64,000 nucleotides of DNA, taken from assembly GCA_017643395.1 (NCBI GenBank), contig JAEPNP010000001.1:641806-705805 (forward strand), written 5' to 3'. The number at the start of each line of letters is the position of its first letter. Within the stretch, counting starts at the first letter, position 1. Below are positions 1 through 64,000 of this stretch, piece by piece. Made by a program: the position numbers and the translations under genes. The notes below the pieces were generated by a model, which had not been told where the DNA came from, ran no database searches, and saw nothing but the letters and a program-made list of their open reading frames with translations. The stretch is from Rhodothermales bacterium. Lineage in GTDB: Bacteria; Bacteroidota; Rhodothermia; Rhodothermales; UBA10348.

Positions 1-114
1 CTCACCCTGTACGACATGTGCAAGTCGGTGAGCAAGGGCATCCGCATTCATGACATTCATCTGGTGGCCAAGACCGGCGGCCAGAGCGGCAATTACCGCA
101 AGGACACCCCCTGA
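1..114 (+). CDS. moaC: Cyclic pyranopterin monophosphate synthase MoaC, C-terminal end (partial)
   Basis: The window opens inside a reading frame that continues from before base 1 and stops with TGA at 112-114. The 37 visible residues begin [10 protein letters not shown] and end [12 protein letters not shown], which matches the conserved C-terminus of MoaC (the YDMCK helix followed by a K-x-GG-x-SG strand). MoaC acts with MoaA in the first step of molybdenum cofactor synthesis, making cyclic pyranopterin monophosphate from the MoaA product. The floA start codon follows 2 bases later, so the two genes may be co-transcribed, although no functional link is known. Identification rests on this short tail only, because the catalytic residues lie outside the window. 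Confidence 0.8.
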
Positions 115-116
115 CC

Positions 117-1106
117 ATGGACGTAGTGTTTTCGGCCGGCGGCCTGCTCTTGATCGCGCTGATCCTGATCGGCGTGATGATTTTCCTGTACTTCATCCCG
201 GTCGGGCTCTTTGTGACCGCCTACTTCTCCGGAGTGCGGCTCAAGCTCTTCAGAGATCTTGTGGGCATGCGCCTTCGCAAGGTGCCGCCGACCCAGATCG
301 TGCGCCCTCTCATCACGGCGTACAAGGCGGGGATTTACCTGGACACCCCGCAGCTGGAGGCGCATTACCTGGCCGGGGGGCACGTGCAATCGGTCGTGAA
401 CGCGCTCATCTCGGCCGACAAGGCGAACATCGACCTGTCGTTTGAGCGGGCCACCGCCATTGATCTGGCTGGTCGCGACGTGTTCGAGGCCGTTCAGGTG
501 TCTGTGAACCCGAAGGTGATTGAGACCCCGGCCGTGTCCGCAGTGGCCAAGGACGGCATTCAGGTGCGCGCCATTGCCCGCGTGACGGTGCGAGCCAACA
601 TCGAGCGACTCGTCGGTGGAGCCGGGGAAGAAACCATCATCGCCCGTGTCGGCGAGGGTATCGTATCGACGATTGGCTCGTCTGCGACCCATGCCGTGGT
701 GCTCGAGAATCCGGACTCCATCTCGAAGGTGGTACTGGCCAAGGGGCTCGACTCCGGCACGGCATTCGAGATTCTGTCCATCGACATCGCAGACGTGGAT
801 GTCGGCGAGAACATCGGAGCCAAGCTGCAGACCGATCAGGCCGACGCCGACCTGAAGATCGCACGCGCCAAAGCGGAAGAGCGTCGCGCCGCCGCCGTGG
901 CCGCCGAGCAGGAGATGCGTGCCTCCGTCCAGGAAGCCCGCGCCAAAGTGGTCTTGGCCGAGGCCGAGATCCCGAAGGCCATCTCCCAGGCGTTTCTCGA
1001 CGGCAATCTGGGTGTAATGGACTACTACAATCTCAAGAACATCCAGGCCGATACGAACATGCGTACGTCCATCGGCCGCACGGAAGAAGACCAGTCAGAG
1101 GAATAG
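117..1106 (+). CDS. floA: Flotillin-like protein FloA
   Basis: A 329-residue protein with one hydrophobic N-terminal segment (about residues 8-38, a hairpin-like membrane anchor), then an SPFH/prohibitin-type domain (about 60-230), then an Ala/Glu/Arg-rich helix (about 240-290) typical of flotillin coiled coils. The text around [10 protein letters not shown] and the long [24 protein letters not shown] block match the bacterial FloA (YqfA) family in both order and length. FloA forms oligomers in membrane microdomains and affects membrane fluidity and protein organisation. The start ATG lies 2 bases after the moaC stop, and the dodecin gene begins 1 base after the floA stop, so floA and dodecin are probably one transcript. 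Confidence 0.95.
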
Positions 1107-1107
1107 C

Positions 1108-1305
1108 ATGTCGATCGCCAAAGTCATCGAAGTGATCGCAGAAGGCTCCACCATCGAGCAGGCCCTGGAGGCTGCTGTCGCTGAAGCGGGGAAGTCCGTT
1201 CGCGGAATCCGAAGCGTGTACGCCAAGAACATTCAGGGCCGGGTACGCGACGGCAAGATTGTCGAGTATCGCGTCAACGCAAAGGTCACGTTCGTCGTCG
1301 ACTAG
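1108..1305 (+). CDS. Dodecin (flavin-binding small protein)
   Basis: A 65-residue protein beginning MSIAKVIEV with the GKIVEYRVNAKVTF C-terminal strand that defines dodecins. Dodecins assemble as hollow dodecamers that bind pairs of flavins (FMN, riboflavin or lumichrome) and buffer free flavin. In the usual fold one helix packs on a three-stranded sheet, and the Trp that stacks on the flavin in archaeal dodecin is replaced here: the corresponding stretch reads GIRSVYAKNIQG, with Tyr/Val at that region. The gene follows floA by 1 base. A hairpin at 1310-1327 lies just after its stop and may end the floA-dodecin transcript. Confidence 0.92.
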   Translation: MSIAKVIEVIAEGSTIEQALEAAVAEAGKSVRGIRSVYAKNIQGRVRDGKIVEYRVNAKVTFVVD

Positions 1306-1309
1306 ACCG

Positions 1310-1327
1310 TCTGGACGTCTGTCCAGA
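1310..1327 (+). terminator. Hairpin after dodecin, possible weak terminator
   Basis: A perfect 7-bp stem, TCTGGAC and GTCCAGA, with a 4-base GTCT loop lies 5 bases after the dodecin stop. No T-run follows on the + strand, so it may be a pause or mRNA-stabilising structure rather than an intrinsic terminator. Confidence 0.35.
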
Positions 1328-1344
1328 AGTCCGAGACTAGCCCT

Positions 1345-1857
1345 ATGACGGCAACCCTCACATCGTTCGCCGTCCTGGGAGCGGTCACCACAGCGCAGCA
1401 GATCGCCGGCCGGTGCCTGGAATCCATGGAGGGGGCAGACCCCGAACTGGTGGCGGAAGAGACGCTGGCGCTCCTGTCTGTCACCACGGCCAGGACGCTG
1501 CGCGAACATGCTCTGGTTGCCGAGACTCTGGCTCAACTACCACTCACCTACCGCGACTACGTGGTGGGAGGTGCCGTGCTGTCGGCTGAAGATCAATCGG
1601 AGGCGATTCTGAGCGCCGAGACCGCCTCCTACGAACGATTGGGTCGCAAGCTCTCGTTCTATGAAGCACACTTCCCTCCGGGAAAACTGCCCGGCCCGCG
1701 CGCGCTCAAAGACAAGATGGAACTGTGGATGGGGCGCATATCGCCCCCGGGGCTGCCGGAGTCTCCCAGGAAGCGCATGGAAAAGCTGCAGCTGGTAAGC
1801 GTGGTCGAAACCCACCTCAAGCTGGTGCGCGCCTTCGCCGAGCAGGACCGGGCATAG
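1345..1857 (+). CDS. Hypothetical protein, mostly alpha-helical
   Basis: A 170-residue soluble protein with no signal peptide or membrane segment. It is rich in Ala, Leu and Glu and predicted by eye to be mostly helical: an N-terminal stretch (1-60) with TAQQIAGRCLES, then a central block LPLTYRDYVVGGAVLSAEDQ, then a proline-containing C-terminal part (PPGKLPGPRALKDKMELWMGRISPPGLP). I do not recognise the family. The ATG at 1345 is the only good start after the dodecin hairpin. The gene is convergent with the CNNM transporter gene downstream, with a gap of 33 bases. Confidence 0.7.
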   Translation: MTATLTSFAVLGAVTTAQQIAGRCLESMEGADPELVAEETLALLSVTTARTLREHALVAETLAQLPLTYRDYVVGGAVLSAEDQSEAILSAETASYERLGRKLSFYEAHFPPGKLPGPRALKDKMELWMGRISPPGLPESPRKRMEKLQLVSVVETHLKLVRAFAEQDRA

Positions 1858-1890
1858 GGACCATCAAGGACCTGCGGGCCGCGCCCCCGC

Positions 1891-3165
1891 CTACTCGCCC
1901 TCCAAATGCCGGATGCGCAGCAGCTCAAGGCGGTTGGCCGTCGCCTCCAGCACCGTGAAGCGGAAACCATCTTCGTCGAACTCCTCCCGCATCGCCGGAA
2001 TCGTGCCCAGTCTGGATAGCAGGTATCCGGACACGGTTTCGTAGTCGCCCGGCGGCAGCTTCCAGCCCATTTTTGCTTCCAACTCGTCGAGCTCCAGCCT
2101 GGCCGAGGCGACGATGGTGCGTTCGTCCAACTGCCGGATGATCTCCGTCTCGGTGTCGAATTCGTCCTGGATATCGCCGAACAACTCTTCCAGCAGATCT
2201 TCGGCAGTGACCAGTCCGGCCGTTCCGCCGTACTCGTCGATCACAATCGCAATGGACGTTTTCGCCTCGAGGAAATCCCGCAGCTGGTCCTTCGAGAGTT
2301 TCGTTTCCGGGATGAAGGTCGGCTCCCGCAGCATCTCCTGCAACGAAGCAGGATCGCTGAAGAGATCGTAGGCAAAGACCACCCCGACCACGTTGTCGAT
2401 GTTCTCGCGATAGACGGGCAGCTTCGAATGTCCGGTGCGCACGAACTCGCCCATCAGCTCCTCGATCGGCGTGTTCTCCTCCACGGCTGCAATTTCCGTA
2501 CGGGGCACCATGGACTCCTTTACCCGGATTGAGCCCATCGCAAACACGTTGGACAACAGCGCCGTCTCCTCCTCGTCCAGATCCAGCTCGCCGGACAGCT
2601 TGCTCTCTTCAATCATCAACTCGAAGTCCCGCCGGATGAATCGGGACAGCGTGTCTCCGTCCCCTTTCGCGAACCGGATGATCATGCCGGCCGCGAGGCC
2701 CGCGACTTTGATGAACGGCAGAAGCACGATGTAGGTGATGCGCAGTGGCAGTGCCAGGGCAAAGACGGCCTGGCTGGCTACCTCCCGCATCAGACTCTTC
2801 GGAATGATCTCGCCGACGACCAGCACCACGGCCGAGCCGATCAGCGTCTGAACCATGAGCACGAGCACGTCGGAGGCCTGCTCGGAGACGCCCATGGTCT
2901 GCGTGAACAGCTCCGAGAGCGGCGGCTCCAGAAAGAGCGCCAACAGCGTGGAGTAGGTGACCAGCGCCAGGTTGTTGCCCACAAGGGTGGTGGTGAGCAA
3001 CGTCGATGGATCCTTGAGGAAGCGCTGGACCAGCGGGCCTGAGAAACCGGAACGCCGGGCCACCACTTCCACGCGCAGCCGGTTGGCCGTAACGAATGCG
3101 ATCTCGGATCCCGAGAAGAAGGCGCTCAGCGCCAGCGTCACCACGATCAGGATCACATACAGCAC
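1891..3165 (-). CDS. CNNM/HlyC-CorC family transporter (DUF21 + CBS + CorC_HlyC)
   Basis: A 424-residue membrane protein. Residues 1-190 form a DUF21/CNNM membrane domain that opens with about 16 hydrophobic residues and includes the FFSGSEIAFVTANR motif and the conserved GEIIPKS segment. A CBS pair follows (about 205-330, starting MVPRTEIAAVEEN), then a CorC_HlyC-type C-terminal domain (about 340-420). Members move Mg2+ or other divalent cations, often by Na+/Mg2+ exchange; older names call them hemolysins. The start is a GTG at 3163-3165 that overlaps the last base of the TAG stop of the upstream enoyl-CoA hydratase gene, so the pair is translationally coupled. A shorter paralog without the C-terminal domain lies at 18,296-19,339. 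Confidence 0.9.
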   Translation of the reverse strand: MLYVILIVVTLALSAFFSGSEIAFVTANRLRVEVVARRSGFSGPLVQRFLKDPSTLLTTTLVGNNLALVTYSTLLALFLEPPLSELFTQTMGVSEQASDVLVLMVQTLIGSAVVLVVGEIIPKSLMREVASQAVFALALPLRITYIVLLPFIKVAGLAAGMIIRFAKGDGDTLSRFIRRDFELMIEESKLSGELDLDEEETALLSNVFAMGSIRVKESMVPRTEIAAVEENTPIEELMGEFVRTGHSKLPVYRENIDNVVGVVFAYDLFSDPASLQEMLREPTFIPETKLSKDQLRDFLEAKTSIAIVIDEYGGTAGLVTAEDLLEELFGDIQDEFDTETEIIRQLDERTIVASARLELDELEAKMGWKLPPGDYETVSGYLLSRLGTIPAMREEFDEDGFRFTVLEATANRLELLRIRHLEGE

Positions 3166-3944
3166 TAACGGCCCTGGAACGTGGGTTTTCTGCGTTCAAG
3201 AAACGCCGACACCCCTTCGGTGAGGTCTTCGGTGTCGAACGTGCGGCCAAACAGCTCGGCCTCCATCTGAAGGCCGTCCGACAACCGCTGATCCGCAGCG
3301 AGCGCAGCTTCCAGGGAGAGCTTCACGCCGATGGGCGCCTGCCGCGCGATCACTGCAGCCATCTCCCGCGCCGCAGCCAACGCCTGACCCGGCTCAACCA
3401 GCTTGTTCACCAGGCCGATCTCATGCGCACGCTCTGCCGTGATGTGCGCTCCGGTCGTCAGAAGCTCCATGGCATGTCCGAGTCCGACAATACGTGGCAG
3501 GCGCTGTGTGCCGCCATAGCCGCACATGAGCCCCAGTCCGACTTCAGGCTGCCCCAAACGCGCATTCGAAGAGGCCACACGCATGTGACACGCAATCGCG
3601 ATTTCACACCCACCACCTAGCGCAAAGCCGTTGATGGCCGCAATGACCGGCTTGCCGAGGTTCTCGATCTTGCCAAACACCTCCTGGCCGCGAAGTGCAA
3701 AGCCCGTAGCGGTCTGTGCGTCCAGCCGCGTGAACTGCGTGATGTCGGCGCCTGCCACGAAGGCCTTCTCGCCGGCGCCGGTCAGCACGACTGCGCGCAC
3801 CGCATCGTTTGTGGCCAGGGCAGTGAAACAGGCATCGAGGTCATCCAGAACCTGCGCATTCAGCGCATTCAGCTTGTCCGGACGATTGATGGTGACGACG
3901 GCAATGCCGTCTTCGATCTCCAGGAGGAGCGTCTCGAAATCCAT
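3165..3944 (-). CDS. Enoyl-CoA hydratase/isomerase family protein
   Basis: A 259-residue crotonase-fold protein. The oxyanion-hole segment GEKAFVAGADITQF and the INGFALGGGCEIAIACHMR block are present, and both acidic residues used by true hydratases are visible: Glu in LGQPEVGLG and Glu in GHAMELLTTG. This fits hydration of 2-trans-enoyl-CoA in fatty-acid or amino-acid breakdown, acting in the cytosol as a trimer or hexamer. The substrate cannot be told from sequence. It sits between a membrane coiled-coil protein (20 bases upstream) and the CNNM transporter (1-base overlap downstream) in the same minus-strand cluster as pspA. Confidence 0.88.
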   Translation of the reverse strand: MDFETLLLEIEDGIAVVTINRPDKLNALNAQVLDDLDACFTALATNDAVRAVVLTGAGEKAFVAGADITQFTRLDAQTATGFALRGQEVFGKIENLGKPVIAAINGFALGGGCEIAIACHMRVASSNARLGQPEVGLGLMCGYGGTQRLPRIVGLGHAMELLTTGAHITAERAHEIGLVNKLVEPGQALAAAREMAAVIARQAPIGVKLSLEAALAADQRLSDGLQMEAELFGRTFDTEDLTEGVSAFLERRKPTFQGR

Positions 3945-3964
3945 TCAGTCGGGGGAGGAAGAGG

Positions 3965-4831
3965 TCAGGCGCCCTCGCGGGTGCGATCCGCGCTACTGGT
4001 AGAGGACGTGGGCGCCTCAAACGTATCAAGATCCGAAAGAAGATCGGTCGGCGAGGCGAATACCGCCTCAAGTTCTTCAACGGACGCCTGGGTCTCCTCG
4101 ACCTCGCTGAGCAGTGTATCCAGCTGGAAGGAGATCTCCTCGGGATTGCGCAGCGTCAGCGACTGCTCGTGGATGTAGAGCACCACATCCTCGATGGTCT
4201 CCATCTGCGCCTCGATGATTTCGAGGTTCTCCTGTCCCTTCTTGGACCGCTCCAGACGCTGCTCAAGGATGCGCATGCGACGCATTTTGATCGCCCGGAC
4301 CCGGTCCGAGTCATCCTCCATGTCCTCGCGCAGCGTCTCGATGGCGCGCACCACCTCCGTTTCTGTTGTGGAGTGCGCGGTGAGTTCGTAGCGCTCTTTC
4401 TGGTAGAGCAGATTGAGGTACGAATCCAGCAGCGAGTTCACCTTCTTGAGGTGACTGTCCAGCATGCCCTGCGACGCGTAGCTGAGCTTGCGATAGTTGG
4501 AGCGGATCTCCTTCTCCAGCTTGCGCAGCCGCGCGTAGCGCCGCTGGCTGTGCTTGGTCAGATGCTGGAAGATTTCCTTCTGGCTCGGCGGCTTGGCGTG
4601 CTCAGCCGCGCGCCGCGACTTCACCGCCCGCCGGAACCGCTCCTGCCGGGGCATCCACCCCAGGTACATGAGCTCGATGGCCGCCGCAAACAGGAGAATC
4701 GTCTCAAAAAGCGGACTCCCCGGTGCAAACGAGCTCACCGCAAATGCCGACAACATGCCCACGATCAGGAACGTCAGGTTCCAGGGGTGAAGGAATGCTT
4801 CCTTGCTATAGTTCAACTGAACATCCGTCAT
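3965..4831 (-). CDS. Membrane-anchored coiled-coil protein (hypothetical)
   Basis: A 288-residue protein. Two hydrophobic segments near the N-terminus (about 18-37 and 42-60: FLIVGMLSAFAVSSFAPG, then an ETILLFAAAIELMYLGW stretch) are followed by a basic patch (RQERFRRAVKSRRAAEHAK) and a long charged helical region (about 85-250) rich in Lys, Arg, Glu and Leu, then a Ser/Thr/Asp-rich tail. I do not recognise a named family. Its position directly downstream of pspA and the PspA-like gene suggests a membrane partner in the same envelope-stress module. The 35-base gap from the upstream gene and the shared strand support an operon. The function is unknown. Confidence 0.75.
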   Translation of the reverse strand: MTDVQLNYSKEAFLHPWNLTFLIVGMLSAFAVSSFAPGSPLFETILLFAAAIELMYLGWMPRQERFRRAVKSRRAAEHAKPPSQKEIFQHLTKHSQRRYARLRKLEKEIRSNYRKLSYASQGMLDSHLKKVNSLLDSYLNLLYQKERYELTAHSTTETEVVRAIETLREDMEDDSDRVRAIKMRRMRILEQRLERSKKGQENLEIIEAQMETIEDVVLYIHEQSLTLRNPEEISFQLDTLLSEVEETQASVEELEAVFASPTDLLSDLDTFEAPTSSTSSADRTREGA

Positions 4832-4866
4832 AAACAGTCCGCGCCGTTGGGGAGGGCGCGCGGGCT

Positions 4867-5310
4867 TCAGGGTTTCATCCGGCCGATGGTCTTTTCCGGG
4901 AGTGGGCTCGGGGGCTTCTTCTCGGTGGACTGCGCGGGTGTGGCCGCGGCTGTCTTTTCGGGCGATGGGCTCGCGGCCTGCTCACGCAACTGGCGCACCA
5001 GGTCGGCCGCGCGTGCCTTGCGCAGGGCCTCCTCATCCGCCATGTCGCGGGCCACTTCAGCCGCACGGTCCTGCGCCACGGATTCCAGCGCCACGTCGAG
5101 CTTGGCCTCGTTGCGCGCGGTTTCCATGGCCAGATCCCGCACAAGCGCATCGTGCTTGTCCAGCGCGTCCAGCGGCTCGGTCACCCGGGTGACCGCATCC
5201 GTCAGCTTCTTCTGCGACTCCAGACTGCGAACGGCCTGCTTCAGCTTGCGAAGCGAACGCAGGTGTTCCTTCTCAGCCTCCTTCAGTCGCTGATATTCTT
5301 CTGGCGTCAC
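4867..5310 (-). CDS. Short PspA-like protein (C-terminal half only)
   Basis: A 147-residue charged, helical protein without signal or membrane segments. It begins MTPEEYQRLKEAEKEH and ends EKTIGRMKP. Its middle and C-terminal parts resemble the C-terminal half of the adjacent PspA: ETARNEAKLDVALESV compared with QTAKNEARMEMALDSI, then RAADLVRQLR compared with RAAELVKQFK, and both proteins finish with a KTIG tail after an acidic, proline-containing linker. This looks like a partial duplication of pspA that lost the N-terminal amphipathic helix and the first helices. It starts 5 bases after the pspA stop, so it is almost certainly co-translated and may modulate the PspA polymer. That role is inference. 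Confidence 0.75.
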   Translation of the reverse strand: MTPEEYQRLKEAEKEHLRSLRKLKQAVRSLESQKKLTDAVTRVTEPLDALDKHDALVRDLAMETARNEAKLDVALESVAQDRAAEVARDMADEEALRKARAADLVRQLREQAASPSPEKTAAATPAQSTEKKPPSPLPEKTIGRMKP

Positions 5311-5315
5311 CGGCG

Positions 5316-6086
5316 TCAGTCAGTCTTGGACCGCTGCTTGCCGATGGTCTTGGCGCCCGCCTCGGCTTCGGCCTCGGGGACTTCCAGCTGCGGTTCGCCC
5401 TGGGCATTGCTCGTATCGCCCACGCCCATTTCCAGCTTGAACTGTTTGACCAGCTCGGCCGCGCGGATAGCTTGGGCGTCCTCCTCGATCTGCATGGCCT
5501 GCGTATCGATGGAGTCCAGGGCCATTTCCATGCGCGCCTCGTTCTTGGCCGTCTGCTCCTGGATCCGGTTGATCATCTCGTCGTGCGTCTGATCGACACC
5601 GGTCACTTCGAAGCTCTCGAGCGTATCGGCGACCTTGGCCTGCCACTTGGCCCGCTCGTGGGCGCGCAGGGCCTCCTTGGCCTCGGCAATCTTGCGCTCC
5701 TTCTCGCGCATGAACGCCTTCTTGACCTGCAGCGCCTTGTCGTAGGCCGCCGACGCGTAGGTCAGCTGCTCCTGCGTGCGCTGCATGCTTTCCTGCGTGT
5801 TCTGCAGACGCAGGGCGTACTTCTCGGCGATGTCGTCGCGGCCGGCCTGGATGCCTGCCTTGATCTTGGCCGTCAGGTCGGCGACTTCCGACTGGTACTT
5901 CTTGTGTTCCTTCTGGAGCAGCATCACGTTGGCCTTCACCGTCGCGATGTTCTCGTTCATCTTCGGGACCTGATCATTCAGTTCCCGGATGTTCTGCTCG
6001 AGGATGAGTTTGGGGTCTTCAAGCGATGAAATCGCACCGCCGAAGATGGACTTCATCAGGCGCTTGAATCGTGACCAGATGGACAT
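5316..6086 (-). CDS. pspA: PspA/IM30 family membrane-remodelling protein
   Basis: A 256-residue protein starting MSIWSRFKRLMKSIFGG, the amphipathic helix typical of PspA/Vipp1 (ESCRT-III-like) proteins. The rest is long charged helices: SLEDPKLILEQNIRELNDQVPKM, then about 60-200 of coiled coil, then an acidic linker and a KTIGKQRSKTD tail. PspA proteins coat and stabilise stressed inner membranes and form rods or rings. An upstream extension of 35 codons is open, but the ATG at 6084-6086 gives the conserved N-terminus and is preferred. The gene heads a minus-strand cluster with a half-length PspA paralog, a membrane coiled-coil protein, an enoyl-CoA hydratase and a CNNM transporter. No pspF-like regulator is nearby. 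Confidence 0.92.
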   Translation of the reverse strand: MSIWSRFKRLMKSIFGGAISSLEDPKLILEQNIRELNDQVPKMNENIATVKANVMLLQKEHKKYQSEVADLTAKIKAGIQAGRDDIAEKYALRLQNTQESMQRTQEQLTYASAAYDKALQVKKAFMREKERKIAEAKEALRAHERAKWQAKVADTLESFEVTGVDQTHDEMINRIQEQTAKNEARMEMALDSIDTQAMQIEEDAQAIRAAELVKQFKLEMGVGDTSNAQGEPQLEVPEAEAEAGAKTIGKQRSKTD

Positions 6087-6175
6087 GTGCTCAACGTGGG
6101 TTTTTACGTGCGGGGGACCGCAAAATTCAATATACGGCCCGGAATCGGCGGATGGGGTTCCGAAGGAGGGTGAGC

Positions 6176-7501
6176 TCACACATAGCTCCACCCTCCGTCG
6201 GAATACCTCCCACGAACCAGGGCCTGGGGAGTCGGGCGCTCTTGCCCGAGGGTGAACGCTTGCCCCACTTCACGGGCCTGATCCGTCACGCGTGAGGGGT
6301 CCGATCCATGCAGTCGGGCGAGCGTCTCCCCGGCTCTTACGGGGTCTCCCACCTTTTTGTTGAGGGTGATGCCCGCAAACGGGTCTACAGCGTCCTCTTT
6401 CCGCATTCTTCCGGCTCCCATGCGTACGCCGGCCATGCCCAACTGGAATGCGTCGATGGCGGTTACGTAGCCATCCTCCGGCGCCGTCACATCTCCAACG
6501 GGAGCAATGCCCTCGCGCTCCCAGCACGCTTCCAGCGAGGCCGCATCGCCACCCTGCGCGGTCACCAGGGCCGCGAACCTGGAGAACGCCCTGCCATCTC
6601 TCAACGCCTCGCGCGCTTCCTCGGCTCCTTCTTCGGGCGATGGGCTCTTGCCGCCGATAGCCAGCATCTCTCCGGCCAGCACGCAGCTCAGCTCGGCTAC
6701 GTCGGCCGGGCCGGCCCCTCGCAGCACATCCACGGACTCGGCGACTTCCAGCCAGTTGCCGATGGCATGTCCGAGCGGCTCTTCCATCGACGTCATCAGG
6801 GCCACGGTCTGGCAGCCACGGCTGTTGCCTACATTGGCCAGTGCTTCTGCCAACTCCTGCGCCTGCTCCTCAGTCTTCATGAAAGCGCCGTTGCCGACTT
6901 TGACGTCGAGCACGAGTCCGTCCAGCCCCTCTGCAAGCTTCTTGCTCATGATCGACGCGGCGATGAACGGGATGAACTCGACGGTGGCCGTGACATCGCG
7001 CAAGGCGTAGAGGCGCTTGTCGGCTGGTGCGATCTCGGCCGTCTGGCCGATCATGGCCACGTTCAGGTCCGCCAACTGCTCTTTCATCCTGGCGATGGAC
7101 AAGTCCGTACGGAATCCCGGTATGGACTCCAGCTTGTCCAGCGTGCCGCCGGAGTGCCCCAGGCCGCGCCCGGAAATCATGGGCACGTTCACGCCCAGGC
7201 AAGCCACCAGCGGCGCAAGGATCAGGGAAATTTTGTCACCAACGCCGCCCGTCGAGTGCTTGTCCACCTTCGCGCCAGGGATGGCAGACAGGTCCAGTAC
7301 CTCCCCCGAACGCAGCATGGCCTCCACCAGGGTCTCGGTCTCATCGCCCGTCATGCCTTTCAGAAACGCGGCCATCAGGAACGCGCTCATCTGATAGTCC
7401 GGCACCTCGTCCCGCGTGTAGGCCAGGACCAGTTCGCGCAGGGCCGGCGCCGGGATGGAGCCGCCCTCACGCTTCAGGCGAATGATTTCGAGTGGGGTCA
7501 T
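6176..7501 (-). CDS. Pyrimidine-nucleoside phosphorylase / thymidine phosphorylase
   Basis: A 441-residue protein beginning MTPLEIIRLKREGG with the family signature SGRGLGHSGGTLDKLES and the phosphate-binding KHSTGGVGDKISL block. It cleaves thymidine, uridine or deoxyuridine with phosphate to base plus (deoxy)ribose-1-phosphate in pyrimidine salvage. The family is called pdp or deoA; which substrates are used is not decided here. The frame stays open for 35 more codons upstream, but the ATG at 7499-7501 gives the conserved start and leaves a 10-bp inverted repeat (7510-7542) just upstream as a likely control site. The stop lies 89 bases before the pspA start, so read-through is possible. Confidence 0.9.
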   Translation of the reverse strand: MTPLEIIRLKREGGSIPAPALRELVLAYTRDEVPDYQMSAFLMAAFLKGMTGDETETLVEAMLRSGEVLDLSAIPGAKVDKHSTGGVGDKISLILAPLVACLGVNVPMISGRGLGHSGGTLDKLESIPGFRTDLSIARMKEQLADLNVAMIGQTAEIAPADKRLYALRDVTATVEFIPFIAASIMSKKLAEGLDGLVLDVKVGNGAFMKTEEQAQELAEALANVGNSRGCQTVALMTSMEEPLGHAIGNWLEVAESVDVLRGAGPADVAELSCVLAGEMLAIGGKSPSPEEGAEEAREALRDGRAFSRFAALVTAQGGDAASLEACWEREGIAPVGDVTAPEDGYVTAIDAFQLGMAGVRMGAGRMRKEDAVDPFAGITLNKKVGDPVRAGETLARLHGSDPSRVTDQAREVGQAFTLGQERPTPQALVRGRYSDGGWSYV

Positions 7502-7509
7502 GCAGGTGG

Positions 7510-7555
7510 GTTTCGTAAAACCTGTTTCACACTTTACGAAACGTAGATTACGAAA
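7510..7555 (-). promoter_or_regulatory. Inverted repeat upstream of pyrimidine phosphorylase, candidate operator
   Basis: Perfect 10-bp arms GTTTCGTAAA (7510-7519) and TTTACGAAAC (7533-7542) are separated by 13 bases. A third half-site TTACGAAA lies at 7548-7555. The first arm is 8 bases upstream of the phosphorylase ATG, so a bound protein would block promoter or leader. The regulator is not identified. Confidence 0.5.
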
Positions 7556-7589
7556 TGGGCTCGGCGAGGCCGGGGTAATGGAAGCAGAA

Positions 7590-7619
7590 AGGGGCGACCC
7601 GCCCAAGCGAATCGCCCCT
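7590..7619 (-). terminator. Intrinsic terminator after rpmE2
   Basis: Arms AGGGGCGA (7590-7597) and TCGCCCCT (7612-7619) form an 8-bp stem. Read on the minus strand the second arm is followed by TTTCT. It lies 23 bases past the rpmE2 stop and separates it from the phosphorylase gene. Confidence 0.65.
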
Positions 7620-7642
7620 CCAAAGCCTGAATCGGCGGCAGC

Positions 7643-7849
7643 TTACTTCTTGCCGTAGCGCCGTCTGAACTTCTCGACGCGGCCAGCGGTGTCCACGTAC
7701 TGACGCTTACCCGTGTAGAACGGGTGGTTCGTGGAGTCGACCTCCGACTTGTACTCGTCGCCGCCCATGGTGGAGCGGGTCTTGAAGCTGGTTCCGTCGG
7801 CCAGCTGCACCGTAATGAACTTGTAATCCGGGTGCGTGTCCTTCTTCAT
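7643..7849 (-). CDS. rpmE2: 50S ribosomal protein L31, type B
   Basis: A 68-residue protein beginning MKKDTHPDYKFI and ending KFRRRYGKK, with the NHPFYTGKRQYVDTAGRVEKF block of L31. The zinc-binding Cys residues of the type A form are absent, so this is the type B form, which does not need zinc and binds the ribosome surface linking 5S RNA and the small subunit. An upstream in-frame extension of 11 codons exists but the ATG at 7847-7849 matches family length. A terminator follows at 7590-7619. A TACATTTTG stretch on the minus strand near 7905-7915 resembles a Bacteroidota-type -7 element, but no matching -33 element is clear. Confidence 0.95.
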   Translation of the reverse strand: MKKDTHPDYKFITVQLADGTSFKTRSTMGGDEYKSEVDSTNHPFYTGKRQYVDTAGRVEKFRRRYGKK

Positions 7850-8015
7850 GATCTCAGTGCGTGCACGTGGTTTGGCGTACACGTCTTTGGTTTTTGCAGA
7901 GCTTCAAAATGTATCGCGGCCAACCGGCTTCTGCAAGGCGGGTTCGCGTCTACGCGGGAAGTTCGCGTGCACGGCCGAGGTCTCATCGCACGGCCGCGGC
8001 GCACTCGCGGCCTCC

Positions 8016-9275
8016 CTACGCCACCTCCCAGGTATCCCCCGCGTTCAGGAGCGCCTTCAGTTCTCCCTTTCCGCGACGACCGGTCACATCTTTGATCTGC
8101 GCGTGCAACTGGTCCTCATAGGTGGGCCGCTCCACGCGATAGAACACGCCGAACGGCTGCGGCAGGACCGCATCGCGGAACATGCGTCCCACGATTCCGG
8201 CCAGCTCCACGCTGGTCTCGTCATAGACCACGCAGTCCGAGGCCGACCATTTGTCGCCCAGGTCCACGGCCTCGAGGTGGAAGCCTTCCAGCCTAAGTCC
8301 CTTGGTGCCGCCGGCGTAGGTCAGCGGTTTGCCGTGCTCAATGAAGATCGCCCGGTCTGACTTGGTGGCCTTCTCGGTGTACTCGAAGAAGGCGCCGTCA
8401 TTGAAGATGTTGCAGTTCTGGTAGATCTCCAGGAAAGAGGTACCCCGGTGGGCGTGTGCCGCCTTGAGGTGCTTCTTCATGTGCTTGGGATCCCTGTCCA
8501 TGGTGCGCGCCACGAACGTGGCATCCGCACCCAGCACCAGCGCCGTCGGATTGAACGGGTGGTCAATCGAACCGAACGGCGTGGATTTGGTCACCTTGCC
8601 GGTCTCCGACGTCGGGCTGTACTGCCCCTTGGTCAACCCGTAGATCTGGTTGTTGAACAGCAACAGCTGCACGTTGACGTTGCGCCGCATCAGGTGAATC
8701 AGGTGGTTGCCGCCGATGGACAGACCATCCCCATCGCCCGTGACAATCCACACATCCAGCTCCGGCCGTGAGGCCTTCAGGCCCGTGGCAATCGTCGGCG
8801 CGCGTCCGTGGATGGAGTGCATGCCGTACGTCTTCATGTAGTACGGAAAGCGGCTCGAGCAGCCGATGCCGCTGATGAACACCACGTTCTCCTTCGGCGT
8901 GTCGATCTCCGGCATGAGCCGCTGCACGGTGGCCAGGATGGCGTAGTCCCCGCACCCCGGGCACCAGCGCACGTCCTGGTCGCTGGTGAAGTCCGCGCGC
9001 GTCAGAACGGAAGCGCCGTCTCCACCCATTCCGGGCGGCAACTTGGCCTTCTTGCCGGGCGGGAGGTTGCCACCTGGCGGACGATTGGGGGTGCGCTTGC
9101 CCGCGGGCTGGCCACCCGGTTTCATTCCCGGAGGCAGCGTGGCCTTGCGCCCTGCCGGGGCACCGGGCGGCATGGTCGGTTGCCGCTTCTCGGATCCGGG
9201 AGGAAGCGTCGGTTTGCGCTTCTCCATGCCCGGAGGCAGCGTCGGCTTGCGGGGCTTCTTGTTCTCGTCAGCCAT
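8016..9275 (-). CDS. korB: 2-oxoglutarate:ferredoxin oxidoreductase, beta subunit, with N-terminal PPG repeats
   Basis: A 419-residue protein. From about residue 95 it is a standard KorB: WCPGCGDYAI at the start of the thiamine-diphosphate domain, the GDGDGLSIGGNH cofactor-binding loop, and a C-terminal domain ending RGKGELKALL. With KorA it converts 2-oxoglutarate, CoA and oxidised ferredoxin to succinyl-CoA and CO2 (or the reverse). The first 90 residues are unusual: Lys/Arg-rich repeats of the type K-x-TLPPG with seven PPG motifs. They are not part of the normal fold, are low-complexity, and are probably disordered. The ATG at 9273-9275 is preferred because it opens this tail and lies 7 bases after the korA stop; GDGASVLTRADFTSDQDVRW marks where homology to other KorB proteins starts. 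Confidence 0.93.
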   Translation of the reverse strand: MADENKKPRKPTLPPGMEKRKPTLPPGSEKRQPTMPPGAPAGRKATLPPGMKPGGQPAGKRTPNRPPGGNLPPGKKAKLPPGMGGDGASVLTRADFTSDQDVRWCPGCGDYAILATVQRLMPEIDTPKENVVFISGIGCSSRFPYYMKTYGMHSIHGRAPTIATGLKASRPELDVWIVTGDGDGLSIGGNHLIHLMRRNVNVQLLLFNNQIYGLTKGQYSPTSETGKVTKSTPFGSIDHPFNPTALVLGADATFVARTMDRDPKHMKKHLKAAHAHRGTSFLEIYQNCNIFNDGAFFEYTEKATKSDRAIFIEHGKPLTYAGGTKGLRLEGFHLEAVDLGDKWSASDCVVYDETSVELAGIVGRMFRDAVLPQPFGVFYRVERPTYEDQLHAQIKDVTGRRGKGELKALLNAGDTWEVA

Positions 9276-9282
9276 GCTTGAT

Positions 9283-11142
9283 TCAGTTTCCGGCGAGCAC
9301 CGATTCGACAAACGACACGAGCTCGCCCGCCTGGAAGGGGCGACCCTGGATTTTGGTGAAGGAGCGGAACGGCAGCAGATACCGGTCACGCAGCACGCGC
9401 ACCAGCTGTCCGTTGTTGAGCTCGGGCACGATGACGTGCCTGTAGCGCTTCACCACGGACTCCAGGTCCAGCGGGAAGGGACAGACGTGGCGCAGATGCA
9501 CAGAGCCGACGAAGTGACCCGCCGATCGCAAGCGATCTACCGCCGCCTCGATCGAGCCCCGCGTGGAGCCCCAGCCGAGCAGGAGCACATCGCCCTCCAC
9601 TTCCCCGTATACGTCCAGCGGGGGCAGATCGCGCGCCACGCGCTCCACCTTCTCCGCCCGGATCTTGGTCATCAACTCGTGATTGGCGGGGTCGTAGGAG
9701 ACGTTGCCGGTCTCGTCCTCTTTCTCCAGACCGCCGATGCGATGCTCGAGCCCCTTGGTGCCGGGCTTGGCCCACGGACGGGAGAGCGTCTCCTTGTCGC
9801 GCACATAGGGCAGGAAAACCTGCTCGCCGTTCACCTCGGCGTTGGTCTCTTTGGCAAAGCCCGGCTTGAAGGACGGCAGTTTGTCCGGGTCCGGGATGAG
9901 CCACGGAGCAGAGCCGTTGGCGAGATACCCGTCCGACAGCAGCATGACCGGCGTCATGTAGGTGACCGCGATGCGCGCCGCCTCGTACGCCGCCTCAAAA
10001 CAGTCGCCGGGCGTGGACGGCGCCACAATCGGCATCGCCGAATCCCCATTGCGGCCGAACATGGCCTGGAGCAGATCACTCTGCTCGGTCTTGGTCGGCA
10101 AGCCGGTGGACGGTCCGCCCCGCTGCATGTTGACGATCACCATCGGCAACTCGGTGATCTGCGCGAGTCCGATCGCCTCCGCCTTCAGGGCCACGCCAGG
10201 CCCGGACGTTCCGGTTACAGCGAGCGAACCGCCAAACGCCGCACCGATCGTCGCGCCGACAGCCGCAATCTCATCCTCGGCCTGGAAGGTCATCACCCCG
10301 AAATGCTTGTACCGACTGAGCGTGTGCAGCAGGTCCGAAGCCGGCGTAATCGGGTACGATCCGTAGAACAGGGGAAGCCCGGATTCCACGGAGGCCGCCA
10401 CCAACCCCATCGCCAGTGCATGCACGCCCTGGATGGCGCGATACCGCCCGGGTGCCAGCGATGCCGGATCCACTTCGAACCGAACCACAAACTGCTCGGT
10501 GGTCTCTCCGTAGTGGTAACCCTTCTTGAGCAGGTGCAGGTTCGCCGCCAGGATGTCCGGCTTCTTGGCAAACTTCTGGCTGATCCAGCGCTCCGCCGGC
10601 TCCGTGGGCCGCGAGTACAGCCACAGCGCCAGGCCCAGCGCGAACATGTTCTTGGAGCGGTCGATCTCCTTCTGGTTCAGCGGACTGTCCTTGAGCGCCT
10701 CGCGAGTGAGCTTGGTCAGCTCCACCCGGATGAGCTGGTATCCGTCCAGCGAGTCGTCCTCCAGCGGATTCGCGTCGTACCCGGCCAGGTCCAGCGAGCG
10801 TTTGTCGAACGCGCTGGTATTGACCAGCACCGAGCCGCCCTTGCGCACCCGGTCCAGATTGACCTTCAGGGCGGCCGGATTCATGGCCACCAGAAGATCG
10901 ACTTCGTCTCCCGGTGTGCGGATATTGACAGACCCGAAGTGCAGCTGGAATCCACTGACTCCGTAGGTGGTGCCGGCGGGAGCGCGGATCTCCGCAGGGA
11001 AGTCTGGCAGGGTCGCGAGGTCGTTCATCGCATACGCCGTTGCCAGCGTGAACTGCGATCCCGTCAACTGCATGCCGTCTCCCGAATCGCCTGCGAACAG
11101 AATCGTGGCTTCGGGGATGGACTCGACGGTTTTCTGAGCCAT
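9283..11142 (-). CDS. korA: 2-oxoglutarate:ferredoxin oxidoreductase, alpha subunit (gamma-alpha fusion)
   Basis: A 619-residue protein in which the gamma domain (about 1-190, ATILFAGDSGDGMQLTG and DEVDLLVAMNPAALKVN) is fused to the alpha domain (about 200-610, YPITPASDLLH, TGTSGPGVALKAEAIGLA and GGPSTGLPTKTEQSDL). This gamma-alpha fusion is the common form of KorA/VorA-type enzymes. It pairs with KorB, whose gene starts 7 bases downstream, to form the two-subunit enzyme that feeds low-potential electrons to ferredoxin in the TCA cycle. The pair is an operon, probably transcribed from the 124-base gap shared with the divergent UbiA gene. Confidence 0.95.
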   Translation of the reverse strand: MAQKTVESIPEATILFAGDSGDGMQLTGSQFTLATAYAMNDLATLPDFPAEIRAPAGTTYGVSGFQLHFGSVNIRTPGDEVDLLVAMNPAALKVNLDRVRKGGSVLVNTSAFDKRSLDLAGYDANPLEDDSLDGYQLIRVELTKLTREALKDSPLNQKEIDRSKNMFALGLALWLYSRPTEPAERWISQKFAKKPDILAANLHLLKKGYHYGETTEQFVVRFEVDPASLAPGRYRAIQGVHALAMGLVAASVESGLPLFYGSYPITPASDLLHTLSRYKHFGVMTFQAEDEIAAVGATIGAAFGGSLAVTGTSGPGVALKAEAIGLAQITELPMVIVNMQRGGPSTGLPTKTEQSDLLQAMFGRNGDSAMPIVAPSTPGDCFEAAYEAARIAVTYMTPVMLLSDGYLANGSAPWLIPDPDKLPSFKPGFAKETNAEVNGEQVFLPYVRDKETLSRPWAKPGTKGLEHRIGGLEKEDETGNVSYDPANHELMTKIRAEKVERVARDLPPLDVYGEVEGDVLLLGWGSTRGSIEAAVDRLRSAGHFVGSVHLRHVCPFPLDLESVVKRYRHVIVPELNNGQLVRVLRDRYLLPFRSFTKIQGRPFQAGELVSFVESVLAGN

Positions 11143-11266
11143 GAACGCGGCCGGAGCTGCCTGTGCCGCCCCGGATTGGTTTGGAGATCGTCGGGATTGC
11201 CGCTGATGATAGCGGTTCTCCGGTTACAAAACGTAAACGACGCATTCCCGCCCCCGATCCGCACTG

Positions 11267-12193
11267 GTGCCCGAAAACACGCCAACCGTGCTTCAATGGC
11301 TGCGATTCCTGCGCTGGCCGAACCTCGCGATCATCGCGCTGACCATGGTGTTGGTGCGGTGGACGGGCATGGGGCCGCTCCTTGGCAATCCGGGCGTGTG
11401 GGGGGTCTCCCACCTCGCTTTCGCGGGCATGGTGCTGGCCACGCTGCTGATTGCGGCGGCCGGCTACGTGGCCAACGACATCGTCGACCGCGGCATCGAC
11501 GAAATCAACAAACCCGGCCGCGTCTTCATCGGGCGAGCGATGCGCATTGAGCAGGCATGGAGCCTGACGGCCGGCCTGATCGTGGCTGCAGCTGTCTGCC
11601 TCCTGCCGCTGGTCCGGCAGGTCGGCTTCTACTGGTGGATGACGCTCTATCCGGTGTCCGCCGTGCTGCTGATCGCGTATGCGTTCAGACTCAAGTGCGT
11701 GCCGGTGGCCGGAAACGTGGTGGTGTCGCTGCTCTCGGCGTTCGTTCCGCTGCTCGTGCTGTCTGCCGACCGGCCGGCCCTGGCCGCGAGCAACCTGGCG
11801 CCCGGCACGGCTCTGATCTCCGGGTTCGCGCTGTTCGCGTTCCTGGCCTCGCTTTTCAGGGAGGTTGTGAAAGACCTGGAGGACGTCTCGGGCGATGAGG
11901 TCTTCGGCTGCCGCACGCTCGCCGTGATTGCTCGGGATCGCGCCAACCTTGTGGCGCAGGGGGCCGCGGTCATGTTGTTGGTCGCCGTGCTGGCGTTTTT
12001 GGTGATGTGGCCGCTCGGCGGCTGGCTGGCGTGGCTCATTGGTGTGGTCGGCGTGGGCATGCCAACCGGGGTGGCGCTCGTCCGGGTGCGCGCGGCCAGG
12101 ATGCCGGCGGAGTATGCGCGGGTCAGCCTGCTCGCCAAGCTGACCATGTTGGGTGGTCTGCTGATGCTCCCTGCGCTCTCCGGGGCCGTCTGA
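11267..12193 (+). CDS. UbiA-family prenyltransferase
   Basis: A 308-residue integral membrane protein with about eight or nine hydrophobic helices. Two Asp-rich prenyl-diphosphate/Mg2+ sites are visible: NDIVDRGIDEINKP (about residues 67-80) and KDLEDVSGDE (about 203-212), both as expected for UbiA enzymes. Members join isoprenyl diphosphates to aromatic or glycerol-phosphate acceptors. Bacteroidota homologs are often named geranylgeranylglycerol-phosphate transferases, but the acceptor is not known here. The start is GTG at 11,267; it is divergent from korA. The BtpA-like gene follows 82 bases later. Confidence 0.85.
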   Translation: MPENTPTVLQWLRFLRWPNLAIIALTMVLVRWTGMGPLLGNPGVWGVSHLAFAGMVLATLLIAAAGYVANDIVDRGIDEINKPGRVFIGRAMRIEQAWSLTAGLIVAAAVCLLPLVRQVGFYWWMTLYPVSAVLLIAYAFRLKCVPVAGNVVVSLLSAFVPLLVLSADRPALAASNLAPGTALISGFALFAFLASLFREVVKDLEDVSGDEVFGCRTLAVIARDRANLVAQGAAVMLLVAVLAFLVMWPLGGWLAWLIGVVGVGMPTGVALVRVRAARMPAEYARVSLLAKLTMLGGLLMLPALSGAV

Positions 12194-12275
12194 ACCGCGT
12201 TCTGGGGCGCTCTGCGTGGAACTGCGGTGCCCCGTTGAGCTTTAGGACGCTCACCCACCCACCCGAGCGACGCGC

Positions 12276-13106
12276 ATGCAGAAGGACTTCTACGATCTCT
12301 TTCCCAACGAGCGGCCTGTCATCGGGGTAATCCACACGGGCCCGTCTCCCGGCGTGCCCGGATTCATCTGCGTCGACAGTTGTGTGGACCGCGCTTTTGC
12401 TGAAGCCGAGGCCTATGTCGAAGGTGGGGTCGACGGCATCATCATCGAAAACATGCACGACTTCCCGTGTGTGCATGAGCGGGAGATGGGGCCGGAGATC
12501 GCCGCGTTTATGACGCGCGTGGCCCGCGCGGTCAAGCGGCGTGCGAGCCGGCTGCCGGTCGGAATCCAGGTACTGTTCCAGGGCAATCGCACCGCGTTGG
12601 CCGTGGCGCTGGGCGCCGGATGCGACTTTGTGCGCGCCGAGGGATGGACCTATGCCCACATCTCAGACAAGGGCATGGCCGAGGCGTGCGCCGGCGAGAG
12701 CATCCGCTATCGCCACATGATCGGCGCCGACCACATTCCCATATTTACCGACGTGCAGAAGAAGCACGCGTCCCACGCCATCACCGGCGATCTCGACATC
12801 GGCGACGTGGCCTACGGTATGACGCTGCACCGATCGGATGCTGTAATCGTGACCGGCAGCCACACGGGTTCGGCCCCGGACCCCGAGGACCTGGTCGCCG
12901 TGCGGCACGCCACCGAACTGCCCATCCTGATTGGAAGCGGCCTCTCCACGGAGAATCTTGCCGAGTATGCCCCCTTTGCGGACGGATTCATTATCGGCTC
13001 CGCCATGAAGGAAAACGGTCACTGGGACGCGCCTGTTTGCGACACGGCCGTGGCGGAGATCATGGAAGCCGCACGCCGGGTCCGCGCGGAGGCACCCACC
13101 GCCTGA
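12276..13106 (+). CDS. BtpA/SgcQ family protein
   Basis: A 276-residue TIM-barrel-like protein with the family blocks RPVIGVIHTGPSPGVPG, GGVDGIIIENMHDFPC and LPILIGSGLSTENLAEY. The family includes BtpA, needed for photosystem I stability in cyanobacteria, and SgcQ, encoded in a sugar operon of E. coli. Most members are in non-photosynthetic organisms and are probably enzymes of unknown substrate. No photosynthesis gene is visible here, so a role in a photosystem is unlikely. The ATG at 12,276 is well placed. The gene lies between the UbiA gene and apaG on the same strand. Confidence 0.85.
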   Translation: MQKDFYDLFPNERPVIGVIHTGPSPGVPGFICVDSCVDRAFAEAEAYVEGGVDGIIIENMHDFPCVHEREMGPEIAAFMTRVARAVKRRASRLPVGIQVLFQGNRTALAVALGAGCDFVRAEGWTYAHISDKGMAEACAGESIRYRHMIGADHIPIFTDVQKKHASHAITGDLDIGDVAYGMTLHRSDAVIVTGSHTGSAPDPEDLVAVRHATELPILIGSGLSTENLAEYAPFADGFIIGSAMKENGHWDAPVCDTAVAEIMEAARRVRAEAPTA

Positions 13107-13211
13107 TCAGGCTGGACGGCCTTCGCATCGCACGGCCCCCTGCATGACGCCGGTCGCATGAATCGAATGTGATCCCCGGATCCCTCTCCCGGGCCGAGGG
13201 TTGATCGCCGC

Positions 13212-13595
13212 ATGGTCCCTTACGTAGCCACAACGGAAGACATCACGGTCACGGTGCGCCCCGTCTATCTCGACGGGCAGTCCGACGTACTGAACAAGCG
13301 CTTTGTGTTCGGCTACTTCGTGCGCATCGAAAACGAAGGCCGCGCGGAAGTGCAGTTGCTTCGCCGCCACTGGCACATCCAGGACTCACGAGGCCGGGTG
13401 CAGGAGGTCGAGGGCGAAGGGGTCGTCGGCCAGACCCCTGTGATTGCACCGGGCGACAGCCACGAATACAACTCCTTCTGCATCATCGAAACCTTTGAGG
13501 GGTCGATGGAAGGCACCTATCTCATGCAGCGCGAGGGGGGCAGCCGATTCAAGGTCAGCATCCCCCGATTTGACCTGCGGGCAGCGGCCAATTAG
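13212..13595 (+). CDS. apaG: ApaG-domain protein
   Basis: A 127-residue ApaG: TEDITVTVRPVYL at the first strand, then FGYFVRIENEG, LLRRHWHIQDSRG, GEGVVGQTPVIAPGDSHEY and GTYLMQREGG, in the order and length of bacterial ApaG proteins. The fold is an immunoglobulin-like (FnIII-like) sandwich. E. coli apaG is linked to Co2+ resistance and Mg2+ efflux, but the biochemical role is not settled. The gene is convergent with the small lipoprotein gene, and the stop codons are adjacent (13,593-13,598). Confidence 0.93.
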   Translation: MVPYVATTEDITVTVRPVYLDGQSDVLNKRFVFGYFVRIENEGRAEVQLLRRHWHIQDSRGRVQEVEGEGVVGQTPVIAPGDSHEYNSFCIIETFEGSMEGTYLMQREGGSRFKVSIPRFDLRAAAN

Positions 13596-14018
13596 TCAGC
13601 GCACCGCGTCGTGGTACCAGACCCGGCGGATGAGGTCGTTTTCGAGCTCGTAGACCACCGTTGCGCTCTGTGCATTCTGTCCTCCGTTCCAGCTTACCCG
13701 CTCGACGGCAGTCACGAACGGACCCAACGAATGCACCGACTCCAGGCTTGAGTTCACGTCGGAATAGGCTTCGAAGTAGCCGGCCATGGAGGTTGTGATC
13801 GCCTCTCGGCTTTCGGCTTCGGTGTAGAGCGAATCGTCCATGAGATAGATCCAGTGGGCATCCTCATGGAGAAACAGCGCCATGGCCGCCACGTCGTGCT
13901 CGTTGAAGGCCTGCGTAAACGCGCGGACCGTCTGGGCTTCAGCAGAATCCGGCGATTGGGGTGCCGAACATCCGGCTCCGGTTAGCAGAACGGAAAGAAG
14001 GAGCAGACGATGGGGCAT
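13596..14018 (-). CDS. SnoaL/NTF2-like lipoprotein
   Basis: A 140-residue protein with a lipoprotein-type signal: MPHRLLLLSVLLTGAGC, with the lipid-modified Cys at residue 17. The mature part fits the small cone-shaped SnoaL/DUF4440 fold: VRAFTQAFNEHDVAAMALFLHEDAHWIYL and a C-terminal strand VVYELENDLIRRVWY. Such proteins bind small ligands or act as accessory domains; no catalytic activity is evident. The ATG at 14,016-14,018 is preferred over an ATG 11 codons upstream because it puts the signal at the very start. The S10 peptidase gene is divergent, 58 bases away. Confidence 0.72.
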   Translation of the reverse strand: MPHRLLLLSVLLTGAGCSAPQSPDSAEAQTVRAFTQAFNEHDVAAMALFLHEDAHWIYLMDDSLYTEAESREAITTSMAGYFEAYSDVNSSLESVHSLGPFVTAVERVSWNGGQNAQSATVVYELENDLIRRVWYHDAVR

Positions 14019-14076
14019 AAGCTGCGCGGATGCGTGGTGCTTCGGTAACATACGCCTCTCTCACTACCCACCTGCC

Positions 14077-15546
14077 ATGCGCCTCTCCCTCTGCCTCCTG
14101 GCCGCACTCGTCGTGCTGCCCGCCGCCGCTCAGGACGCTCGACTTCCTGTCGACACCACCATTACCAGCACCAACTCGGTGACCATCAAAGGTGAGCGCG
14201 TGCCCTACAGCGCGACCACGGGGACACAACCGGTTTGGGGGGACACCGGAGAGGCCATCGCCAGTCTGCATTACACGTACTACGAACGCACCGATGTGCA
14301 GGACAAGGTCAACCGGCCGCTCGTCTTCAGTTTCAACGGTGGGCCGGGTTCGGCAAGCCTGTGGATGCACCTGGGATACACGGGACCCAAGCAGTTGCTG
14401 ATCGATGACGAAGGCTACCCGGTGCAGCCGTATGGCGTGCGCGACAACCCGAGTTCGATCCTGGATGTGGCGGACATCGTGTTCGTCAACCCCGTCAACG
14501 TGGGCTTCTCCCGCATTGTGGGCGATGCGGACCGCGAGCAGTTCTTCGGAGTCAATGAGGACATTACGTACCTGGCGGCCTGGATCGAGAACTTCATCAC
14601 GCGGCAGGATCGCTGGCGCAGCCCGAAGTTTCTGATCGGCGAGTCGTACGGGACCACGCGTGTGTCTGGCCTGGCGGGCCAGCTGCAGGACCGTCACTGG
14701 GTATTTCTGAACGGTGTGATCCTGGTGTCCCCGACTGGCCTCGGCATTGATCGGGACGGGCCCGTCGGGACGGCGCTGAACCTGCCGTACATGGCGGCTA
14801 CGGCGTGGTACCACGAACAGCTGCCGGATGACCTGCAGTCCATGGACCTGGACGAGCTGCTGCCGGAGGTGGAAGAGTGGACCATCGAGGTACTCATTCC
14901 GATGCTGACACGCGGCGGCTCCGCACCGATGGGGGACCGCATGGAGGTCGCGACGCAGGCGGCCCGCTACTCGGGTGTTTCGGTGGATTGGTGGATGGAC
15001 CGCAACCTCGAGGTCTCCGCCGGCGAGTTCTGGAAAGAGCTGCTTCGCGACGAGGGGTATACCGTCGGCCGGCTCGACTCCCGGTATCGGGGCATCGACC
15101 GGGAGGCGGCGGGAGACCGTTCCGACCACAATCAGGAGCTGATCTCCTGGAACCACGCGTTTGCCCCGGCGGCCAACTACTACCTGCGGGAAGAGCTCGG
15201 CTTCAAGACCGATCTGCGGTACTTCGTTTTCGGCCCTGTGAGCCCCTGGAATCGCTCAGGCGACAATACAGGGGAGCGCCTGCGCAGCGCCATGGCCAGA
15301 AACCCGAACCTGCACGTGCTCGTGCAGTCGGGCTACTACGACGGCGCCACGCAATATTTTGATGCCAAGTACAACATGTGGCAGATGGACCCGTCAGGCC
15401 GGTTGCAGGACCGCATGCGCTTCGAGGGCTACCGCAGTGGCCACATGATGTACCTGCGCGCCGAGGACCTGGTGACCTCCAACGAGCACATCCGCGAGTT
15501 CATTGCCGAGGCGCTGGAAACGGCGAGTACTCCGGCGCGCTATTGA
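14077..15546 (+). CDS. Secreted serine carboxypeptidase, peptidase S10 family
   Basis: A 489-residue protein with an N-terminal signal peptide (MRLSLCLLAALVVLPAAAQ). The S10 features are clear: VFSFNGGPGSASLW near residue 90, the nucleophile motif GESYGTTR near 190, and the C-terminal SGYYDGATQYFDA (Asp) and GYRSGHMMY (His) segments. The enzyme removes C-terminal residues from peptides outside the cytosol. The frame is open for 65 codons upstream, but the ATG at 14,077 gives the signal peptide. Its last 47 bases overlap the 3' end of the convergent lipoprotein gene. Confidence 0.92.
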   Translation: MRLSLCLLAALVVLPAAAQDARLPVDTTITSTNSVTIKGERVPYSATTGTQPVWGDTGEAIASLHYTYYERTDVQDKVNRPLVFSFNGGPGSASLWMHLGYTGPKQLLIDDEGYPVQPYGVRDNPSSILDVADIVFVNPVNVGFSRIVGDADREQFFGVNEDITYLAAWIENFITRQDRWRSPKFLIGESYGTTRVSGLAGQLQDRHWVFLNGVILVSPTGLGIDRDGPVGTALNLPYMAATAWYHEQLPDDLQSMDLDELLPEVEEWTIEVLIPMLTRGGSAPMGDRMEVATQAARYSGVSVDWWMDRNLEVSAGEFWKELLRDEGYTVGRLDSRYRGIDREAAGDRSDHNQELISWNHAFAPAANYYLREELGFKTDLRYFVFGPVSPWNRSGDNTGERLRSAMARNPNLHVLVQSGYYDGATQYFDAKYNMWQMDPSGRLQDRMRFEGYRSGHMMYLRAEDLVTSNEHIREFIAEALETASTPARY

Positions 15547-16411
15547 TCAAGGCGGGCAGGGCGTGCAGGTGATCCACGTGATCGGGAGCGGTATTTCCCG
15601 CGAACGTGAGCACGGTAAACCCGCCTCTTTCAGCCCGACCGAGTAGCTGCATGCCGACAGGGCCCCAGGCCAGCACCGCGCTGGTCTCGGCGCCGGTGAC
15701 CTCCGTCAGGTATCGGGCGGTTTCCGTCGTGGACGCGTAGGTGCCCGGAAAGACCGCGGAATGCGTGATGAGCAAGGCCTTCTCGTCGCGCGCTGCGGCC
15801 CGGGCAAAGTCCGCGAAAGGCTCCAGTTTTTCCGTGTTGAGTCGACCGCCTTCGTGCAGCGTGACACCAGCCGGCAGGTAGTCGGTGTGCAGCCCGTCCA
15901 GCAGGATGAGATGGTCGATGAGCGCTGCATGCTGCCGCAGGATGGCCCGCACCGCGCCATAGCCCGCGCTCCAGCTGGAAATGGTGACCGGACGATTCTG
16001 CGACCCCGTCCACACCTGCAGCGAGTCCAGCAGGGCGGGCAGCACCTCTGGATCCTCAAACGGTCGTTCGTAGGCACTGGAGCCGGCGCCCAGGTTCACG
16101 CTCGCGATGGCCGCAGGCCCTTCGGCTGCGAAAGGCACATGGGCCGAGCCGTGGAAATGGATGAGGATGCCACCTGGTTGCGCCTGTGGCGCCTGCGCGG
16201 GCAGCAGCACTTCCACCGGCCTTGGCAGCAGCCTACCCAGGACGCGGCGCTCGCCTGTCCGAGCCTGCTCCACAATGCGGTCGTGCGCCCGCACATGCTC
16301 CGTCATGGGCGACGGATGCTGTGCAGTCATGCGTGCCGGCTCTTGCTCCGGCTCGCTCGTGGCACAGGCCGCCAAGGCCAGGGCCAGGAAGAGCAGGCTG
16401 ATGTTTCTCAT
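15500..16411 (-). CDS. Lipoprotein with alpha/beta-hydrolase features
   Basis: A 303-residue protein with a lipoprotein signal (MRNISLLFLALALAAC, Cys-16). The mature part has LIHFHGSAHVPF (a hydrolase-like HG strand), TISSWSAGYGAV (a possible nucleophile elbow S-x-S-x-G), ILLDGLHTDYL, and a late His-rich stretch TAPDHVDHLHALPAL. This pattern fits a degenerate or unusual alpha/beta hydrolase on the outer surface or in the periplasm. I do not recognise a named family. The 3' end overlaps the S10 peptidase gene by 47 bases. Confidence 0.72.
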   Translation of the reverse strand: MRNISLLFLALALAACATSEPEQEPARMTAQHPSPMTEHVRAHDRIVEQARTGERRVLGRLLPRPVEVLLPAQAPQAQPGGILIHFHGSAHVPFAAEGPAAIASVNLGAGSSAYERPFEDPEVLPALLDSLQVWTGSQNRPVTISSWSAGYGAVRAILRQHAALIDHLILLDGLHTDYLPAGVTLHEGGRLNTEKLEPFADFARAAARDEKALLITHSAVFPGTYASTTETARYLTEVTGAETSAVLAWGPVGMQLLGRAERGGFTVLTFAGNTAPDHVDHLHALPALINSAPEYSPFPAPRQ

Positions 16412-16841
16412 GGGCGATGCGGGGCTGCCCCGAGTTAACGCCCCATTCAGGGGAACGGCAAGTCTGTCGGCGCGACGGGGCGCCGGGCCCGGCGGTTGGC
16501 GGCCCGCTCACGCGGACGGCAAGTCTGCCGCCGAGGGGGCCTGGCGCGGGTCTAGCGGCCCGCTCTCGTGAACGGCAAGCCTGCCGCCGCGCGGCCTGGC
16601 GCGGGCAGGCCCCTGATGTGGAAAATCGCCCCCTGATTCGACCCCGGGCCTCCGGCGCAGCGCCCTTACGTGGAATCCGGCGGGGTAATTACACGTGGGC
16701 GAAATCCCGGAGTCCGCAGAAGTGGAAAGTGACCCCCCCGTTCCATGTAGCGGGTGCGGTGCAGCAAGGTTGGCACCCCCGGCTCCGCGGGCTTGGCGCC
16801 CCCCGGCCCCACCAGGCAGGCACTCGCGCGCCCCGGCTCCC
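16412..16841. repeat. Intergenic GC-rich region with imperfect direct repeats
   Basis: No gene is supported in these 430 bases. Three imperfect units around ACGGCAAG-TCTG-CCG occur at about 16,450-16,475, 16,500-16,533 and 16,557-16,589, the last two in a 56-bp period and opening with GGCCCGCTC. A second part (16,617-16,750) carries several GTGGAA or GGAATCC motifs. One of them, ACGTGGAATCCGGC at 16,668-16,681, is the exact reverse complement of a 14-mer in the tandem array at 34,438-34,451, so the two loci may share a repeat family. Confidence 0.5.
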
Positions 16842-17276
16842 CTACAGGTCCGGAATGTCTTCCTGCAGAGTGCGCAGGTACTCAACAATCAGGTTAATCT
16901 GCCGCTGCACCTCCGCTTCGGCCTCGGGACTGCCGTCGGTGTCTGTCCAGATGTTGCCCCAGACGGGCATGCTGCGAGGTCCGTGGGCGTCGGTGTCGCG
17001 CCGACCATCGATATAAGACGCTACCTCATCCGCCGGATACGGGCCCATGTTGCGTTCCGCGATCAGCGTAAGGTCAGTCGGCGGGATACGCAGCATGTCG
17101 GCCACCGGGCCGGTCCCGCGTGCGTCGGTGCCGTGGCAGTTCTGGCAGTACTGGAGATACAGTGCCTCGCCCTGTTCGAGCGGGGACAAAACGGGTTCCA
17201 CGGGCGCCAGGTGTGGGTCTTCCGGAGCACAGGCGGCCACGAGGAGGGCGATCGGGAGCAGCATGCGGAGGGTCAT
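16842..17276 (-). CDS. Class I c-type cytochrome lipoprotein
   Basis: A 144-residue protein with a lipoprotein signal (Cys-16 in LLVAAC) and one haem c motif, CQNCH at residues 44-48. The segment GTDARGTGPVADML after the haem site and SMPVWG (likely distal Met ligand) fit a mono-haem class I cytochrome c of the type used as a periplasmic electron carrier or oxidase partner. It stands alone between repeat-rich DNA and a GNAT-DinB gene, so its partner is not evident. Confidence 0.88.
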   Translation of the reverse strand: MTLRMLLPIALLVAACAPEDPHLAPVEPVLSPLEQGEALYLQYCQNCHGTDARGTGPVADMLRIPPTDLTLIAERNMGPYPADEVASYIDGRRDTDAHGPRSMPVWGNIWTDTDGSPEAEAEVQRQINLIVEYLRTLQEDIPDL

Positions 17277-17381
17277 AGGGACTGTTCGGTTAGGTCCGCA
17301 ACAGCGTGCCTCTCACGGCGCGGAAATGCTGACGGGTCACCCCGCAGAAGCTTGAGGGGAATTCCCCTACCTCGACCGGAT

Positions 17382-18299
17382 CTACCGATCCAGAATCGCC
17401 AAATAGCTGCGCCAGGGCCCAACCGCCACCCGATAGCGGGCGGCCAACACCCTCGATATTTGCGCGATGTGGCTGAGGTCATGCACCGCCCAGGTCGACA
17501 GCAACTGGCCCATCGTCACGGACCCCAAGGCTGGATGAAGCCCCGGCCGCTGCATGTCCGAATCGCCGAGTGCAAGGCGCTCCAGGTCACGCAGATTGCT
17601 CCGGCGCAGCTGCTCGAACTCCTGCAGCAGGTCCTCCAGTGAACTGCCCTCGGAGCCACGACCCGCCCGATCAAACGGAACGAAGGGCCTGGAATCGCCA
17701 TGCTCGAGGATGTGCCGCACGCGTGTCATCCAATCGGTGACTTCGCCATGCGCCAGGTGCCCAACGGTTTCATAGGGCGACCACGACTCGCCCGCCGGCA
17801 CGGCATGGAGCCAATCGTCCGGAAGCCCCGCCAGCATGGAACGCAGGGTTCCGGGTGTGGCACTGAGCACCGCTACCACGTCGGCGTGACTGAACGACTC
17901 CGCCGGGAGGTCCGCGACGGGGGGCAAGCGTTTCCTCGCTACATGTGCGGGGCTCAGTTCGTAGCCGAGCGTGGTGTAGAACACCGATGCCGATTCGGTG
18001 CTCAGCAGCATGATCTCGGAGGCTCCGGCCGCGTGCGCTGCTTCCTCCACCGCAGCAATCAGCGAGCGACCAAGGCCCTCCCCTGGCTGGGAAACAGCCA
18101 GATGCTGAAGAAATGCCGTCAGTCCATTGAAGGACGCCAACACGCAGCCAACCACATCGCCTGAGGACTCTGCGACAAATGAGAGGCGAGGGCGCTGGGC
18201 CAGAAACCTGCGCAATCCATGAGGCGCGACGTCCTGGCCCGTATCGGCAAGCAGCCGAATGCAGGCGGACGCGTCGTCCTCATGCAGGGCACGAATCAC
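17382..18299 (-). CDS. GNAT acetyltransferase-DinB fusion protein
   Basis: A 305-residue protein joining two domains. Residues 1-135 are a GNAT N-acetyltransferase: FVAESSGDVVGCVLASF, then QPGEGLGRSLIAAVEEAA (acetyl-CoA loop) and VFYTTLGYELS. Residues 140-305 are a four-helix DinB/YfiT-like domain with candidate metal-binding His residues in VGHLAHGEV and VHDLSHIAQ. GNAT enzymes acetylate amines; DinB-like proteins are often thiol-dependent transferases such as bacillithiol S-transferases. The joint substrate is unknown. The ATG at 18,297-18,299 overlaps the stop of the upstream CNNM gene, so they are translationally coupled. Confidence 0.85.
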   Translation of the reverse strand: MIRALHEDDASACIRLLADTGQDVAPHGLRRFLAQRPRLSFVAESSGDVVGCVLASFNGLTAFLQHLAVSQPGEGLGRSLIAAVEEAAHAAGASEIMLLSTESASVFYTTLGYELSPAHVARKRLPPVADLPAESFSHADVVAVLSATPGTLRSMLAGLPDDWLHAVPAGESWSPYETVGHLAHGEVTDWMTRVRHILEHGDSRPFVPFDRAGRGSEGSSLEDLLQEFEQLRRSNLRDLERLALGDSDMQRPGLHPALGSVTMGQLLSTWAVHDLSHIAQISRVLAARYRVAVGPWRSYLAILDR

Positions 18300-19339
18300 G
18301 TCATCTCCTCAAGGCGGGCGCGACGCTTCTCCCAGCGCTCACGGGCAAAAAGCTGCATGTCCTGCACGGTGTCGACCTCGTCCATGATCTCCAGGCCGAT
18401 CAGGGTTTCGATGGCGTCTTCCAGCGTGACCACGCCCAGCAAGTCTCCGTATTCCCCGACGACAATGGCCATGTGAGAGCGACCCTCTGTGAGGCGGGTC
18501 ATGAGCGGGCGCAGCCCCATGCCTGCGGGCACGGACATCACCGGACGCCGCAACTCTCCCATGGTCGCCTCTCCCTGGCCCTGCGCGACCGACTGCAGGA
18601 TATCCTTGCGCAGCGCGATTCCGGTGACTTGATCCACCTCGCCCTCGTAGACCGGGATGCGGGAAAAGATCAGATTCGGGTGCTCGTCCACGATTTCGGA
18701 GGCGGACTTGCCGGCCTCGACGGCGAACACCACCGTGCGCGGCGTCATCACATCGGCCACCGTCAGCTCGCCGAACTTGAGCAGGGAGCGCATGATGCGG
18801 GATTCCTCCTCGTGCAATACGCCTTCAGCCACACCAACGTCCGCAAGCGCTGGAAACTCGTCTCGCCTCAGCGTGCCGTGCACCTTTCCGCGGGCGATCA
18901 ACAGGGTTAGACCCTGCGCGAGTTTAACCAGAGGCCACATGGACCACATCGTGGGGGTCAGCAGCCGCGCGACACTCGGGGCAAGCCCCCGCCAGTATAT
19001 CGCGCCCAGCGTCTTCGGAATGATCTCGGAGACGACCAGAATCAACATCGTCAGGATCGCCGAAGCAATGCCCAGATACGCACTGCCGAACACGTTCGCG
19101 GCCTGAGCGCCGGCACCGGCCGCTCCCACGGTATGGGCGATGGTGTTCAGACTGAGGATCGCGGCGAGAGGCCGGTCCACATCCTGCTTGAATTCGGCCA
19201 GTTTGTGGCCGACTCGGCTTCCCTCCTCTTTGGCGGCCGCCACATATGCCGGAGACACCGAGAGCAGCACCGCCTCCATGATGCTGCACATGAACGATAC
19301 GCCCAGCGCCAGGGCGACATAGAAAATCAGAAGGGTCAT
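18296..19339 (-). CDS. CNNM family protein (DUF21 + CBS, no C-terminal domain)
   Basis: A 347-residue membrane protein. A DUF21 domain (about 1-175: FMCSIMEAVLLS, LSLNTIAHTVGAAGAG, VVSEIIPKTLGA) is followed by a CBS pair (about 195-320: ADVMTPRTVVFAVE, LGVVTLEDAIETLIG). It ends just after the CBS domains and lacks the CorC_HlyC domain of the paralog at 1891-3165. It is a likely divalent-cation transporter or regulator. It lies 3 bases after the small hypothetical gene upstream and overlaps the GNAT-DinB start by 4 bases, making a three-gene unit. Confidence 0.88.
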   Translation of the reverse strand: MTLLIFYVALALGVSFMCSIMEAVLLSVSPAYVAAAKEEGSRVGHKLAEFKQDVDRPLAAILSLNTIAHTVGAAGAGAQAANVFGSAYLGIASAILTMLILVVSEIIPKTLGAIYWRGLAPSVARLLTPTMWSMWPLVKLAQGLTLLIARGKVHGTLRRDEFPALADVGVAEGVLHEEESRIMRSLLKFGELTVADVMTPRTVVFAVEAGKSASEIVDEHPNLIFSRIPVYEGEVDQVTGIALRKDILQSVAQGQGEATMGELRRPVMSVPAGMGLRPLMTRLTEGRSHMAIVVGEYGDLLGVVTLEDAIETLIGLEIMDEVDTVQDMQLFARERWEKRRARLEEMT

Positions 19340-19342
19340 CGC

Positions 19343-19612
19343 CTAGATCTTTTCCAGATCGATCGTGAGCCCTTCCGTCTCCAACTCGATGATCTGGTTC
19401 TCCGAGGTGAGGCGAAATTCCGTAATCGCCTCCGGCAGCATCTCTCGAGGGGTCTCCATCTGGAAGAGGGTATCAGCTACCACGTGCCAATCCTCGGTAG
19501 TCAAATGGACCTGCGCACGATCTCCCTCCCGCACGAATTGTGCATAATTCAGCACCTTGTTCAGGTGATTGATGCCTTGTTTCTGGTGGAGGTTGGGATC
19601 CATTTTGTGCAT
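19343..19612 (-). CDS. Small hypothetical protein
   Basis: An 89-residue acidic protein with no signal or membrane segment. It contains [20 protein letters not shown] at the N-terminus and a strand-rich C-terminal half ([20 protein letters not shown]). I do not recognise the family. Starts at 19,612 (MHK) or 19,603 (MDPN) are both possible. It is divergent from thyA, 47 bases away, and heads the unit with the CNNM and GNAT-DinB genes (3-base gap). Confidence 0.65.
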
Positions 19613-19659
19613 TCAGGTGTGAAGAGCCCTCACGCCCCGCGAACGCCAAAAGATCCCAA

Positions 19660-20454
19660 ATGCGGCAATACCTCGACCTTCTGCGCCATGTGCGTGACCA
19701 CGGCCTTCGGAAAACTGATCGCACGGGCACCGGCACTCTGAGCGTGTTTGGCCATCAGATGCGCTTCGACCTGTCCGAGGCATTCCCGCTGGTGACCACC
19801 AAGAAGGTCTACTTTCGCGGCCTGGCCGTGGAGATGTTGTGGTTCCTGCGAGGCGGCACCAACATCGACTACCTCAATGAACACCGGGTACACATCTGGG
19901 ACCCTTGGGCGGATGAAGACGGCAACCTGGGGCCTGTGTACGGCAAGCAGTGGGTCAACTGGACGCGGCCCGACGGCTCAAGTGTGAACCAGATCGAGCG
20001 GGTGATCGATTCCATTCGCAACAACCCGGATTCGCGGCGCCACATCGTCAACGCCTGGAATGCCGGGGAGGTAGAGCAGATGGCGCTCCCGCCGTGCCAC
20101 ATGTTCTACCAGTTCTGGGTGGGCGATGGACGGCTCAGCTGCCAGCTATACGTGCGCTCCAATGACCTCTTCCTTGGCGCCCCGTTCAACATCGCTGAGT
20201 ATGCGCTGCTCACCCACATGGTCGCCCAGCAGTGCGATCTCGATGTCGGTGAGCTCGTCTACACCATCGGCGACGCTCACATTTACCTCAACCATCTCGA
20301 CCAGATTGAGGAGCAGTTGGCCCGCACGCCATATCCCCTGCCGCAACTGAAGATCAATTGCCGTCCCGCGAGCATCTTCGACTACGCATTTGAGGACTTC
20401 GAGCTGGTGGACTACCAGTACCACCCTGCCATCAAGGCCCCGGTGGCAGTGTGA
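19660..20454 (+). CDS. thyA: Thymidylate synthase
   Basis: A 264-residue ThyA with the nucleophile Cys-146 in [11 protein letters not shown], the phosphate-binding RRHIVNAWN region (about 126-134), and [11 protein letters not shown] and [13 protein letters not shown] blocks. It methylates dUMP to dTMP using methylene-tetrahydrofolate, releasing dihydrofolate that the next gene product reduces. The length equals that of E. coli ThyA. The stop TGA shares its last base with the folA ATG, so the two are translationally coupled. Confidence 0.98.
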
Positions 20455-20951
20455 TGAACCGACCTGAGATCGTCATCGTTGCGGCGGTGGCGGAAAAAGA
20501 CCGTCTCATCGGCAACGGAATGCAATTGCCCTGGCACATTCCGGAAGACCTGAAGCACTTCAAGAGACTGACGATGGGCAAGCCGATGGTCATGGGTCGC
20601 AAGACGTTTCAGAGTCTGGTGGAGCAATTCGGGGGGCCGCTACCGGGTCGGCGGCATCTTGTCGTAACCCGAAATTCCGACTACACAACAGACCAGGCTG
20701 ACGTCTTCCACTCAATTGACGATGCGGTCGCTGCCGCGGGGGGTGCGCCGGAGCTGATCATCGCCGGAGGTGCGTCCATCTATGCGCACTTCCTGGACAA
20801 GGCGGACCGCATGGAATTGACCCTGGTCGAGGGCGACCATGATGGAGACACGTACTTCCCGAAGTACAACCACTTCATAGGGACACGCTACCGCATCGCC
20901 AATACGGACCGCCGAGACGGATTTCGCTTCATTACGTTCGTGCGCAGGTAG
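20454..20951 (+). CDS. folA: Dihydrofolate reductase
   Basis: A 165-residue DHFR: IVAAVAEKDRLIGNGMQLPW (Trp and the Met20-type loop), PEDLKHFKRLTMGKP, the NADPH-binding VMGRKTFQSL, and IIAGGASIYAHFL. It reduces dihydrofolate to tetrahydrofolate with NADPH and completes the thymidylate cycle with ThyA. The ATG at 20,454 (overlapping the thyA stop) is preferred over the GTG one codon upstream. It is convergent with the permease gene 2 bases away; no terminator is seen between them. Confidence 0.97.
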   Translation: MNRPEIVIVAAVAEKDRLIGNGMQLPWHIPEDLKHFKRLTMGKPMVMGRKTFQSLVEQFGGPLPGRRHLVVTRNSDYTTDQADVFHSIDDAVAAAGGAPELIIAGGASIYAHFLDKADRMELTLVEGDHDGDTYFPKYNHFIGTRYRIANTDRRDGFRFITFVRR

Positions 20952-20953
20952 GC

Positions 20954-23683
20954 TTACTCGTACCTCAGTGCGGTCACCGGATTCGCGCGGGCGGCCCGAG
21001 AGGCCTGCCAGGCCACGGTCAGCACTGCGATAGCAAAGGCAAGCGCCCCGGAGATCAGAAACGGCACCAGTCCGATCTCTATGCGGAACGCGAACTCCTC
21101 CAGCCAGCGGTCTGCCCAGTACCACGCGAGCGGCCAGGCAATGACATTGGCCACCAGGACCCAACGGGTAAAGTCCCGGACAAGCAGGATCAGTACACTC
21201 TGCTCCGAGGCGCCCAGCGTTTTTCGGATCCCGATCTCCTTGGTGCGTCGCTGCGCCGCGTAGGCGGCCAGGCCGAGCAGCCCCAGGCATGCGATCAAGA
21301 TGGCCAGGCCTGCGAAGAGCCTGAACAACACCGCGAGTCGCGCTTCGCTGCGATACCGGGAGGCGATCGCCTCATCCAGGAATGTGTATTCAAAGGGCGT
21401 CGCCGGAGCAAAGGTGGCCCAGAGTTCCTCCAGGGTCGCCAGGGCGGGTGCGGGATTGCCGGCCTCCAGACGCACCACCACGCTCGAGTTGGGGATGCTG
21501 TATGACGCGGACCGATGGTGGAAGAACGCGAAGGGGCGGATGGGCTGCTGCAGCGTGCGAAAGTTGAAGTCCCGCACCACCCCGATCACATCGAAGTCGC
21601 CAACGCCGGGATAGTGCACCGACCTCCCGAGCGGCATATCCCACCCGAACAGGGCAACGGCGGCCTCATTCAGGATGACCGCAGCCGAGTCGGCAGGTCG
21701 CCCTTCTTCGAACCCCCGGCCGGCGACCAGTTCAAGTCCCAGCGTTTCCAGGTACGCCTCGTCGACCATGTAGGAGGAGAGTTCGAACTGCTCCTCGCCG
21801 TGACCTTCCGCCTTGTAGTAGTCCTGAAATGCGAAATACGTGGGCACGCTGGTAGTCAGCGAAGCATGCGTCACCGATGCCTGCTGCAGCGCCGCCTGCC
21901 GGAAGGACTCAGCCCGTCCGCCCAGCCTGTCGTTCTCGTTGGATACTACAAGCAGGTGATCGCGGTCAAACCCCATGTCAGCCGTCTGGAACAGGTGCAT
22001 CTGCTGCTGAACCAGCAGCGTGCAGACGATCAGGGTTATGGAAAGGGCAAACTGGAGCACCACCAGCCCATTGCGCAGCCGCTGCCCTGAACGCCCCGTG
22101 TTCAAGCGCCCTTTCAGGACCGCAATCGGTCGAAACCCGGACAGATAGAGCGCCGGGTAGGCACCTGTCAGCAACGTGACAAGTGCAGTCATCCCTAGCA
22201 TGACCAGAAGCAGCTGCCAGCCTGCGAGCACGCCCAAATCGGGTGCCCGACCGGCGATCGAAGCAAAAGGGCCATAGAGGACCGCCGCCAGTCCAAGAGC
22301 CGTCAGCACCGCGAGAGCGCTCAGCGCCGCCGACTCGACCAGAAATTGCGTCACCAGCTCACCCCGTCGTGAGCCCAGGGCTTTTCTCACGCCCACTTCG
22401 CCAGCACGGCTCGCCGCTCTCGCGGTGGAGAGGTTGGTGGCATTCACACAGGCGATGAGCAGGATGAACAGGGCCACCACCGTAAGTATGTTCAACGTGC
22501 TGCGGCTACCGGACGGCCCGATCCGATTGCCGATCGCCGCCGAGCCCAGGTAAATGTCAGAGAGGGGCTGAAAAACAAAGTCCCAGTATCCGCCGGAGTC
22601 CACCAGCTCATCGTACGAGAAGCCGACCCGGGCGAACGCAGCCGGCGCGCGTTCCGCTACCAGTTCGGCCAGCCGAGCGCTCATGACGTCGAGCGATGCG
22701 GTCTCTTCGATGGTGACGTAGGTGACCACCTGCATCCAGATCCAGCTCCAGTCGAAATAGGCCACGTGCGGATGCGACGCCATCGACGTCACCATGTCGA
22801 ACTGGATGTGGGACTTCTCGGGCGGATCGGCCACGACGCCAGTCACCTGGAAGTCGCTGGCGTAGGAGCCGGCAAAGCTGGTGCGGTCCTCACCAAGCGT
22901 CAGCATCTGACCTACGGGCGAGCTGCCCCCGAAATACTTGCGCGCCGCCGTCTCTGTCAGCACCACACTCTGCGGAGCCTGCAGCGCGGTTGCGGGGTCA
23001 CCTTCAACAACCGGGAAGGAGAACACCTCAAAAAAGGTCGTGTCGACGGCCAGGATCCGGGATTCCGTGAAGAAGGCGTCCCCCCGACGCACAATCATGT
23101 CTGAGACCGGGTAGACGCGCACCGCGCCGGTGACGCCGGGGACTTGACTTACCATGGCGGCGGCCAGTGGAGGCGGCGTTCCGGAGCCGATTCCCTGCCT
23201 TCCGTTCCAGCTAAAGTCCCAGTTCAGCCGATAGATCTGCTCGGCGTGGTCGTGGAATCGGTCATAGCTGCGCTGATCCACCACGTAGAGCATGATCAGC
23301 AGGCAGCTCGCGAGCGCGATGGACAAGCCGCCCACATTCAGGGCCGAAAAGAATTTCTGCCGGCTGAGATTGCGTACCCCGATCGTGAGGTAATTGCGGA
23401 TCATCACGGCCTTCCAGGCTGCTTCCCTGCGCAGACTTGTGCGCCGCTTGTGGGCACCGTATCGGACCTTGCGAAACTCCGATTCGAACTCGGTAGACGT
23501 GCCGAGGCGAGCCGCCGCCTGCCTGAAGGCCTCTCGCGGCTCGACCCCCTCCTGCATGAGTGCCTGCACGTGGTCCCGGAGATGCTCGGCAAGCTCGTCA
23601 AGATCATCGCGAGAGATAGACCGATTGGCCTTCAGGCCGTCGCGCCAGACCCGGATGGCCTTGTCCAGATCAAAGGTGTACAT
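20954..23683 (-). CDS. ABC transporter permease, FtsX/MacB type, with N-terminal permease-prefix domain
   Basis: A 909-residue protein. Residues 1-75 form a small helical prefix (DLDELAEHLRDHVQALMQEGVEPREAF) seen in PadR-linked permeases. Then come a first transmembrane helix (about 105-130), a large periplasmic MacB_PCD-type domain, three helices with an FtsX core near 395-490 (ARAASRAGEVGVRKALGSRRGEL), a second periplasmic domain, and the last three helices (RTKEIGIRKTLGASEQSVLILL near 800). It has two FtsX repeats in one chain. Such proteins work with a separate ATPase, not encoded here, in export or mechanotransmission. The gene follows padR by 3 bases. Confidence 0.88.
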   Translation of the reverse strand: MYTFDLDKAIRVWRDGLKANRSISRDDLDELAEHLRDHVQALMQEGVEPREAFRQAAARLGTSTEFESEFRKVRYGAHKRRTSLRREAAWKAVMIRNYLTIGVRNLSRQKFFSALNVGGLSIALASCLLIMLYVVDQRSYDRFHDHAEQIYRLNWDFSWNGRQGIGSGTPPPLAAAMVSQVPGVTGAVRVYPVSDMIVRRGDAFFTESRILAVDTTFFEVFSFPVVEGDPATALQAPQSVVLTETAARKYFGGSSPVGQMLTLGEDRTSFAGSYASDFQVTGVVADPPEKSHIQFDMVTSMASHPHVAYFDWSWIWMQVVTYVTIEETASLDVMSARLAELVAERAPAAFARVGFSYDELVDSGGYWDFVFQPLSDIYLGSAAIGNRIGPSGSRSTLNILTVVALFILLIACVNATNLSTARAASRAGEVGVRKALGSRRGELVTQFLVESAALSALAVLTALGLAAVLYGPFASIAGRAPDLGVLAGWQLLLVMLGMTALVTLLTGAYPALYLSGFRPIAVLKGRLNTGRSGQRLRNGLVVLQFALSITLIVCTLLVQQQMHLFQTADMGFDRDHLLVVSNENDRLGGRAESFRQAALQQASVTHASLTTSVPTYFAFQDYYKAEGHGEEQFELSSYMVDEAYLETLGLELVAGRGFEEGRPADSAAVILNEAAVALFGWDMPLGRSVHYPGVGDFDVIGVVRDFNFRTLQQPIRPFAFFHHRSASYSIPNSSVVVRLEAGNPAPALATLEELWATFAPATPFEYTFLDEAIASRYRSEARLAVLFRLFAGLAILIACLGLLGLAAYAAQRRTKEIGIRKTLGASEQSVLILLVRDFTRWVLVANVIAWPLAWYWADRWLEEFAFRIEIGLVPFLISGALAFAIAVLTVAWQASRAARANPVTALRYE

Positions 23684-23686
23684 GGC

Positions 23687-24043
23687 CTATCCCGGAAGTG
23701 CCGCCAGGCGGTGTTCGAGTCCCCACAAGCGAGCCAGAATGGCGTCCACGGACAGCCACTGCCGCTTTTCGACAGCCAGCGCGGCCTCGCCGCGCGGCGT
23801 GATCGCGTAGTACTTGCGGCGGCGCCCCGTCTCGGCCTTGCGCCATTCGTACGTGATGAGTCGCTCGTCGCAAAGCCGGTGCAACACCGGATAGAGCGTG
23901 CCGTCCTTCCATGCCAGCTGCCCGTCCGACAGGTCGTGCACGCGCTGCAGAATGGCGTACCCGTAGGACTCGCCGCGAGAAAGAATCGAGAGCAGGATGG
24001 GCCTGGCAGAGGCACCCACCAGCTCCTTCGAAATCGGGGACAT
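23687..24043 (-). CDS. PadR-family transcriptional regulator
   Basis: A 118-residue winged-helix protein: LLSILSRGESYGYAILQRV, DGTLYPVLHRLCDERLIT (recognition helix) and the GRRRKYYAITPRGEAAL wing. PadR proteins repress nearby transporter genes and are relieved by a ligand. The gene is co-transcribed with the permease downstream (3-base gap). A strong inverted repeat begins 4 bases upstream of the ATG and is the probable autoregulatory site. Confidence 0.92.
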   Translation of the reverse strand: MSPISKELVGASARPILLSILSRGESYGYAILQRVHDLSDGQLAWKDGTLYPVLHRLCDERLITYEWRKAETGRRRKYYAITPRGEAALAVEKRQWLSVDAILARLWGLEHRLAALPG

Positions 24044-24047
24044 GGCT

Positions 24048-24094
24048 TATCTAGAAGTTCTAGGTATGCCTGCTATACCTTGAACTTCTAGATA
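24048..24094 (-). promoter_or_regulatory. Large inverted repeat, candidate PadR operator
   Basis: Two 20-bp arms at 24,048-24,067 and 24,075-24,094 match at 19 of 20 positions as inverted copies, with a 7-base spacer (GCCTGCT). Outer parts read TCTAGAAGTTC and GAACTTCTAGA; inner parts read AGGTAT and ATACCT. It sits in the only gap (78 bases) between the purB stop and the padR start, and must overlap the padR promoter or leader. Confidence 0.7.
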
Positions 24095-24121
24095 TGTTAC
24101 AGTCGGGCCGCGCGGCTGCCC

Positions 24122-25417
24122 CTACCCCAGTCCTACTCGTTCGAAGATCTCGTCCACCCGCTGCAGGTGATACTCCACGTCGAACTCGGCAGCGATCTCA
24201 TCGCCCGAGAGGTACTCTGCAATCTCCGGCGATGCGTCCACGAGATCCCGGAATGACCGCTTTTCGGTCCATGCTTTCATGGCCAGCGGCTGCACGGCGT
24301 CGTAGGCTTTTTCCCGGACCAGCCCCTTGTTGATCAGGGCGTTGAGCACACGCTGGCTGTTGTAGAGGCCGAACGTGCGCTCCATGTTCTCGCGCATGTT
24401 CTCCGGAAAAACGACCAGGTTGTCCATGAGTCGACCCTGGCGGTCGAGCGCGTAGTGCAGCACGGTGGTCGCGTCCGGCAGTATGACTCGCTCGGCGCTG
24501 GAGTGGCTGATATCCCGCTCGTGCCAGAGCGCCACGTTTTCGAACGCGGGGATCATGTAGCCGCGTAACAGGCGGGCACAACCGGTGATGTTCTCCGAGC
24601 CCACCGGATTCCGCTTGTGCGGCATGGAACTGGAGCCCTTCTGGCCTTTGCGGAATGCCTCTTCGACCTCGCGAACCTCGGATTTCTGGAGGCCGCGCAC
24701 CTCCACCGCCATCTTCTCCATGGTGGCACCAATCAGGGCCAGCACGGACAGGTAGTGGGCATGTCGGTCCCGCTGCAACACTTGCGTGGAGATGGGCGCG
24801 GCCTCCAGGCCCAGCCGCTCACACGTGAGGCGCTCCACGTCGGTCGGCAGGTGGGCAAACGTGCCCACCGATCCCGAGATCTTGCCCACGCGCAAGTCCT
24901 CGGCCGCTGCCGTGAACCTCGCGCGATTGCGCCGCATTTCCGCGTAATAGAGTGCCATCTTCAGCCCGAACGTGGTAGGCTCCGCATGCACGCCGTGCGT
25001 GCGCCCCATCATCAGGGTGTACTTGTGTTCGCGGGCGCGTCTGGCCAGCACATCGATCATATGGTCGATGCGGTCCAGCAGAAGCGCATTGGCTTTCTTG
25101 AGCCGCACGGACCAGGCCGTATCCACCACATCGGAAGACGTGAGTCCGTAGTGCACCCATTTCCGCTCCGGACCCAGGGATTCGCTCACCGAGCGCGTGA
25201 AGGCAACCACGTCGTGCCGCGTGGTCTCTTCGATCTCGTGGATGCGTTCCACGTTGAAGGAGGCCTTCGCGTAGAGCTTCTCCACGTCTTCTGCCGGAAT
25301 CACGCCCAATTGGCTCCATGCCCAGCAGGCAGCGAGTTCTACCTCCAGCCAGGCGTCGAATTGGGCCTCTTCGGTCCATAGCGCAGCCATCTCCGGCCGC
25401 GAGTATCGCTCGATCAT
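24122..25417 (-). CDS. purB: Adenylosuccinate lyase
   Basis: A 431-residue fumarase/aspartase-superfamily enzyme. The signature loop [18 protein letters not shown] is at about residues 264-281, with [14 protein letters not shown] near 92 and [15 protein letters not shown] near 138. It splits adenylosuccinate to AMP and also SAICAR to AICAR in purine synthesis, as a homotetramer. The start ATG at 25,415-25,417 is clear. The gene follows the sigma-factor gene by 19 bases and reads toward padR. Confidence 0.96.
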
Positions 25418-25436
25418 GTCAGTCCGGGCCGCGCGA

Positions 25437-26048
25437 TCAGATGGTGTCGCGCTGGTCCCTCAGGTGTTTGTAGAGCAGCGCGCGCGCCCTGAATATGTGC
25501 GCCTTTACCGTGCCCAGGGGCAGGTCCAGTTCTCGGGCGATTTCCTCGTAGGACTTCTCCTGCTGATGCCGCATCACGATCACGGTGTGATACTTCGGCG
25601 GCAGAGCGTCGATGGCCTCCTGGATGAGTTCGCGACGCTGATCCTGGACAATATGCCGGTCGGGCCGATAGTCCGTATCCGGGATTTCGTACTCCACTTC
25701 CCCATCCTTGGTCTGAATGGGGCGATCGATCGAGAACGTCTGCAGACGTTTCTTTCGCAGGTAGTCGATCGTGTGGTTAGTGGCAATCTTGTAGAGCCAC
25801 GTCGAAAACGCATAGTCCGAGGAGTAGGACTTCAGCGCGGAAAACGCCTTGATGAAGCACTCCTGGACCAGGTCGTCGATCTCTGTGGAGCTCCGCACCA
25901 TGCGCTGTACATGGCGCGTCAACGCACCCTTGTACTTCTCCATGAGCTCCTGGTAGGCACTCTGGCGCCCCGAGAGCGCGGCAGCCACCAACTCACGATC
26001 CTGCTCGCTGGACTGCGAGGGCGTGGTCTGGGGGTTCTTTCTGGCCAT
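25437..26048 (-). CDS. RNA polymerase sigma factor, ECF family
   Basis: A 203-residue sigma-70-type factor with region 2 (about 25-95: [52 protein letters not shown]) and region 4 (about 140-195: [42 protein letters not shown]). Regions 1.1 and 3 are absent, as in ECF factors. It directs polymerase to a specific promoter set. No anti-sigma gene follows; downstream is purB, which suggests a housekeeping-like ECF factor or control by an unlinked partner. Confidence 0.93.
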
Positions 26049-26153
26049 TCAGGGGTGGGTGCGGAACGAGCGCGGAAGATACAGGAACGCGGGCGGTCCA
26101 ACGAACCCCTGCCGCCGCAGTTCTTTGCGATTCCGCAGTCGGTGCCGTGTCGG

Positions 26154-26636
26154 CTACTCAGCCTGGAAGTACACCTTGATCCTGCGCAGGAAAAACACCG
26201 GCTTCGAGGACGGCATGCGGATCCGGCTGATGTCCCGGCCATGAAGTACCAACCCACGCCGCAAGCGCTTGAACCAGGGCTCCAGGTGACCGCTGGCAAT
26301 CACACTGCCCGCCGCATCCAGCGCCTCAATCGGCTCATCTCCACCCGGGAAACTGTAGTGCTCGTTGGCACGGTGACCGTGAATCACCACACGCTCTGCC
26401 CGTCGAGGCAGATGAATGATGGTGTCGGTGGCCTCTCCGTGATTGGAGGGAGTCAGGCCCAGCAGGGGACCGCACCATGCGAAGTGGGTGTTCTGGGTAA
26501 ATCGCAGCCCCTCATAAACATCCAGACGCAGCGCGTCCCAGCCGCAATACCAGCGGTCAAAGGTGAATGTGTATTCGACCACCTCGCCTTCCCGCTCCCG
26601 GGAAAAGGCGCTCCCCACCACCGAATTCGGTCCCAT
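26154..26636 (-). CDS. Hypothetical protein
   Basis: A 160-residue soluble protein rich in aromatic residues, with strands such as VVEYTFTFDRWYCGWDALRL and VVIHGHRANEHYSF. It has two Cys and several His but no recognised motif or signal. The ATG at 26,634-26,636 is chosen because it follows the likely leader; the frame is open for 30 more codons with poor coding character. It is followed after 105 bases by the sigma-factor gene on the same strand. I do not recognise the family. Confidence 0.55.
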   Translation of the reverse strand: MGPNSVVGSAFSREREGEVVEYTFTFDRWYCGWDALRLDVYEGLRFTQNTHFAWCGPLLGLTPSNHGEATDTIIHLPRRAERVVIHGHRANEHYSFPGGDEPIEALDAAGSVIASGHLEPWFKRLRRGLVLHGRDISRIRMPSSKPVFFLRRIKVYFQAE

Positions 26637-26817
26637 TACTCCTCCTTTGACGGCGCCGCGACGCGGCACCCAGCATGATTGGTAGCTGTTCTTCGGGGGG
26701 GCGTTGATCTGGGTTGGACCTACCAAGTGGGTACGTCCCGGAATCCTGGAATAGGGATTCCAATGAGGGTATCGGCAGCTTGGGACTGGACTTAAGGCGT
26801 TTGCCGCAGCGAGCGAC

Positions 26818-26855
26818 GAAAAACGCCCGCCCCCGGAGTGGGGACGGGCGTTTTC
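26818..26855 (-). terminator. Intrinsic terminator after glutamine synthetase
   Basis: The arms AAAACGCCCGCCCCC and GGGGACGGGCGTTTT pair across a short GAGT loop. Read on the minus strand the stem is followed by a run of five T. It lies about 37 bases after the glnA stop. Confidence 0.85.
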
Positions 26856-26891
26856 GGTTGTTCAGGCTGAGCGGCCCCGCTTCGGGTGGGC

Positions 26892-29063
26892 CTACTTAAC
26901 CCAGAGAATCTCCCGGTAGGTCGGCAGCGGCCACAGGTCGTGGGCCACGACGGCCTCGAGCGCGTCTGCCGCGGCCCGGACTTCGTTCATCGCCGGGATG
27001 ACGTTGTCCTTCATGTGCCAGGCCTTGTCGTGCACGGAGTCTCCGCCAAGCTCGACGTTCTGCGTGTGCAGCGCGTCCACGGCGTCGCAAAGCGCATCGA
27101 CCTTGCCGGCCACATCACCCGCCACAGCCTTGATGCCCTTGCTCGCCGAACCGGCGCTCAGCTCGTTGAGATAGCGCACGCAAGCGGGCAGGATGTAGGT
27201 CTTTGCCAGGTACTCGGTCGTCTCGGCTTCGATGTTGATCTTGATGAAGTATTGCTCGACCAGGATCTCCTCACGGGCCCGCAGCTCCACCTCGCTCAGC
27301 ACGTTGGCGCGCTCGAAGAGCTTGATGTTCTTCTCATCCAGCAGGTGATGGAGCGCGTCCATCGTCGTGCGCAGGTTGAGCAGACCACGCTCTTCGGCTT
27401 CGGCGTGCCACTCGTCCGAGTAGTTGTCGCCGCCGAAGATGATGGGCTTGGCACCCTTGATCACCTTCTTGATGACGGTGGCGACAGCCTCCTCGAAGAC
27501 GGCCTTGTTCTTCTTCTTGCCGGCCAGCTCTGCCTCCAGCATATCGCCCATCTCGACAAGCGATTCGGCCACGATGACGTTCAGTACCTGGTTGCACCAG
27601 GAGATCGTCTGCGTCGAACCGACGGCGCGGAATTCGAACTTGTTGCCCGTGAAAGCAAACGGGCTGGTGCGGTTGCGGTCACCGGCGTGACGAGGCAGAT
27701 TCGGCAGCACGGGAACGCCCAGGCCCATCAGGCCACCCTGCTTGGAGCTCTTGGCAGCGCCCTTCTCGAGCTGCTTGAAGACGTCCTCGAGCTGCTCGCC
27801 GAGGAAGATCGAGATGATGGCCGGCGGCGCCTCATTGGCCCCCAGTCGGTGGTCATTCCCGGAGGAAGCCACCGAAATGCGCAGAAGATCCTGATGCCTG
27901 TACACGGCGCGGATAACCGCCGAGCAGAAGAACAGGAACTGCATGTTGTCATGCGGATTGTCGCCCGGCTCGAGCAGGTTCATGCCCGTGTCGGTGGCCA
28001 TCGACCAGTTGTTGTGCTTGCCGGAGCCGTTCACTCCTGCGAACGGCTTCTCGTGCAGCAGGCAAACCAGGCCGTGATGACGAGCCACGCGCTCCAGGGT
28101 CAGCATGATCAGCTGCTGGTGGTCCGCGGCCACGTTGGTATTCTCGAAGATCGGTGCGATCTCGTACTGGCCGGGAGCCACTTCATTGTGGCGGGTCTTT
28201 ACCGGCACTCCCAGGCGGTAGAGTTCCTTTTCCGTCTCCAGCATGCAAGCCAGCACACGGTCGGGAATCGAGCCGAAGTAGTGGTCGTCCAGCTCCTGGC
28301 CACGCGGCGGCTTGGCGCCGAACAGCGTGCGGCCGGTGGTCACGATGTCGGGACGACGATAGTAGAATTCCTCATCGATCAGGAAGTACTCCTGCTCGGC
28401 ACCGACCGTGGAGTAGACCTTGTGAAAGTCCCGGACTCCGAAGAGCTTCAGCACGCGCGAGGCCGCATCGTCCAGCGTGTGCATGGAGCGCAAGAGCGGC
28501 GTCTTGTGGTCCAGAGCCTCGCCCGTCCAGGACGCAAACGCCGTCGGAATGGCAAGGTAGGAGCCGTTCTTGTTCTCGATGATGAAGGCCGGCGACGTCG
28601 GGTCCCAGGCGGTGTAACCGCGGGCCTCAAACGTGGCGCGCACGCCGCCGGAAGGGAAGCTGGAAGCATCCGGCTCGCCCTGGATCAGATCCTTGCCGGA
28701 GAATTGGGCGATGGCCCCTCCGCCCTCGTTGGGCGTGATAAAGCTGTCGTGCTTCTCGGCCGTGAACCCGGTCAGCGGCTGGAACCAGTGCGTGAAGTGT
28801 GTGGCACCGCGTTCGACGGCCCATTCCTTCATCGCGAGAGCTACCGTGTCGGCAATGGTCGCGTCCAGGATGGCCCCTTTCTCGATGGTGGCCAGGATGG
28901 ACTTGTAGACGGCCTTTGGAAGACGCGCCTGCATTTCGGTCAGTCCGAACGTGTTCTCGCCAAAGATGCGTTCGATGTCCATGGCGGATTTGGAGGACTT
29001 GCCGTTGCCGTTCACGTGTTTCGTGGCAGCAAGGACGTTGTAGTCGGCGAGTGTGCGACTCAT
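26892..29063 (-). CDS. glnA: Glutamine synthetase, type III
   Basis: A 723-residue enzyme, far longer than type I (about 450), matching the GSIII family of Bacteroidota and relatives. Visible blocks include [29 protein letters not shown] (metal-binding Glu residues), [33 protein letters not shown], and [19 protein letters not shown] near the catalytic centre. It makes glutamine from glutamate, ammonia and ATP. A strong terminator follows. The Lrp-type regulator gene lies 38 bases upstream on the same strand, so the two may be co-transcribed. Confidence 0.96.
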
Positions 29064-29101
29064 GAGATCAGTGCGTGGTTCTGGCTTGCAGTGGGAATGG
29101 G

Positions 29102-29596
29102 TCAGACGGCCTCGGCCTCCTCGTGGGAGACGAGAACCATCGGAGTTGCTTTGAGGGCGCGCGTCTCCTTGTAGGTGGAGAGCACAATGCTTGAGGAGGT
29201 GCCGTGCACTCCCGGCATGCCCTGAATGGCGGACAACAGGAGCTCCAGGCTGGTGGTGTTGCGGGTCCGGACTTTCAGGATGTGGGATCCTTCACCGGTA
29301 ATCGAGTGCAGCTCCTGGACCTCCGGCATGGAGGTGGCCCGCTCCACGAATCCCCGATAGTTGGACGAGCCGTCGACGTTGACGCGGATGAACGCCGTGA
29401 TATCTACCTGCAGGCGCTTGGCATCAAGAACGGCGTGATAGCCCTTTATGACACCGCGCTCTTCCAGCTTGCGCATGCGGTCCGAAACCGAGGGCAGGGA
29501 CATGCCGACATCCTCGGCAATGCGGTTGCGCTTCATCCTTCCGTGCTCCTGAAGCAGCTCCAGGATGCGTGCGTCTATTTCGTCGATTCGTTCCAC
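29102..29596 (-). CDS. Lrp/AsnC-family transcriptional regulator
   Basis: A 164-residue protein. Residues 1-55 hold an N-terminal HTH ([38 protein letters not shown]). The C-terminal RAM/ActR-type domain (about 65-145) contains [12 protein letters not shown] and [14 protein letters not shown]. These factors sense amino acids and control nitrogen metabolism. Its place directly before type III glutamine synthetase suggests control of glnA and of itself, which is inference. Confidence 0.92.
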
Positions 29597-29615
29597 GTAT
29601 GCGGGCGTTGCCTTA

Positions 29616-29623
29616 CAAATTTA
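29616..29623 (-). promoter_or_regulatory. Bacteroidota-type -7 promoter element before the lrp gene
   Basis: On the minus strand this reads TAAATTTG, an exact match to the TAnnTTTG element of Bacteroidota housekeeping promoters. It lies 20 bases upstream of the lrp ATG. No clear -33 TTTG is found at the usual distance. Confidence 0.4.
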
Positions 29624-29756
29624 GGCTGAAGGTAAAAACCAGAACTGACTTTCGAGTCCTTCAGTTGTCAACACCTAAGTCAACGAAACCGAATACGTGT
29701 GATTCCGCCGGTTTGGGCCGCTTTGTCCGTTCATCGGCATACTTTTTTCACAATTC

Positions 29757-29801
29757 AGGCCAAGGCCCTGAAAAGAATTAGGTCTTTCCGGGCCTTGGCC
29801 T
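29757..29801. terminator. Long hairpin between S9 peptidase and lrp genes
   Basis: Arms AGGCCAAGGCCC (29,757-29,768) and GGGCCTTGGCCT (29,790-29,801) form a perfect 12-bp stem around a 21-base loop. It lies 59 bases past the S9 peptidase stop. Neither strand has a good T-run directly after, so it may be a terminator of weak form or a repetitive palindrome. Confidence 0.5.
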
Positions 29802-29859
29802 TCATCTGAATCAGCCAACGCGGAGTGGCGCTACGCGCAGAGGCAGGGCTTGAGCCCGC

Positions 29860-31860
29860 TTAGTCGGTGTCGGCAGGCGGTCGGGACCCCTCCCGTTCCA
29901 TGTGCTTCTCGAACCACGTAAGAATGCGCGGCGTCACGTCCATGAGCAGCTTGGGTTCGCGCGGCCCGTGAGGCGTGCGCGGATACACGACAAACTCCGT
30001 GTCCACGCCGAGGCGCTTGAGCGCCACGTAGAACTCCTGGCCCTGTGTGAATGGCACCCTCAGGTCATTGGCCCCGTGGATGACCTGTGTCGGCGTCACC
30101 ACGTTCTTGATGCGGTACATGGCCGAGTGCTTTTCGTACGTCTCGTAGTCATCCCAGAACTCGCCCCCCATGTGGGCGGCCAGGTAGTCCGGGATGTCCG
30201 TCGTCGTGACCATGGAAATCAGGTTCGGCAGCCCTGCCCCCATCGAAGCGGCCTGGAAGCGATCGGTCTTGGTAACGGCAAACGACGTCATGTAGCCGCC
30301 GTAGCTCCAGCCCATGAGGAGCAGGCTGTCCGGGTGGGCCACACCCATGTCGAGTACATGGTCCACGCCCGACATCAGGTCCTCGAAGTCCCCGTAGCCC
30401 CAATCCATGATGTTGGCGTAGCGAAACTCCTTGCCGTAGCCGGTGGAACCACGCGGATTCGGGCGAAGAACGGCGTACCCGCGCTGCGCAAACACCTGCG
30501 TCATGTACAGCTGGCGACCTCCCGTGTAGGTCTGGGAAAAGACGCCCGCCGGGCCGCCATGTACCTGCAGGACCAGCGGGACCTCATCGCCCGCCGTATA
30601 TCCGATGGGATACGTCAGCAGTCCTTCAATCTCGAGTCCGTCCGGGCTGGTCCAGCTCAGGAGTTCGGTGCGGCCGATCGGGGGAATCTCCAGGTGGCCG
30701 TTGGCATCGGACAGCCTGCGGGCTTCGTAGTCGGTGGTCGTGTCCACGAAGTACACATCCGCCGGCGTGTCCGGGTCCTGCATGACCATGGCCATGGCGG
30801 TCTGATTCGGCGTGAACGAGAACCCGCCGGCCACCACGTCCTCGGGGAGCAGCAGGCTGGGCTCGCTGCCGTCCACCGGCAGGCGGTACAGCGTGCGATA
30901 CGTGCGCCTGGACTCCGATACGATGACGGCCGTGCCATCGACCATCCAGTCCAGCAAACCGGCGCTGCGGTTGTACGTGTGGGCGAGCGCGGTGACCTCG
31001 CCGCCGGTGGCCGGGACCGTGTAGACGTCCCCGAGTCCCACGCGCTCCACCTGTCCGCCGTCGCTGACGAATGCGATGGTCCGCCCGTCCGGCGAGAACC
31101 TCGGCGAGCGATCGGCACCCTCCCAGTCCACGACCAGCGTCACAGCGCCGGAGTCAGAAGGCACCGTGGATATGTCTCGTGTGATCGAGCTGTTGATGCG
31201 CGGGTCGGAGGCATGCGAAAACGCGATCGTGCTGCCGTCCGGGGACCAGTCGAATTCCGTGACGTGGAAATCGCCCTCGGTGATGCGTTGCGCGTCGTCG
31301 TCGGTTGCCGGGTCGGCATCCACCGTGTAGAGGTGGCTGTACTTGAAGTCCTGATCCACCAGAATGACATCGCGCTTTTCCTTCTTGCGCGCCTTGTCTT
31401 CTTCGGTGTCCGGGTCGCGGGCCGTGAAGGCCAGACGGGCGCCGTCCGGGGAGAATGCCCATGAGCCGACGCCCTGTTCGATGTCGGTGAGCTGCTGGGC
31501 CTCTCCGCCCATGATCGGCAGCAGCCAGACCTGGTTTTTTCCGCTGCGGGAAGTCGAGAAGGCGATGGCGCCTCCGTCCGGAGTGAAGGTCGGATTGCCG
31601 GTGGACTTGTCGCCGAACGTGAACTGCCGGTTCCACGACCCGTCAGACGCCGCCACCCAGATATGGGTGAGGTACTCGGACTTCTCGCCCTCCATGAGGG
31701 CCTCGGAAATGGTGTAGGCCACCAGGGAGCCGTCAGGACTGATTTCCGGGCTGCCGACGTTGTGGAATTGCATCCCGAATTCGGGGGTCCACACCTGGTC
31801 CTGAGCGGACAGGGGAAGGGCGATGGCAAACGCGGCCATCGCGAGGGTAACGCGCTTCAT
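29860..31860 (-). CDS. Secreted S9 family prolyl-oligopeptidase-type peptidase
   Basis: A 666-residue protein with a signal peptide (MKRVTLAMAAFAIALPLSAQ). Residues about 30-370 contain repeated beta-propeller units of the SPDG type (EISPDGSLVAYT, TFTPDGGAIAFST, AFSPDGARLAFTA, DWSPDGSTIAFSH, RFSPDGRTIAFVS). The C-terminal hydrolase domain has the nucleophile GWSYGGYM, Asp in HGANDLRVPF and His in RTPHGPREPK. It fits acylaminoacyl-peptidase or dipeptidyl-peptidase families that act on peptides outside the cytosol. Its start codon and upstream region are duplicated at 33,929-34,011. Confidence 0.93.
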   Translation of the reverse strand: MKRVTLAMAAFAIALPLSAQDQVWTPEFGMQFHNVGSPEISPDGSLVAYTISEALMEGEKSEYLTHIWVAASDGSWNRQFTFGDKSTGNPTFTPDGGAIAFSTSRSGKNQVWLLPIMGGEAQQLTDIEQGVGSWAFSPDGARLAFTARDPDTEEDKARKKEKRDVILVDQDFKYSHLYTVDADPATDDDAQRITEGDFHVTEFDWSPDGSTIAFSHASDPRINSSITRDISTVPSDSGAVTLVVDWEGADRSPRFSPDGRTIAFVSDGGQVERVGLGDVYTVPATGGEVTALAHTYNRSAGLLDWMVDGTAVIVSESRRTYRTLYRLPVDGSEPSLLLPEDVVAGGFSFTPNQTAMAMVMQDPDTPADVYFVDTTTDYEARRLSDANGHLEIPPIGRTELLSWTSPDGLEIEGLLTYPIGYTAGDEVPLVLQVHGGPAGVFSQTYTGGRQLYMTQVFAQRGYAVLRPNPRGSTGYGKEFRYANIMDWGYGDFEDLMSGVDHVLDMGVAHPDSLLLMGWSYGGYMTSFAVTKTDRFQAASMGAGLPNLISMVTTTDIPDYLAAHMGGEFWDDYETYEKHSAMYRIKNVVTPTQVIHGANDLRVPFTQGQEFYVALKRLGVDTEFVVYPRTPHGPREPKLLMDVTPRILTWFEKHMEREGSRPPADTD

Positions 31861-31918
31861 GGCGGGAGGAAGTGGTGGGAGTGCCTAACGATAGGCGGGG
31901 CGGGTGTGGTGGTGCAAG
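31836..31918. repeat. 83-bp direct repeat, left copy (S9 peptidase start and upstream region)
   Basis: This copy contains the first 25 bases of the S9 peptidase gene and 58 bases upstream of it. It matches 33,929-34,011 in the same orientation at 82 of 83 positions; the only mismatch is C or G in GTG-S-CTAACG. The palindrome GCCTA-ACGA-TAGGC is inside it. Confidence 0.9.
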
Positions 31919-32022
31919 CGTCGGCGAAGGGGAGCGGCGGGCCTCTCTGTGGAGGTCGCGAATTGGCTGACCAGTGGGGTGTGAGTACGACAGTTAGGAG
32001 TATCGCATGATCGCCACAGGAC

Positions 32023-33909
32023 TCATTGCTTCAGGACGGTCTTGGTACAGACGGTTTGGGCGCTTATGGTCTCGATCCGGATGAGGTACAAGCCTGGTGG
32101 ACTTTCGGAGAGGTCGATTGAGGGACCGTTCCAGGTTCCGTAGCGGCGACCCGTGGAGTCGTAGAGACTGATTCGGCCTATCCGGCCAGCCGTACCCGAG
32201 AGCCACACCGAGTCGCTCGTAGGATTCGGATATAGCTCGAATTGACACGTGGAGGCCGGTTGCGGATGAACGTCCGTTCCAGTCGCTGCCGGTGTCTCGA
32301 AAGCGCCGACATCCACTTGCGCGCCCAGAATTCTGGGATTGCCATTCAGGTCAAGTGGGATGGCCTCGTCGATGTCGCCGTCCGAGTCTAGATCGGCGAC
32401 ATCAGAAGGAATAAGGCCATTACTCCCCCAGTCGAGGCCTGCTGAATGGCTGTTTGGCGTGTAGTCATCGTCCAGGGTCCCAGGCAGACCGTCCCTGCCT
32501 ATCGCGGCCGGAAAACCAACGCGGGCAAATCTGACGGGCCCGATAGGTCGAACCTGCCCAAGATTGGGCTCATCGTGGACCACGTAGGCCAACTCGGTCG
32601 AATCACTGAGGACGGTATCCATCTCGAATGTCAGGTCGTGCTGAGTGATTGAACCGTTCCCCTGAAGTATCGAATTGTGCAACGTGACCTTCCCGCCTGT
32701 GGACGAGATCACATCGCCGGGATACCGGGCCGAGTTGCCAACAAATGTTGTGTTTGCGACATCCAACGAGGCGTACGCCACGGAGATGGCGCCAGCACCA
32801 TGACTGAAAGAGCAATCAGCCCAAGCAGTGTTGGAAGCGAACAGCGAGTTGTGAGCGGACACCGCGGAGAACTCCCCGATCGCAACTGCACCCCCGTTGC
32901 AGGTTGCCTGGTTCGAGATGAATCGAACGGAAATCAGGGTAACCGAGCCATTGACCAGTATGGCGCCACCGTTGAAGGCCTGGTTTCCGACGAAGGCTGA
33001 CCGTGAAACAGTTGCCGGCCCGGCGGCGATATACAACCCTCCTCCCCCCTCCTCGGCAACGTTTCCGATGAACTCAGCATCTGAGATGGTGATGGGACCG
33101 GATACCCCGATGGAGCCTCTCTGGGCAGATCGATTCCGGATGGCGGTCAGCCCATCCACGTCACACTCCGAAAGAAAGGCGGCCCGAAAGCCCGCGTTGG
33201 CGACGATGGAGACGTTTCGCAGGATGCAAGGGGCTTGCACCAGCACCGCTGTATCATTTTGACTGGTCCCAACGCCTCCGGTAATCGTCAAACGATCCAA
33301 CAGCGACGGAAAGCCCTCCGCTCCGATGAGTCGCAGCACGCGTGGTGCGTTGTCCGTAAATGCGGCTTCCGCAGGGTCAGGGACGACGCCATTGGGATCG
33401 TTCTCACCGAGGTCACCAGTTAACACGGTTGCCTCTGGCCCCAGTACTCGGTCTGAAGAATCCGCTTCCGTACCGCTGAAGCCGCCCAACAGGGACACGC
33501 CCGCGGTTGGCTCGAACAGCGCAGTCCGGTCGCCTTCAGCTATTCCAAACCCTTGGTCGACCCGGTACTCGCCCTCGGCGATCCAAACCTGCCCCCCGGG
33601 TTCCGCGATGGCCAGCGCGTCCTGAAGCGAGACGAATGCGTCCCTCCATGAGCTACCATCGCTGGCTCCTGTGGCGTCGCGGTCCACGTAGACCACGCCC
33701 TGCCCAAGGGCAAGATTCGGGATCAGTGAAGCCAGAATGATCAGCAGGCACCCCGCTGGGGCGGAGCTGGTGGCTAAGTCGACCCCTGTCGTGTCAGCCT
33801 TTTGAAGCAGGGCTGGTTGGATGCTCGTGTTCTTCTTCAGCCTGGACCTCCCGGGGGCTTGCCTGAGTCGGACCGTAGACTTTGCCGATTCTCCAATCCG
33901 TGCCGCCAC
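32023..33909 (-). CDS. T9SS-secreted right-handed beta-helix protein
   Basis: Around 628 residues. A hydrophobic signal segment (CLLIILASLIPNLALGQ) is followed by GVVYVDRDATGASDGSSW and the polymorphic/pectate-lyase-like N-terminal block SLQDALAIAEPGGQVWIAEG. Repeated parallel beta-helix coils with N-x-A and GGA-type turns (GNQAFNGGAILVNGS, SNQATCNGGAVAIGE) follow, then a DxDxDGDID calcium-like loop (DLDSDGDIDEAI) and a C-terminal sorting domain (YPNPTSDSVWL to KTVLKQ). The start is uncertain: no ATG lies near the signal, and GTG at 33,907-33,909 is the nearest standard codon, about 53 codons before it. The gene looks lower in GC than its neighbours and lies inside the direct-repeat-bounded insert. 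Confidence 0.8.
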   Translation of the reverse strand: MAARIGESAKSTVRLRQAPGRSRLKKNTSIQPALLQKADTTGVDLATSSAPAGCLLIILASLIPNLALGQGVVYVDRDATGASDGSSWRDAFVSLQDALAIAEPGGQVWIAEGEYRVDQGFGIAEGDRTALFEPTAGVSLLGGFSGTEADSSDRVLGPEATVLTGDLGENDPNGVVPDPAEAAFTDNAPRVLRLIGAEGFPSLLDRLTITGGVGTSQNDTAVLVQAPCILRNVSIVANAGFRAAFLSECDVDGLTAIRNRSAQRGSIGVSGPITISDAEFIGNVAEEGGGGLYIAAGPATVSRSAFVGNQAFNGGAILVNGSVTLISVRFISNQATCNGGAVAIGEFSAVSAHNSLFASNTAWADCSFSHGAGAISVAYASLDVANTTFVGNSARYPGDVISSTGGKVTLHNSILQGNGSITQHDLTFEMDTVLSDSTELAYVVHDEPNLGQVRPIGPVRFARVGFPAAIGRDGLPGTLDDDYTPNSHSAGLDWGSNGLIPSDVADLDSDGDIDEAIPLDLNGNPRILGAQVDVGAFETPAATGTDVHPQPASTCQFELYPNPTSDSVWLSGTAGRIGRISLYDSTGRRYGTWNGPSIDLSESPPGLYLIRIETISAQTVCTKTVLKQ

Positions 33910-34598
33910 GGGAGTTCCGCTGTGAACCCCATCGCGAGGGTAACGCGCTTCATGGCGGGAGGAAGTGGTGGGAGTGGCTAACGATAGGCGGGGCGGGTGT
34001 GGTGGTGCAAGGGGCCGGGGGCGTCTGGCGTGGCGTGGTCGGCGTTGCCAGCGACCGCGCGCGCCTGGCGTGGTCGCGATGCGCTCCCCGGCGCTCCCCG
34101 GCGGCCTGGCTGGACGTCCGCCAGGCCGGCAAGGTGGAAAAGCGGCATCCGGTTCCACGTTCGACCCCGCCGGCGGGACCCGGAGGTGTAATCGGGGGCC
34201 GGATTCCACTCCCGGCCGATTCAGCGGGACTGCCATATGGAGAATCGGCCCCGGATTCCATGTTCGGCTCCCACGGGCACGCCGGTGGCCGCATTCCACG
34301 TCCGACTCCGACTTGCGCACCCGGGCCGCATTCCACGTCCGACTCCGACTTGCGCACCGGGGTCGGATTCCATGTTCGGCGCCGCCCCGCACGCCGGCCC
34401 CCCGCATTCCACGTCCGACTCCGACTTGCGCACCGGGGCCGGATTCCACGTCCGGCTCCTCCCGGCACGCCGACTGGCGTCCCATCGGGCGGTCCCGGCG
34501 CTGCGTGCACGGACCGTATCCCCTCACCCGCAATTAGCGGAAGATTACCCTCAACCCGATACTTTCCGGGCCTATGTTGCGGCTGGCGTAGTAGTCGT
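33910..34598. repeat. Intergenic region with tandem 37-39 bp repeats
   Basis: About 690 bases without a supported gene. About eight imperfect units of 37-39 bp (longer, about 50 bp, at the left end) run from about 34,151 to 34,490, each opening with GATTCCA or CATTCCA. Three are nearly identical (34,291-34,327, 34,328-34,364 and 34,403-34,439: CATTCCACGTCCGACTCCG then ACTTGCGCAC). Two alternate units open GGATTCCATGTTCGG (from 34,253 and 34,367). Reading frames across it exist in several phases because it lacks stops, but they give only Arg/Pro-rich repeats and are not taken as coding. The right copy of the 83-bp repeat lies at 33,929-34,011. Confidence 0.85.
33929..34011. repeat. 83-bp direct repeat, right copy
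   Basis: The second copy of the S9 peptidase 5' end and upstream region (see 31,836-31,918). Here the copied start codon opens only a short dead-end frame. With the left copy it brackets a 2,010-bp segment (31,919-33,928) that holds one beta-helix gene. Confidence 0.9.
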
Positions 34599-37565
34599 TT
34601 GAAAGTTGCATTGCGTTTGTTAGTCGCCGGGGTTTTGGCGCTGTTTTCCGCCATCCCCACCTTCGGCCAGTTCACCACGGGACGTGTTGCGCTTGTGGAC
34701 GCTTCCGGCCTCGAGGTCATCACCTACGAGGATGGAGACCAAGCACACGTACGGGTCATTGATGCGGACCGCAATCTTGACGATGCGGAGACGGACTCCA
34801 TCGTGGTGGAGTTGTACAGCTCCTCGGTGTCGCCCCGGCAGGCCACGCTCATGGAAACCGAACCGGATTCGGGTACCTTCGAGGGTGAGGCCGAACTCAC
34901 GGATTTCATGCTCGGCGAACGGGTCCGGGTCCGATATGACGACCCCGCCGACAGTTTTGGCAACGCCCGGACAATTCGGGACTCCGCGCACTATGGAGCG
35001 ACCCTGATCTCGGGAGCGATCGGACAGGACACCACCTGGACGACCGATGCCCTGCCCATCGTAGTAACGGGAGACATTCTGGTACCGGCCGACTTCACCC
35101 TGACCGTTGACCCGGGTGTCGAGGTGCTTTTTCTCCCGCTGACTGACTCGATGTCTGCAGGCCAGGACAGTCTGCGCCTGGACGTATCGGTCCATGGGGG
35201 CCTCGTACTGAGAGGCACCGAGTCCGAGCCCATCCGATTCGCCTCCGACAGCGAACTGCCCGAGCCGGGCGACTGGTACGGCATTCTGCTCGCAGACTCG
35301 CTGGCCACCGTCGAAGTCGACCATGTGATCTTCGAGCATGCACGGTACGGTCTGTTCCTGCAGAGCTTCTTCGACACCCCGAGCGATACGGTCCGGGTAT
35401 CCAACTCCACGTTCCGCCTGCTGGAAGAGACGGGACTGCACAGCCGCTACAGCAGAAGGCATCTGGAAGTCAGCGGCAACCGATTCCAGGATCTCGGAGG
35501 CTCCGGTGTGCGCGTTGAAATCGGATATTCCGAGGCAACCGGCACTCTCACCGAAAACGAATTCCACCGGTTGGGCGGGCCTGCAATCAGCATCGACCGG
35601 GCCGCACGGTATCGCATCGAAGGAAACGTGATATCGGGCTCCGGTGGCACGGGCATCCATACGTCGCAAGTGGACACGTTGCTGGTTCACGGCACGAGGC
35701 TATCGGACAACGCCGGGGGCATCTATCTGGACCGCGTCTCGGTTGGCACTGTGCGGGCCAACCGCATCGAAGCAAATCGCGGCTGGGGACTCAGACTGGT
35801 GCGGAGCCAGGCCATGGTGGACAGCAATCTGGTTCTCAACAATGCCACCGAAGGCTGGGCAGGCGGCATCTACGTCTACACCGATCTGCAGCATCCTGCC
35901 GTGGACTCGTTGCTCTACAATGAGGTCACCGGCAACGGGGGCGAAGGAATCCACAATGACGGCCGCGGCCAGACTGTGGCACACTTCAACAACGTGCACT
36001 CCAACACGGAATTCGACTTTCGGAACGACGCATCGGCCTGGGACGAAATCGACGCCCGCTTCAACTGGTGGGGCCGGGAGACCACGCTGGAGATCTCCGA
36101 GCTGGGCTTCAATCCGAAGAATCTCCTGCGCGTCTTTGACGTGTTTGACAACCAGGAGAGTGGCCTGCTAAACTACTCCGGCTGGCTGCTGGAGAATTAC
36201 CTGCACGAGGACAGTGTACGGGTAGTCAGACCGGGCGCGACCGACGTCTGGCGCGCCGGCACCTCGGAGCTCATCGTCTGGAACCGGCCCGCCGACGACT
36301 CCCTCCTGATGGACATCGTGCTCCTTCTGCCCAACGGTGAGGAGGAGATTATTGCGAGCGATGTGCAAGCGCAGGCGGGATCGTATCAGTGGCAAATCGA
36401 CCCCGCCACCCCGGGAGGGTTCACGTACGAACTGATTCTCCGGGCGGCATCGACAACCCGGGAGCTCCACAGAAGCCCTCTCTTCGGCATTCTTCCGGCG
36501 ACGTCCTCCAGGACCGTCGCCCTGCAATCCGGATGGAATCTGGTTGGCGTTCCGCACGCCGGCCCTCGACAGGCATCTATGTTCGGGCCCGGGATTCGGG
36601 CGATGGGCTATTCCTCGGTATTCTCGGAGGTGGGTGCCCTCGAGCCGGGCGCGGGCTATTGGTTGCACGCAGACTCTACGCTTTCCGTGACCATGGAAGG
36701 CCCGTCTTTGCCACCGTTCCGGCTCCCGGTCCGCCGTGGATGGAATCTGTTCTCGGGACCGTCGTGTGAGCAGGCCGCCGTGGTGGATGACCTGGGCGTT
36801 CTGGTGCCCGGTTCACTTCGCGACTTTGACGGACATCTGCGTCCGGCATCCATGCTGCGTCCCGGCAGAGGATACTGGTTGCAGGCAACCGCGCCGGGAA
36901 GCGTGGCCATTCAATGCGAGAGCACCGATCCGGCGCCAACTCCGAACCCTCCGGAGGGTTATTCCACCCTGGAGGTGACCTCGGCCGGCATTACGACCCG
37001 GATCTACCTGGGTCATGCGGCGGAAAGCCCGGCCGGCTGGATGCAGCCCCCGCTGCCGGCCTCGGATATGTTCGATGTTCGGCTCAGCTCCGGCGGCCTC
37101 GTCCACCGATGGGCCGACGGCCGCGCAACCGTTCAGCTTCAAGGAATCGGGCACGAGGTGCGGCTGCTCTGGCACGGGAGCGAGCCACTCAGCTGGACCT
37201 CTGCCCTGGATGTACAGTCCCTGATGCCGGGTCAAACCGTCACCGTGAGTGGAACTGCAACGGCCGAGCTGAGCCCGACGAGTTCTACGGGGCTCACTTC
37301 CGTGCCGGATGCCTTCGAGGCCTCCTTGCCGTACCCGAATCCCTCGTCCGGCACGTTCACGATCGACCTCAGGCTGCCCGCCAGCCGCCCCGTGACGCTT
37401 GAGTTGTTCGATCTCCTGGGTAGACGGGTGGACCGGATGAACCTAATCCTTTCTGCAGGCGTCCGGGAAGTCGAGTTCGGCGCCGGGCGGCGCTCCGGGG
37501 TATACCTGTACCGGCTCCAGGTCGGTGATCAGACCACGACCGGATCCGTCGTCGTGGCTCGCTGA
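34599..37565 (+). CDS. T9SS-secreted right-handed beta-helix surface protein
   Basis: A 988-residue protein. A signal peptide (KVALRLLVAGVLALFSAI then PTFGQ) leads into a beta-sandwich region, then about 250-480 of beta-helix repeats (NRIEANRGWGLRLVRSQAM, HYNEVTGNGGEGIHNDG-like turns). Further domains follow, with two related strand blocks SGWNLVGVPHAGP and RGWNLFSGPSC, and a C-terminal sorting domain (PYPNPSSGTFTIDLRL to TTTGSVVVAR). The start is TTG at 34,599-34,601 because the frame upstream runs through the repeat array and no ATG precedes the signal. It is probably displayed on the cell surface or secreted through the type IX system. The substrate or partner is unknown. Confidence 0.82.
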   Translation: MKVALRLLVAGVLALFSAIPTFGQFTTGRVALVDASGLEVITYEDGDQAHVRVIDADRNLDDAETDSIVVELYSSSVSPRQATLMETEPDSGTFEGEAELTDFMLGERVRVRYDDPADSFGNARTIRDSAHYGATLISGAIGQDTTWTTDALPIVVTGDILVPADFTLTVDPGVEVLFLPLTDSMSAGQDSLRLDVSVHGGLVLRGTESEPIRFASDSELPEPGDWYGILLADSLATVEVDHVIFEHARYGLFLQSFFDTPSDTVRVSNSTFRLLEETGLHSRYSRRHLEVSGNRFQDLGGSGVRVEIGYSEATGTLTENEFHRLGGPAISIDRAARYRIEGNVISGSGGTGIHTSQVDTLLVHGTRLSDNAGGIYLDRVSVGTVRANRIEANRGWGLRLVRSQAMVDSNLVLNNATEGWAGGIYVYTDLQHPAVDSLLYNEVTGNGGEGIHNDGRGQTVAHFNNVHSNTEFDFRNDASAWDEIDARFNWWGRETTLEISELGFNPKNLLRVFDVFDNQESGLLNYSGWLLENYLHEDSVRVVRPGATDVWRAGTSELIVWNRPADDSLLMDIVLLLPNGEEEIIASDVQAQAGSYQWQIDPATPGGFTYELILRAASTTRELHRSPLFGILPATSSRTVALQSGWNLVGVPHAGPRQASMFGPGIRAMGYSSVFSEVGALEPGAGYWLHADSTLSVTMEGPSLPPFRLPVRRGWNLFSGPSCEQAAVVDDLGVLVPGSLRDFDGHLRPASMLRPGRGYWLQATAPGSVAIQCESTDPAPTPNPPEGYSTLEVTSAGITTRIYLGHAAESPAGWMQPPLPASDMFDVRLSSGGLVHRWADGRATVQLQGIGHEVRLLWHGSEPLSWTSALDVQSLMPGQTVTVSGTATAELSPTSSTGLTSVPDAFEASLPYPNPSSGTFTIDLRLPASRPVTLELFDLLGRRVDRMNLILSAGVREVEFGAGRRSGVYLYRLQVGDQTTTGSVVVAR

Positions 37566-37595
37566 TATCCCGCCTCGCAAGCGCCAGCCGCGCGG

Positions 37596-38066
37596 CTAGC
37601 GTACGAGCACCACGGGGCGGGTTTCGACCACCTGCCCGGCACTGATCCTCACGAAGTAGGCACCGGCAGGAGTTCCATTCGGGCGCCAGGTGGCCACGTG
37701 TCGTCCGGCCGGAAGCGATTCGGAAAGCGGAGTGGCGACTCGACGACCCAGCACGTCGAACACCGTGACGGTAACAAACAGGTCGGAAGGCAGCGCCAAC
37801 TCCAGCCTGACCCGGTCGTGGCTCGGGTTTGGCCAGGCGGTCGACACGGTCACTGCGAGTGGCAGTTCGGGCGGCTCATCGGTTGCCAGCAGCAGGTCCT
37901 GCCGGCGAAGCGCGGCCATCCCGAACGAGGCGACCGGTGCGCCTACCACGGAGCGCAATCGCCAACTTCCCACCGTCGTCTGGCTGGAATGCGCAACCGG
38001 GCTCCACTGGGCCGCAGCGGCTCCCACCACACAGGTGGACACTATCAGCGCGGCGACCAGCCGCAT
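37596..38066 (-). CDS. Small T9SS-type C-terminal domain protein
   Basis: A 156-residue protein with a signal peptide (MRLVAALIVSTCVVGAAAAQ), a short middle part (SSQTTVGSWRLRSVVGAPVA), and a C-terminal sorting domain that takes half of the chain (AWPNPSHDRVRLELALP, DVLGRRVATPL, AGAYFVRISAGQ). Its ATG at 38,064-38,066 shares a base with the stop of the 704-residue protein upstream, so the pair is coupled. It may be an accessory factor for that protein. Confidence 0.82.
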   Translation of the reverse strand: MRLVAALIVSTCVVGAAAAQWSPVAHSSQTTVGSWRLRSVVGAPVASFGMAALRRQDLLLATDEPPELPLAVTVSTAWPNPSHDRVRLELALPSDLFVTVTVFDVLGRRVATPLSESLPAGRHVATWRPNGTPAGAYFVRISAGQVVETRPVVLVR

Positions 38067-40180
38067 CAGCGGCGAAATTCAAGGCCGGGGCGCCCCAGGA
38101 GGTCGATTGGAACTGCACGGCGGGGGCGCATTCCCCTCTGGGAGGGAAGTCCGTAGGCACTCGGGTGAAGGAATAGACCGCGTGATTCCGGCGCCTTGTC
38201 CCGCTCAACGATGAACCGGTTCTCCTGCGCCCACCGGTCCTGCCGAACGCCGGTGACCTGCCACGACACCTTGACCGACGGCTTGTCGGTCTGAATGACG
38301 AACTGGAGATCCTGCATCTCCTCCGCAACGATGGCCTGGGCAAACTGACCGATGACCGTCAGCTGGTAGCGGATGTCCTTGTTGAGCGCTTCGAACCAGT
38401 CAGGCATGGTGACCGTGGCGAAGCCATCCGCGTCCGTCTCGACCGTTCCGGTGTAGATATTCATCATGTCCGGGCTCTCCACGAAGCTGTGCGCCAGCAG
38501 CTTGTTTTCCGGGTCCAGCGGATGGTCGATGAGAAAGATGCCTCCGGCCTTGATCAGGCTGTCGAAAACACCCGAGCCACTCACGATCAGGTCGCTGTCC
38601 GAGTACGTCTTGCCCTCAAACCAGCCTGCGAATCCCTGTCCGCTGGCCTTTCCATACACGCCGATCCCCGCGTCGGATTTGGTCTCGCCGAACACGCCGA
38701 AATTCCGGCCACTGGTCGTGTCGGCAACGCCATACACACCCGTTCCCTCGGGAGATTTCGAACTCCCATAGACACCGAAGTTTGCGCCTTCGGTGGTGTC
38801 GGCTTCTCCATAGACGCCGATCCCGATCGGTGTCGAGGCGCGTCCCCAGACTCCGTACGCATCACCGTCGGTGGTGTCGGCCACGCCAAACACCCCAATT
38901 CTCGGCGCTACGCCATGCACACCGAAGCCATCTGGCGACAGCGCTTTTCCATAGACTCCGGCAACGTCCGGCCGCTCCAGGTCGCGGCTGGACCCGTATA
39001 CCCCGTACACGTCCGCCTGCCCATAGACCCCATAGGTCGGGGCGAGGCCGTGCACGCCTCGACCGTCCAGGGAAATGGCGGATCCGTAAACGCCGTGACT
39101 CCGACCGGAAGGCGCCAGAGCGATGCCCCGAACCCCGAAAGTCGGTGCCCGTCCCTGCACACCGAACCCGGCGTATGACGCGGCCTCACCGAATACACCA
39201 CTCGCTTGCCCTGCGGATGACAGTGCCGTCCCGTGAACACCGGCGCCGTCCACGGAAGGCGTGCGGCCCTCGACACCCTTGCTGACATCGGTGGTGGAAG
39301 ACGCGATTCCCAGCAGACCGAGTCGTGGGCCAAGGCCTTCCACGCCGGCACCATCCTCCGACATCGATCTCCCGCGCACGCCCACTCCGAAGCCGGCGCG
39401 CAGGGTGGAGAGTCCCAGCAATCCGAGCGAGGGCGACTGCCCATAGGCACCAATGCCCTCCAGAGACGCCGCCTCGGCAAGCAGGCCATAGGTAAGCCCG
39501 GTCTTCGCGTTTGCGTATGCCTGCAGACCACGACCCTCGGTACTGCGTGAGAGACCATACACCCCCACGGCCGGGCCGGCGGCTGCCTCAGCAAGGCCGT
39601 ACACACCTCGCCCGTCCTGCGCGGAGGCCTGTCCCAGCACACCCACCTCGGAAGAAACACCGCCGCAATCGTCGCCAGAGCAGCCGGGGTCCTGAGTCAG
39701 GCCTGCCCCTGAAATAACGATCTGATTCTGGTCGGTGGTAACGCGGATGCCCTCGGCACCTACGAGTTCGACCTCATCCTGCAGACCATTCAGTGTGGTA
39801 ACCGCGACGCCCTGTGTGATTGCGCCGGCCGTCAAGCTGTACGGCGTTGCAGCGAGCGGCAGGCGTTCGGATTCCGGTTCCTCACCGGGCTCGATGGTCA
39901 GATAGTACTGCCGGTCGAAAAGCAGATCGAGCTCCTCGACCGTTCCAAGCAGCGCAGAAAACAAACCGGTCGACACGACGACTGTCTGGGTCTCCGTCCA
40001 CCTGGACTCGCCCTCGCTGGGGTGGTCATACAGCCGGAATGTGACGTCGTAGCGGCCGTCCGGCACGGGCTGCCCGAGTTGATCGGTCAGGTAGCCCTGG
40101 TATCCGACGGTGCGGGGCACCTGCGCAAGCGCGCTTGAGGCAATCAGCCCCGCGGCGAGGAAAAGACCGAGTCGAGCCAT
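38066..40180 (-). CDS. Secreted GVYG-repeat protein
   Basis: A 704-residue protein with a signal peptide (LGLFLAAGLIASSALAQ). Residues about 22-110 form a conserved N-terminal module (GYQGYLTDQLGQPVPDGRYD, then LPLAATPYSLTAG). Residues about 170-530 hold more than 20 repeats of the type G-V-x-G (GVYGLSRS, GVHGLAP, GVYGKALS, GVFGVADTT) spaced 11-20 residues apart. The C-terminal domain (about 545-704) resembles the assembly domain of fibre-like proteins (IVERDKAPESRGLFLHP). There is no C-terminal sorting domain of its own; the coupled gene downstream supplies one on a separate chain. A fibre or adhesin-like role is inference. Confidence 0.8.
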   Translation of the reverse strand: MARLGLFLAAGLIASSALAQVPRTVGYQGYLTDQLGQPVPDGRYDVTFRLYDHPSEGESRWTETQTVVVSTGLFSALLGTVEELDLLFDRQYYLTIEPGEEPESERLPLAATPYSLTAGAITQGVAVTTLNGLQDEVELVGAEGIRVTTDQNQIVISGAGLTQDPGCSGDDCGGVSSEVGVLGQASAQDGRGVYGLAEAAAGPAVGVYGLSRSTEGRGLQAYANAKTGLTYGLLAEAASLEGIGAYGQSPSLGLLGLSTLRAGFGVGVRGRSMSEDGAGVEGLGPRLGLLGIASSTTDVSKGVEGRTPSVDGAGVHGTALSSAGQASGVFGEAASYAGFGVQGRAPTFGVRGIALAPSGRSHGVYGSAISLDGRGVHGLAPTYGVYGQADVYGVYGSSRDLERPDVAGVYGKALSPDGFGVHGVAPRIGVFGVADTTDGDAYGVWGRASTPIGIGVYGEADTTEGANFGVYGSSKSPEGTGVYGVADTTSGRNFGVFGETKSDAGIGVYGKASGQGFAGWFEGKTYSDSDLIVSGSGVFDSLIKAGGIFLIDHPLDPENKLLAHSFVESPDMMNIYTGTVETDADGFATVTMPDWFEALNKDIRYQLTVIGQFAQAIVAEEMQDLQFVIQTDKPSVKVSWQVTGVRQDRWAQENRFIVERDKAPESRGLFLHPSAYGLPSQRGMRPRRAVPIDLLGRPGLEFRR

Positions 40181-40181
40181 C

Positions 40182-43100
40182 TTATCTCACAATCGTCATC
40201 GTGCCGGAGGCAGCCTGAAGCGTGCTTCCCCGCTGGACCTGCACGCGGTACATGTAGGTCCCCGATGCCAAAGCTGAACCGTCCAGGCCAATTGCACGGG
40301 CGTAACCGGCCTCGACCATGGCTTCGCGATGGGTCAGGACCACCCTGCCCAGAACATCAACGACAGTCACCACCACGGAGCCGGCCTCCGGCATGTCGAC
40401 GCTGATCCGGGTCGCTGGATTGAAGGGGTTCGGGTAGTTGCCGTGCAGCGCAAAGGCCGCGGGCAAGTCCGTCGCCTCGGCCGAGGTACTCACCGATCCG
40501 AGCTCGGTGGCAATCTGCTCGTTGATAAACCCTTCCCCGCGGAACACGGCGGTGCCCGAGGTGCCGGTCAACTGGAATTTCAGCGTCACGTAGGCACCCG
40601 GATCCGAGATCGCTGTGGGACCGGCGATGGCCATCGAAAACACGCCCGAGGGAGTAAGGCTCTGTTCGGAGACCCATCCAAACGGCAAGTCCGTATTGGC
40701 CGACAGAAAGGTCACCTGGGCAGGGTCCAGCTCTGCCACGAACTGGAATGCAAAGACATCCCGGACATCACCGCTCAGCGTGACGGGGACAGAGATCTGA
40801 TCACCACCCTCAGCCACGGCCTCCGCGAAGCTGAGCACACCGCTCCCGGTCGCTTCGAGCTCCGCCGTGCAGCCCGGCTCCACGTTGAAGCAGCTGATAA
40901 AGCCCGTGTGATGCTGAAGGATGCGAGCAGCATCGAATGCCGTGAGCGACGCGCCCGTGACGTTGAGCGTCTCGAGCTGCACCGAGGTCAACGGATCGGG
41001 CTGCTGCCGGATCTGCCCGACGTTGTGCTGCAGTGCCAACCGCGCGTCGAGCGCGGAGACCGCATCGTCCACGTTGCCGTCACCCCAGCGCGGAAGCGGC
41101 ACGACCTCGAATTCGTCGATAGCCTCATTGCCAAGACCGTCTCTTGCCGTGACCCGCACCAGGACCGGAACGCCTTCCCGGCTTCCCTGAAGGGTCAGAA
41201 TCGAGAGCTCCTGCTGGTCCACAGCTGCGAGCACCATGGCGTCATCCGAGGACGAAACCGAGAATGTGAGAGCGGATGTGGAACCCGAAAACACCGAGGT
41301 CAGGTCTGTCGTGATGGCGGGCTGGCCGACCCTCAGGTTGACATCGGCAAGCGCATCCGAGACAAACACCGCGGCTGTCACGATGACGGGAATCTCTACC
41401 CGTGCCACCGCACCGTCTGCGTCCGTGACATCCACGGTGACTGTTGTCGTTCCCTCGCCGACTGCCGTCACGGTCAGCACGTCACCGTTCATCTCCGCAG
41501 TAGCCACGGCCACGTTGCCCACGGTAACCACGTAGGTGTACGGCGTTGCTCCGCCCTGCACGACGGTCGAGAGATCAAGCTGCGCGGAGCCACCGATATG
41601 CTGTACGACGGGCTGCACGGCAGAGACCACAAAGCCCACATTGACTCGAACCACGATGGTGCGCGTATTCCCCAGGGCGTCGGTTGCGGTGACGTTGACG
41701 TCCGCAAATCCCTTCGAAACCCCTGAAATCGTAAGCTCACCGCCCGACTCACTCGCGGTTGCGATCGCGGCATTGGAAACGCCGACGGTATAGGTGAACA
41801 CATCACCGGGGTTGCCGCCACTGAATACGCCACCGTCCAGCGTGAACCGGGCCGATTCCCCAACCTGCATGTTGACGGCGCCCGGATGCGTCACGGTAAT
41901 GGTGGACTCCAATCCGAGCGTGAACAGCGCGCCGGGACTCATGTCGAAGTCGCCGATACTGGAACGGGCGACGACGACAGGGTCGGTCGGCGAAAGCTGA
42001 TAATTCCCGTAGGTATCCGGTGCGCCCAGCAATTCCCACGCAGAGGTCGCGGGCGCCTCGCGTCGGATCCCGACCACACGATCAATCTGTTCGGCCGCGA
42101 AGTCGGCGTATCCCCCGGCCCGCATCTCCACATCGTAGTCGATCAACGGAAGCAGCACGTTGGCGGCCACCGTCCAGTGGAAGTCGGGGTACCGGGTCAC
42201 CGTCAGCGCATTGCCGGCCGGATCCGTCGTCGCGATCGGCAGCCCGGACTCTCCACCCGGGCTGGACTCTACGTGCGTCGCTGTCAGCAGAATACCCGTG
42301 CGTCCCGTACCACCAACCTGGGAAGGATCATTCAGGGTGAGCGCCAGAGACCGGGGCGCATCGCACCCGAGACCGCAGAAGGGGTACTCCATCCGGCTGC
42401 TTACCGGCGGGAATCCCGGAATGTTGGCATTGACCACCTCCTTCGAAATCGGACCGATCGCTCCGCCCCGGACCATGACAAAGCCCTGATTGTCGGAGTC
42501 GGTATGAAAGAGGGTCAGTCCGGCATCGGTGACGTCGAGGGCACCCTGCACAAAGCGTACGCGCTCAGTGGGGGCATCCATTTCCAGGTGACCGCCAGTC
42601 ACCGTTACACCCGCCGTGTTGTCAACGGACAGCAGGAAGCCGGTGGGCGATGCCGTCGTGCCCGGTGAAAACGCTCCGGCAAGCGTGACCAGCTGCGGCT
42701 TGTCGCCCGCAAATTCCAGCACGCCGGTTGATCCGGGCGCACCCTGGGTGTTGGAGAGACTCGCCGCACCCGAGAGCGTGAGATCACCGGTCACCCTGAG
42801 GGCGTGATCGCCAGCCAGGTCCAGGTCCACCCCTTCCACGGTGACGTGCTGCGCGGTGTGGTCGCCGCCCAGGTCGACGGAGCTCCTCAGAATCAGGCGC
42901 GCCACCTCTACGGAAGCCGGCCACTCGCGAAGCGTGGTGCCCGGACTGGCGACGGGTCCATCGTACACGAGGGTAATCGGACCGTCGGACGAGTAGGCCT
43001 CGGTCAGCGGATCCTGGATACCGACGAGCACGGAGCCGCCCGACGCTACGTTCAAGGAAGCCACAGACGTGGCATCCTGCACGCTGGCATCGAGGCGTGC

Positions 43101-46100
43101 ATTCAGGTCTACGGTTTGAAACGTCGGGCGCGCGCCGGCTGCCAGCACCAGATTTGCGTTTACGTCCAGCAAGCCGCCACTCAGCGCCAACTCCGTCCCG
43201 GTAAGGACGGCGCGGTCATACACGTTGTTGACGAGCGCACCGAAAGTCGGCGTGTCGAGAAGGGCGCCGAGGATGCGATGAATCGTGGCACCATCCCCAA
43301 GCGTCAGGGCGGGAGACAGCGTGTCGTCAAATTCAATCGCACCACCCTGCAGGGTCAGCGTGCCTGTGACGGTAATGCCGTCTCCTGCAGCGATGGAGAT
43401 GCCGTCGTTCAGGTCAGCGGCCTCGCCGCCTGCCACGCGCAACGTCACGTTCGGTATGGTCAGGTCACCGCCGCCTGTGGCCACCGGAATGAACGACCCG
43501 TCTGTATTGTCGTCAAAGATCACGCGGCCGGACCCGGTCACAGCGCCGTCATGGTAGGTTAACGCCGGAGCGGCACCGGGCAGATTGGCGTTCAGATTGA
43601 GGTCATGCACGCCCAGATTCAGCGTTCCGCGGCGCAGGACGAAGTCTCGCGCCACAAACAGCGTGCGCCGGTCGCCGTTGTCAGAAGCCAGGAGCGTGGT
43701 GGTCGCCGAGTTGATCTCAAGGCTTGTCACCTGCATGTCTCCTTCGAGCGTCAGTGTCGTTCCAACGGTCTCGAGGATGCCCGCCATGGTCAGGCTGCTC
43801 GCGAACCAGGCGTCTCCGGCGATCACGGTCCTGAACGGCCCGGCAATATTGGCGTCGGCGTCCAGCCAACGCTCAATCCGCCAATCCGAAGCAAGCGTTA
43901 TGGGAGCTCGGACGCGAACCCTGGGAATCGAGCGTCCGGACACATCCAGCAGGACGGCACCCGACAGATCCAGATGCCCTCCGGCCGCCTGGTAGGCAAT
44001 GCCGGTCACTCCCGGCACCGCGGTGAAGGAAGAGCCGTCGGTCTCCATGACAAGCCTGGAGTCGGCCATGTTGACCAGCCCCGCAGTGTGGAGCACCGAT
44101 CCCTGGACGGTTAGATCCGTGGTGAGGGTGAGCGTCTGTCCCCCCATCACCAGATTGCCCGTGACCACCCCGTTGTTCGTGTCGCTCCCCTCAACCGCGG
44201 CGAGGCCGAGGGCAAGCTCGGAACCGGCATCCAGGGTCAAGTCGCCCCGAATGGCATGCACCTGAACCAGGTTGACACCGGTGGCCCGGACCGTCAATCC
44301 GGGCAATTCGCCGACGCCCAGCCCCGCAACCGTGCCGTCACTCGCCGGTCCTTCGATGCGGGCGTTGGTACCGGAGACAATCACAGGAGAAGTCAACTGC
44401 ACCGCGCCGTGCAGCAGGTGCACCGAGTCGCTTCCGGCGAGATTGAGGACGTCCGAGCCCGTGAGCGTTCCCCCGTCTGAAATCGCGACGGCGCCCCCAA
44501 TCAGGAACCCCAGACCGGCCGACAGATCCAGCGTTGCATCCGGTAGCACCTCGATGTTCTCCGCGATAGATATGAGGGTGGCCGCTCCCCAGGAGCCGGG
44601 GTCTACCACGCGGACCACGCCGCCCGAGGTGGCGACCGTGAGGCTATTTATGCCGGAAGCCGAGAATTCCCGTGCCACATCAACCGGCCCGGAGATGTCG
44701 CCCGAATAGAGGAGGTCGTAGGTGCCTGCCAGCGAGCCTCCGCCTACGGAATCGACGATTTCCGTGGCGGTGCCCGCCATGTTTCGTTCGATGCGCGCAG
44801 GAGGCGCGCCCAGGGTGAGCACGTTGCCAGCGAGATCGAGTCCGCCGTCGAACAACTGCAGCTTGTTCGTCACGGTCATGTCGCTGGCCAGCGCAAGCGG
44901 CGACGGAGTGTCGTCTCCGTTGTTGACGGTCAGGTTGGTGACCTGGCCCATGCCAGAGAGCTCCTGGTCGTTGGCCTTGAAGGTCAGGGCACCCGTTACC
45001 CGGCTGGCTAGCACGGTGCCGTCCACCTGGGCCCGACCATCCACGCTGGACAGGCGGATCAGCTTGTCGGTCACGTCCACGGTTGCGTCGGCCGAGACCA
45101 TCAACACCGACAGCACGTCCACGCTCTGCAGCATGGTGAGCGTGTGGGTTGGGCCAGCCACCATTAGGCGATCTACCTGACGATTGGTGCCCGGTGTCCA
45201 GGTCGCGTCGTCGGTCAGCTCAAAAGAAAGGGTCGCCCCCGGACCAGCGGCCGAAAACGCACCTCCCTGGCTGTCGTCGAATGAGCCTCGCACCACCAGG
45301 GTGTTGGATTCGGCAACCCTGAGATCTCCTCCTGAGCGGATCTGCACGCCGCCCGCCGCGACGCCCGGGTCAGGGGACGCGCCCAGGCTGATCTCGGTCA
45401 GCCCATCGACCACGAGATTCCCGCCGACGTCGGTGCCGGCGGCCCCTGGTCCGAAGGAATTGCTTCCTGTCAGCTCGAGGTTGCCAGCCACGGCGAGCGC
45501 GGAGGTGATGGCGCCTGACCCCGACACAACCAGATTCCCGCCCACAGTCAGGCTGGCGGCCAGGTTGCCGTTTCCGGAGATGGTGAGGTTGCCTTCAACA
45601 TTCGCCATGCCGACGGCCCCATCGCCCGAAACAACCACCGATCCATCTGCGCCCGAAACCAGGCCGATCTCCGTAAAGTCGCCGTTGGAGGTCAACTCAA
45701 CGGTGAGGCTGGGGCCTACCTCGATGGTCCCGGCATTGTTGACGTCCCCATCGATGCCAGCGTTGCCGTTAAACACGATGCGTTGCCCGGACGCGTTGAT
45801 CAGGGCACCTTCGATGGTTGCATCGTCATAGAACTCCACCCGGCCGAGCACATTGTTGATCGAGTTCGGCGAAAGTCCTGGTGCCACCGCCGCGTGGATG
45901 ACGGCGGCCGCATGGAATTCCACTCGCGCGTCCGCGTGTGTGTTGTAGACATGCTCCACCTGAGCCGAGCCGCGCACAATGACTTCGCCGCGGTTCTGGA
46001 AAATGGCCACATCGACGTCATTGACCTGTGTCGTGGCCTCGTTGGTGGTCGGCACGGCCACCGAGCGGATCTCCTCACGGACCGTGACCGAGCCGCCGAC

Positions 46101-47084
46101 TCCGTTCACGAGAAGTCGCATCTGGTCCAGTCCGGGGTTGGGTCCCGCGACGCCGCTGAAGACCACGTTGCCCAACGCCATGGTGCCGCCCGCGGCGTTA
46201 TCAATGGCCGGCTTTGCGACCTCATCGTTGGTATTGGCCGTGAACGACAGCGTGCCGAGCACCGAAAGAGTGCCTCCCGATTCGGCGTTGACCAGGTGGT
46301 TGTCGAAGAGCTCGAGATCCGTAAACGTCAGGTCTCCGGTGGCGCCATCGGACCGGCGGGCGTCCCCCCGGCTGGAGACGGTGGAGAAGAGGGTGACGTC
46401 CACGGAAGTGCCGGGGGCGACCGTCAATCCGCTCAACGAGATGGGATTCGGGAAGTCGAGAGACCCGGAGGCCTGGTCGATGGTTATCGTTCCGGAGCCC
46501 AGGTCGGCCGGCAACTCCAGGCCCGCGGTAGTCGACTGGCCCGGATCGTCGTCGTTGTAGACGACGAAAGTATTGGCACCGAATGATGGTGCATTGCCGC
46601 GGATCGCCCCGTGCTCCCTGGTAATCGTGACCCCGTCCGGCAGCACGAGATCGCCTGGCGAAATCACTGTCAGATCGCCGCCCCGGAGAATGAGATTGCC
46701 TCCGGCACCCACGGCAAGGGCGTTCGCTCCGCCGGAAACCGTGATGTCCTGCATCACGACCAGGTCTCCGGAGATGGTCGCGATCACCTCGGAGCCAAGC
46801 GCCTCGATACGAAACGTGACCGCCTTGTCCACCGTCAGCAGCCCTCCAGAGGGGCCGTAGGTGCCCGCTTCCACAAAGATCACATCCCCGGTCGTCGCGG
46901 CGTCCAAGGCTCCTTCAAGTGTCTGCTTGGGGCCGACACCTCCGCCGAGCACCTCGAAGCGGCTCCCGTCAAACGCGTCGTCTCCATTGGTGGAGGAAAC
47001 GTAAATGTCCGCAGCCGCCGCCGGCAGCACGACGGCAATGGCGAAGGAGATACTCAGTACCAGGAATCGGAAACAAGAATGCAT
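40182..47084 (-). CDS. Giant T9SS surface protein with beta-helix, dockerin-like and cohesin-like modules
   Basis: A 2,300-residue protein with a clear signal peptide (FLVLSISFAIAVVLPAAAA). Residues about 25-1,800 are a very long beta-helix-like region of short strands (VTGDLTLSGAASL, VGGNLVVSGSGAI). Three Ig-like repeats follow (about 1,790-2,010, such as TTVTVDVTDADGAVARVEIP). A dockerin-like module lies at about 2,012-2,080 (GDGNVDDAVSALDARLALQH and a weaker second half, TGASLTAFDAARILQHHTG). A cohesin-like domain follows at about 2,090-2,205 (ISVPVTLSGDVRDVFAFQF). The chain ends with a sorting domain (NYPNPFNPATRISVDMP to SGTMTIVR). It starts 22 bases after the stop of the gene upstream and ends 1 base before the start of the GVYG protein. 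Confidence 0.85.
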   Translation of the reverse strand: MHSCFRFLVLSISFAIAVVLPAAAADIYVSSTNGDDAFDGSRFEVLGGGVGPKQTLEGALDAATTGDVIFVEAGTYGPSGGLLTVDKAVTFRIEALGSEVIATISGDLVVMQDITVSGGANALAVGAGGNLILRGGDLTVISPGDLVLPDGVTITREHGAIRGNAPSFGANTFVVYNDDDPGQSTTAGLELPADLGSGTITIDQASGSLDFPNPISLSGLTVAPGTSVDVTLFSTVSSRGDARRSDGATGDLTFTDLELFDNHLVNAESGGTLSVLGTLSFTANTNDEVAKPAIDNAAGGTMALGNVVFSGVAGPNPGLDQMRLLVNGVGGSVTVREEIRSVAVPTTNEATTQVNDVDVAIFQNRGEVIVRGSAQVEHVYNTHADARVEFHAAAVIHAAVAPGLSPNSINNVLGRVEFYDDATIEGALINASGQRIVFNGNAGIDGDVNNAGTIEVGPSLTVELTSNGDFTEIGLVSGADGSVVVSGDGAVGMANVEGNLTISGNGNLAASLTVGGNLVVSGSGAITSALAVAGNLELTGSNSFGPGAAGTDVGGNLVVDGLTEISLGASPDPGVAAGGVQIRSGGDLRVAESNTLVVRGSFDDSQGGAFSAAGPGATLSFELTDDATWTPGTNRQVDRLMVAGPTHTLTMLQSVDVLSVLMVSADATVDVTDKLIRLSSVDGRAQVDGTVLASRVTGALTFKANDQELSGMGQVTNLTVNNGDDTPSPLALASDMTVTNKLQLFDGGLDLAGNVLTLGAPPARIERNMAGTATEIVDSVGGGSLAGTYDLLYSGDISGPVDVAREFSASGINSLTVATSGGVVRVVDPGSWGAATLISIAENIEVLPDATLDLSAGLGFLIGGAVAISDGGTLTGSDVLNLAGSDSVHLLHGAVQLTSPVIVSGTNARIEGPASDGTVAGLGVGELPGLTVRATGVNLVQVHAIRGDLTLDAGSELALGLAAVEGSDTNNGVVTGNLVMGGQTLTLTTDLTVQGSVLHTAGLVNMADSRLVMETDGSSFTAVPGVTGIAYQAAGGHLDLSGAVLLDVSGRSIPRVRVRAPITLASDWRIERWLDADANIAGPFRTVIAGDAWFASSLTMAGILETVGTTLTLEGDMQVTSLEINSATTTLLASDNGDRRTLFVARDFVLRRGTLNLGVHDLNLNANLPGAAPALTYHDGAVTGSGRVIFDDNTDGSFIPVATGGGDLTIPNVTLRVAGGEAADLNDGISIAAGDGITVTGTLTLQGGAIEFDDTLSPALTLGDGATIHRILGALLDTPTFGALVNNVYDRAVLTGTELALSGGLLDVNANLVLAAGARPTFQTVDLNARLDASVQDATSVASLNVASGGSVLVGIQDPLTEAYSSDGPITLVYDGPVASPGTTLREWPASVEVARLILRSSVDLGGDHTAQHVTVEGVDLDLAGDHALRVTGDLTLSGAASLSNTQGAPGSTGVLEFAGDKPQLVTLAGAFSPGTTASPTGFLLSVDNTAGVTVTGGHLEMDAPTERVRFVQGALDVTDAGLTLFHTDSDNQGFVMVRGGAIGPISKEVVNANIPGFPPVSSRMEYPFCGLGCDAPRSLALTLNDPSQVGGTGRTGILLTATHVESSPGGESGLPIATTDPAGNALTVTRYPDFHWTVAANVLLPLIDYDVEMRAGGYADFAAEQIDRVVGIRREAPATSAWELLGAPDTYGNYQLSPTDPVVVARSSIGDFDMSPGALFTLGLESTITVTHPGAVNMQVGESARFTLDGGVFSGGNPGDVFTYTVGVSNAAIATASESGGELTISGVSKGFADVNVTATDALGNTRTIVVRVNVGFVVSAVQPVVQHIGGSAQLDLSTVVQGGATPYTYVVTVGNVAVATAEMNGDVLTVTAVGEGTTTVTVDVTDADGAVARVEIPVIVTAAVFVSDALADVNLRVGQPAITTDLTSVFSGSTSALTFSVSSSDDAMVLAAVDQQELSILTLQGSREGVPVLVRVTARDGLGNEAIDEFEVVPLPRWGDGNVDDAVSALDARLALQHNVGQIRQQPDPLTSVQLETLNVTGASLTAFDAARILQHHTGFISCFNVEPGCTAELEATGSGVLSFAEAVAEGGDQISVPVTLSGDVRDVFAFQFVAELDPAQVTFLSANTDLPFGWVSEQSLTPSGVFSMAIAGPTAISDPGAYVTLKFQLTGTSGTAVFRGEGFINEQIATELGSVSTSAEATDLPAAFALHGNYPNPFNPATRISVDMPEAGSVVVTVVDVLGRVVLTHREAMVEAGYARAIGLDGSALASGTYMYRVQVQRGSTLQAASGTMTIVR

Positions 47085-47106
47085 TGTCCAGCTCCAGAAG
47101 GAGACG

Positions 47107-49734
47107 CTACTTGATCAACAGAATTGGTTTGGTCAGACGGCGCTCGGCGGCGTCGAAGACCAGCAGGTAAGCCCCCGCGCCGAGCGAGGAGAGATCCAGG
47201 TTGAGGTAGTGGGTACCGGCCGCCAGATAGCCGTCATGGATCCGGGCTACCGACCGCCCGAGGAGATCCAGAACACGCACCGACGCCGCGCCGGCGGTCG
47301 GCAGTTCCAGCGCCACCCTGCCGATCCCCGAGACCGGCTGCGGCGCGACGCTCACTCCCAGGTCAGCAGGAAGCTCTGAGTCGGACTCGGCGCCCGTGAT
47401 TGCTCCGCGAAACAGGGTGATTTCAATCGGCGAGGATGTCGTCTCGGCCTCGCCGTCCGACACTTCGAGCCACTGGAAGCCCTGGACTACGCTTCCCCGG
47501 TCGATTCCGCCGGCAGTAAGCGCGGCGCCCAGTTCTCCCACCGTGGTTTCGAACGATGTGCTGGTGAGCCAGGGGGACGCGAACAGCACCTTAAGCACGT
47601 CGTCAGCCACCACCCAGCGGTACTCGACCGGGTCGCCTTCCGGATCCAAAGCCCGGGCCCAGCGAATTTCGATTGCTCCGCTCGGATCTCCACTCAGGAT
47701 CAGCGTCGCGCCCGGGCCTGGGGCCACCACCTGTCCGGGATGCGGGGGGTCGTTCACCGGCAAGACCTGGACCGAGACGGTTCCAACAACGCTCGCATTG
47801 CCATCCGTGGCCACGTAGGTGAAGGAGTCCTGCCCATGGAAGTCCTTTGCCGGCGTGTACTGAAATCCGCCGTCCGCATCGATAATCAGCGAGCCATGTG
47901 ACGGACGCGATTCCAGCGACGTTGATAGCGGTTGTCCGTCAGGGTCTGTGTCGTTGGCCAGCACCCCCGATGCTGCGGAGACCTCCAGCACCTGATCTTC
48001 GCGCGTTGCGTACGAGTCGGCCTGCGTTACCGGGGCCTGGTTGACGCCGCCGATGGTTATGAGAATCTCGGCCGGAGTGCTGTACAGTTGACCGTCGAAC
48101 ACGCGGTAGGCGACAACATCCTCGCCCGAGCTACCCGCGGTTGCCGTGTAGGTAGCCAGGTTTCCGGCCAACTGAAGTGAGCCCTTCTGTGGTCCGGGGG
48201 CCTGAACGAAGTAGCTCAGGGCGTCTCCATCTACGTCCGAGGCCGTCAGTGTAAGCGTGACAGACTCTCCTGCGGCGACCGAGGCCTGAGCAGCGCTGGC
48301 CACAGGCGCATCATTGACCGGGGCAATGATTAGTCTCACCGAGACGGCCGGGGACTCCGTATTTGCGTCAGTGGCCCTATATGTGAACCCGTCCTCGCCG
48401 TGAAAGTCGGGCTGGGGCTGGTACTCGAACGAACCATCCGGATTCAGAACGAGGGCGCCGAATAGTGGTCTGTCCAGCAGCTGGGCCGTCAGGGCGTCCC
48501 CATCCACGTCGGTGTCGTTGGCCAGGACACCCTCGCCGGCGCTTACGAGGAGAGCGGTGTCTTCATCCAGCGTGTAGGCGTCGACAGAGGCAGCGGGCCC
48601 ATCGTTCAAGCCACCGACTGTGATTGCGATGCGGGCTTCGGGGGCGTCTTCGACTCCGTCACTCGCTACGTAGCGGACTTCATCCTGGCCCTCGAAGTCC
48701 GCGTTCGGCGTGTACGAAAAGACCGCCCCGGCGAATGAGGCTTGCCCGGAGGAGGGCTGTCCCGTCACCCGGTAGGAAACGGACTCCCCCTCGACATCCT
48801 GGGAGGGGAAGGTCAGGGTCGCCGTCTGGTCCTCCTGCACGGCCAGGGAGGTGTCGGGGGCGAGGGGCAGGTCATTTACCGCAACCACATCGATCGAGAC
48901 GTCGGTGGTGTCGGTAGTGCGGGTATCATCTTTGCCTACGTAGCGAAAGAGGTCGCTCCCGGAAAATTCCGGGTCCGGATCGTAGGTGAAGGTGCCGTCC
49001 GCCGACAATGCGAGTGTGCCGTGCTCCGGAGGCGATGCCAGAATGGCTTCGGTCGCGTCCTGGTCGTTGGCAAGGACCGAGCTGCCCACCAGCTGCACAT
49101 CCTCGGGCGTGGAGTAGGAGTCGGGAGTCGCGGTGGGCGCCGGAATCAGCGCTATCACCGTAATGGAGGAAGGCGCCCCGAACGCCGTGAGCACGTTGCC
49201 CGTGGCCAGAGAAAAATTGTCTGCCTCGTCGGTCAGGAGAATCGTGAGTACCCAGACGCCGAGAGCGGATTCCTCTGGAAGGACGAGCACGCACTCATAG
49301 GTCCCATCGAACTCGTCTCCATCCGTCAGTTCACCGACGCACGTTTCCTGTGTGGCGAATACCGGATTCACTGCCAGGCCCGTGACCAACTTCACGCCGG
49401 TGCCCGAGTCCGACACGCCCGCGGTGATCGTAACCTCGACAGGACCGGCCAGCACATCGGCCGTCGACGGATCGACCGAATAGGAGGTCAGGACCGGAGG
49501 CAGAATGTCCGTGTTTTGCCCGGAAGCCGTGCCCAGCACCAGCATGCCCACGAGCAGGAATATTGCCCGAGCGCTCCCCGGCCTGGGAAGTCGGATCGAA
49601 AAACTCAAAACTGTTAAGAAAAGGACCCGCCGGAGGCAGGGGAAGCAACGATTCAGTCGGGGCCCAGAGCAATAATTCGGAGTGGACCTCGCTATCCAGA
49701 GGGCCGCTTCGAAGGGCCGGATAGTAACGGACAC
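47107..49734 (-). CDS. T9SS-secreted cadherin-like repeat protein
   Basis: An 875-residue protein. Its signal segment (RAIFLLVGMLVLGTASGQ) lies at residues 56-73 if the ATG at 49,734 is used; TTG at 49,606-49,608 would place it normally and may be the real start. Residues about 190-700 hold five cadherin/VCBS-type repeats with VLANDTDVDGDAL, GSFEYQPQPDFHGEDGFTY and PVNDAPVAS linkers. The C-terminal sorting domain (about 795-875) contains RVALELPTAGAASVRVLDLL and ends RRLTKPILLIK. Such repeats bind Ca2+ and extend adhesins from the surface. It heads the cluster of four minus-strand surface-protein genes. Confidence 0.82.
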   Translation of the reverse strand: MSVTIRPFEAALWIARSTPNYCSGPRLNRCFPCLRRVLFLTVLSFSIRLPRPGSARAIFLLVGMLVLGTASGQNTDILPPVLTSYSVDPSTADVLAGPVEVTITAGVSDSGTGVKLVTGLAVNPVFATQETCVGELTDGDEFDGTYECVLVLPEESALGVWVLTILLTDEADNFSLATGNVLTAFGAPSSITVIALIPAPTATPDSYSTPEDVQLVGSSVLANDQDATEAILASPPEHGTLALSADGTFTYDPDPEFSGSDLFRYVGKDDTRTTDTTDVSIDVVAVNDLPLAPDTSLAVQEDQTATLTFPSQDVEGESVSYRVTGQPSSGQASFAGAVFSYTPNADFEGQDEVRYVASDGVEDAPEARIAITVGGLNDGPAASVDAYTLDEDTALLVSAGEGVLANDTDVDGDALTAQLLDRPLFGALVLNPDGSFEYQPQPDFHGEDGFTYRATDANTESPAVSVRLIIAPVNDAPVASAAQASVAAGESVTLTLTASDVDGDALSYFVQAPGPQKGSLQLAGNLATYTATAGSSGEDVVAYRVFDGQLYSTPAEILITIGGVNQAPVTQADSYATREDQVLEVSAASGVLANDTDPDGQPLSTSLESRPSHGSLIIDADGGFQYTPAKDFHGQDSFTYVATDGNASVVGTVSVQVLPVNDPPHPGQVVAPGPGATLILSGDPSGAIEIRWARALDPEGDPVEYRWVVADDVLKVLFASPWLTSTSFETTVGELGAALTAGGIDRGSVVQGFQWLEVSDGEAETTSSPIEITLFRGAITGAESDSELPADLGVSVAPQPVSGIGRVALELPTAGAASVRVLDLLGRSVARIHDGYLAAGTHYLNLDLSSLGAGAYLLVFDAAERRLTKPILLIK

Positions 49735-49857
49735 AGGCGAACCGGACCAGTGACAAGTCAGTGCACCGCAGTTGTTCGCGCGTTCTTGTCCTGCGAGCCG
49801 ACATCCGCCGATGCTTCGCTTGGATCATCCCGGCCCGCGCCGTTGTTTTCGGCGCGA

Positions 49858-49930
49858 GGGCCCGTAGCTCAGCGGTTAGAGCAGTCGACTCATAATCGAT
49901 TGGTCGTAGGTTCGAACCCTACCGGGCCCA
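49858..49930 (+). tRNA. tRNA-Ile2 (anticodon CAU), used as integration site
   Basis: A 73-base cloverleaf. The acceptor arm GGGCCCG pairs with CGGGCCC (49,923-49,929), followed by discriminator A. The anticodon loop CTCATAA carries CAU in a stem with GTCGA/TCGAT, and the T arm is GTAGG-TTCGAAC-CCTAC. CCA is not encoded. The anticodon arm and variable region (ACTCATAATCG, TTGGTCG) resemble the tRNA-Ile2 whose C34 is changed to lysidine by TilS, and C4-G69/C5-G68 are present; elongator tRNA-Met is the alternative. The 3' end is the core of the att site of the adjacent element. Confidence 0.9.
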
Positions 49931-49931
49931 C
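49918..49931. other. attL, left attachment site
   Basis: The 14-mer CCTACCGGGCCCAC at the 3' end of the tRNA-Ile2 gene, repeated exactly at 60,739-60,752. The tRNA remains intact on this side. Confidence 0.75.
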
Positions 49932-50322
49932 ATCAATACCATGTAAGCAAATAAGCGGCAGGGACTTACGTTTTCACGGGACAACAAACCCCTCCCCTAC
50001 ACCACGGTTTGTCGTCCCCTCCCGATATGCAGACAGGTCGCGATTCCCTCGCACATGCAGATTAAGGCTGTGGGGTAGGCCAATTAGAGCCGAAAAGCTA
50101 GTCGTCGGAACCACGCTTTCGGGGCTTCCACGCATGAAACCACATGGCCCGACCGGCTTTGGCAAAAACCGAAATGTGAACAAAGGCACCCGCCCCCACG
50201 CCGAAAACAAGCGGGTCCCATGGACACCTCCCCAGGAGGTGGGCTAGAAACGAGCGGGTCCCATGTCGACCTCCCGAAGGGGCACAAGGAAAAGCAAGGT
50301 GCGAACCAGGTTGACAGCGGGA
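49931..50322. repeat. Left end of the element: inverted and direct repeats, no gene
   Basis: No coding region is supported. An inverted repeat has arms GGGACAACAAACC (49,978-49,990) and GGTTTGTCGTCCC (50,006-50,018), 12 of 13 bases matching around a 15-base loop. A short hairpin, CACCTCC/GGAGGTG, lies at 50,225-50,241. The 12-mer GCGGGTCCCATG is repeated at 50,211-50,222 and 50,254-50,265. These may be integrase arm sites, a replication or transfer origin, or a terminator for the tRNA; the role is not known. Confidence 0.5.
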
Positions 50323-50946
50323 TCAAGAGAGGCTGGAATCGACCCAACGTCCGAACGCTTGAGCAACCCAGATAGTGGCCTCGACAATTAACTTGAGATT
50401 GCCTTGCATCATTTGATCCTCGACCATGGTCAGACTATTTGGACCCACCCGAAGCGTGGTCGTAACGTCGGGAATCGCGTTGTTGTGGATGATAACGTTG
50501 CGAAGTTCTCGGGCATCATCCCACCCATAAAGATCCGCCTGAGTGATCTGTCCGGCGACTTGGGATGCCTCCATGATCTCGGCCAAATAGACACGCTTGC
50601 GAACCTTCATGTTGGGCTTTAGCCCGGCCCTCAGGGCCTGCTTTGCCCCGAACTCGCAAGCCGACATCACCGACACAAAGGTGCTGTTGTTCAGCTTCAT
50701 GATCCGTTCGCCATTCTGGGCCTTCAGAGCCGCTACTTGGTTCGCTGTGAGCCCACCGGCGCTGCGATTCCACATCGTTGTGTAGTGGTCAAGAACCTCC
50801 AGACCCATTACAGCGGTGTTGAAGGTTTGGCCCAACACTCCAATCGGTTGCTCGCTGGCTGGCAAGCCGTGCTTGCTGGCGAGTCTATCTCCCTCGTCGC
50901 GGGCGACAACGGCGAGCCGTTTGTAGAGGTCTACGACTTCTTGCAT
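50323..50946 (-). CDS. HEPN-like protein (candidate RNase or defence protein)
   Basis: A 207-residue, mostly helical, soluble protein. Near residue 150 it has RELRNVIIHNN, which contains the R-x4-H pattern (R-N-V-I-I-H) typical of HEPN RNases. Residues 85-110 (KLNNSTFVSVMSACEFGAK) and the last helix (LKLIVEATIWVAQAFGRWV) fit a helical bundle. HEPN proteins act as toxins or effectors in toxin-antitoxin, abortive-infection and other defence systems. No nucleotidyltransferase (MNT) partner gene is adjacent. Lone HEPN proteins exist, so the defence role is inference. Confidence 0.6.
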   Translation of the reverse strand: MQEVVDLYKRLAVVARDEGDRLASKHGLPASEQPIGVLGQTFNTAVMGLEVLDHYTTMWNRSAGGLTANQVAALKAQNGERIMKLNNSTFVSVMSACEFGAKQALRAGLKPNMKVRKRVYLAEIMEASQVAGQITQADLYGWDDARELRNVIIHNNAIPDVTTTLRVGPNSLTMVEDQMMQGNLKLIVEATIWVAQAFGRWVDSSLS

Positions 50947-51444
50947 ATCAGGCGGGCGACTTATTCAAACAGACTGGGTAGCCCGATCTCCTCCACCTGC
51001 GGGAACGAGAGCGAGGCACAACCTGCCCTGTGATGGATTGTCCCGAAGTCGACCAGAACGACTGGTAGGTCAATCACGGTGGTACAGGATAGCAAAAGCC
51101 GACCCCACTCGGGGCCGGATCCGGCGGTCGGGCAGCTTCTTTGTTGTGGCTGAATCTCCAGAGAGTGAGAAAGGGATCGGCGGGTGGAGGAATAACCGAT
51201 GCTCCCAGCGGTCTCGATGCTCTGGTGGCGTGCGTCGCTAGGGCGATAAACTCTTTGATGGGCGTGGGATCCCTCATGCCCGGCGAGGCTCCGGTTGCGG
51301 CTACGCTGGCCCCCTTCACAGGAGGACAGATTAAGACGGCACCCGCGAAGACGTCAGCGGTCGCATTAACAACCCCCTGCGAGACCACCGGCCTGCCCAG
51401 CTGTATACCTTACACCACATCGGAATGACCAATTCATAGAGAGG
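50947..51444. other. Intergenic stretch, no gene supported
   Basis: About 500 bases between the divergent HEPN-like and HTH-protein genes. Short open frames exist on both strands (for example 51,074-51,388 on the minus strand) but none has a convincing start, homology by eye, or coding context. It probably contains both promoters. No repeat stands out. Confidence 0.4.
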
Positions 51445-52341
51445 ATGGGCGAGGACACCCTTTACACGCAGGCGCTTGAGGACTTCGGCGAGGCGGGAAG
51501 AGACCTGGTCGAAGCCTGGTTGGAGGAAGCGTCTACCATGCTTTCTGAGGGACGCTACGTCCTGTTGGCTCATCTTGAGTCCGACGTGAAGCAGGAGCTG
51601 GCAACGATCCGCAAGAGCAGCCGAAGACTGGAGATGCGGACAGCTGCGCTTCAGCTATTAGCGGAGAACATCGAAGGGGTCGCCACCCAGCAGGGTGACC
51701 TGGTTGAGTCGGGAGCCACCCATGAAAGCCTGTCATTCGAGACACGAGGCTCTTTTCTCCGGATCGGCTCATCGATGATCTCATCGCTGCGCACGAACGA
51801 CCGAGACGGAGAGCTTCTGTCAGAGGAGGAACGCCAGATGAAGCTGACCTTCGATGTGAAGATCGGTTCGAGCTGGTCAAGCCTTGTAGATCTCCTTTAT
51901 GAAAAATCTTTCGCCGAGGAAGAGGCGATGTTCGAGCTTGACGAAGTCGCCGAGCTTGTTGAGCTGCGCCATTCGGTGTTGGCTGAAGTCATCCGCCAAT
52001 ACCGTCGGGACGGTTCAGTACGCTCCGTCGAGGCAGACCCATTTGTCCAACGCCTCAAATCAGAACTTGAGGAGCATCGCGCCGAGAAGGCGCAGATACT
52101 ACGCCTTCACGCCATCGCTCAAGAGAAAATTAAAAAGCTCCGAGAAGACAAGAAGACCCTGGTAGCGCAAGCCGAGAGACCAGGGCCAGAAGCCCTCCGT
52201 AACCTGATGGATCAGTGCAGATTCAGAGGCACGGAGAAGGTGAACTACACCGAATTGGCTCGAAGACTAGGGCGATCAGACAAGACCGCCCGCCGCTGGG
52301 TCAGAGAGGCCGGGCTGGAGAGGTACGCGAATCCAGACTGA
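51445..52341 (+). CDS. Helical protein with C-terminal HTH (hypothetical)
   Basis: A 298-residue acidic protein with no signal. Residues about 1-75 are helical and Leu/Glu-rich (EDFGEAGRDLVEAWLEEAS). The middle (100-190) has mixed character. Residues 205-250 form a coiled-coil stretch (LKSELEEHRAEKAQILRLHA). The C-terminal 40 residues contain a likely helix-turn-helix, NYTELARRLGRSDKTARRWV. It may be a DNA-binding regulator of the element. I do not recognise the family. It is convergent with the GIY-YIG gene (10 bases). Confidence 0.6.
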   Translation: MGEDTLYTQALEDFGEAGRDLVEAWLEEASTMLSEGRYVLLAHLESDVKQELATIRKSSRRLEMRTAALQLLAENIEGVATQQGDLVESGATHESLSFETRGSFLRIGSSMISSLRTNDRDGELLSEEERQMKLTFDVKIGSSWSSLVDLLYEKSFAEEEAMFELDEVAELVELRHSVLAEVIRQYRRDGSVRSVEADPFVQRLKSELEEHRAEKAQILRLHAIAQEKIKKLREDKKTLVAQAERPGPEALRNLMDQCRFRGTEKVNYTELARRLGRSDKTARRWVREAGLERYANPD

Positions 52342-52351
52342 TGGCGCTGCC

Positions 52352-53398
52352 TTAGTCGATGTGCCCGCTTTCTCGAAGTAGGTCGAAGACCGATGCCCCT
52401 GCTTTCAGCTTTCTGGCAACCTCGGTGTATTCAAGCCCGAACTCACGGGCGAAAGCCTTCTTGCTGGCAAACACCTCCTTGGTGTGTTCCACTACGACGG
52501 GCTGCGACCAAGGCTTGAGTTCACCGAGCAGCTGGTAGCCCTCCTCCTCAACTAGCGCTAACACGTCTCCGTGCTTAGCCATCCAAGGTCGAGGAGCAAG
52601 CCCGAACGCTTCTTCAGCGGTCTCGCCCGCTTCAAGACGTTGGATTACCGCCGAGTACGCAGGAAGTGTTCGATCCGCTGAAAGCTTTCGATAGGCCTCG
52701 GCAGCGTTGTCGAAGGTTCTCTGCTCTCCGCCGACCTCGACTTCGACGCTGATTCCTTTCGGCCTCTTAGGTGTGCTTACGGCCTCCCGGATTGTCATCC
52801 CGCTTCTAACCCTCGCTGCGATCTGGCGACCGGAAAGCCCGTGGCGATTCAGCTTCTTGTCGGCGGCCAACTCGGTATAAGACCGGTAACGCTTTCTAAA
52901 GACCTCGAACTCTCCCTCGGTGTCCTCCCTTGCTCGAAGGGCTTGCTCGCTGGCTTTCTCCAGGCTCAGACCCTTGCCCAGCCAGTGTTGTAGAGTGGAG
53001 TAGGAAACCTCAAGCTGACGACAGAGGTCGGCCTTAGAGGAATACGAGAACGCCTCATCTCGAATGGTAATCGTACCAGCTTCTGCCAGATCCCGGCGAG
53101 TGCTAGGTGCAGCGACCCTGTTAAGGCCGTTCTCTACTGAGTCGTACTCCTTTATGAAGCGGGTCTCCAAAGCATTCAGCTCCGCCTGCGTGTCGGCTTC
53201 CGCGACCTCCTCTACTACGAACCCATCGGGCCCGAAGGCCCGGATTACTTCGTACAGCGCCCCATTGCCCTTGCTGCGCCGCGAGAAATCGCCCGCTGCC
53301 CTCACGTGCTCCTTCCAACGATCCTGCGCTCTCTTTACAGTCTGGCCGATGTAGACCCCGTTGATCATGGGGTGGGAAATCTTGTAAATGCAGCCCAT
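52352..53398 (-). CDS. GIY-YIG endonuclease with C-terminal repeats
   Basis: A 348-residue protein. Residues 1-95 are a GIY-YIG nuclease domain: CIYKISHP and VYIGQT (the paired motifs), the Arg in DRWKEHV, the metal-binding Glu in LNALETRFIKEYDS, and NGLNRV. Residues about 110-348 contain four related HTH-like repeats of about 50-60 residues, each with a serine or aromatic start and an AxxLxxG-type end (SYSSKADLCRQLEVSYSTLQ, TFDNAAEAYRKLSADRT, VFASKKAFAREFGLEYTEVA). This is the layout of homing endonucleases with DNA-binding repeats. The start ATG at 53,396-53,398 is preferred to one 13 codons upstream. No intron or host gene is seen. Confidence 0.85.
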   Translation of the reverse strand: MGCIYKISHPMINGVYIGQTVKRAQDRWKEHVRAAGDFSRRSKGNGALYEVIRAFGPDGFVVEEVAEADTQAELNALETRFIKEYDSVENGLNRVAAPSTRRDLAEAGTITIRDEAFSYSSKADLCRQLEVSYSTLQHWLGKGLSLEKASEQALRAREDTEGEFEVFRKRYRSYTELAADKKLNRHGLSGRQIAARVRSGMTIREAVSTPKRPKGISVEVEVGGEQRTFDNAAEAYRKLSADRTLPAYSAVIQRLEAGETAEEAFGLAPRPWMAKHGDVLALVEEEGYQLLGELKPWSQPVVVEHTKEVFASKKAFAREFGLEYTEVARKLKAGASVFDLLRESGHID

Positions 53399-53500
53399 TG
53401 TGTTGCGGGATTGGCGGTCGAATGAAGGCAAACGCAAGCCTAAACGTCAACCCCTAACTCAATTTGCGAGTGCTGCTGACGAATCATTAGTTCGACATAG

Positions 53501-53516
53501 TCCGGGATATCCCGGA
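53501..53516. promoter_or_regulatory. Perfect 16-bp palindrome before the excisionase-like gene
   Basis: TCCGGGATATCCCGGA reads the same on both strands and lies 36 bases upstream of the HTH gene start. A related TCCGGATTATCCCGG stretch occurs inside the replication gene near 54,012. It could be an operator or a replication-protein binding site. Confidence 0.45.
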
Positions 53517-53552
53517 ATCCGGAATGGCACCGGTGTGCCACAGGCGGCGGCC

Positions 53553-53879
53553 ATGTCTAACTCAAACATGGTTGCTGTCATGCAAAACCAGTTTGCGATC
53601 CTTTCGACTGAGGATCTCTCTCTCCTCGTTTCCAAGGCGGTTGAGGCAGTCCTCAAGTCCCAGATGCCCCGACTGGCCGAGCGCATCAACTCGCCGGAAT
53701 ACTTCACCCAGGAGGCAGTATGCGCACTGACGGGGTGGTCACGTCGCCAACTACACTACCGCCGGAAGAAGGGATTCATCCCCTACTGCAAACGCGGACG
53801 CACTGTGCTCTTTAGAGCCGAGCAGGTGTACGCTTGGATCGAGGAGGGTTACGTACCTGCCGGGAGGTCGCTGTCATGA
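53553..53879 (+). CDS. Excisionase-like helix-turn-helix protein
   Basis: A 108-residue protein starting MSNSNMVAVMQNQF. The C-terminal 60 residues are a winged HTH of the MerR/excisionase type: QEAVCALTGWSRRQLHYRRK then GFIPYCKRGRTVLFRAEQVY. The Arg/Lys-rich RRQLHYRRKKG part is the likely recognition helix. Such proteins direct excision of tRNA-integrated elements or control their replication genes. The ATG at 53,553 is preferred over an open extension of 55 codons. The stop overlaps the start of the replication gene (ATGA), so the two are coupled. Confidence 0.75.
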   Translation: MSNSNMVAVMQNQFAILSTEDLSLLVSKAVEAVLKSQMPRLAERINSPEYFTQEAVCALTGWSRRQLHYRRKKGFIPYCKRGRTVLFRAEQVYAWIEEGYVPAGRSLS

Positions 53880-54649
53880 GCGGTTCCCATCCTCTAATAA
53901 CAAGCCCCCGTCGTGCAGATAATCTGTCGCTCAGCCCACGACGGTGCAAAGTCGGGACGGACTGGCTGCGCATATCGCTCTGTCAATACGAGATCGACGC
54001 AGACCACCCCTTCCGGATTATCCCGGCCGAACACACCACCCCGGCCGCCCTGTTCCAATCGGGGGACACCGTCTATTGGGGCGTTTGTGCCGCACTTCGG
54101 CAGCCGGGGTTCTCCGCGAGGATTTTCCGGCCCGCCGGGGCCCCAGCTTCCCTTTTTCAGATTCGAATAGAGGCCGCGTGTCAACTCGACGGCATAAACT
54201 TCCCCCTCGCTGATGAGTCGGAACTCCTGCGCGCACTCGCCAACTTGGAGGGAGACTTAGCTGATCTAGGGATTTACACGGACCTGGGCCGCGCGAAGAT
54301 GAGCCAGCTGGAAGTCGGTCAGGACATGGAGATATCCGGACCGCCTGAGGCCTACCTCGAAGTGATCGCCGACCGACGTGCACCATTCCGGGCCCGCCGC
54401 TATTCCCAGGGAAACTGGAGATGCTGGTCGAATCGAGAACGTTCGCTAGCCGTGTATGACAAGTCGCAGGAGATGCGTCGGAGGGGGCGGGATCCGGGGC
54501 AGTCGATTCTCCGGTTCGAGACTCGATTGAAAACCCCACGGTCGGTTCACATCCGAGCTGGATTGAAGACCGTATCGGAACTCCGCCAAAAGGGAATTTC
54601 CGAGGCGCGCGATCACCACCTCCGACTGGTGGGGAGGTTACTCAAATGA
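53876..54649 (+). CDS. Replication initiation protein, filamentous-phage/plasmid gene II-like
   Basis: A 257-residue protein with the pattern of Phage_CRI/gene X-type replication proteins: a late AVYDKSQEMRRRGRDPG segment, followed by ILRFETRLKTPRSVHIRAG, which lie in the right order for the family. Gene II proteins nick and rejoin DNA at an origin to start rolling-circle replication. I could not place the catalytic Tyr with certainty. It is coupled to the HTH gene upstream (ATGA overlap) and to the next gene downstream (ATGA overlap at 54,646-54,649). This suggests that the element replicates when excised. Confidence 0.6.
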   Translation: MSGSHPLITSPRRADNLSLSPRRCKVGTDWLRISLCQYEIDADHPFRIIPAEHTTPAALFQSGDTVYWGVCAALRQPGFSARIFRPAGAPASLFQIRIEAACQLDGINFPLADESELLRALANLEGDLADLGIYTDLGRAKMSQLEVGQDMEISGPPEAYLEVIADRRAPFRARRYSQGNWRCWSNRERSLAVYDKSQEMRRRGRDPGQSILRFETRLKTPRSVHIRAGLKTVSELRQKGISEARDHHLRLVGRLLK

Positions 54650-54948
54650 GAATCGTCGATGGACTCAGGGCAGAAATGGAGGAATATCGCCGAGAACACG
54701 GGGCCCGATGGGTTTCGGCCTACACGAAGGATATGGGCGCATCAGCCTTGGAAAGCTTGGTCGGTCGGAAAAAACTCCTCGCGACGGCGAGCCAGGTCGG
54801 CGGTAGTTCTGCTAGAAGGGCCCTCCAGCAAGCGGTATCTCATGCCAGGAAACGCCGGGAGACGCTCAACCGCACAGCCGTTGGAAATCGAACCCATCGT
54901 GCGCTCCTGGTTGAGATGCGGATGAAGTTGCTTGGTTCGGCAAGATGA
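54646..54948 (+). CDS. Small basic protein coupled to the replication gene
   Basis: A 100-residue, Arg/Ala-rich, probably helical protein (KDMGASALESLVGRKKLLAT, RRALQQAVSHARKRRETL). There is no motif or signal, and I do not recognise the family. Its start overlaps the replication gene stop by 4 bases, so it belongs to the same three-gene operon and may be a replication accessory or copy-control protein. That role is inference. Confidence 0.6.
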   Translation: MRIVDGLRAEMEEYRREHGARWVSAYTKDMGASALESLVGRKKLLATASQVGGSSARRALQQAVSHARKRRETLNRTAVGNRTHRALLVEMRMKLLGSAR

Positions 54949-55213
54949 ATTGCACATCGCTCCCGTATGGTCAGCTCATGGTAGCCGGTCTGGGTTGCGG
55001 AGGAAAAGCTCGCCCCCCACCCCAGCTATTCGCCAACGACGCTGTTCAAGACTCGGCCTTTTTTGCGTGCCATCTGTTGTACCCTGAGCCGTACCTCCTT
55101 ACGCCCAAATGAATCCGCGTTCAAACAGCTCTGCGCACCGGAGGCTCGCACGGCGACACAATAACCGGGACACGTAGGTCGAGCATCTGACGCAGCGCCG
55201 CCGATCCAGGCCG

Positions 55214-56485
55214 ATGAGTTACAGACCCCCCGATAGCCCCGCTGTTGCGGCCATGATCGCCGCCTCCGCGCTTTTCGCGATCATGGCCCAGTTGGTTCAG
55301 GGAGTTGGCGCTGGGGCCTGGTCAGTTCTGGCTCGTGGCACGGTCCCGCTCCTTCTGCTTCTGGTCCTCAGTCCTAGAGCGATCCTTCGTGCCGCGCGGT
55401 CGAGGGAAAGGCCGCTTGTTCTGCGCACCACACTCGCAGCCATCACCATTTTGCTCGCGTTCTACGCCCTGGAGCGCTTGCCCACTTCGCTGGTGGCGGC
55501 ATCGCTAAAGGCAGCACCAGTTTGGCTATTTGTCCTGGCCGTGGTGTCTGGCAGGATTCGACTTGGCCGAAGCAGCCTTTTCCTGATTCCGGTTGTCCTG
55601 GGAATCGTGGTACTAGGATGGCCGAACGAGCAGCATGCAGGCATACCGATGGCTGCCGCACTCCTTGCGGGGCTCGTGGCAGGGGTCTCCTACTCAATGC
55701 TCGCTCAGGTTCGCCGGGCAATCGCGACCGAGGTCGTCGCACATTTTTCCATTGGCCTGACTGTCGTTGGAGCCGTTAGCATCCTGCTAACTGGTAAGGC
55801 TATCCCCTCGGGTTCTTGGCCGACACTATTCGCCATTGGGGCTCTGGCCTATGCTATGCAGTGGCTCGTGGCATTTGCTTTCCGACATGGACGGGGGGAG
55901 ATCATCTCGTTTGTTGGCTACTTCGGGGTCCTGTTCGCGGCTGCCCTGGATATTTTCGTCGCGGATGTGATCCCAGGCACGGGTCAAGTTGTCGGGGCAG
56001 CTCTTCTGCTATCCGGCACGCTTGGTCTTCTAGCCCTAAACCCTAGGCAGATCATGGTCCTGGCCAAGGTGAAGGCTGGTGGATCACTCCAAGAGCTGCG
56101 GAGCTTTTCTGGGGCTTTGGGGGAGGCGATTGCCACGGCTGAGGAATCGACCAGTATCCAGATGGGGATCCGAGTCACTGACGCGGTGATCACCGATGCC
56201 TGGCTCCGGAGAGCCTACGATGAGAGTAGTCTGGGATCGCACGCTCACGGCGTCCTGATTGCGTTCAACCCAGAGGCCCGGTCGCTTGCTGCAGTCGGTG
56301 GCACCGGAATACCCAGGTTCAGATTCGAGCGCGACTTTCGGCACGCGCTGAACCGAGCTTCGAATGCCCATCAGGCTCCTGTGGCTGTCGTGGCGGCGAT
56401 GACGCAACTCGTGGTCGCACTTTCGCCAGAGTATCCCCCAGACGCGAGTGTGGAGGATCTACCGAATGACGTCATTTTTGGCTAG
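55214..56485 (+). CDS. EamA-family (DMT) transporter with C-terminal domain
   Basis: A 423-residue protein. Residues 1-285 form an EamA/DMT transporter with about ten hydrophobic segments (such as LLLLLVLSPR, LFLIPVVLGIVVLGW, GAVSILLTG). Residues about 290-423 are a soluble C-terminal domain (GIRVTDAVITDAWLRRAYDE, HGVLIAFNPEARSLAAVGG). That domain is not part of standard EamA proteins of about 300 residues and I do not recognise it. DMT proteins usually export amino acids, nucleosides or small metabolites. The gene is convergent with the acyltransferase-like cassette and overlaps its last gene by 14 bases, which suggests a shared function such as export of the cassette's product. Confidence 0.8.
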   Translation: MSYRPPDSPAVAAMIAASALFAIMAQLVQGVGAGAWSVLARGTVPLLLLLVLSPRAILRAARSRERPLVLRTTLAAITILLAFYALERLPTSLVAASLKAAPVWLFVLAVVSGRIRLGRSSLFLIPVVLGIVVLGWPNEQHAGIPMAAALLAGLVAGVSYSMLAQVRRAIATEVVAHFSIGLTVVGAVSILLTGKAIPSGSWPTLFAIGALAYAMQWLVAFAFRHGRGEIISFVGYFGVLFAAALDIFVADVIPGTGQVVGAALLLSGTLGLLALNPRQIMVLAKVKAGGSLQELRSFSGALGEAIATAEESTSIQMGIRVTDAVITDAWLRRAYDESSLGSHAHGVLIAFNPEARSLAAVGGTGIPRFRFERDFRHALNRASNAHQAPVAVVAAMTQLVVALSPEYPPDASVEDLPNDVIFG

Positions 56486-57038
56486 GTGCCCGGAGGATGG
56501 CCTCCGCGATGCGGGCCGCTGCGGAATCTCCGTACTTGTCCAGATCCAGCTGGGCAATGACGAAAGGGATTCCTGGAACCTTAGGCGACGGCAGCGGGCT
56601 TACCTCGTAGCCGATATCCTCAAGGAAACGAAGTCGTCGCGACGTTGCGGCTAGGCGTCCCACCAGCGTACGCACTCCCGCGCCGGTAGCGCGCTTCATC
56701 AAGGCCAGTCGCAATCGCATAGAAAGGCCTTGACCGCCGTAGTCCTGGTGTGTGGCTCCACGACCAAGCACTCCGAACGGAGCTGGATGGAGCGAGCGAT
56801 ATTTGGGGATACTCAGCGAGTCCGCCAACTGCGCGTGGTCCGCCAAGACCTGCAGTCGCATAGTGGAGACAATCGACCCATTGATTTCGCATACCATCAC
56901 GAGAGCTGCATCGTCCGAATCGTTCCACAAGGCCCAGCTGTAGTCAGGCTGCCGCAGATTCGTCCCACGCGAATAGGCTCGAACTCTCAGGTCTGATACC
57001 TCCGACGCCCGCTCCCGCCCAACCGTAAGAATCTTCAT
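56472..57038 (-). CDS. Acyltransferase-like (GNAT-fold) protein, paralog 1
   Basis: A 188-residue protein. It has LRVRAYSRGTNL near the start, SIVSTMRLQV at about 55-64, and LGRGATHQDYGGQGLSMRLRLA followed by RTLVGRLAATSRRLRFLEDIGYE, with the G-G-x-G loop expected for acyl-CoA or acyl-ACP binding. The order R...STMR...GRGA...G-G-G-L fits GNAT and autoinducer-synthase-like (LuxI/FeeM-type) enzymes. Paralogs 2 and 3 lie directly upstream with the same layout. The start ATG overlaps the stop of paralog 2 (ATGA). The substrate is unknown. Confidence 0.7.
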   Translation of the reverse strand: MKILTVGRERASEVSDLRVRAYSRGTNLRQPDYSWALWNDSDDAALVMVCEINGSIVSTMRLQVLADHAQLADSLSIPKYRSLHPAPFGVLGRGATHQDYGGQGLSMRLRLALMKRATGAGVRTLVGRLAATSRRLRFLEDIGYEVSPLPSPKVPGIPFVIAQLDLDKYGDSAAARIAEAILRAPSQK

Positions 57039-57709
57039 GACTGGGCCGGGACGAATCCCGTTCCAAGTCGATGACGATAAACCGCCGCCGGTCGGCTCTG
57101 CCTACGTGGCCGACGTCCCCTTTGGGACGCTAGTTGCCGGGGGGGGGGCAGGAGGTTGGCGTACGATTGGAGGTCAGCCTCAAGTCGCCTAATTGCCGAG
57201 TCGCCGTAGACGCGCAGATCCAGTTCGACCAGGACCTTTTCAATGCTTGGGGTGTCTCGCGACTGCAGGGGCATTGCTCGATATCCAAGTTCGCCGAGAT
57301 ACGATAGTCTGCGGGACTGGGCAGCCACGAGTCCGACCAGTGTGTGCACGTTTTGGCTAGCGGCAATCCGCATCAGGTGGAGCCTCAGGTTCATCGAGAG
57401 CCCCAATCCCCCGAATCCCCGCTTGGTCGCCCCACGCCCCAGTAGCCCGAAAGGCGGCTCACCACTAGGCCGACAGGCTGGGCCCAAGATCTTAGCTAGG
57501 GACGCTTCGTCCGAGACTGTACTCAAGCGCATAGTCGAAACGAGCGCCCCGGTATTCTCAACTGCCAACACCGTCGAAGTGTCATCTGTTGTGTCCCACT
57601 CCGCCCACCTGTAGTCACTCGCCTTCGTATGCGCACCCTTGGAGTAGGCTGAGATCCGAAGGCGAGAGATTTCGTCTTTGTGTGATGCGTCGACGCGGAT
57701 TATCTCCAT
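57035..57709 (-). CDS. Acyltransferase-like protein, paralog 2, with homopolymer-dependent tail
   Basis: A 224-residue form as read here. The core matches paralog 1: LRISAYSKGAHT, LVSTMRLSTV, LGRGATKRGFGGLGLSMNLR, TLVGLVAAQSRRLSYLGELGYR. Near residue 190, ten C on the coding strand (57,139-57,148) give LLPPP and carry the frame into an Arg-rich tail that ends exactly at the ATGA overlap with paralog 1. With 9 or 12 bases in the tract the frame would end at once (stop at 57,130-57,132). The start ATG lies 2 bases after the stop of paralog 3, so the three genes are one operon. Confidence 0.7.
   Translation of the reverse strand: MEIIRVDASHKDEISRLRISAYSKGAHTKASDYRWAEWDTTDDTSTVLAVENTGALVSTMRLSTVSDEASLAKILGPACRPSGEPPFGLLGRGATKRGFGGLGLSMNLRLHLMRIAASQNVHTLVGLVAAQSRRLSYLGELGYRAMPLQSRDTPSIEKVLVELDLRVYGDSAIRRLEADLQSYANLLPPPRQLASQRGRRPRRQSRPAAVYRHRLGTGFVPAQS
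57139..57148. repeat. Poly-G/C tract (10 bp) in paralog 2
   Basis: Ten consecutive G on the + strand (C on the coding strand). Long mononucleotide runs are prone to slippage. A change of 1-2 bases alters the C-terminus of paralog 2 and its coupling to paralog 1. Confidence 0.85.
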
Positions 57710-57711
57710 CT

Positions 57712-58315
57712 CTATGTCAGGCCCCTGATAGCGGCTTCGACAGCGGGAAGGGATTGCCCACCAAGGTCGCGCACGATTCGGTGAATAGCGGATTGTCCTT
57801 GGCGTTCAAGATCAAGGACTACGAAGGTCTTGTCGCTGGTGAAGCCAATGGGATGCTCGCCAGGCATGCTAAACGCCTGATACCCAAGGCCCCGGAGGTA
57901 GGCGAGCCGACGCGCATTTCCTGCGACGACCCCGCACAAACACTTAAACCCACGCTGACATGCCTCCACCATAAGCCACACCCGGAGATTCATGGAGAGC
58001 CCCCCCCCCGTGAGTGGGACTAGTTGCCGCTCTACCCAGGCACCCAGCGGGAAATCTGAGATCAAGTCCAGTGGTGAGAACGTGTAGTTCGTCGTCGACC
58101 CCTGACCGAGTCTCGTGGAAAGTCAGGCGCATCGTGGACACTGGTTGATCTCCATCCCAGATCGCCGCAACCACCGCTTTCTCGTCGATAGAGTCCCATG
58201 CAGCCGCTGATGCGTTCCGGACGTTTGCGCCTTGGGAGTAGGCTCGCAATCGAAGTTGCTCAATTGCGCGGTAGTCACTTGTGGTAACGGTTTCCAAACG
58301 TAGGGTGTCTCGCAT
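57712..58315 (-). pseudogene. Acyltransferase-like protein, paralog 3, frame broken at a poly-G tract
   Basis: The N-terminal half (from ATG at 58,315) reads LRLRAYSQGANV, PVSTMRLTFH, LGRAATSPTHGG. The C-terminal half, in a different frame, reads GLSMNLRVWLMVEA, CGVVAGNARRLAYLRGLGYQ, and ends GLT before TAG at 57,712-57,714. The join is a 10-G tract (58,000-58,009). Nine or twelve G would connect the halves, and twelve would restore the same spacing as in paralogs 1 and 2 (about 201 residues). All paralog motifs are intact on both sides, so this is a recent or reversible break, a phase-variable OFF state, or a base-count error. As given, it encodes a truncated product. Confidence 0.7.
58000..58009. 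repeat. Poly-C/G tract (10 bp) at the frame break of paralog 3
   Basis: Ten consecutive C on the + strand (G on the coding strand) within the conserved GGxGLS loop. It is a candidate contingency locus. Confidence 0.85.
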
Positions 58316-58348
58316 TTCGGCCGCCTGCGTTTCGTCTCCCTGGCCATC

Positions 58349-58759
58349 TTAGCAAGCACGCTTGCCGACGGCAAGCCAATTGACTCGGTATTGCTTCCTG
58401 CTCCAGACCGACCAAAACTGTAAGCGGAAGCCGTCTGCAGTCTTGTATTCCACGGACGCCCCGCCGAACCCCGCCTGCCTAGGGTCTTCGAGTTCATGCG
58501 GCATCGCAAAGTGCGAATTCGTGGCCACCACCGAGTACTTCTCGTCGGCGAACCCAAGACCGGCTATGTCCTTGGTCACCCAGTAGAATCGATTTGAGTT
58601 ACCTGGATGGCCGTATTCACCGGTTGTCAGATCTACTTCGCCCCACACCAAGCGGAGTTCGCCGACGTCGACCGCGCGGGTGTACTCTGGACCTTCCGAC
58701 CTAAGGTCATCTACCTGAACAAGTTGGCAGATCAGATTCTGGAGTAGTTGGATGTCCAT
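58349..58759 (-). CDS. Hypothetical protein
   Basis: A 136-residue protein starting MDIQLLQNLICQLVQ. It contains FYWVTKDIAGLGFADEKYSV and a late FGGASVEYKTADGFRLQFW, a mix of strands that suggests a small alpha/beta fold. There is no signal or recognised motif. The ATG at 58,757-58,759 overlaps the start region of the divergent gene by 12 bases; a longer start at 58,840 is possible. The next gene downstream, 33 bases away, is paralog 3, so it may lead the acyltransferase operon. Confidence 0.55.
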   Translation of the reverse strand: MDIQLLQNLICQLVQVDDLRSEGPEYTRAVDVGELRLVWGEVDLTTGEYGHPGNSNRFYWVTKDIAGLGFADEKYSVVATNSHFAMPHELEDPRQAGFGGASVEYKTADGFRLQFWSVWSRKQYRVNWLAVGKRAC

Positions 58760-59326
58760 GGGTCCTCGGCGTCTTGTGAGTTCCTCGTCTGCTACGATTA
58801 TCCTTGCAGTTGCTACGGATTGCGTAACCACCAGAACCAACCAGTGCCACCCGACCTCTTCCGAGACCTTTTCGTTGACCCCGAACTGCTTCCGCAGGTT
58901 CAGGAGGGCTGGCTTGAACTCTTCCCAGGAAGCATGTCTGGATACGATTCCAGCTGGAATGCTGGTCCTGCGGGTTCAATCAAGGGCGTGCTTTGGGCGG
59001 CCTCCAAATGGTTGCCGAAAGCCAGAATAGGAATCGACCTTAGCGGCTGGAGTTGCAGGGGATGTGGTTACGCAAGCTTTCTAAGCATGCTTTGTCGAGT
59101 CCTCGATCACACAAATCGCCCAACCTTTGAGGAGAAGATCCTTCCCTACGTCGAGTCTCTCCGCGACGACCCAGATTTCGCCGTCAATGCGGAAGCAGCC
59201 CTGCCGCTTGTTGTACGACTCCATTCGCCAAGCGCCCGCCTACTGGACCAGCTAGAGTACTACCACGAGAGAAAGCGGGTCATGGAATTCGCCATAGGCC
59301 TAAGGTGGTGGGGGCAGAGTACCTGA
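58748..59326 (+). CDS. Hypothetical protein with several Cys residues
   Basis: A 192-residue protein as read from TTG at 58,748. The N-terminus carries CEFLVCYDYPCSCYG and the centre DLSGWSCRGCGYASFLSML, so it has several Cys in pairs. They could bind a metal, although the spacing does not match a known zinc ribbon with certainty. The C-terminal part is helical (ARLLDQLEYYHERKRVMEF). The start is uncertain because it overlaps the divergent gene. I do not recognise the family. Confidence 0.5.
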   Translation: MDVHGSSASCEFLVCYDYPCSCYGLRNHQNQPVPPDLFRDLFVDPELLPQVQEGWLELFPGSMSGYDSSWNAGPAGSIKGVLWAASKWLPKARIGIDLSGWSCRGCGYASFLSMLCRVLDHTNRPTFEEKILPYVESLRDDPDFAVNAEAALPLVVRLHSPSARLLDQLEYYHERKRVMEFAIGLRWWGQST

Positions 59327-59418
59327 GCGTTCCACGGGCAGCATCGGTCCAACAAGCTCACAGCCCCACTCCATGCCCAGGCAGCGACCCTTGGTGTGCT
59401 TGGCGCTCGCTCAGAACG

Positions 59419-60600
59419 CTAGAAGATCGACTCGACAAGCGCGTCCACAGCATCTTGGTCAAAGCTGCTCAAGTAGCTCTGGGTAATCTGGATATTTGAG
59501 TGTCCTAAAGCCTTGCTAATCGCGTACAAGTCCCCTCCTGACACTCTCGCGTGGTCTGCGAAGGAGTGTCGAGCGACGTGCATTGTAAGACCGCCAGATT
59601 GCACGCCCGCCGCTTCCGCCACCTTCTTGATGTTTCGGTTTGCAATGACGTTGCGGGAGGAGATCCGCCTCTTGGCGGTTGGCAAGTCTCGTAGGTCCCC
59701 AGAGCGCAGGTACGGAAATAGGCAAGGAAAGCCTGCCAAGGGATATCTAGTTGAGATAACGAGTGCCTGTTCAGGTAGCTTTACGCTGACGGGTTGGCCG
59801 GTCTTCATCATGCGATAGTGAAGCCTGCCGTCTACCATATTCTCGGGCTTGAGCATGCAGAGGTCGCCGAAGCGAACCCCGCTCGCATAGAAGGAAAACA
59901 GGAAGGCATCCCGAGAAATGGCCAGCGCACCGCCCTCGCCCAGCGACAGAGATTCTATCGCGGCGATCTCCTCCCGCTTCAGTCGTCGCTTCTGTACTGG
60001 CTCGGCGCTGGGCCGTTGATACCCTCGAAACGGATCGGTGTCCGAGCTTAGGAGACCACGAGCCACCTGTCGCCTATGAAGGCGGCGGAGTCGCTTCAGG
60101 TGATTGCGGACGGTGTTGTTGCTATTACCATCGATCTCCCGCAGGAAAGACTCGAATCGCACGAGAGAGGCTGCATCTAGATCCCTCCAGGCGACGAGCT
60201 TGCCGAAGCATCGCTCGACCTTATTTCTGAGGACTCCGAAGTGCTTGAGCTCCCAGACCTTGCCCTGCCCCCCCAGGACGTCGCGGAACGCGTCCAGATC
60301 GTCGAGTAGCAATCCAGACCCAATCTTGGCAGCCCTCACCACTGCGCGTGCTGTGGGGGCGTCCAGGCCCCTCTCTCGGGCCTCGTTGAGCATTTGCTCA
60401 ATCTTGCGGTTGTAGGCATCCGCGAGATCGTGGCTGCTGCGAACTCGCGCCCGCCGCTCATTCCACTCTGTAGTCCTTACGGCTATGCCAACGGCGTACT
60501 TGCTGGTCTTCCTGTTTACCGTGACCCGGATGTAGATCGGGCAGGTACCGTCTGCCCGCAGCCGATCTTTTCTGATAATGGCCTTGATGGAGGCGGGCAT
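59419..60600 (-). CDS. Tyrosine recombinase / integrase
   Basis: A 393-residue integrase of the Bacteroidota type. An arm/core-binding N-terminal region (KAIIRKDRLRADGTCPIYIR, then about 95-195 of SAM-like helices) is followed by the catalytic domain, with Arg in YASGVRFGDL, Lys in RMMKTGQPVSV, the H-x-x-R of HVARHSFADHA, His in LGHSNIQ, and Tyr nucleophile in ITQSYLSSF. The ATG at 60,598-60,600 is chosen over an extension of 8 codons. It lies 139 bases from attR1 and reads toward the element's interior. Confidence 0.92.
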   Translation of the reverse strand: MPASIKAIIRKDRLRADGTCPIYIRVTVNRKTSKYAVGIAVRTTEWNERRARVRSSHDLADAYNRKIEQMLNEARERGLDAPTARAVVRAAKIGSGLLLDDLDAFRDVLGGQGKVWELKHFGVLRNKVERCFGKLVAWRDLDAASLVRFESFLREIDGNSNNTVRNHLKRLRRLHRRQVARGLLSSDTDPFRGYQRPSAEPVQKRRLKREEIAAIESLSLGEGGALAISRDAFLFSFYASGVRFGDLCMLKPENMVDGRLHYRMMKTGQPVSVKLPEQALVISTRYPLAGFPCLFPYLRSGDLRDLPTAKRRISSRNVIANRNIKKVAEAAGVQSGGLTMHVARHSFADHARVSGGDLYAISKALGHSNIQITQSYLSSFDQDAVDALVESIF

Positions 60601-60738
60601 TCGGGGACAACAGTGGGGCAACAAGTATCGAGGCCGAGTGCAACGAGACTGTGCAACTCGTGACTCAACACACGTATTTTAGGTATTTTGAAGCGGTATT
60701 GCACAGGGATGCTGCTTTTCGGAACAAGATGTTGTTGT

Positions 60739-60752
60739 CCTACCGGGCCCAC
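60739..60752. other. attR1, right attachment site
   Basis: An exact copy of the 14-mer at the tRNA 3' end, CCTACCGGGCCCAC, in the same orientation. The sequence continues TATGGGG. Confidence 0.7.
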
Positions 60753-60878
60753 TATGGGGCAGCCCTGTTTGCCGAAGGCCGGCAGGGCTGTGCCATATCA
60801 TGCCGGTCGGGTTCGAACCGTATCAGGTTCACACGAGCGAAGCGACTGACGGAGCGAGCCTCAGCGAGCGCAGTAAAC

Positions 60879-60892
60879 CCTACCGGGCCGAC
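60879..60892. other. attR2, second att-like site
   Basis: CCTACCGGGCCGAC, one base different from the att core, with ACTATG following as at attR1. It lies 140 bases beyond attR1, immediately before the lipoprotein start codon. Between the two sites, GGTTCGAACC at 60,809-60,820 resembles a T-arm, so tRNA-like remnants may be present. Confidence 0.5.
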
Positions 60893-60893
60893 T

Positions 60894-61574
60894 ATGACAA
60901 TTCCCATGCTCAAGCGTCTGCCAATACTTCCGGTCCTGCTTCCACTTCTAGTGTTGGTCGGATGCGACACCGGTGCAACCCTGGACGGAGATTCCGGTCA
61001 GGTGACCGAGCTGGTTCCCCTGGGCCTCGGTCATTCATGGATCCTGCAGCGTACCGGTTGGATCCGAACCGATCACCAGAACGAGTCCTTCTCCTGGGTG
61101 GAGTCCTGGGTCGTAGACAGGGATACACTTATCGAGGGCGAAACGTGGTACAGTGTGCTGCAGACATCCACAGAGAGCACTCCAGCATTCTCCTGGCGAA
61201 GCGGGTGGCACACAAATCGCACTGACGGCATCTGGCGGTTCGACAATGGCGGCAGCAGCCAGGAAGCAGAGCTATGGATTCCGCTCCTGAACGCGGAGGG
61301 AGACGCGGTCACTACCATCCCGGGCACGGAATACAGACTGGTCGGCGTCTCTGATGACGGACGCTCACGAACTTTCCGCAGGACAACGACATGGCTGCCG
61401 GGCGTAGACGTGGAACTGCCGGTACCGCAGGTTGACCTCATCCGGATATCGGAAACCGAAGGATTTGTCCATCTGAGCGATTTCGTGTTCTCCAGCGAGG
61501 CGGGTGGACCTTGGTCCAAGACCATGCAGCAAGAGTGGAACCTCTTGCGATTTCAACCGGGCACGCGCCGTTGA
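60894..61574 (+). CDS. Lipoprotein of unknown function
   Basis: A 226-residue protein with a lipoprotein signal: MTIPMLKRLPILPVLLPLLV then LVGC, with Cys-24. The mature part is strand-rich (SWVESWVVDRDTLIEGETWY, IWRFDNGGSSQEAELWIPLL, FVHLSDFVFSSE) and may be a beta-sandwich. There is no recognised catalytic motif. The frame is open upstream to 60,651, but the ATG at 60,894 gives the signal. The start codon directly follows the attR2 core (ACTATG). Confidence 0.75.
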   Translation: MTIPMLKRLPILPVLLPLLVLVGCDTGATLDGDSGQVTELVPLGLGHSWILQRTGWIRTDHQNESFSWVESWVVDRDTLIEGETWYSVLQTSTESTPAFSWRSGWHTNRTDGIWRFDNGGSSQEAELWIPLLNAEGDAVTTIPGTEYRLVGVSDDGRSRTFRRTTTWLPGVDVELPVPQVDLIRISETEGFVHLSDFVFSSEAGGPWSKTMQQEWNLLRFQPGTRR

Positions 61575-61634
61575 TCGGGTGACGATCGTTCAATCGGCGG
61601 TCTGTCAGGCCCCCGACCACCAGCCGCCACTTGC

Positions 61635-61680
61635 ATACCCAAGATCATCGAGGTATTATTGCCTAGATCATTTAGGGTAT
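61635..61680 (+). promoter_or_regulatory. Candidate operator for the second PadR
   Basis: ATACCC (61,635-61,640) and GGGTAT (61,675-61,680) are inverted, GATCAT is repeated at 61,643-61,648 and 61,666-61,671, and AGGTAT is at 61,651-61,656. The ATACC/GGTAT half-site is shared with the operator of the first PadR, and in both cases it ends 3-4 bases before the start codon. Confidence 0.45.
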
Positions 61681-61683
61681 ACC

Positions 61684-62028
61684 GTGTTTTCCAGAGAACT
61701 TTCGGCTGCAGCCGCCAAACCGGCGATCCTGGCTATTCTGGCTGATCGCGACAGCTACGGTTACGAAATCATCTTGCGCGTCAAGGATCTCTCAGGCGGG
61801 CGGGTGGAATGGGCCGAAGGCGCCATCTACCCGGTACTGCATCGACTGGAGAGGCAGGGCTTCATCGAGTCCTACTGGGAGAAAGGTGAGTCCGGTCACC
61901 GGAGGAAGTACTACCGTCTCTTGCCGAAGGGCCGCCGCGAGAGTGCCCGGGAAGAGCACAGTTGGCGGTTGGCAGACGCGATCCTGACCGAACTCTGGAG
62001 TCCGAAACCGAGCCTGGGTCTGCGGTGA
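61684..62028 (+). CDS. PadR-family transcriptional regulator
   Basis: A 114-residue winged-helix protein starting at GTG (VFSRELSAAAAKPAILAI). The family blocks are AILADRDSYGYEIILRV, EGAIYPVLHRLERQGFIE and SGHRRKYYRLLPKGRRES. It is a paralog of the PadR at 23,687-24,043. The next gene starts inside its stop codon (GTGA overlap at 62,025-62,028), so the two are translationally coupled and the downstream product is its likely target. Confidence 0.9.
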   Translation: MFSRELSAAAAKPAILAILADRDSYGYEIILRVKDLSGGRVEWAEGAIYPVLHRLERQGFIESYWEKGESGHRRKYYRLLPKGRRESAREEHSWRLADAILTELWSPKPSLGLR

Positions 62029-62849
62029 ACACAGTCAGCCACATACTCTCCAACTGGCAACACGCCGCCAGGCGTGACGGCTGGACAGAGGATGCCATCG
62101 AGGAAGCTCTTCCCCATGTGATGGCCCTCATTCAGCAACACCTCGACCGAGATACGCCACCCTCGCACATCCTGGCGCTGGTGAACAGGGAGTTTGGTCA
62201 CCCGGCCTCACTGGCCCTGGAATTGCGCCAGGCTCGCTCCCCCCTGACACATCTGATGGAATCGATGAACTCCAGCCACGTCCTTTCAGCGCTCTTCGGG
62301 GCAGCCCTCTGCGCCGCCGTCATTCTTGTCTGGCCGCAGGCCGAGCCGGAGCGTGGTGTCCCCCACCCGGGTGGACTCACGATGACCGTACATCCCGACG
62401 AGTTCGGCAACTTTGTGGTGTTGACGGCCAGGGACAGCCGTCTGCCGCCACCGATCACGTCGGCCACGGTCGGAAGCGCCATCCGCCGCGCAGAGGTCGC
62501 CGTCAACGCGTTCTACATGGCCCTGGACGAGAATGATCAGGAGATGCTCGCCCTGGCGGTTGACCAGTCTGGACGGAGTTATTCGGATCTCTCACGGCTT
62601 CTCGGTTACAAGGTCACGAGTCGGGAGGATGTGGTGGCCTCGTTCGACAAGGGCCACACCGAGATATCTCTCGTCACGGCCGCCCTCTATGCCCACGAGT
62701 TCTCCGGGCCTCGGGGTGAGGGTATTCTGAGTGGAGGGCGTGGCGGCTCGGTGGACGCCAAGTACTACCTGGCGGCATTCGACCAGACGCTGAAAGAGCT
62801 TCGCGCCTGCGCCGACAAAGGAACGTGTTCCCCGCGGAATGTTGACTAA
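62025..62849 (+). CDS. Single-pass membrane protein coupled to PadR
   Basis: A 274-residue protein starting at GTG (VNTVSHILSNWQHAARR). Residues 1-75 resemble the helical prefix seen in PadR-linked membrane proteins. One transmembrane helix (about 85-103: LSALFGAALCAAVILVW) precedes a soluble, likely periplasmic domain (AVNAFYMALDENDQEMLALA, SFDKGHTEISLVTAALYAHE). It could be an anti-sigma-like or sensory membrane partner of the regulator. I do not recognise a named family. Confidence 0.72.
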   Translation: MNTVSHILSNWQHAARRDGWTEDAIEEALPHVMALIQQHLDRDTPPSHILALVNREFGHPASLALELRQARSPLTHLMESMNSSHVLSALFGAALCAAVILVWPQAEPERGVPHPGGLTMTVHPDEFGNFVVLTARDSRLPPPITSATVGSAIRRAEVAVNAFYMALDENDQEMLALAVDQSGRSYSDLSRLLGYKVTSREDVVASFDKGHTEISLVTAALYAHEFSGPRGEGILSGGRGGSVDAKYYLAAFDQTLKELRACADKGTCSPRNVD

Positions 62850-62866
62850 CACAGGGTCGGGCCCCG

Positions 62867-64000
62867 CTACCGCTCAAACGCCGCCAGCACCCCCTGCTCC
62901 AGAATCGGCCAGATCTGGTTCATGAGACTCGACCCGAAATTCCCGCCGGTCGACACGATCACAAGGTCCAGATCATCCACCAGAATGATGTACTGCCCGC
63001 CGTTCCCGGACGCGTACTGCACGCGATACGTGCGCGGCGTCCGGGTGCGAAGCGTGCGCATCCACCACTGGTAGCCATAGGACACATCGCCCGAGAACTG
63101 GAAGCGCTCGGTCAAGCTCTCCTCGACCCAGTCCTCCGACAGCACGCGCGTCTCCTTCCACATCCCGTCCGACAGAAAGACCTGCCCCAGCCGCAGCATG
63201 TCCCGCGGACGCGTTACCGCACCGAGCGGATTGCCGACACCGGGCAGCACGTCACTCTCGGTTGGGTCTGCCATGAATTCCCGTACGAAGTTGGCCACCT
63301 GCATGCCGGTGCCCCGGGCCAGAATGTCGTTGAGCATGATGCTCGCACCGGTGTTGTAGACCCACGTGCCGCCCGGCGTAAACTGGAGCGGCTGATTGAG
63401 CACAAAGCCCGTCCAGTTCGACGGCGGAGTACGGTACATCTGCGACAGGTGATTGCTCGTATTGCCCGCCGCAGCGCCGGACTCATTCCACTCCAGCCCC
63501 GTGGACATGGTCAGCACGTGCTCCAGGGTGATGGCCTCCTTGCCCGCATTGAACTGATAGTCGGGAAAGAACCCCGACAGCGGCTCATCAACCCCGCCGA
63601 TCAGACCTCGGTCAATGGCCATCCCGATCAATGCGGATCGATAGGACTTGCTGGCTGACTGCACCTCGTGCGCCGTAAAACGGTCCCAGTTGATCTGCTG
63701 ACCGCTTGAATTGCCTCCGGGCCAGTACTCCTCGAATACCAGCTTCCCTTGGTGGGCGATGAGCAGCGAGTGGATCCCGCTCCATCTGCCACTTCGGATC
63801 CCGTCCACTTCCGCGAAGAGCAATTCCGGCCTGGGAGCGTCCATCGCCGCGACCTCCCAACCGTCCTGGTCATCCGGCGGCTGGAAATACCGGTAGGTCG
63901 CCACCGCAGAAACCAGGACCGCATTCGAGCCTTCGGCTTGGACGCGCAAGGACTGCGAGTAACCAGTGCCGAGGGTCCACTCAAACGAAGCCCGTCCTTC
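62867..64000 (-). CDS. Serine beta-lactamase-family protein (partial, runs off the right edge)
   Basis: The frame is open to the end of the window, so the N-terminus lies beyond base 64,000; 377 residues are visible. The class C beta-lactamase/D-peptidase SxxK motif is SASKSYRSALIG (near visible residue 112). TGASIMLNDILARG and YGYQWWMRT follow in the usual order, and GNGGQYIILVDDLDLV is at the C-terminal strand. The visible N-terminal part (EGRASFEWTLGTGYSQSLRV) reads like a beta-sandwich domain before the enzyme. Members include esterases, D-peptidases and resistance proteins; no call among these is possible. Confidence 0.85.
   Translation of the reverse strand, partial: EGRASFEWTLGTGYSQSLRVQAEGSNAVLVSAVATYRYFQPPDDQDGWEVAAMDAPRPELLFAEVDGIRSGRWSGIHSLLIAHQGKLVFEEYWPGGNSSGQQINWDRFTAHEVQSASKSYRSALIGMAIDRGLIGGVDEPLSGFFPDYQFNAGKEAITLEHVLTMSTGLEWNESGAAAGNTSNHLSQMYRTPPSNWTGFVLNQPLQFTPGGTWVYNTGASIMLNDILARGTGMQVANFVREFMADPTESDVLPGVGNPLGAVTRPRDMLRLGQVFLSDGMWKETRVLSEDWVEESLTERFQFSGDVSYGYQWWMRTLRTRTPRTYRVQYASGNGGQYIILVDDLDLVIVSTGGNFGSSLMNQIWPILEQGVLAAFER

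Follow-up and report, generated by a model that had tools for sequence, protein, structure and literature searches.

An exporter gene and three paralogs on a mobile island

Within the window (the whole 64,000-nucleotide stretch of DNA that was analysed), an exporter gene converges on three genes of one family, P1, P2 and P3, behind which lies a further open reading frame (ORF), orf0. This region is held in a 10.8-kb integrative element, whose bounds are a tRNA-Met gene and a 14-bp copy of the 3' end of that tRNA. The features, in window positions, are as follows.

49858-49931, + strand: tRNA-Met (ARAGORN)
49918-49931, + strand: attL core CCTACCGGGCCCAC, the last 14 bases of tRNA-Met by sequence
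53388-53879, + strand: HTH_17 excisionase-like gene (Pfam HTH_17 3.4e-6, above cut-off; phrog_66 6e-7)
53834-54649, + strand: putative replication-protein-like gene (relatives in genomes G085, G450 and G457)
54646-54948: 100-aa ORF, 3' of the replication-like gene
55214-56485, + strand: exporter ORF, 423 aa; DMT/EamA-type transporter with 10 TM segments (residues 10-275) and, at its C terminus, a probable TPM domain (about residues 300-423)
56472-57038, - strand: P1, 188 aa, putative GNAT-superfamily protein, FeeM/LuxI-like (FeeM 0.002; Foldseek BjaI 3.7e-4 and GNATs; VIA-align)
57035-57709, - strand: P2, 224-aa paralog (47% identity to P1; FeeM 6.7e-4; coding score)
57139-57148, - strand: C10 tract in P2 (G10 on the + strand)
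57712-58315, - strand: P3, the third paralog, interrupted by a frameshift at a G tract (P1 is matched by its N half and its C half alike)
58000-58009, - strand: G10 tract in P3, in the Gly-rich cofactor loop
58349-58759, - strand: orf0, 136 aa, 33 bp upstream of P3 and on the same strand (best-scoring frame)
59419-60624, - strand: tyrosine recombinase (integrase), adjoining attR (Pfam Phage_integrase 8.8e-15, Arm-DNA-bind_5 3.3e-14)
60739-60752, + strand: attR core CCTACCGGGCCCAC, an exact repeat of the tRNA 3' end that forms the other element border

An integrase gene combined with direct repeats at a tRNA is the signature of an integrative element, and the cassette sits on a mobile island, as a previous sequence-only reading had proposed. 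The excisionase-like gene, the replication-like gene and the 100-aa ORF all lie upstream of the cargo. For an empty-site comparison, the tRNA was found at 97% in G452, on a 4.6-kb contig sharing no flanks with the element. A second copy of the att core, matching at 13 of 14 positions (CCTACCGGGCCGAC), is located at 60879-60892, 140 bp beyond attR, and may have been left by an earlier or a tandem insertion. The element also contains a GIY-YIG homing-endonuclease-like gene with helix-turn-helix-like stretches (52352-53437).

As for the cargo, the exporter gene and P1 are convergent and overlap by 14 bp (56472-56485), just as had been read from the letters. P2 ends in a 4-bp ATGA overlap with the start of P1, and a full-length P3 would end 2 bases before the start of P2. 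The proposal of three tandem paralogs stands for their homology and for the P1 and P2 ORFs, but P3 is not intact, being frameshifted in the assembly. Moreover, the span originally assigned to the four-gene set (55214-58759) includes an unrelated ORF, orf0, which has no family match and is a possible first gene of the operon. At that end, two ORFs on opposite strands (58349-58840 and 58748-59326) run into each other; with the ATG at 58759 as the start of the first, they share 12 bp. Neither has a family match. No lipid or glycan gene and no LuxR-type gene was recognised within the element, and PADLOC, which covers known anti-phage families, returned nothing for the exporter, P1, P2 or orf0.

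The paralogs probably adopt a GNAT fold and lack the FeeM/LuxI Glu

P1 and P2 are 47-48% identical, while P3 is 35% identical to P1 when both of its frames are joined. FeeM is the only family matched by all three paralogs, with Pfam E-values of 0.00067-0.025 and scores of 14.8-19.9 bits that do not reach the PF21926 cut-off of 27 bits; there is no Pfam autoinducer-synthase match at E-values up to 1. A profile of the three paralogs weakly matches GNATs in the PDB through the cofactor loop, and phosphinothricin-type acetyltransferases make up most of the solved structures matched by sequence profile. The AlphaFold model of P1 is of low confidence (mean pLDDT 45, pTM 0.42). When this model was submitted to Foldseek, acyl-homoserine lactone (AHL) synthases (BjaI at 3.7e-4, RpaI and MesI) and GNATs ranked first. 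In VIA-align, it gave Z scores of 7-8.6 to GNAT, LuxI-type and FeeM structures (8.6 to a GNAT and 8.0 to MesI), values that under about 8 can reflect merely a common arrangement. Both sets of matches extend over most of P1, and a GNAT fold of the paralogs, supported by this pLDDT 45 model, is likely. The acyltransferase-like and autoinducer-synthase-like motifs that had been pointed out are therefore best described as GNAT-superfamily signals closest to FeeM/LuxI, and structure prediction, the check that had been suggested for them, gave a low-confidence model resembling LuxI-type and GNAT structures rather than one unlike acyltransferases.

The conserved residues are consistent with the FeeM/LuxI-like branch. 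A Gly-rich GG-x-GLS cofactor loop is present in all three paralogs, as are Arg18, Asp42, Arg61 and Arg93, and P1-P3 share with FeeM and the type I N-acyl amino acid synthases (PF21926; 2G0B) the order of elements: LR near the N terminus, Asp, an R-L strand and x-R. By its low-confidence model, P1 would also have the GNAT fold of FeeM (2G0B) in common. The active site of FeeM-type enzymes includes a Glu, which is Glu95 in FeeM and Glu103 in Nas354, where its loss abolishes the phenotype (PMC4897644); that of LuxI-type enzymes includes Glu101 and Arg104 (PMC9654057). In P1-P3, the residue aligned with this Glu, three positions ahead of the conserved Arg, is V, L or C, whereas the FeeM-family matches L051-L053 carry E-x-x-R in the same alignment. 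By this R93/E-x-x-R alignment, the LuxI active-site pair is reduced to its Arg (R93 of P1, equivalent to Arg104). Unlike FeeM, the paralogs thus lack the catalytic Glu and score below the Pfam cut-off, and there are three of them, two with homopolymer tracts; unlike LuxI-type synthases (BjaI, RpaI and MesI, which head the Foldseek list for the P1 model), they lack the Glu101 equivalent and the autoinducer-synthase Pfam match, and their element has no recognised LuxR-type gene. Since the Glu is absent, P1-P3 are not established as FeeM/N-acyl amino acid synthases or as AHL synthases.

Between the paralogs, pN is 0.38-0.53 against a saturated pS of 0.76-0.80; for the P3 halves before and after the frameshift, pN is about 0.44-0.53 against a pS of about 0.79. 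All three paralog genes bear the marks of past purifying selection.

The exporter carries a probable TPM domain

The assignment of the exporter to the EamA family has held, with a weak two-repeat score: two EamA stretches are matched at 5.2e-5, with 24 bits against a Pfam cut-off of 28.2. This part has ten hydrophobic segments with positive-inside charges, and ten TM segments in two EamA repeats are the topology of DMT transporters. Relatives are found in 15 other genomes among 114 in the order, at identities of at most 29% and through the EamA part only; in these, the open frames measure 287-348 aa and show no C-terminal TPM-like domain. A phage DMT family, phrog_18638, also matches the exporter (1.4e-7) and led to no phage with this layout.

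What had been missed is an extra C-terminal domain, which sets the protein apart from EamA/DMT exporters. The 144-residue tail, which contains an eleventh, weak hydrophobic segment, matches Pfam TPM at 0.0024 (18.3 bits against a cut-off of 22.1). The Foldseek top four for its model (pLDDT 42) are all TPM-type, with E-values of 0.035-0.06, so that TPM proteins (7TBR, 5ANP, cg2496 and TLP18.3) are matched weakly by both structure and Pfam. With this low-confidence model in support, the tail is a probable TPM domain, and in contrast to those TPM proteins it is fused to a transporter and, by predicted topology, put in the cytosol. A stand-alone TPM-like protein encoded beside a LemA-like gene in G041 is 32% identical to the tail. 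When a DMT-TPM fusion was sought elsewhere in the phylum, this stand-alone protein was the best-looking match inspected, and some weak matches were not read in the right frame. No paper combining DMT and TPM terms was found in the literature searched. If the TPM assignment is right, this would be, to our knowledge, the first DMT-TPM fusion.

Two rare G/C tracts lie within the operon

The poly-G/C tracts at 57139-57148 and 58000-58009 are each exactly 10 bp long, and they are the only runs of at least 8 G/C in the window. The 4.5-Mb genome contains six G/C runs of at least 10, two of which fall in this 1.8-kb operon. The other four lie between recognisable genes or at the end of one, so that, by ORF reading rather than curated annotation, the P2 and P3 tracts are the only two of the six inside recognisable genes. 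The binomial probability of two of six runs falling within 1.84 kb is about 2.5e-6, a post hoc figure; G tracts in the operon exceed chance.

In P2, a tract of 7, 10 or 13 bases leads the frame to 57035, overlapping the start of P1, while the stop falls at 57130 for 9 or 12 C and at 57102 for 8 or 11 C. With 10 C, the tract is followed by a 34-residue tail of poor coding score, ending in the ATGA common to the P1 start. In P3, the tract encodes GG(G)GLS, the counterpart of GGQGLS in P1, and the two halves of the gene (58315-58010 and 57999-57712) are in different frames. Among tract lengths of 7 to 14, 9 and 12 G alone keep the P3 frame open, giving 200 or 201 aa, whereas the assembled 10 G give 123 aa ending at 57944. 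Because all three genes show purifying selection, the P3 frameshift would be recent, switchable or a sequencing error.

A long, frame-changing homopolymer inside a gene is characteristic of phase-variable loci. The Campylobacter and Neisseria poly-G contingency loci likewise have intragenic G tracts of slip length, of which one is off here; in contrast to those loci, the present tracts are known from one assembly, without observed variants, and switching, a pseudogene and a homopolymer sequencing error are not separable there. The earlier suggestion that poly-G tracts vary expression gains from their being frame-changing and genome-rare, which would fit contingency switching. Since P3 would end 2 bases from the P2 start and P2 shares its ATGA with P1, we infer that both tracts could set downstream expression through coupling. 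In the literature searched, we found no case of poly-G phase variation in the FeeM/LuxI-like enzyme family.

Related islands carry other cargo

The replication-like gene has relatives at E-values of 1e-15 to 1e-18 in G085, G450 and G457, where similar small genes adjoin it. The neighbours of this xis-rep module are different there, and cargo differs among related islands. In G085, the related element (L043:12176-13375; similar xis-rep genes and an integrase) encodes a defence-like pair, consisting of a TIR protein of the Thoeris ThsB type and a membrane protein of the 8xMP/DUF7701 kind. In G457, the related element (L045:5498-7155) encodes a DUF4365 protein followed by a 384-aa protein.

As for the cassette itself, searches of the phylum and class genomes with P1 and the three-row profile recovered P1-P3 from their own genome only; a weak match to P1/profile, L006 (E 0.003), was not taken as a relative. 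Pattern-plus-tblastn searches with P1, P2, A1, A2 and A4 found none in viral contigs and the genomes of 85,000 species, nor did tblastn of plasmids and phages return a P1-P3 relative. Pattern scans miss diverged relatives, so this absence is weak evidence. No second copy of the exporter and enzyme set was found in the collections searched, at limited sensitivity. Consequently, the link between exporter and enzymes rests on adjacency and the convergent overlap, as no second genome shows both; a convergent layout alone does not link the genes. The families in the cassette are already known, and their arrangement is a new variant built from them.

Proposed working of the cassette

Our preferred reading, to which we give a probability of about 0.4 for the function as stated, is that of a contingency (phase-variable) cassette of GNAT-type acyltransferases and a DMT exporter; our confidence in its anatomy, leaving function aside, is higher. 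The cargo of a site-specific integrative element would comprise three GNATs of the FeeM/LuxI-like branch and a DMT exporter with a cytosolic TPM domain. The enzymes would acylate a small compound, either an amine or one resembling an amino acid, and the acylated product would be removed by the exporter, while slippage at the two 10-bp G tracts would alter the set of paralogs produced. P3 would be on with 9 or 12 G in its tract and off with 10 (as assembled) or 11, and translational coupling into P2 would switch along with it. In P2, the assembled 10 C would let translation reach the ATGA and feed P1, other lengths tending to an earlier stop. The first proposal, that small acylated molecules are made and exported, is weakened: with V, L or C at the Glu position, their synthesis is a guess, and P3 is out of frame in this assembly.

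One competitor, which we regard as unlikely, is decay or artefact: P3 would be a pseudogene or the result of a miscounted homopolymer, the tail of P2 would be frameshift debris, and there would be no switching. P3 is indeed out of frame, the P2 tail scores poorly as coding sequence, and homopolymers are error-prone in what is a single assembly; yet both P3 halves are still conserved, P1 and the exporter show no further frameshift, and two tracts share one operon in a genome holding very few. About equally unlikely is detoxification or self-protection, the GNATs acetylating a toxic amine or amino-acid analogue that the DMT pump expels, with no signal or secondary metabolite involved. Export of amino acids and drugs is common among DMT proteins, and both the phosphinothricin-type acetyltransferases prevailing among the profile matches and the missing FeeM/LuxI Glu would suit such a role, although it would be unusual for simple resistance to involve three divergent paralogs and two possible switch tracts, and the sole family matched by all three is FeeM. 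Surface-modification genes are a typical setting for poly-G switching. Modification of the cell surface or of lipids, in which an amino lipid or glycan precursor is N-acylated, the DMT protein is a flippase and switching varies the surface, for example for phage escape, would agree with this, with the longer acyltransferases among FeeM-type relatives in this phylum, with the defence-like cargo on sister islands and with Cj1295, a homopolymeric-tract gene that modifies the flagellin glycan (PMC3068675), but is more unlikely still, given that no lipid or glycan gene is recognised in the element.

Returning to the contingency cassette, a bolder version, which we think improbable, is a mobile phase-variable acyl-small-molecule system. 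Its tracts would select among three orphan FeeM/LuxI-like enzymes by frame and coupling, and the DMT exporter, with TPM as its control domain, would release the products, so that clonal cells would differ in exported molecules (signal, inhibitor or phage-related). If the contingency reading is right, random slippage in codons of the cofactor loop and of the tail would make the acylation and export of small molecules more diverse, and would do so from a mobile cassette. Among the genomes searched, P1-P3 lack recognisable relatives, and their activity is easily testable; the DMT-TPM fusion would, in turn, offer a handle on the role of the TPM domain.

Follow-up and report, generated by a model that had tools for sequence, protein, structure and literature searches.

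Within the 64,000-nt window of a Rhodothermales genome analyzed here, three tandem minus-strand paralogs carry the only two G/C homopolymers longer than 7, a run of ten C (C10, as read in the mRNA) near the 3′ end of the middle gene, paralog 2, and a run of ten G within paralog 3. The question raised by this arrangement is whether the tract in paralog 2 represents a selected device that varies both the C-terminus of the protein and its coupling to the following gene, paralog 1, or a repeat that is merely tolerated there. The reading favored here is that it is a late, hypermutable and tolerated homopolymer whose slippage is mostly neutral and of minor effect, a view we hold to be about evenly balanced between right and wrong. 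We rate it the most likely explanation, ahead of a miscounted run and, behind that, a selected switch. The features discussed are listed in Table 1.

Table 1. Positions, in the window, of the acyltransferase paralogs, their homopolymers and the surrounding island
Feature	Position	Strand	Remarks
Probable integrated island	49918..60752		14-nt repeat CCTACCGGGCCCAC at 49918-49931 and 60739-60752; tRNA-Met 3′ end; lower GC
Paralog 1, predicted GNAT-fold acyltransferase (188 aa)	56472..57038	-	Start codon within ATGA overlap at C10
Paralog 2 as assembled (C10, 224 aa)	57035..57709	-	Conserved domain up to about residue 180
Variable tail or spacer, run to paralog 1 start	57035..57138	-	Non-coding-like in C10 frame
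C10 homopolymer of paralog 2	57139..57148	-	G10 on plus strand; codes Pro188-Pro190; codons 188-191
Paralog 3, split between two frames at its own run	57712..58315	-	
G10 homopolymer of paralog 3 (mRNA sense)	58000..58009	-	In GGxG CoA-binding loop
Tyrosine recombinase (integrase) of island	59419..60624	-	Phage_integrase 8.8e-15; Arm-DNA-bind_5 3.3e-14

Substitution of other run lengths for C10 in the sequence yields three alternative ends for paralog 2. At lengths of 7, 10 and 13 the frame continues to a TGA (last base 57035) and ends in a 4-base ATGA overlap with the start of paralog 1 at 57038, an overlap present at these lengths only. At 9 or 12 it meets a TAG two codons on (last base 57130), giving a protein of 192 or 193 residues (...LLPPPGN) and leaving 91 nt to paralog 1, and at 8 or 11 another TAG (last base 57102, about a dozen codons on), giving 201 or 202 residues and a spacer of 63 nt. 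The preliminary description had read the tract and its consequences in the same way, with a spacer of about 92 bases at the shortest ending; the tract lies exactly where it was placed, and the three endings are reproduced by frame reading. With a run of 9 the protein ends near the lengths of the other paralogs, and with a run of 10 it gains RQLASQRGRRPRRQSRPAAVYRHRLGTGFVPAQS, a tail that extends about 30 residues beyond what the ends of the other paralogs predict.

What such a change of ending would mean depends on where the protein fold stops. Paralogs 1 and 2 are 47-48% identical and paralog 3 is 34-47% identical to both, according to the part compared; the last conserved residues lie at about 180 of 192. 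In an AF2 model of paralog 1 (pLDDT 79.5) the last helix occupies residues 166-183 and is followed by coil, while the model of paralog 2, built with two sequences, was too poor for use (pLDDT 42). Structural matches span residues 1-172 of the paralog 1 model, the best being FeeM (2g0b_C; Z 15.5, rmsd 2.8 over 160 residues, 9% identity), and include the CoA-dependent acyl-homoserine lactone synthase RpaI (6wn0_B; Z 14.3, rmsd 3.5 over 175). The motif GGxGLSM, corresponding to the CoA-binding G-x-G loop, is conserved in paralogs 1 and 2. On the paralog 1 model the paralogs belong to the GNAT fold superfamily and are predicted acyltransferases. The modeled fold of paralog 1 is that of FeeM and the acyl-homoserine lactone synthases; however, the trio scores 18.4, 19.9-20.3 and 14.8 bits against Pfam FeeM (PF21926) and does not reach its curated cut-off of 27 bits, and among the hundreds of GNAT structures that match the model many score nearly as high as FeeM, so that no substrate is implied. 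Of the FeeM-family genes of relatives, the one read (L070, in a genus relative) adjoins an acyltransferase gene and appears to encode a distinct, lipid-type protein; it was set aside as a reference for the C-terminus.

Because the run of paralog 2 lies past the last helix of the predicted fold, the enzyme domain would be whole at every length and paralog 2 would never be inactivated. The run would code for Pro-Pro-Pro after the final helix of a GNAT/FeeM-like fold, its length setting a short unstructured tail, and with the domain complete ahead of it a change in length would be tolerated and probably mostly neutral.

The coding character of the tail was assessed using a codon model for which long genes of the same genome served as the training set, with the 33-codon tail scored in each frame and stop codons ignored. 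By frame, the score per codon was -0.495 for C10, -0.346 for C8/C11 and +0.076 for C9/C12, against an in-frame median of +0.045 for windows of island genes (5th percentile -0.248) and out-of-frame medians of -0.40 and -0.41. The C10 tail thus scores like out-of-frame sequence and does not look selected as protein, and codon usage in the tail of paralog 2 favors the C9 frame over C10. At 57035-57138 the C9/C12 frame goes on scoring as coding-like beyond its TAG, a feature that chance or descent from a longer paralog 2 may explain. At their 3′ ends, paralogs 1 and 2 share a short DNA similarity just past the run (GGCAnCTAG...CCAAA...GACGTC; shuffle p 0.0075), and this would favor the C8/C11 frame. 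As guides to the ancestral run length, to judge from the sequences, 3′-end similarity and codon usage are in conflict, and neither favors C10.

The same reserve applies to the ATGA overlap. Paralog 1 begins with ATGAAG, and any open frame in the C10 register must therefore end at the TGA that this start contains; 40% of shuffled tails were open in that register. The overlap is consequently weak evidence of designed coupling. Upstream of the paralog 1 start (GGGATTCGTCCCGGCCCAGTC-ATG) no strong ribosome-binding motif was found, so that an effect of the spacer on translation of paralog 1 is possible, as far as the sequence allows a judgement. Under the favored reading of a tolerated homopolymer, strand slippage in vivo would shift the run length over time and move the stop among three positions within about 100 nt, leaving either a spacer of 63-91 nt or a 4-nt overlap, and the consequence for translation of paralog 1 would probably be modest tuning at most.

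Paralog 3 presents a different picture, and one that speaks against a mostly neutral reading. Its run breaks the core domain, yet both halves keep coding-type divergence: relative to paralogs 1 and 2 the differences are biased toward third positions on either side (0.44/0.35/0.69 by codon position after the break, paralog 3 versus paralog 2), which suggests a recent or reversible break, or an artefact. Joining the halves takes a run of 9 or 12. Of the two runs, that of paralog 3 makes the better candidate for phase variation. The C10 and G10 runs are of opposite sense in the mRNA and occupy non-homologous positions, and are thus independent of each other; both stand at 10 and each departs from the family-like phase by the same offset. 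This shared offset could be the outcome of a shared length miscall, while chance or a shared state would also fit.

A miscall of this kind, in which the length of one or both runs was misassembled, would make the true run of paralog 2 9 (or 12 or 11). The protein would then end within 2-12 codons, and the cell would have neither the C10 frame and tail nor the ATGA overlap. Such an error would account for two runs of the same length that each need 9 or 12 for a family-like frame or length, as well as for a C10 tail that is non-coding-like, and some long-read assemblies are known to have difficulty with runs of 10 or more (PMC9262707). The rest of the assembly does not share the symptom: most sampled in-gene runs of 7-8, together with two of 9, lie within long intact reading frames, giving no sign of a general homopolymer problem, and runs of up to 12 are reported in it. 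We regard misassembly as a serious contender that is nevertheless somewhat unlikely.

How unusual the two runs are can be gauged from the genome at large. In a 464-kb sample, G/C runs of 6, 7 and 8 occur at 254, 32 and 4 per Mb, respectively, and the only runs of 10 are the two in the trio. The whole genome (4.51 Mb) contains 14 G/C runs of 9 or more, six of which are of 10 or more, and the chance of any two lying within 870 bp is 0.006 among the six and 0.035 among the fourteen. Such clustering, which was spotted after the fact, deserves notice without being extreme. Another close pair exists, two runs of 9 bases at a distance of 74 bp (C4:119087 and 119161) in non-coding DNA around the start of a nadA-like gene, so that such pairs are not unique to the acyltransferase operon. 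Outside the trio, two of the 14 runs of at least 9, both of 9 bases, are clearly inside long intact genes (C1:1593502 and C2:309737), the others being at gene edges, non-coding or ambiguous. Among 31 related genomes, runs of exactly 10 number 0-12 per genome.

A G12 run at C1:219764-219775 (L031:3765-3776) directly follows the TAG that ends a sigma54-type response regulator gene, and a G11 run at C1:586087 lies about 30 bp past a stop codon. In an order relative (G038, L086:2137-2146), an HD-domain gene has a proline-coding C10 run just past its domain, followed by a low-complexity tail, and its coding-like sequence changes frame at the run. A late C10 run is therefore not special to the acyltransferase family.

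These counts bear on the proposal that the operon is under selection for variable expression. According to this reading, reversible slippage would alter both the C-terminal end of paralog 2 and the coupling of that gene to paralog 1. The run of paralog 3 would serve as an on/off switch. The preliminary description had argued that two independent homopolymers in one gene family are unlikely by chance; this stands insofar as two runs of at least 10 in one operon are improbable (p about 0.006), and is tempered by the close pair in non-coding DNA. Improbability on this scale tells against a mostly neutral origin and in favor of phase variation, as does the otherwise intact appearance of paralog 3 on either side of its run. 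Selection for variable expression is not thereby shown, given that the paralog 2 run follows the domain, that the C10 tail resembles out-of-frame sequence, that the overlap arises so readily in shuffled tails, and that the other long G/C runs of the genome, mostly non-coding and few of them within genes, do not appear to amount to a clear repertoire of switchable genes. Selected phase variation is accordingly rated unlikely.

Translational phase variation is familiar from the poly-G/C contingency loci of Neisseria, Campylobacter and Helicobacter, in which an in-gene G/C run of 8 or more is typical. The run of paralog 3 would fit on/off switching of this type; that of paralog 2 differs in following the functional domain, where it cannot turn the gene off. 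A nearer parallel is provided by Helicobacter canadensis, in which late homopolymers alter C-termini with expression continuing at each length (Snyder et al., 2010; PMC2823697). In one instance, HCAN_0660/0661, the tract decides the merging of two adjacent genes (PMC2823697). C-terminus-switching late homopolymers are thus already known, and lend the selected switch a precedent that includes gene merging. Paralog 2 resembles these loci in having, late in its frame, a tract of at least about 8 identical bases and a different short C-terminus at each length, with the core kept. In H. canadensis, however, poly-G runs of 11-14 are found among the rows listed, affecting many genes, and length mixtures are described at the population level (PMC2823697), whereas paralog 2 has a single 10-base C run in its mRNA and belongs to a genome with few long in-gene runs.

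Variation at fixed DNA length is a further alternative. RNA polymerase slippage, or else +1 frameshifting by the ribosome, on CCC-C in paralog 2 and GGG-G in paralog 3, would give a mixture of products from each gene. C and G runs are known +1 shift sites, and, starting from a length of 10, reaching the family-like frame takes a +1 shift in both genes. In paralog 2 only a tail would change, and no relative conserves either site, no homolog having been found in the collections searched; recoding is considered highly improbable. Those collections comprised 100 related genomes, 394 genomes of the phylum, PLSDB plasmids, INPHARED phages, IMG/VR and GTDB contigs, none of which yielded a homolog of the trio.

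If the runs are truly variable, homopolymer phase variation, C-terminal switching and variable coupling would be extended to an acyltransferase operon on a mobile island and without detectable relatives. A three-gene island operon with two homopolymers, one turning paralog 3 on and off and the other setting the tail and coupling of paralog 2, would then produce cells within a clone that differ in their acyltransferase mixtures, a scenario we consider distinctly unlikely. If they are not variable, the locus carries two cautions, namely that a gene may carry at its end a G/C run of 10 that arose unselected or was mis-sized in assembly, and that coupling is poorly supported by an ATGA overlap reached in a single frame.

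The trio is carried by a probable integrated island of about 11 kb with a GC content of 57-60%, compared with about 63%. Its boundaries are a tRNA-Met gene (49858-49931) and, on the other side, 14 nt that duplicate the 3′ end of that tRNA. In the two genus relatives no empty integration site was found, the left flank being matched by the tRNA only. In addition to the integrase, the island holds a gene for a GIY-YIG endonuclease (52352-53437), HTH proteins and several orphan genes. An EamA-type transporter gene (55214-56485) is convergent with the trio, and the C-terminal ~120 residues of its product are without a convincing family. At the right-hand boundary, an att-like 18-mer, CCTACCGGGCCCACTATG, occurs at 60739-60756 and again, with one mismatch, at 60879-60896, the second copy perhaps marking a second or older insertion boundary.

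Follow-up and report, generated by a model that had tools for sequence, protein, structure and literature searches.

The ten-base G tract that splits paralog 3, the first of three related acyltransferase-like genes on the minus strand of a Rhodothermales bacterium contig, may belong to a genuine slippage-variable locus that combines translational ON/OFF control with switching of a C-terminus. We favour this reading tentatively and put it a little short of an even chance, with paralog 3 assembled in the OFF state. The array would then be a mobile locus of three GNAT-type acyltransferase genes carrying two tracts subject to replication slippage. The assembled G10 in paralog 3 would leave the C-terminal half of the protein out of frame, and slippage to 9 or 12 would give the full-length enzyme. 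The second tract, a C10 in paralog 2, would exchange the C-terminus without abolishing the enzyme; at 10 C, translation would cross an RNA hairpin and end at a stop codon overlapping the paralog 1 start, an arrangement that may couple the two genes. Positions below refer to the 64,000-nucleotide stretch of DNA that was analysed (the window).

The broken gene and its G10 tract

Paralog 3 (58315-57712, minus strand) is the most upstream gene of the array, and the ten-G tract is its sole break. The tract lies at 58000..58009 on the minus strand (C10 on the plus strand, G10 on the coding strand) and splits the gene in a glycine-rich loop, where the coding strand reads ...CCC ACT CAC GGGGGGGGGG CTCTCC ATG AAT.... 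Ahead of it, the N-terminal half (58010..58315, minus) encodes 102 aa and, in alignment with paralogs 1 and 2, carries the conserved blocks LRLRAYSQG, VSTMRL, and GCLGRAAT. Beyond it, the C-terminal half (57712..57999, minus) encodes 95 aa followed by a stop codon and carries LSMNLR, RRLAYLRGLGYQA, and LDL. The blocks common to all three paralogs are LR-x2-AYS-x-G, VSTMRL, and LGR-x-AT before the position of the break, and LSM-x-LR, RRL-x2-L-x2-GY, and LDL after it. Both the coordinates and these blocks agree with the first-pass annotation, which had described two motif-bearing halves meeting exactly at a ten-base run.

Translation from 58315 with 8, 9, 10, 11, 12, or 13 G gives proteins of 107, 200, 123, 108, 201, and 124 aa, respectively. 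At the assembled length, the frame exits after GGG and ends at a stop codon at 57944. Among the lengths tried, 8 to 13, the two halves rejoin only at 9 or 12, as had been proposed; it was likewise confirmed that twelve G give the loop length of paralogs 1 and 2, with nine giving one residue less. Further inactivating changes had been named as evidence that would speak against a switch, and none was found in either half: over the 604 bp of the gene there is no further stop, indel, or frame break. Paralog 3 therefore presents a long intragenic homopolymer, single-base toggling between frames, and an otherwise intact gene, three features expected of translational ON/OFF switching, which is itself defined by variation of the tract length.

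At the homologous site, paralog 2 reads GGG GGA TTG GGG, i.e., a G5-ATT-G4 stretch, so the pure tract of paralog 3 may derive from an interrupted one of this kind. With the host share of GGG among glycine codons (0.196), GGG GGG GGG is expected at about 0.8% of Gly-Gly-Gly sites, and with the island share (0.294) at about 2.5%. A G10 run is the kind of DNA in which slippage is to be expected. Counting against a slippage locus, the tract of paralog 3 lies in the middle of the gene, within the cofactor loop, a place where glycine codons would be expected in any case.

The array, its predicted fold and a second tract

The three genes are tightly packed. The stop codon of paralog 3 lies 2 nt ahead of the ATG of paralog 2 (57035..57709, minus; a member of the GNAT-fold family, with 224 aa at the assembled length), which is followed by the intact paralog 1 (56472..57038, minus; 188 aa, with a predicted GNAT fold). 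Of the copies, paralog 3 has diverged furthest, with 36% identity to paralog 1 as against 47% for paralog 2. Upstream of it, on the same minus strand, lies an uncharacterised ORF (58349..58756, with its start assumed at 58756), and an EamA-like transporter gene, whose Pfam match is under the cutoff, converges on the array from the other side (55214..56485, plus). A consensus promoter scan gave no match.

The second ten-base tract, absent from the first-pass annotation, lies at the 3' end of paralog 2 (57139..57148, minus), with C10 on the coding strand and G10 on the plus strand. It begins at nt 562 of the gene, near the stop codon that is reached with nine C, and it sets the choice of C-terminus: with 9, 10, or 11 C, paralog 2 encodes 192, 224, or 202 aa, and the body of the enzyme is kept while its C-terminus is swapped. 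This layout, a 3' tract with alternative C-termini and a retained domain, is that of C-terminal phase variation. The GC contents at the three codon positions are 0.74/0.68/0.47 in the last 34 codons of the assembled frame, compared with 0.61/0.48/0.67 in the body of the gene. As this is a non-coding pattern, the 34-codon tail was probably once intergenic DNA, and paralog 2 probably has its natural end in the frame with 9 or 12 C. The two tracts differ in their position within the gene and in the base on the coding strand, which indicates, at the level of sequence, that they arose independently.

In the assembled frame, the stop codon of paralog 2 overlaps the start codon of paralog 1 as ATGA. 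Directly upstream of that start codon is the strong hairpin CGGGA-UUCG-UCCCG (57050..57063, minus), and the 126-nt region containing this UUCG-loop hairpin has a more stable fold than 195 of 200 shuffled versions. It is possible that paralog 1 depends, via the hairpin, on ribosomes arriving from paralog 2. Because paralog 3 heads a tight three-gene array, its own tract may also act on the genes downstream. The phase-variable OFF switch proposed in the first-pass annotation is thus upheld in part: the slippage geometry, the lack of any other lesion, the neighbouring tract, and the intact frames at runs of 7-9 bases elsewhere all support it, whereas its restriction to paralog 3 has to be widened to the array.

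As to what these genes encode, paralog 1 was modelled with AlphaFold2 with the other copies as input, and the model has a GNAT fold (pLDDT 79.7). Compared with the PDB, it matched 714 chains at E <= 0.001, at the top of which stand acyl-homoserine lactone (AHL) synthases and GNAT acetyltransferases; the best matches by E-value are BjaI (8e-9), RpaI, and EsaI, mixed with GNAT acetyltransferases, at a TM score of about 0.6. The best Pfam match of all three paralogs is the FeeM N-acyl amino acid synthase family (PF21926), with 15.3-19.9 bits against a cutoff of 27, and this family has no hit above the gathering cutoff in the organism's own genome. The LuxI-type autoinducer synthase family model was not matched in Pfam and NCBIfam scans. 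By predicted fold, the array proteins would therefore belong to the GNAT superfamily, with the cutoff of a specific family reached by none of them. In the model of paralog 1, the position of the tract corresponds to a glycine-rich stretch ahead of helix 105-119, which, from knowledge of the fold, we take to be the cofactor-binding place of GNAT proteins. We infer, and only infer, that the activity would be N-acyl transfer.

Tract lengths and competing explanations

Long G/C runs are scarce in this genome. Its 4,506,337 bases (21 contigs) contain 14 G/C runs of at least 9 bases and six of at least 10. Of these six, the two array tracts, 861 bp apart, are the only intragenic ones, the remaining four being intergenic by codon scoring. 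Six sites placed at random would include a pair this close with a probability of about 0.006, a post hoc test to be used as a guide only. A shuffle of the window alone is blind to this rarity, since both tracts are shuffled along with everything else. The second long tract in a neighbouring gene strengthens the case for a slippage locus, as does the lack of frame breaks at runs of 7-9. That the genome holds almost no such tracts in its genes weakens the case; many carriers of proven poly-G switches have numerous tracts of this kind. The sequence itself establishes where the tracts lie, their assembled lengths, the frames and stops, the order of the genes, the scarcity of such tracts in this genome, and the island setting. 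On the favoured reading, we infer that the assembly has the lengths right, that these differ within the population, that expression downstream changes, and that the enzymes transfer acyl groups.

Other long runs deserve mention in their own right. In the same genome, a twelve-G run, one of the four scored as intergenic, starts within the stop codon of a gene for a sigma-54 response regulator (L013: 1490-1512), and low-complexity G/C-rich DNA follows downstream of it. Four genomes of the same family (G005, G006, G022, and G025) contain far more poly-G runs of at least 10 than other relatives do; many of the runs in G005 and G006 lie at contig ends and so may be sequencing artefacts.

The first-pass annotation had named a sequencing length error as the main alternative, and that assessment stands. 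The true tracts would be in frame, e.g., 9 in both, the consensus would be one base too long, and both genes would be intact. We consider this appreciably probable, at about one chance among three. Both intragenic tracts are indeed one base over the length that yields the expected protein, which makes such an error a serious alternative, and this common excess fits a uniform counting error or slippage from an in-frame nine alike. The assembly, with 21 contigs of which one measures 2.1 Mb, has a contiguity that suggests long-read sequencing, and ten is the length at which a long-read consensus turns unreliable: with R10.4 nanopore data, most homopolymers are resolved below 11 bp, and runs of 10 or more "will probably still be problematic" (PMC9262707). 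The non-coding codon-position GC of the assembled paralog 2 tail points in the same direction.

Shorter runs bear on this explanation from both sides. A check of 464 kb of the assembly found the frame preserved at those G/C and A/T runs of 7-8 that are located deep within strongly coding ORFs, and the 9-base runs in genes for an outer-membrane protein and an oxidoreductase are in frame as well. Length errors at runs of up to 9 are accordingly rare in this assembly rather than general. The nine-base runs in clear genes, all in frame, count in favour of a length error at ten, whereas the shorter runs without frame breaks speak against an error-prone consensus, as do the runs of 11 and 12 that the same assembly reports elsewhere. 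Moreover, a true nine-base G run would itself be prone to slip. A frameshift census based on Viterbi coding frames was discarded: under a strict penalty it gave no hits but had zero sensitivity on planted deletions, and under looser penalties its hits were indistinguishable from ordinary gene junctions. The direct check of runs of 7-8 was used instead.

It is also conceivable, though unlikely in our judgement, that paralog 3 is a fixed frameshift pseudogene, inactivated once by slippage, with no switching back, and bound to decay. Cargo genes of islands are often dispensable, paralog 3 is the copy that has diverged most, and third-position GC is lowest in its N-terminal half (0.55). Set against this are the absence of additional lesions along the entire gene, the conserved residues kept on both sides of the tract, and the nature of a G10 run, which reverts at a high rate.

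A bolder version of the slippage-variable reading, which we regard as quite improbable, holds that the mobile island carries an array of acyl-signal or acyl-lipid synthases governed by two independent slippage switches in series, so that individual cells would make differing product blends. The first tract would act as an on/off control of the upstream synthase and possibly of those downstream; the second would determine which C-terminus the middle synthase has and whether ribosomes get as far as the third start codon.

Very improbable, finally, is recoding, by which ribosomes shifting frame or RNA polymerase slipping at the G10 would yield some full-length paralog 3 with the DNA unchanged: the gene is otherwise intact, and both polymerases and ribosomes slip readily on homopolymer runs, but a conserved frameshift site finds no support, homologues having not been found in the collections searched, and slippage is better documented at A/T runs. 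Reading the break through as one frame by means of a four-letter code was rejected, as other GGGG words were read too.

The mobile setting and known systems

The array is cargo of a GC-poor integrated island of about 10.8 kb (49858-60752). Its integration target is a tRNA-Met(CAT) gene (49858..49931, plus), whose 3' end forms the left attachment repeat CCTACCGGGCCCAC (14 nt; 49918-49931, plus); the same repeat, CCTACCGGGCCCAC, recurs at the right border (60739..60752, plus). Adjoining the right repeat is the tyrosine integrase gene of the island (59419..60624, minus; Phage_integrase, Arm-DNA-bind_5), and the island also encodes an excisionase-like HTH gene and a GIY-YIG endonuclease gene. Its GC content is about 0.57-0.61, or about 0.58 as a single figure, compared with about 0.64 to its left. 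An integrase, a tRNA 3'-end repeat at both borders, and a deviant composition are thus all present, as in tRNA-integrated islands. The DNA to the right of the right repeat resembles what follows a tRNA-Val in this genome, as would fit tRNA-flanking DNA that has been displaced. At the left, the border is inexact, the first 17 nt after the tRNA-Met matching those that follow the same tRNA in a congener at 13 of 17 positions. In the two congeners compared for an empty site, the flanking genes are not conserved. When defence-system models were applied, the one array member scanned had no match, and two other island genes had only weak matches at the level of a helix-turn-helix and a homing endonuclease.

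Two further repeats were seen in the island region. At its right end, an att-like pair of 18 nt (60739-60756 and 60879-60896) is 94% identical over a spacing of 140 bp and may be left over from an earlier integration. Two 35-nt near-repeats (50205-50282), 80% identical and 43 nt apart, lie in the gene-poor stretch at the far left of the island.

A homologous locus was not found among the searched genomes of the genus, family, order, and class or in 395 genomes of the phylum, nor was a homologue found in the genome_contigs and viral_contigs collections or, by tblastn, in the plasmid and phage collections. At class level, a weak match in G459 (E 3e-4) covers half the protein, and its ORF translation looks by eye unlike a real relative; a match in G467 is weak (E 0.01). 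As far as the searched collections go, the array appears to be an orphan.

If the tract lengths vary in living cells, this locus would represent slippage-driven switching of small-molecule enzymes on a mobile island. In the literature consulted, most of the proven cases concern bacteria associated with hosts and affect their surface structures and receptors. The pair of tracts would then allow a test of whether slippage can retune a whole enzyme array. If the tracts were miscounted, they would instead serve as a clean caution that a ten-base run in a draft genome can pass for a switch.

The closest parallel to paralog 3 is found in the pilus operons of Bifidobacterium, in which a G11/G12 tract inside the first gene has been shown to slip and downstream genes are affected (PMC9187656). 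As in the sortase-pilus operons of Bifidobacterium breve, the first gene of the array is split into two ORFs exactly at a G10-12 tract, one length joins the ORFs, and the assembly shows an OFF length (PMC9187656). In B. breve, length mixtures were measured and pili were shown (PMC9187656); the array is described here from assembled sequence, and instead of a surface protein, paralog 3 encodes a GNAT-type enzyme with its tract in the middle of the domain. For paralog 2, the counterpart is Helicobacter canadensis, in which C-termini are switched via late poly-G tracts of 10 or more (PMC2823697). Here, too, a 3' poly-G/C tract of at least 10 leads in each frame to a different short C-terminus. 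In H. canadensis, variation was seen in reads (PMC2823697); paralog 2 is described here from assembled sequence, and one of its frames also runs into the start codon of the next gene.

The enzymes share their predicted GNAT fold with FeeM (PF21926) and the LuxI-type AHL synthases, and BjaI, EsaI, and RpaI are among their top structural matches. They differ in that their Pfam scores of 15-20 bits are below 27, the LuxI model is unmatched, and a TM score of about 0.6 is no better than that of many plain GNATs. The island resembles other tRNA-targeted integrative islands in having an integrase near one end, a tRNA 3'-end repeat at the other, an excisionase-like HTH gene, and a lower GC content, but its cargo is an otherwise unseen acyltransferase array. 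The type of mechanism is already known; what would stand out here is the type of enzyme, the pairing of the tracts, and the mobile setting.
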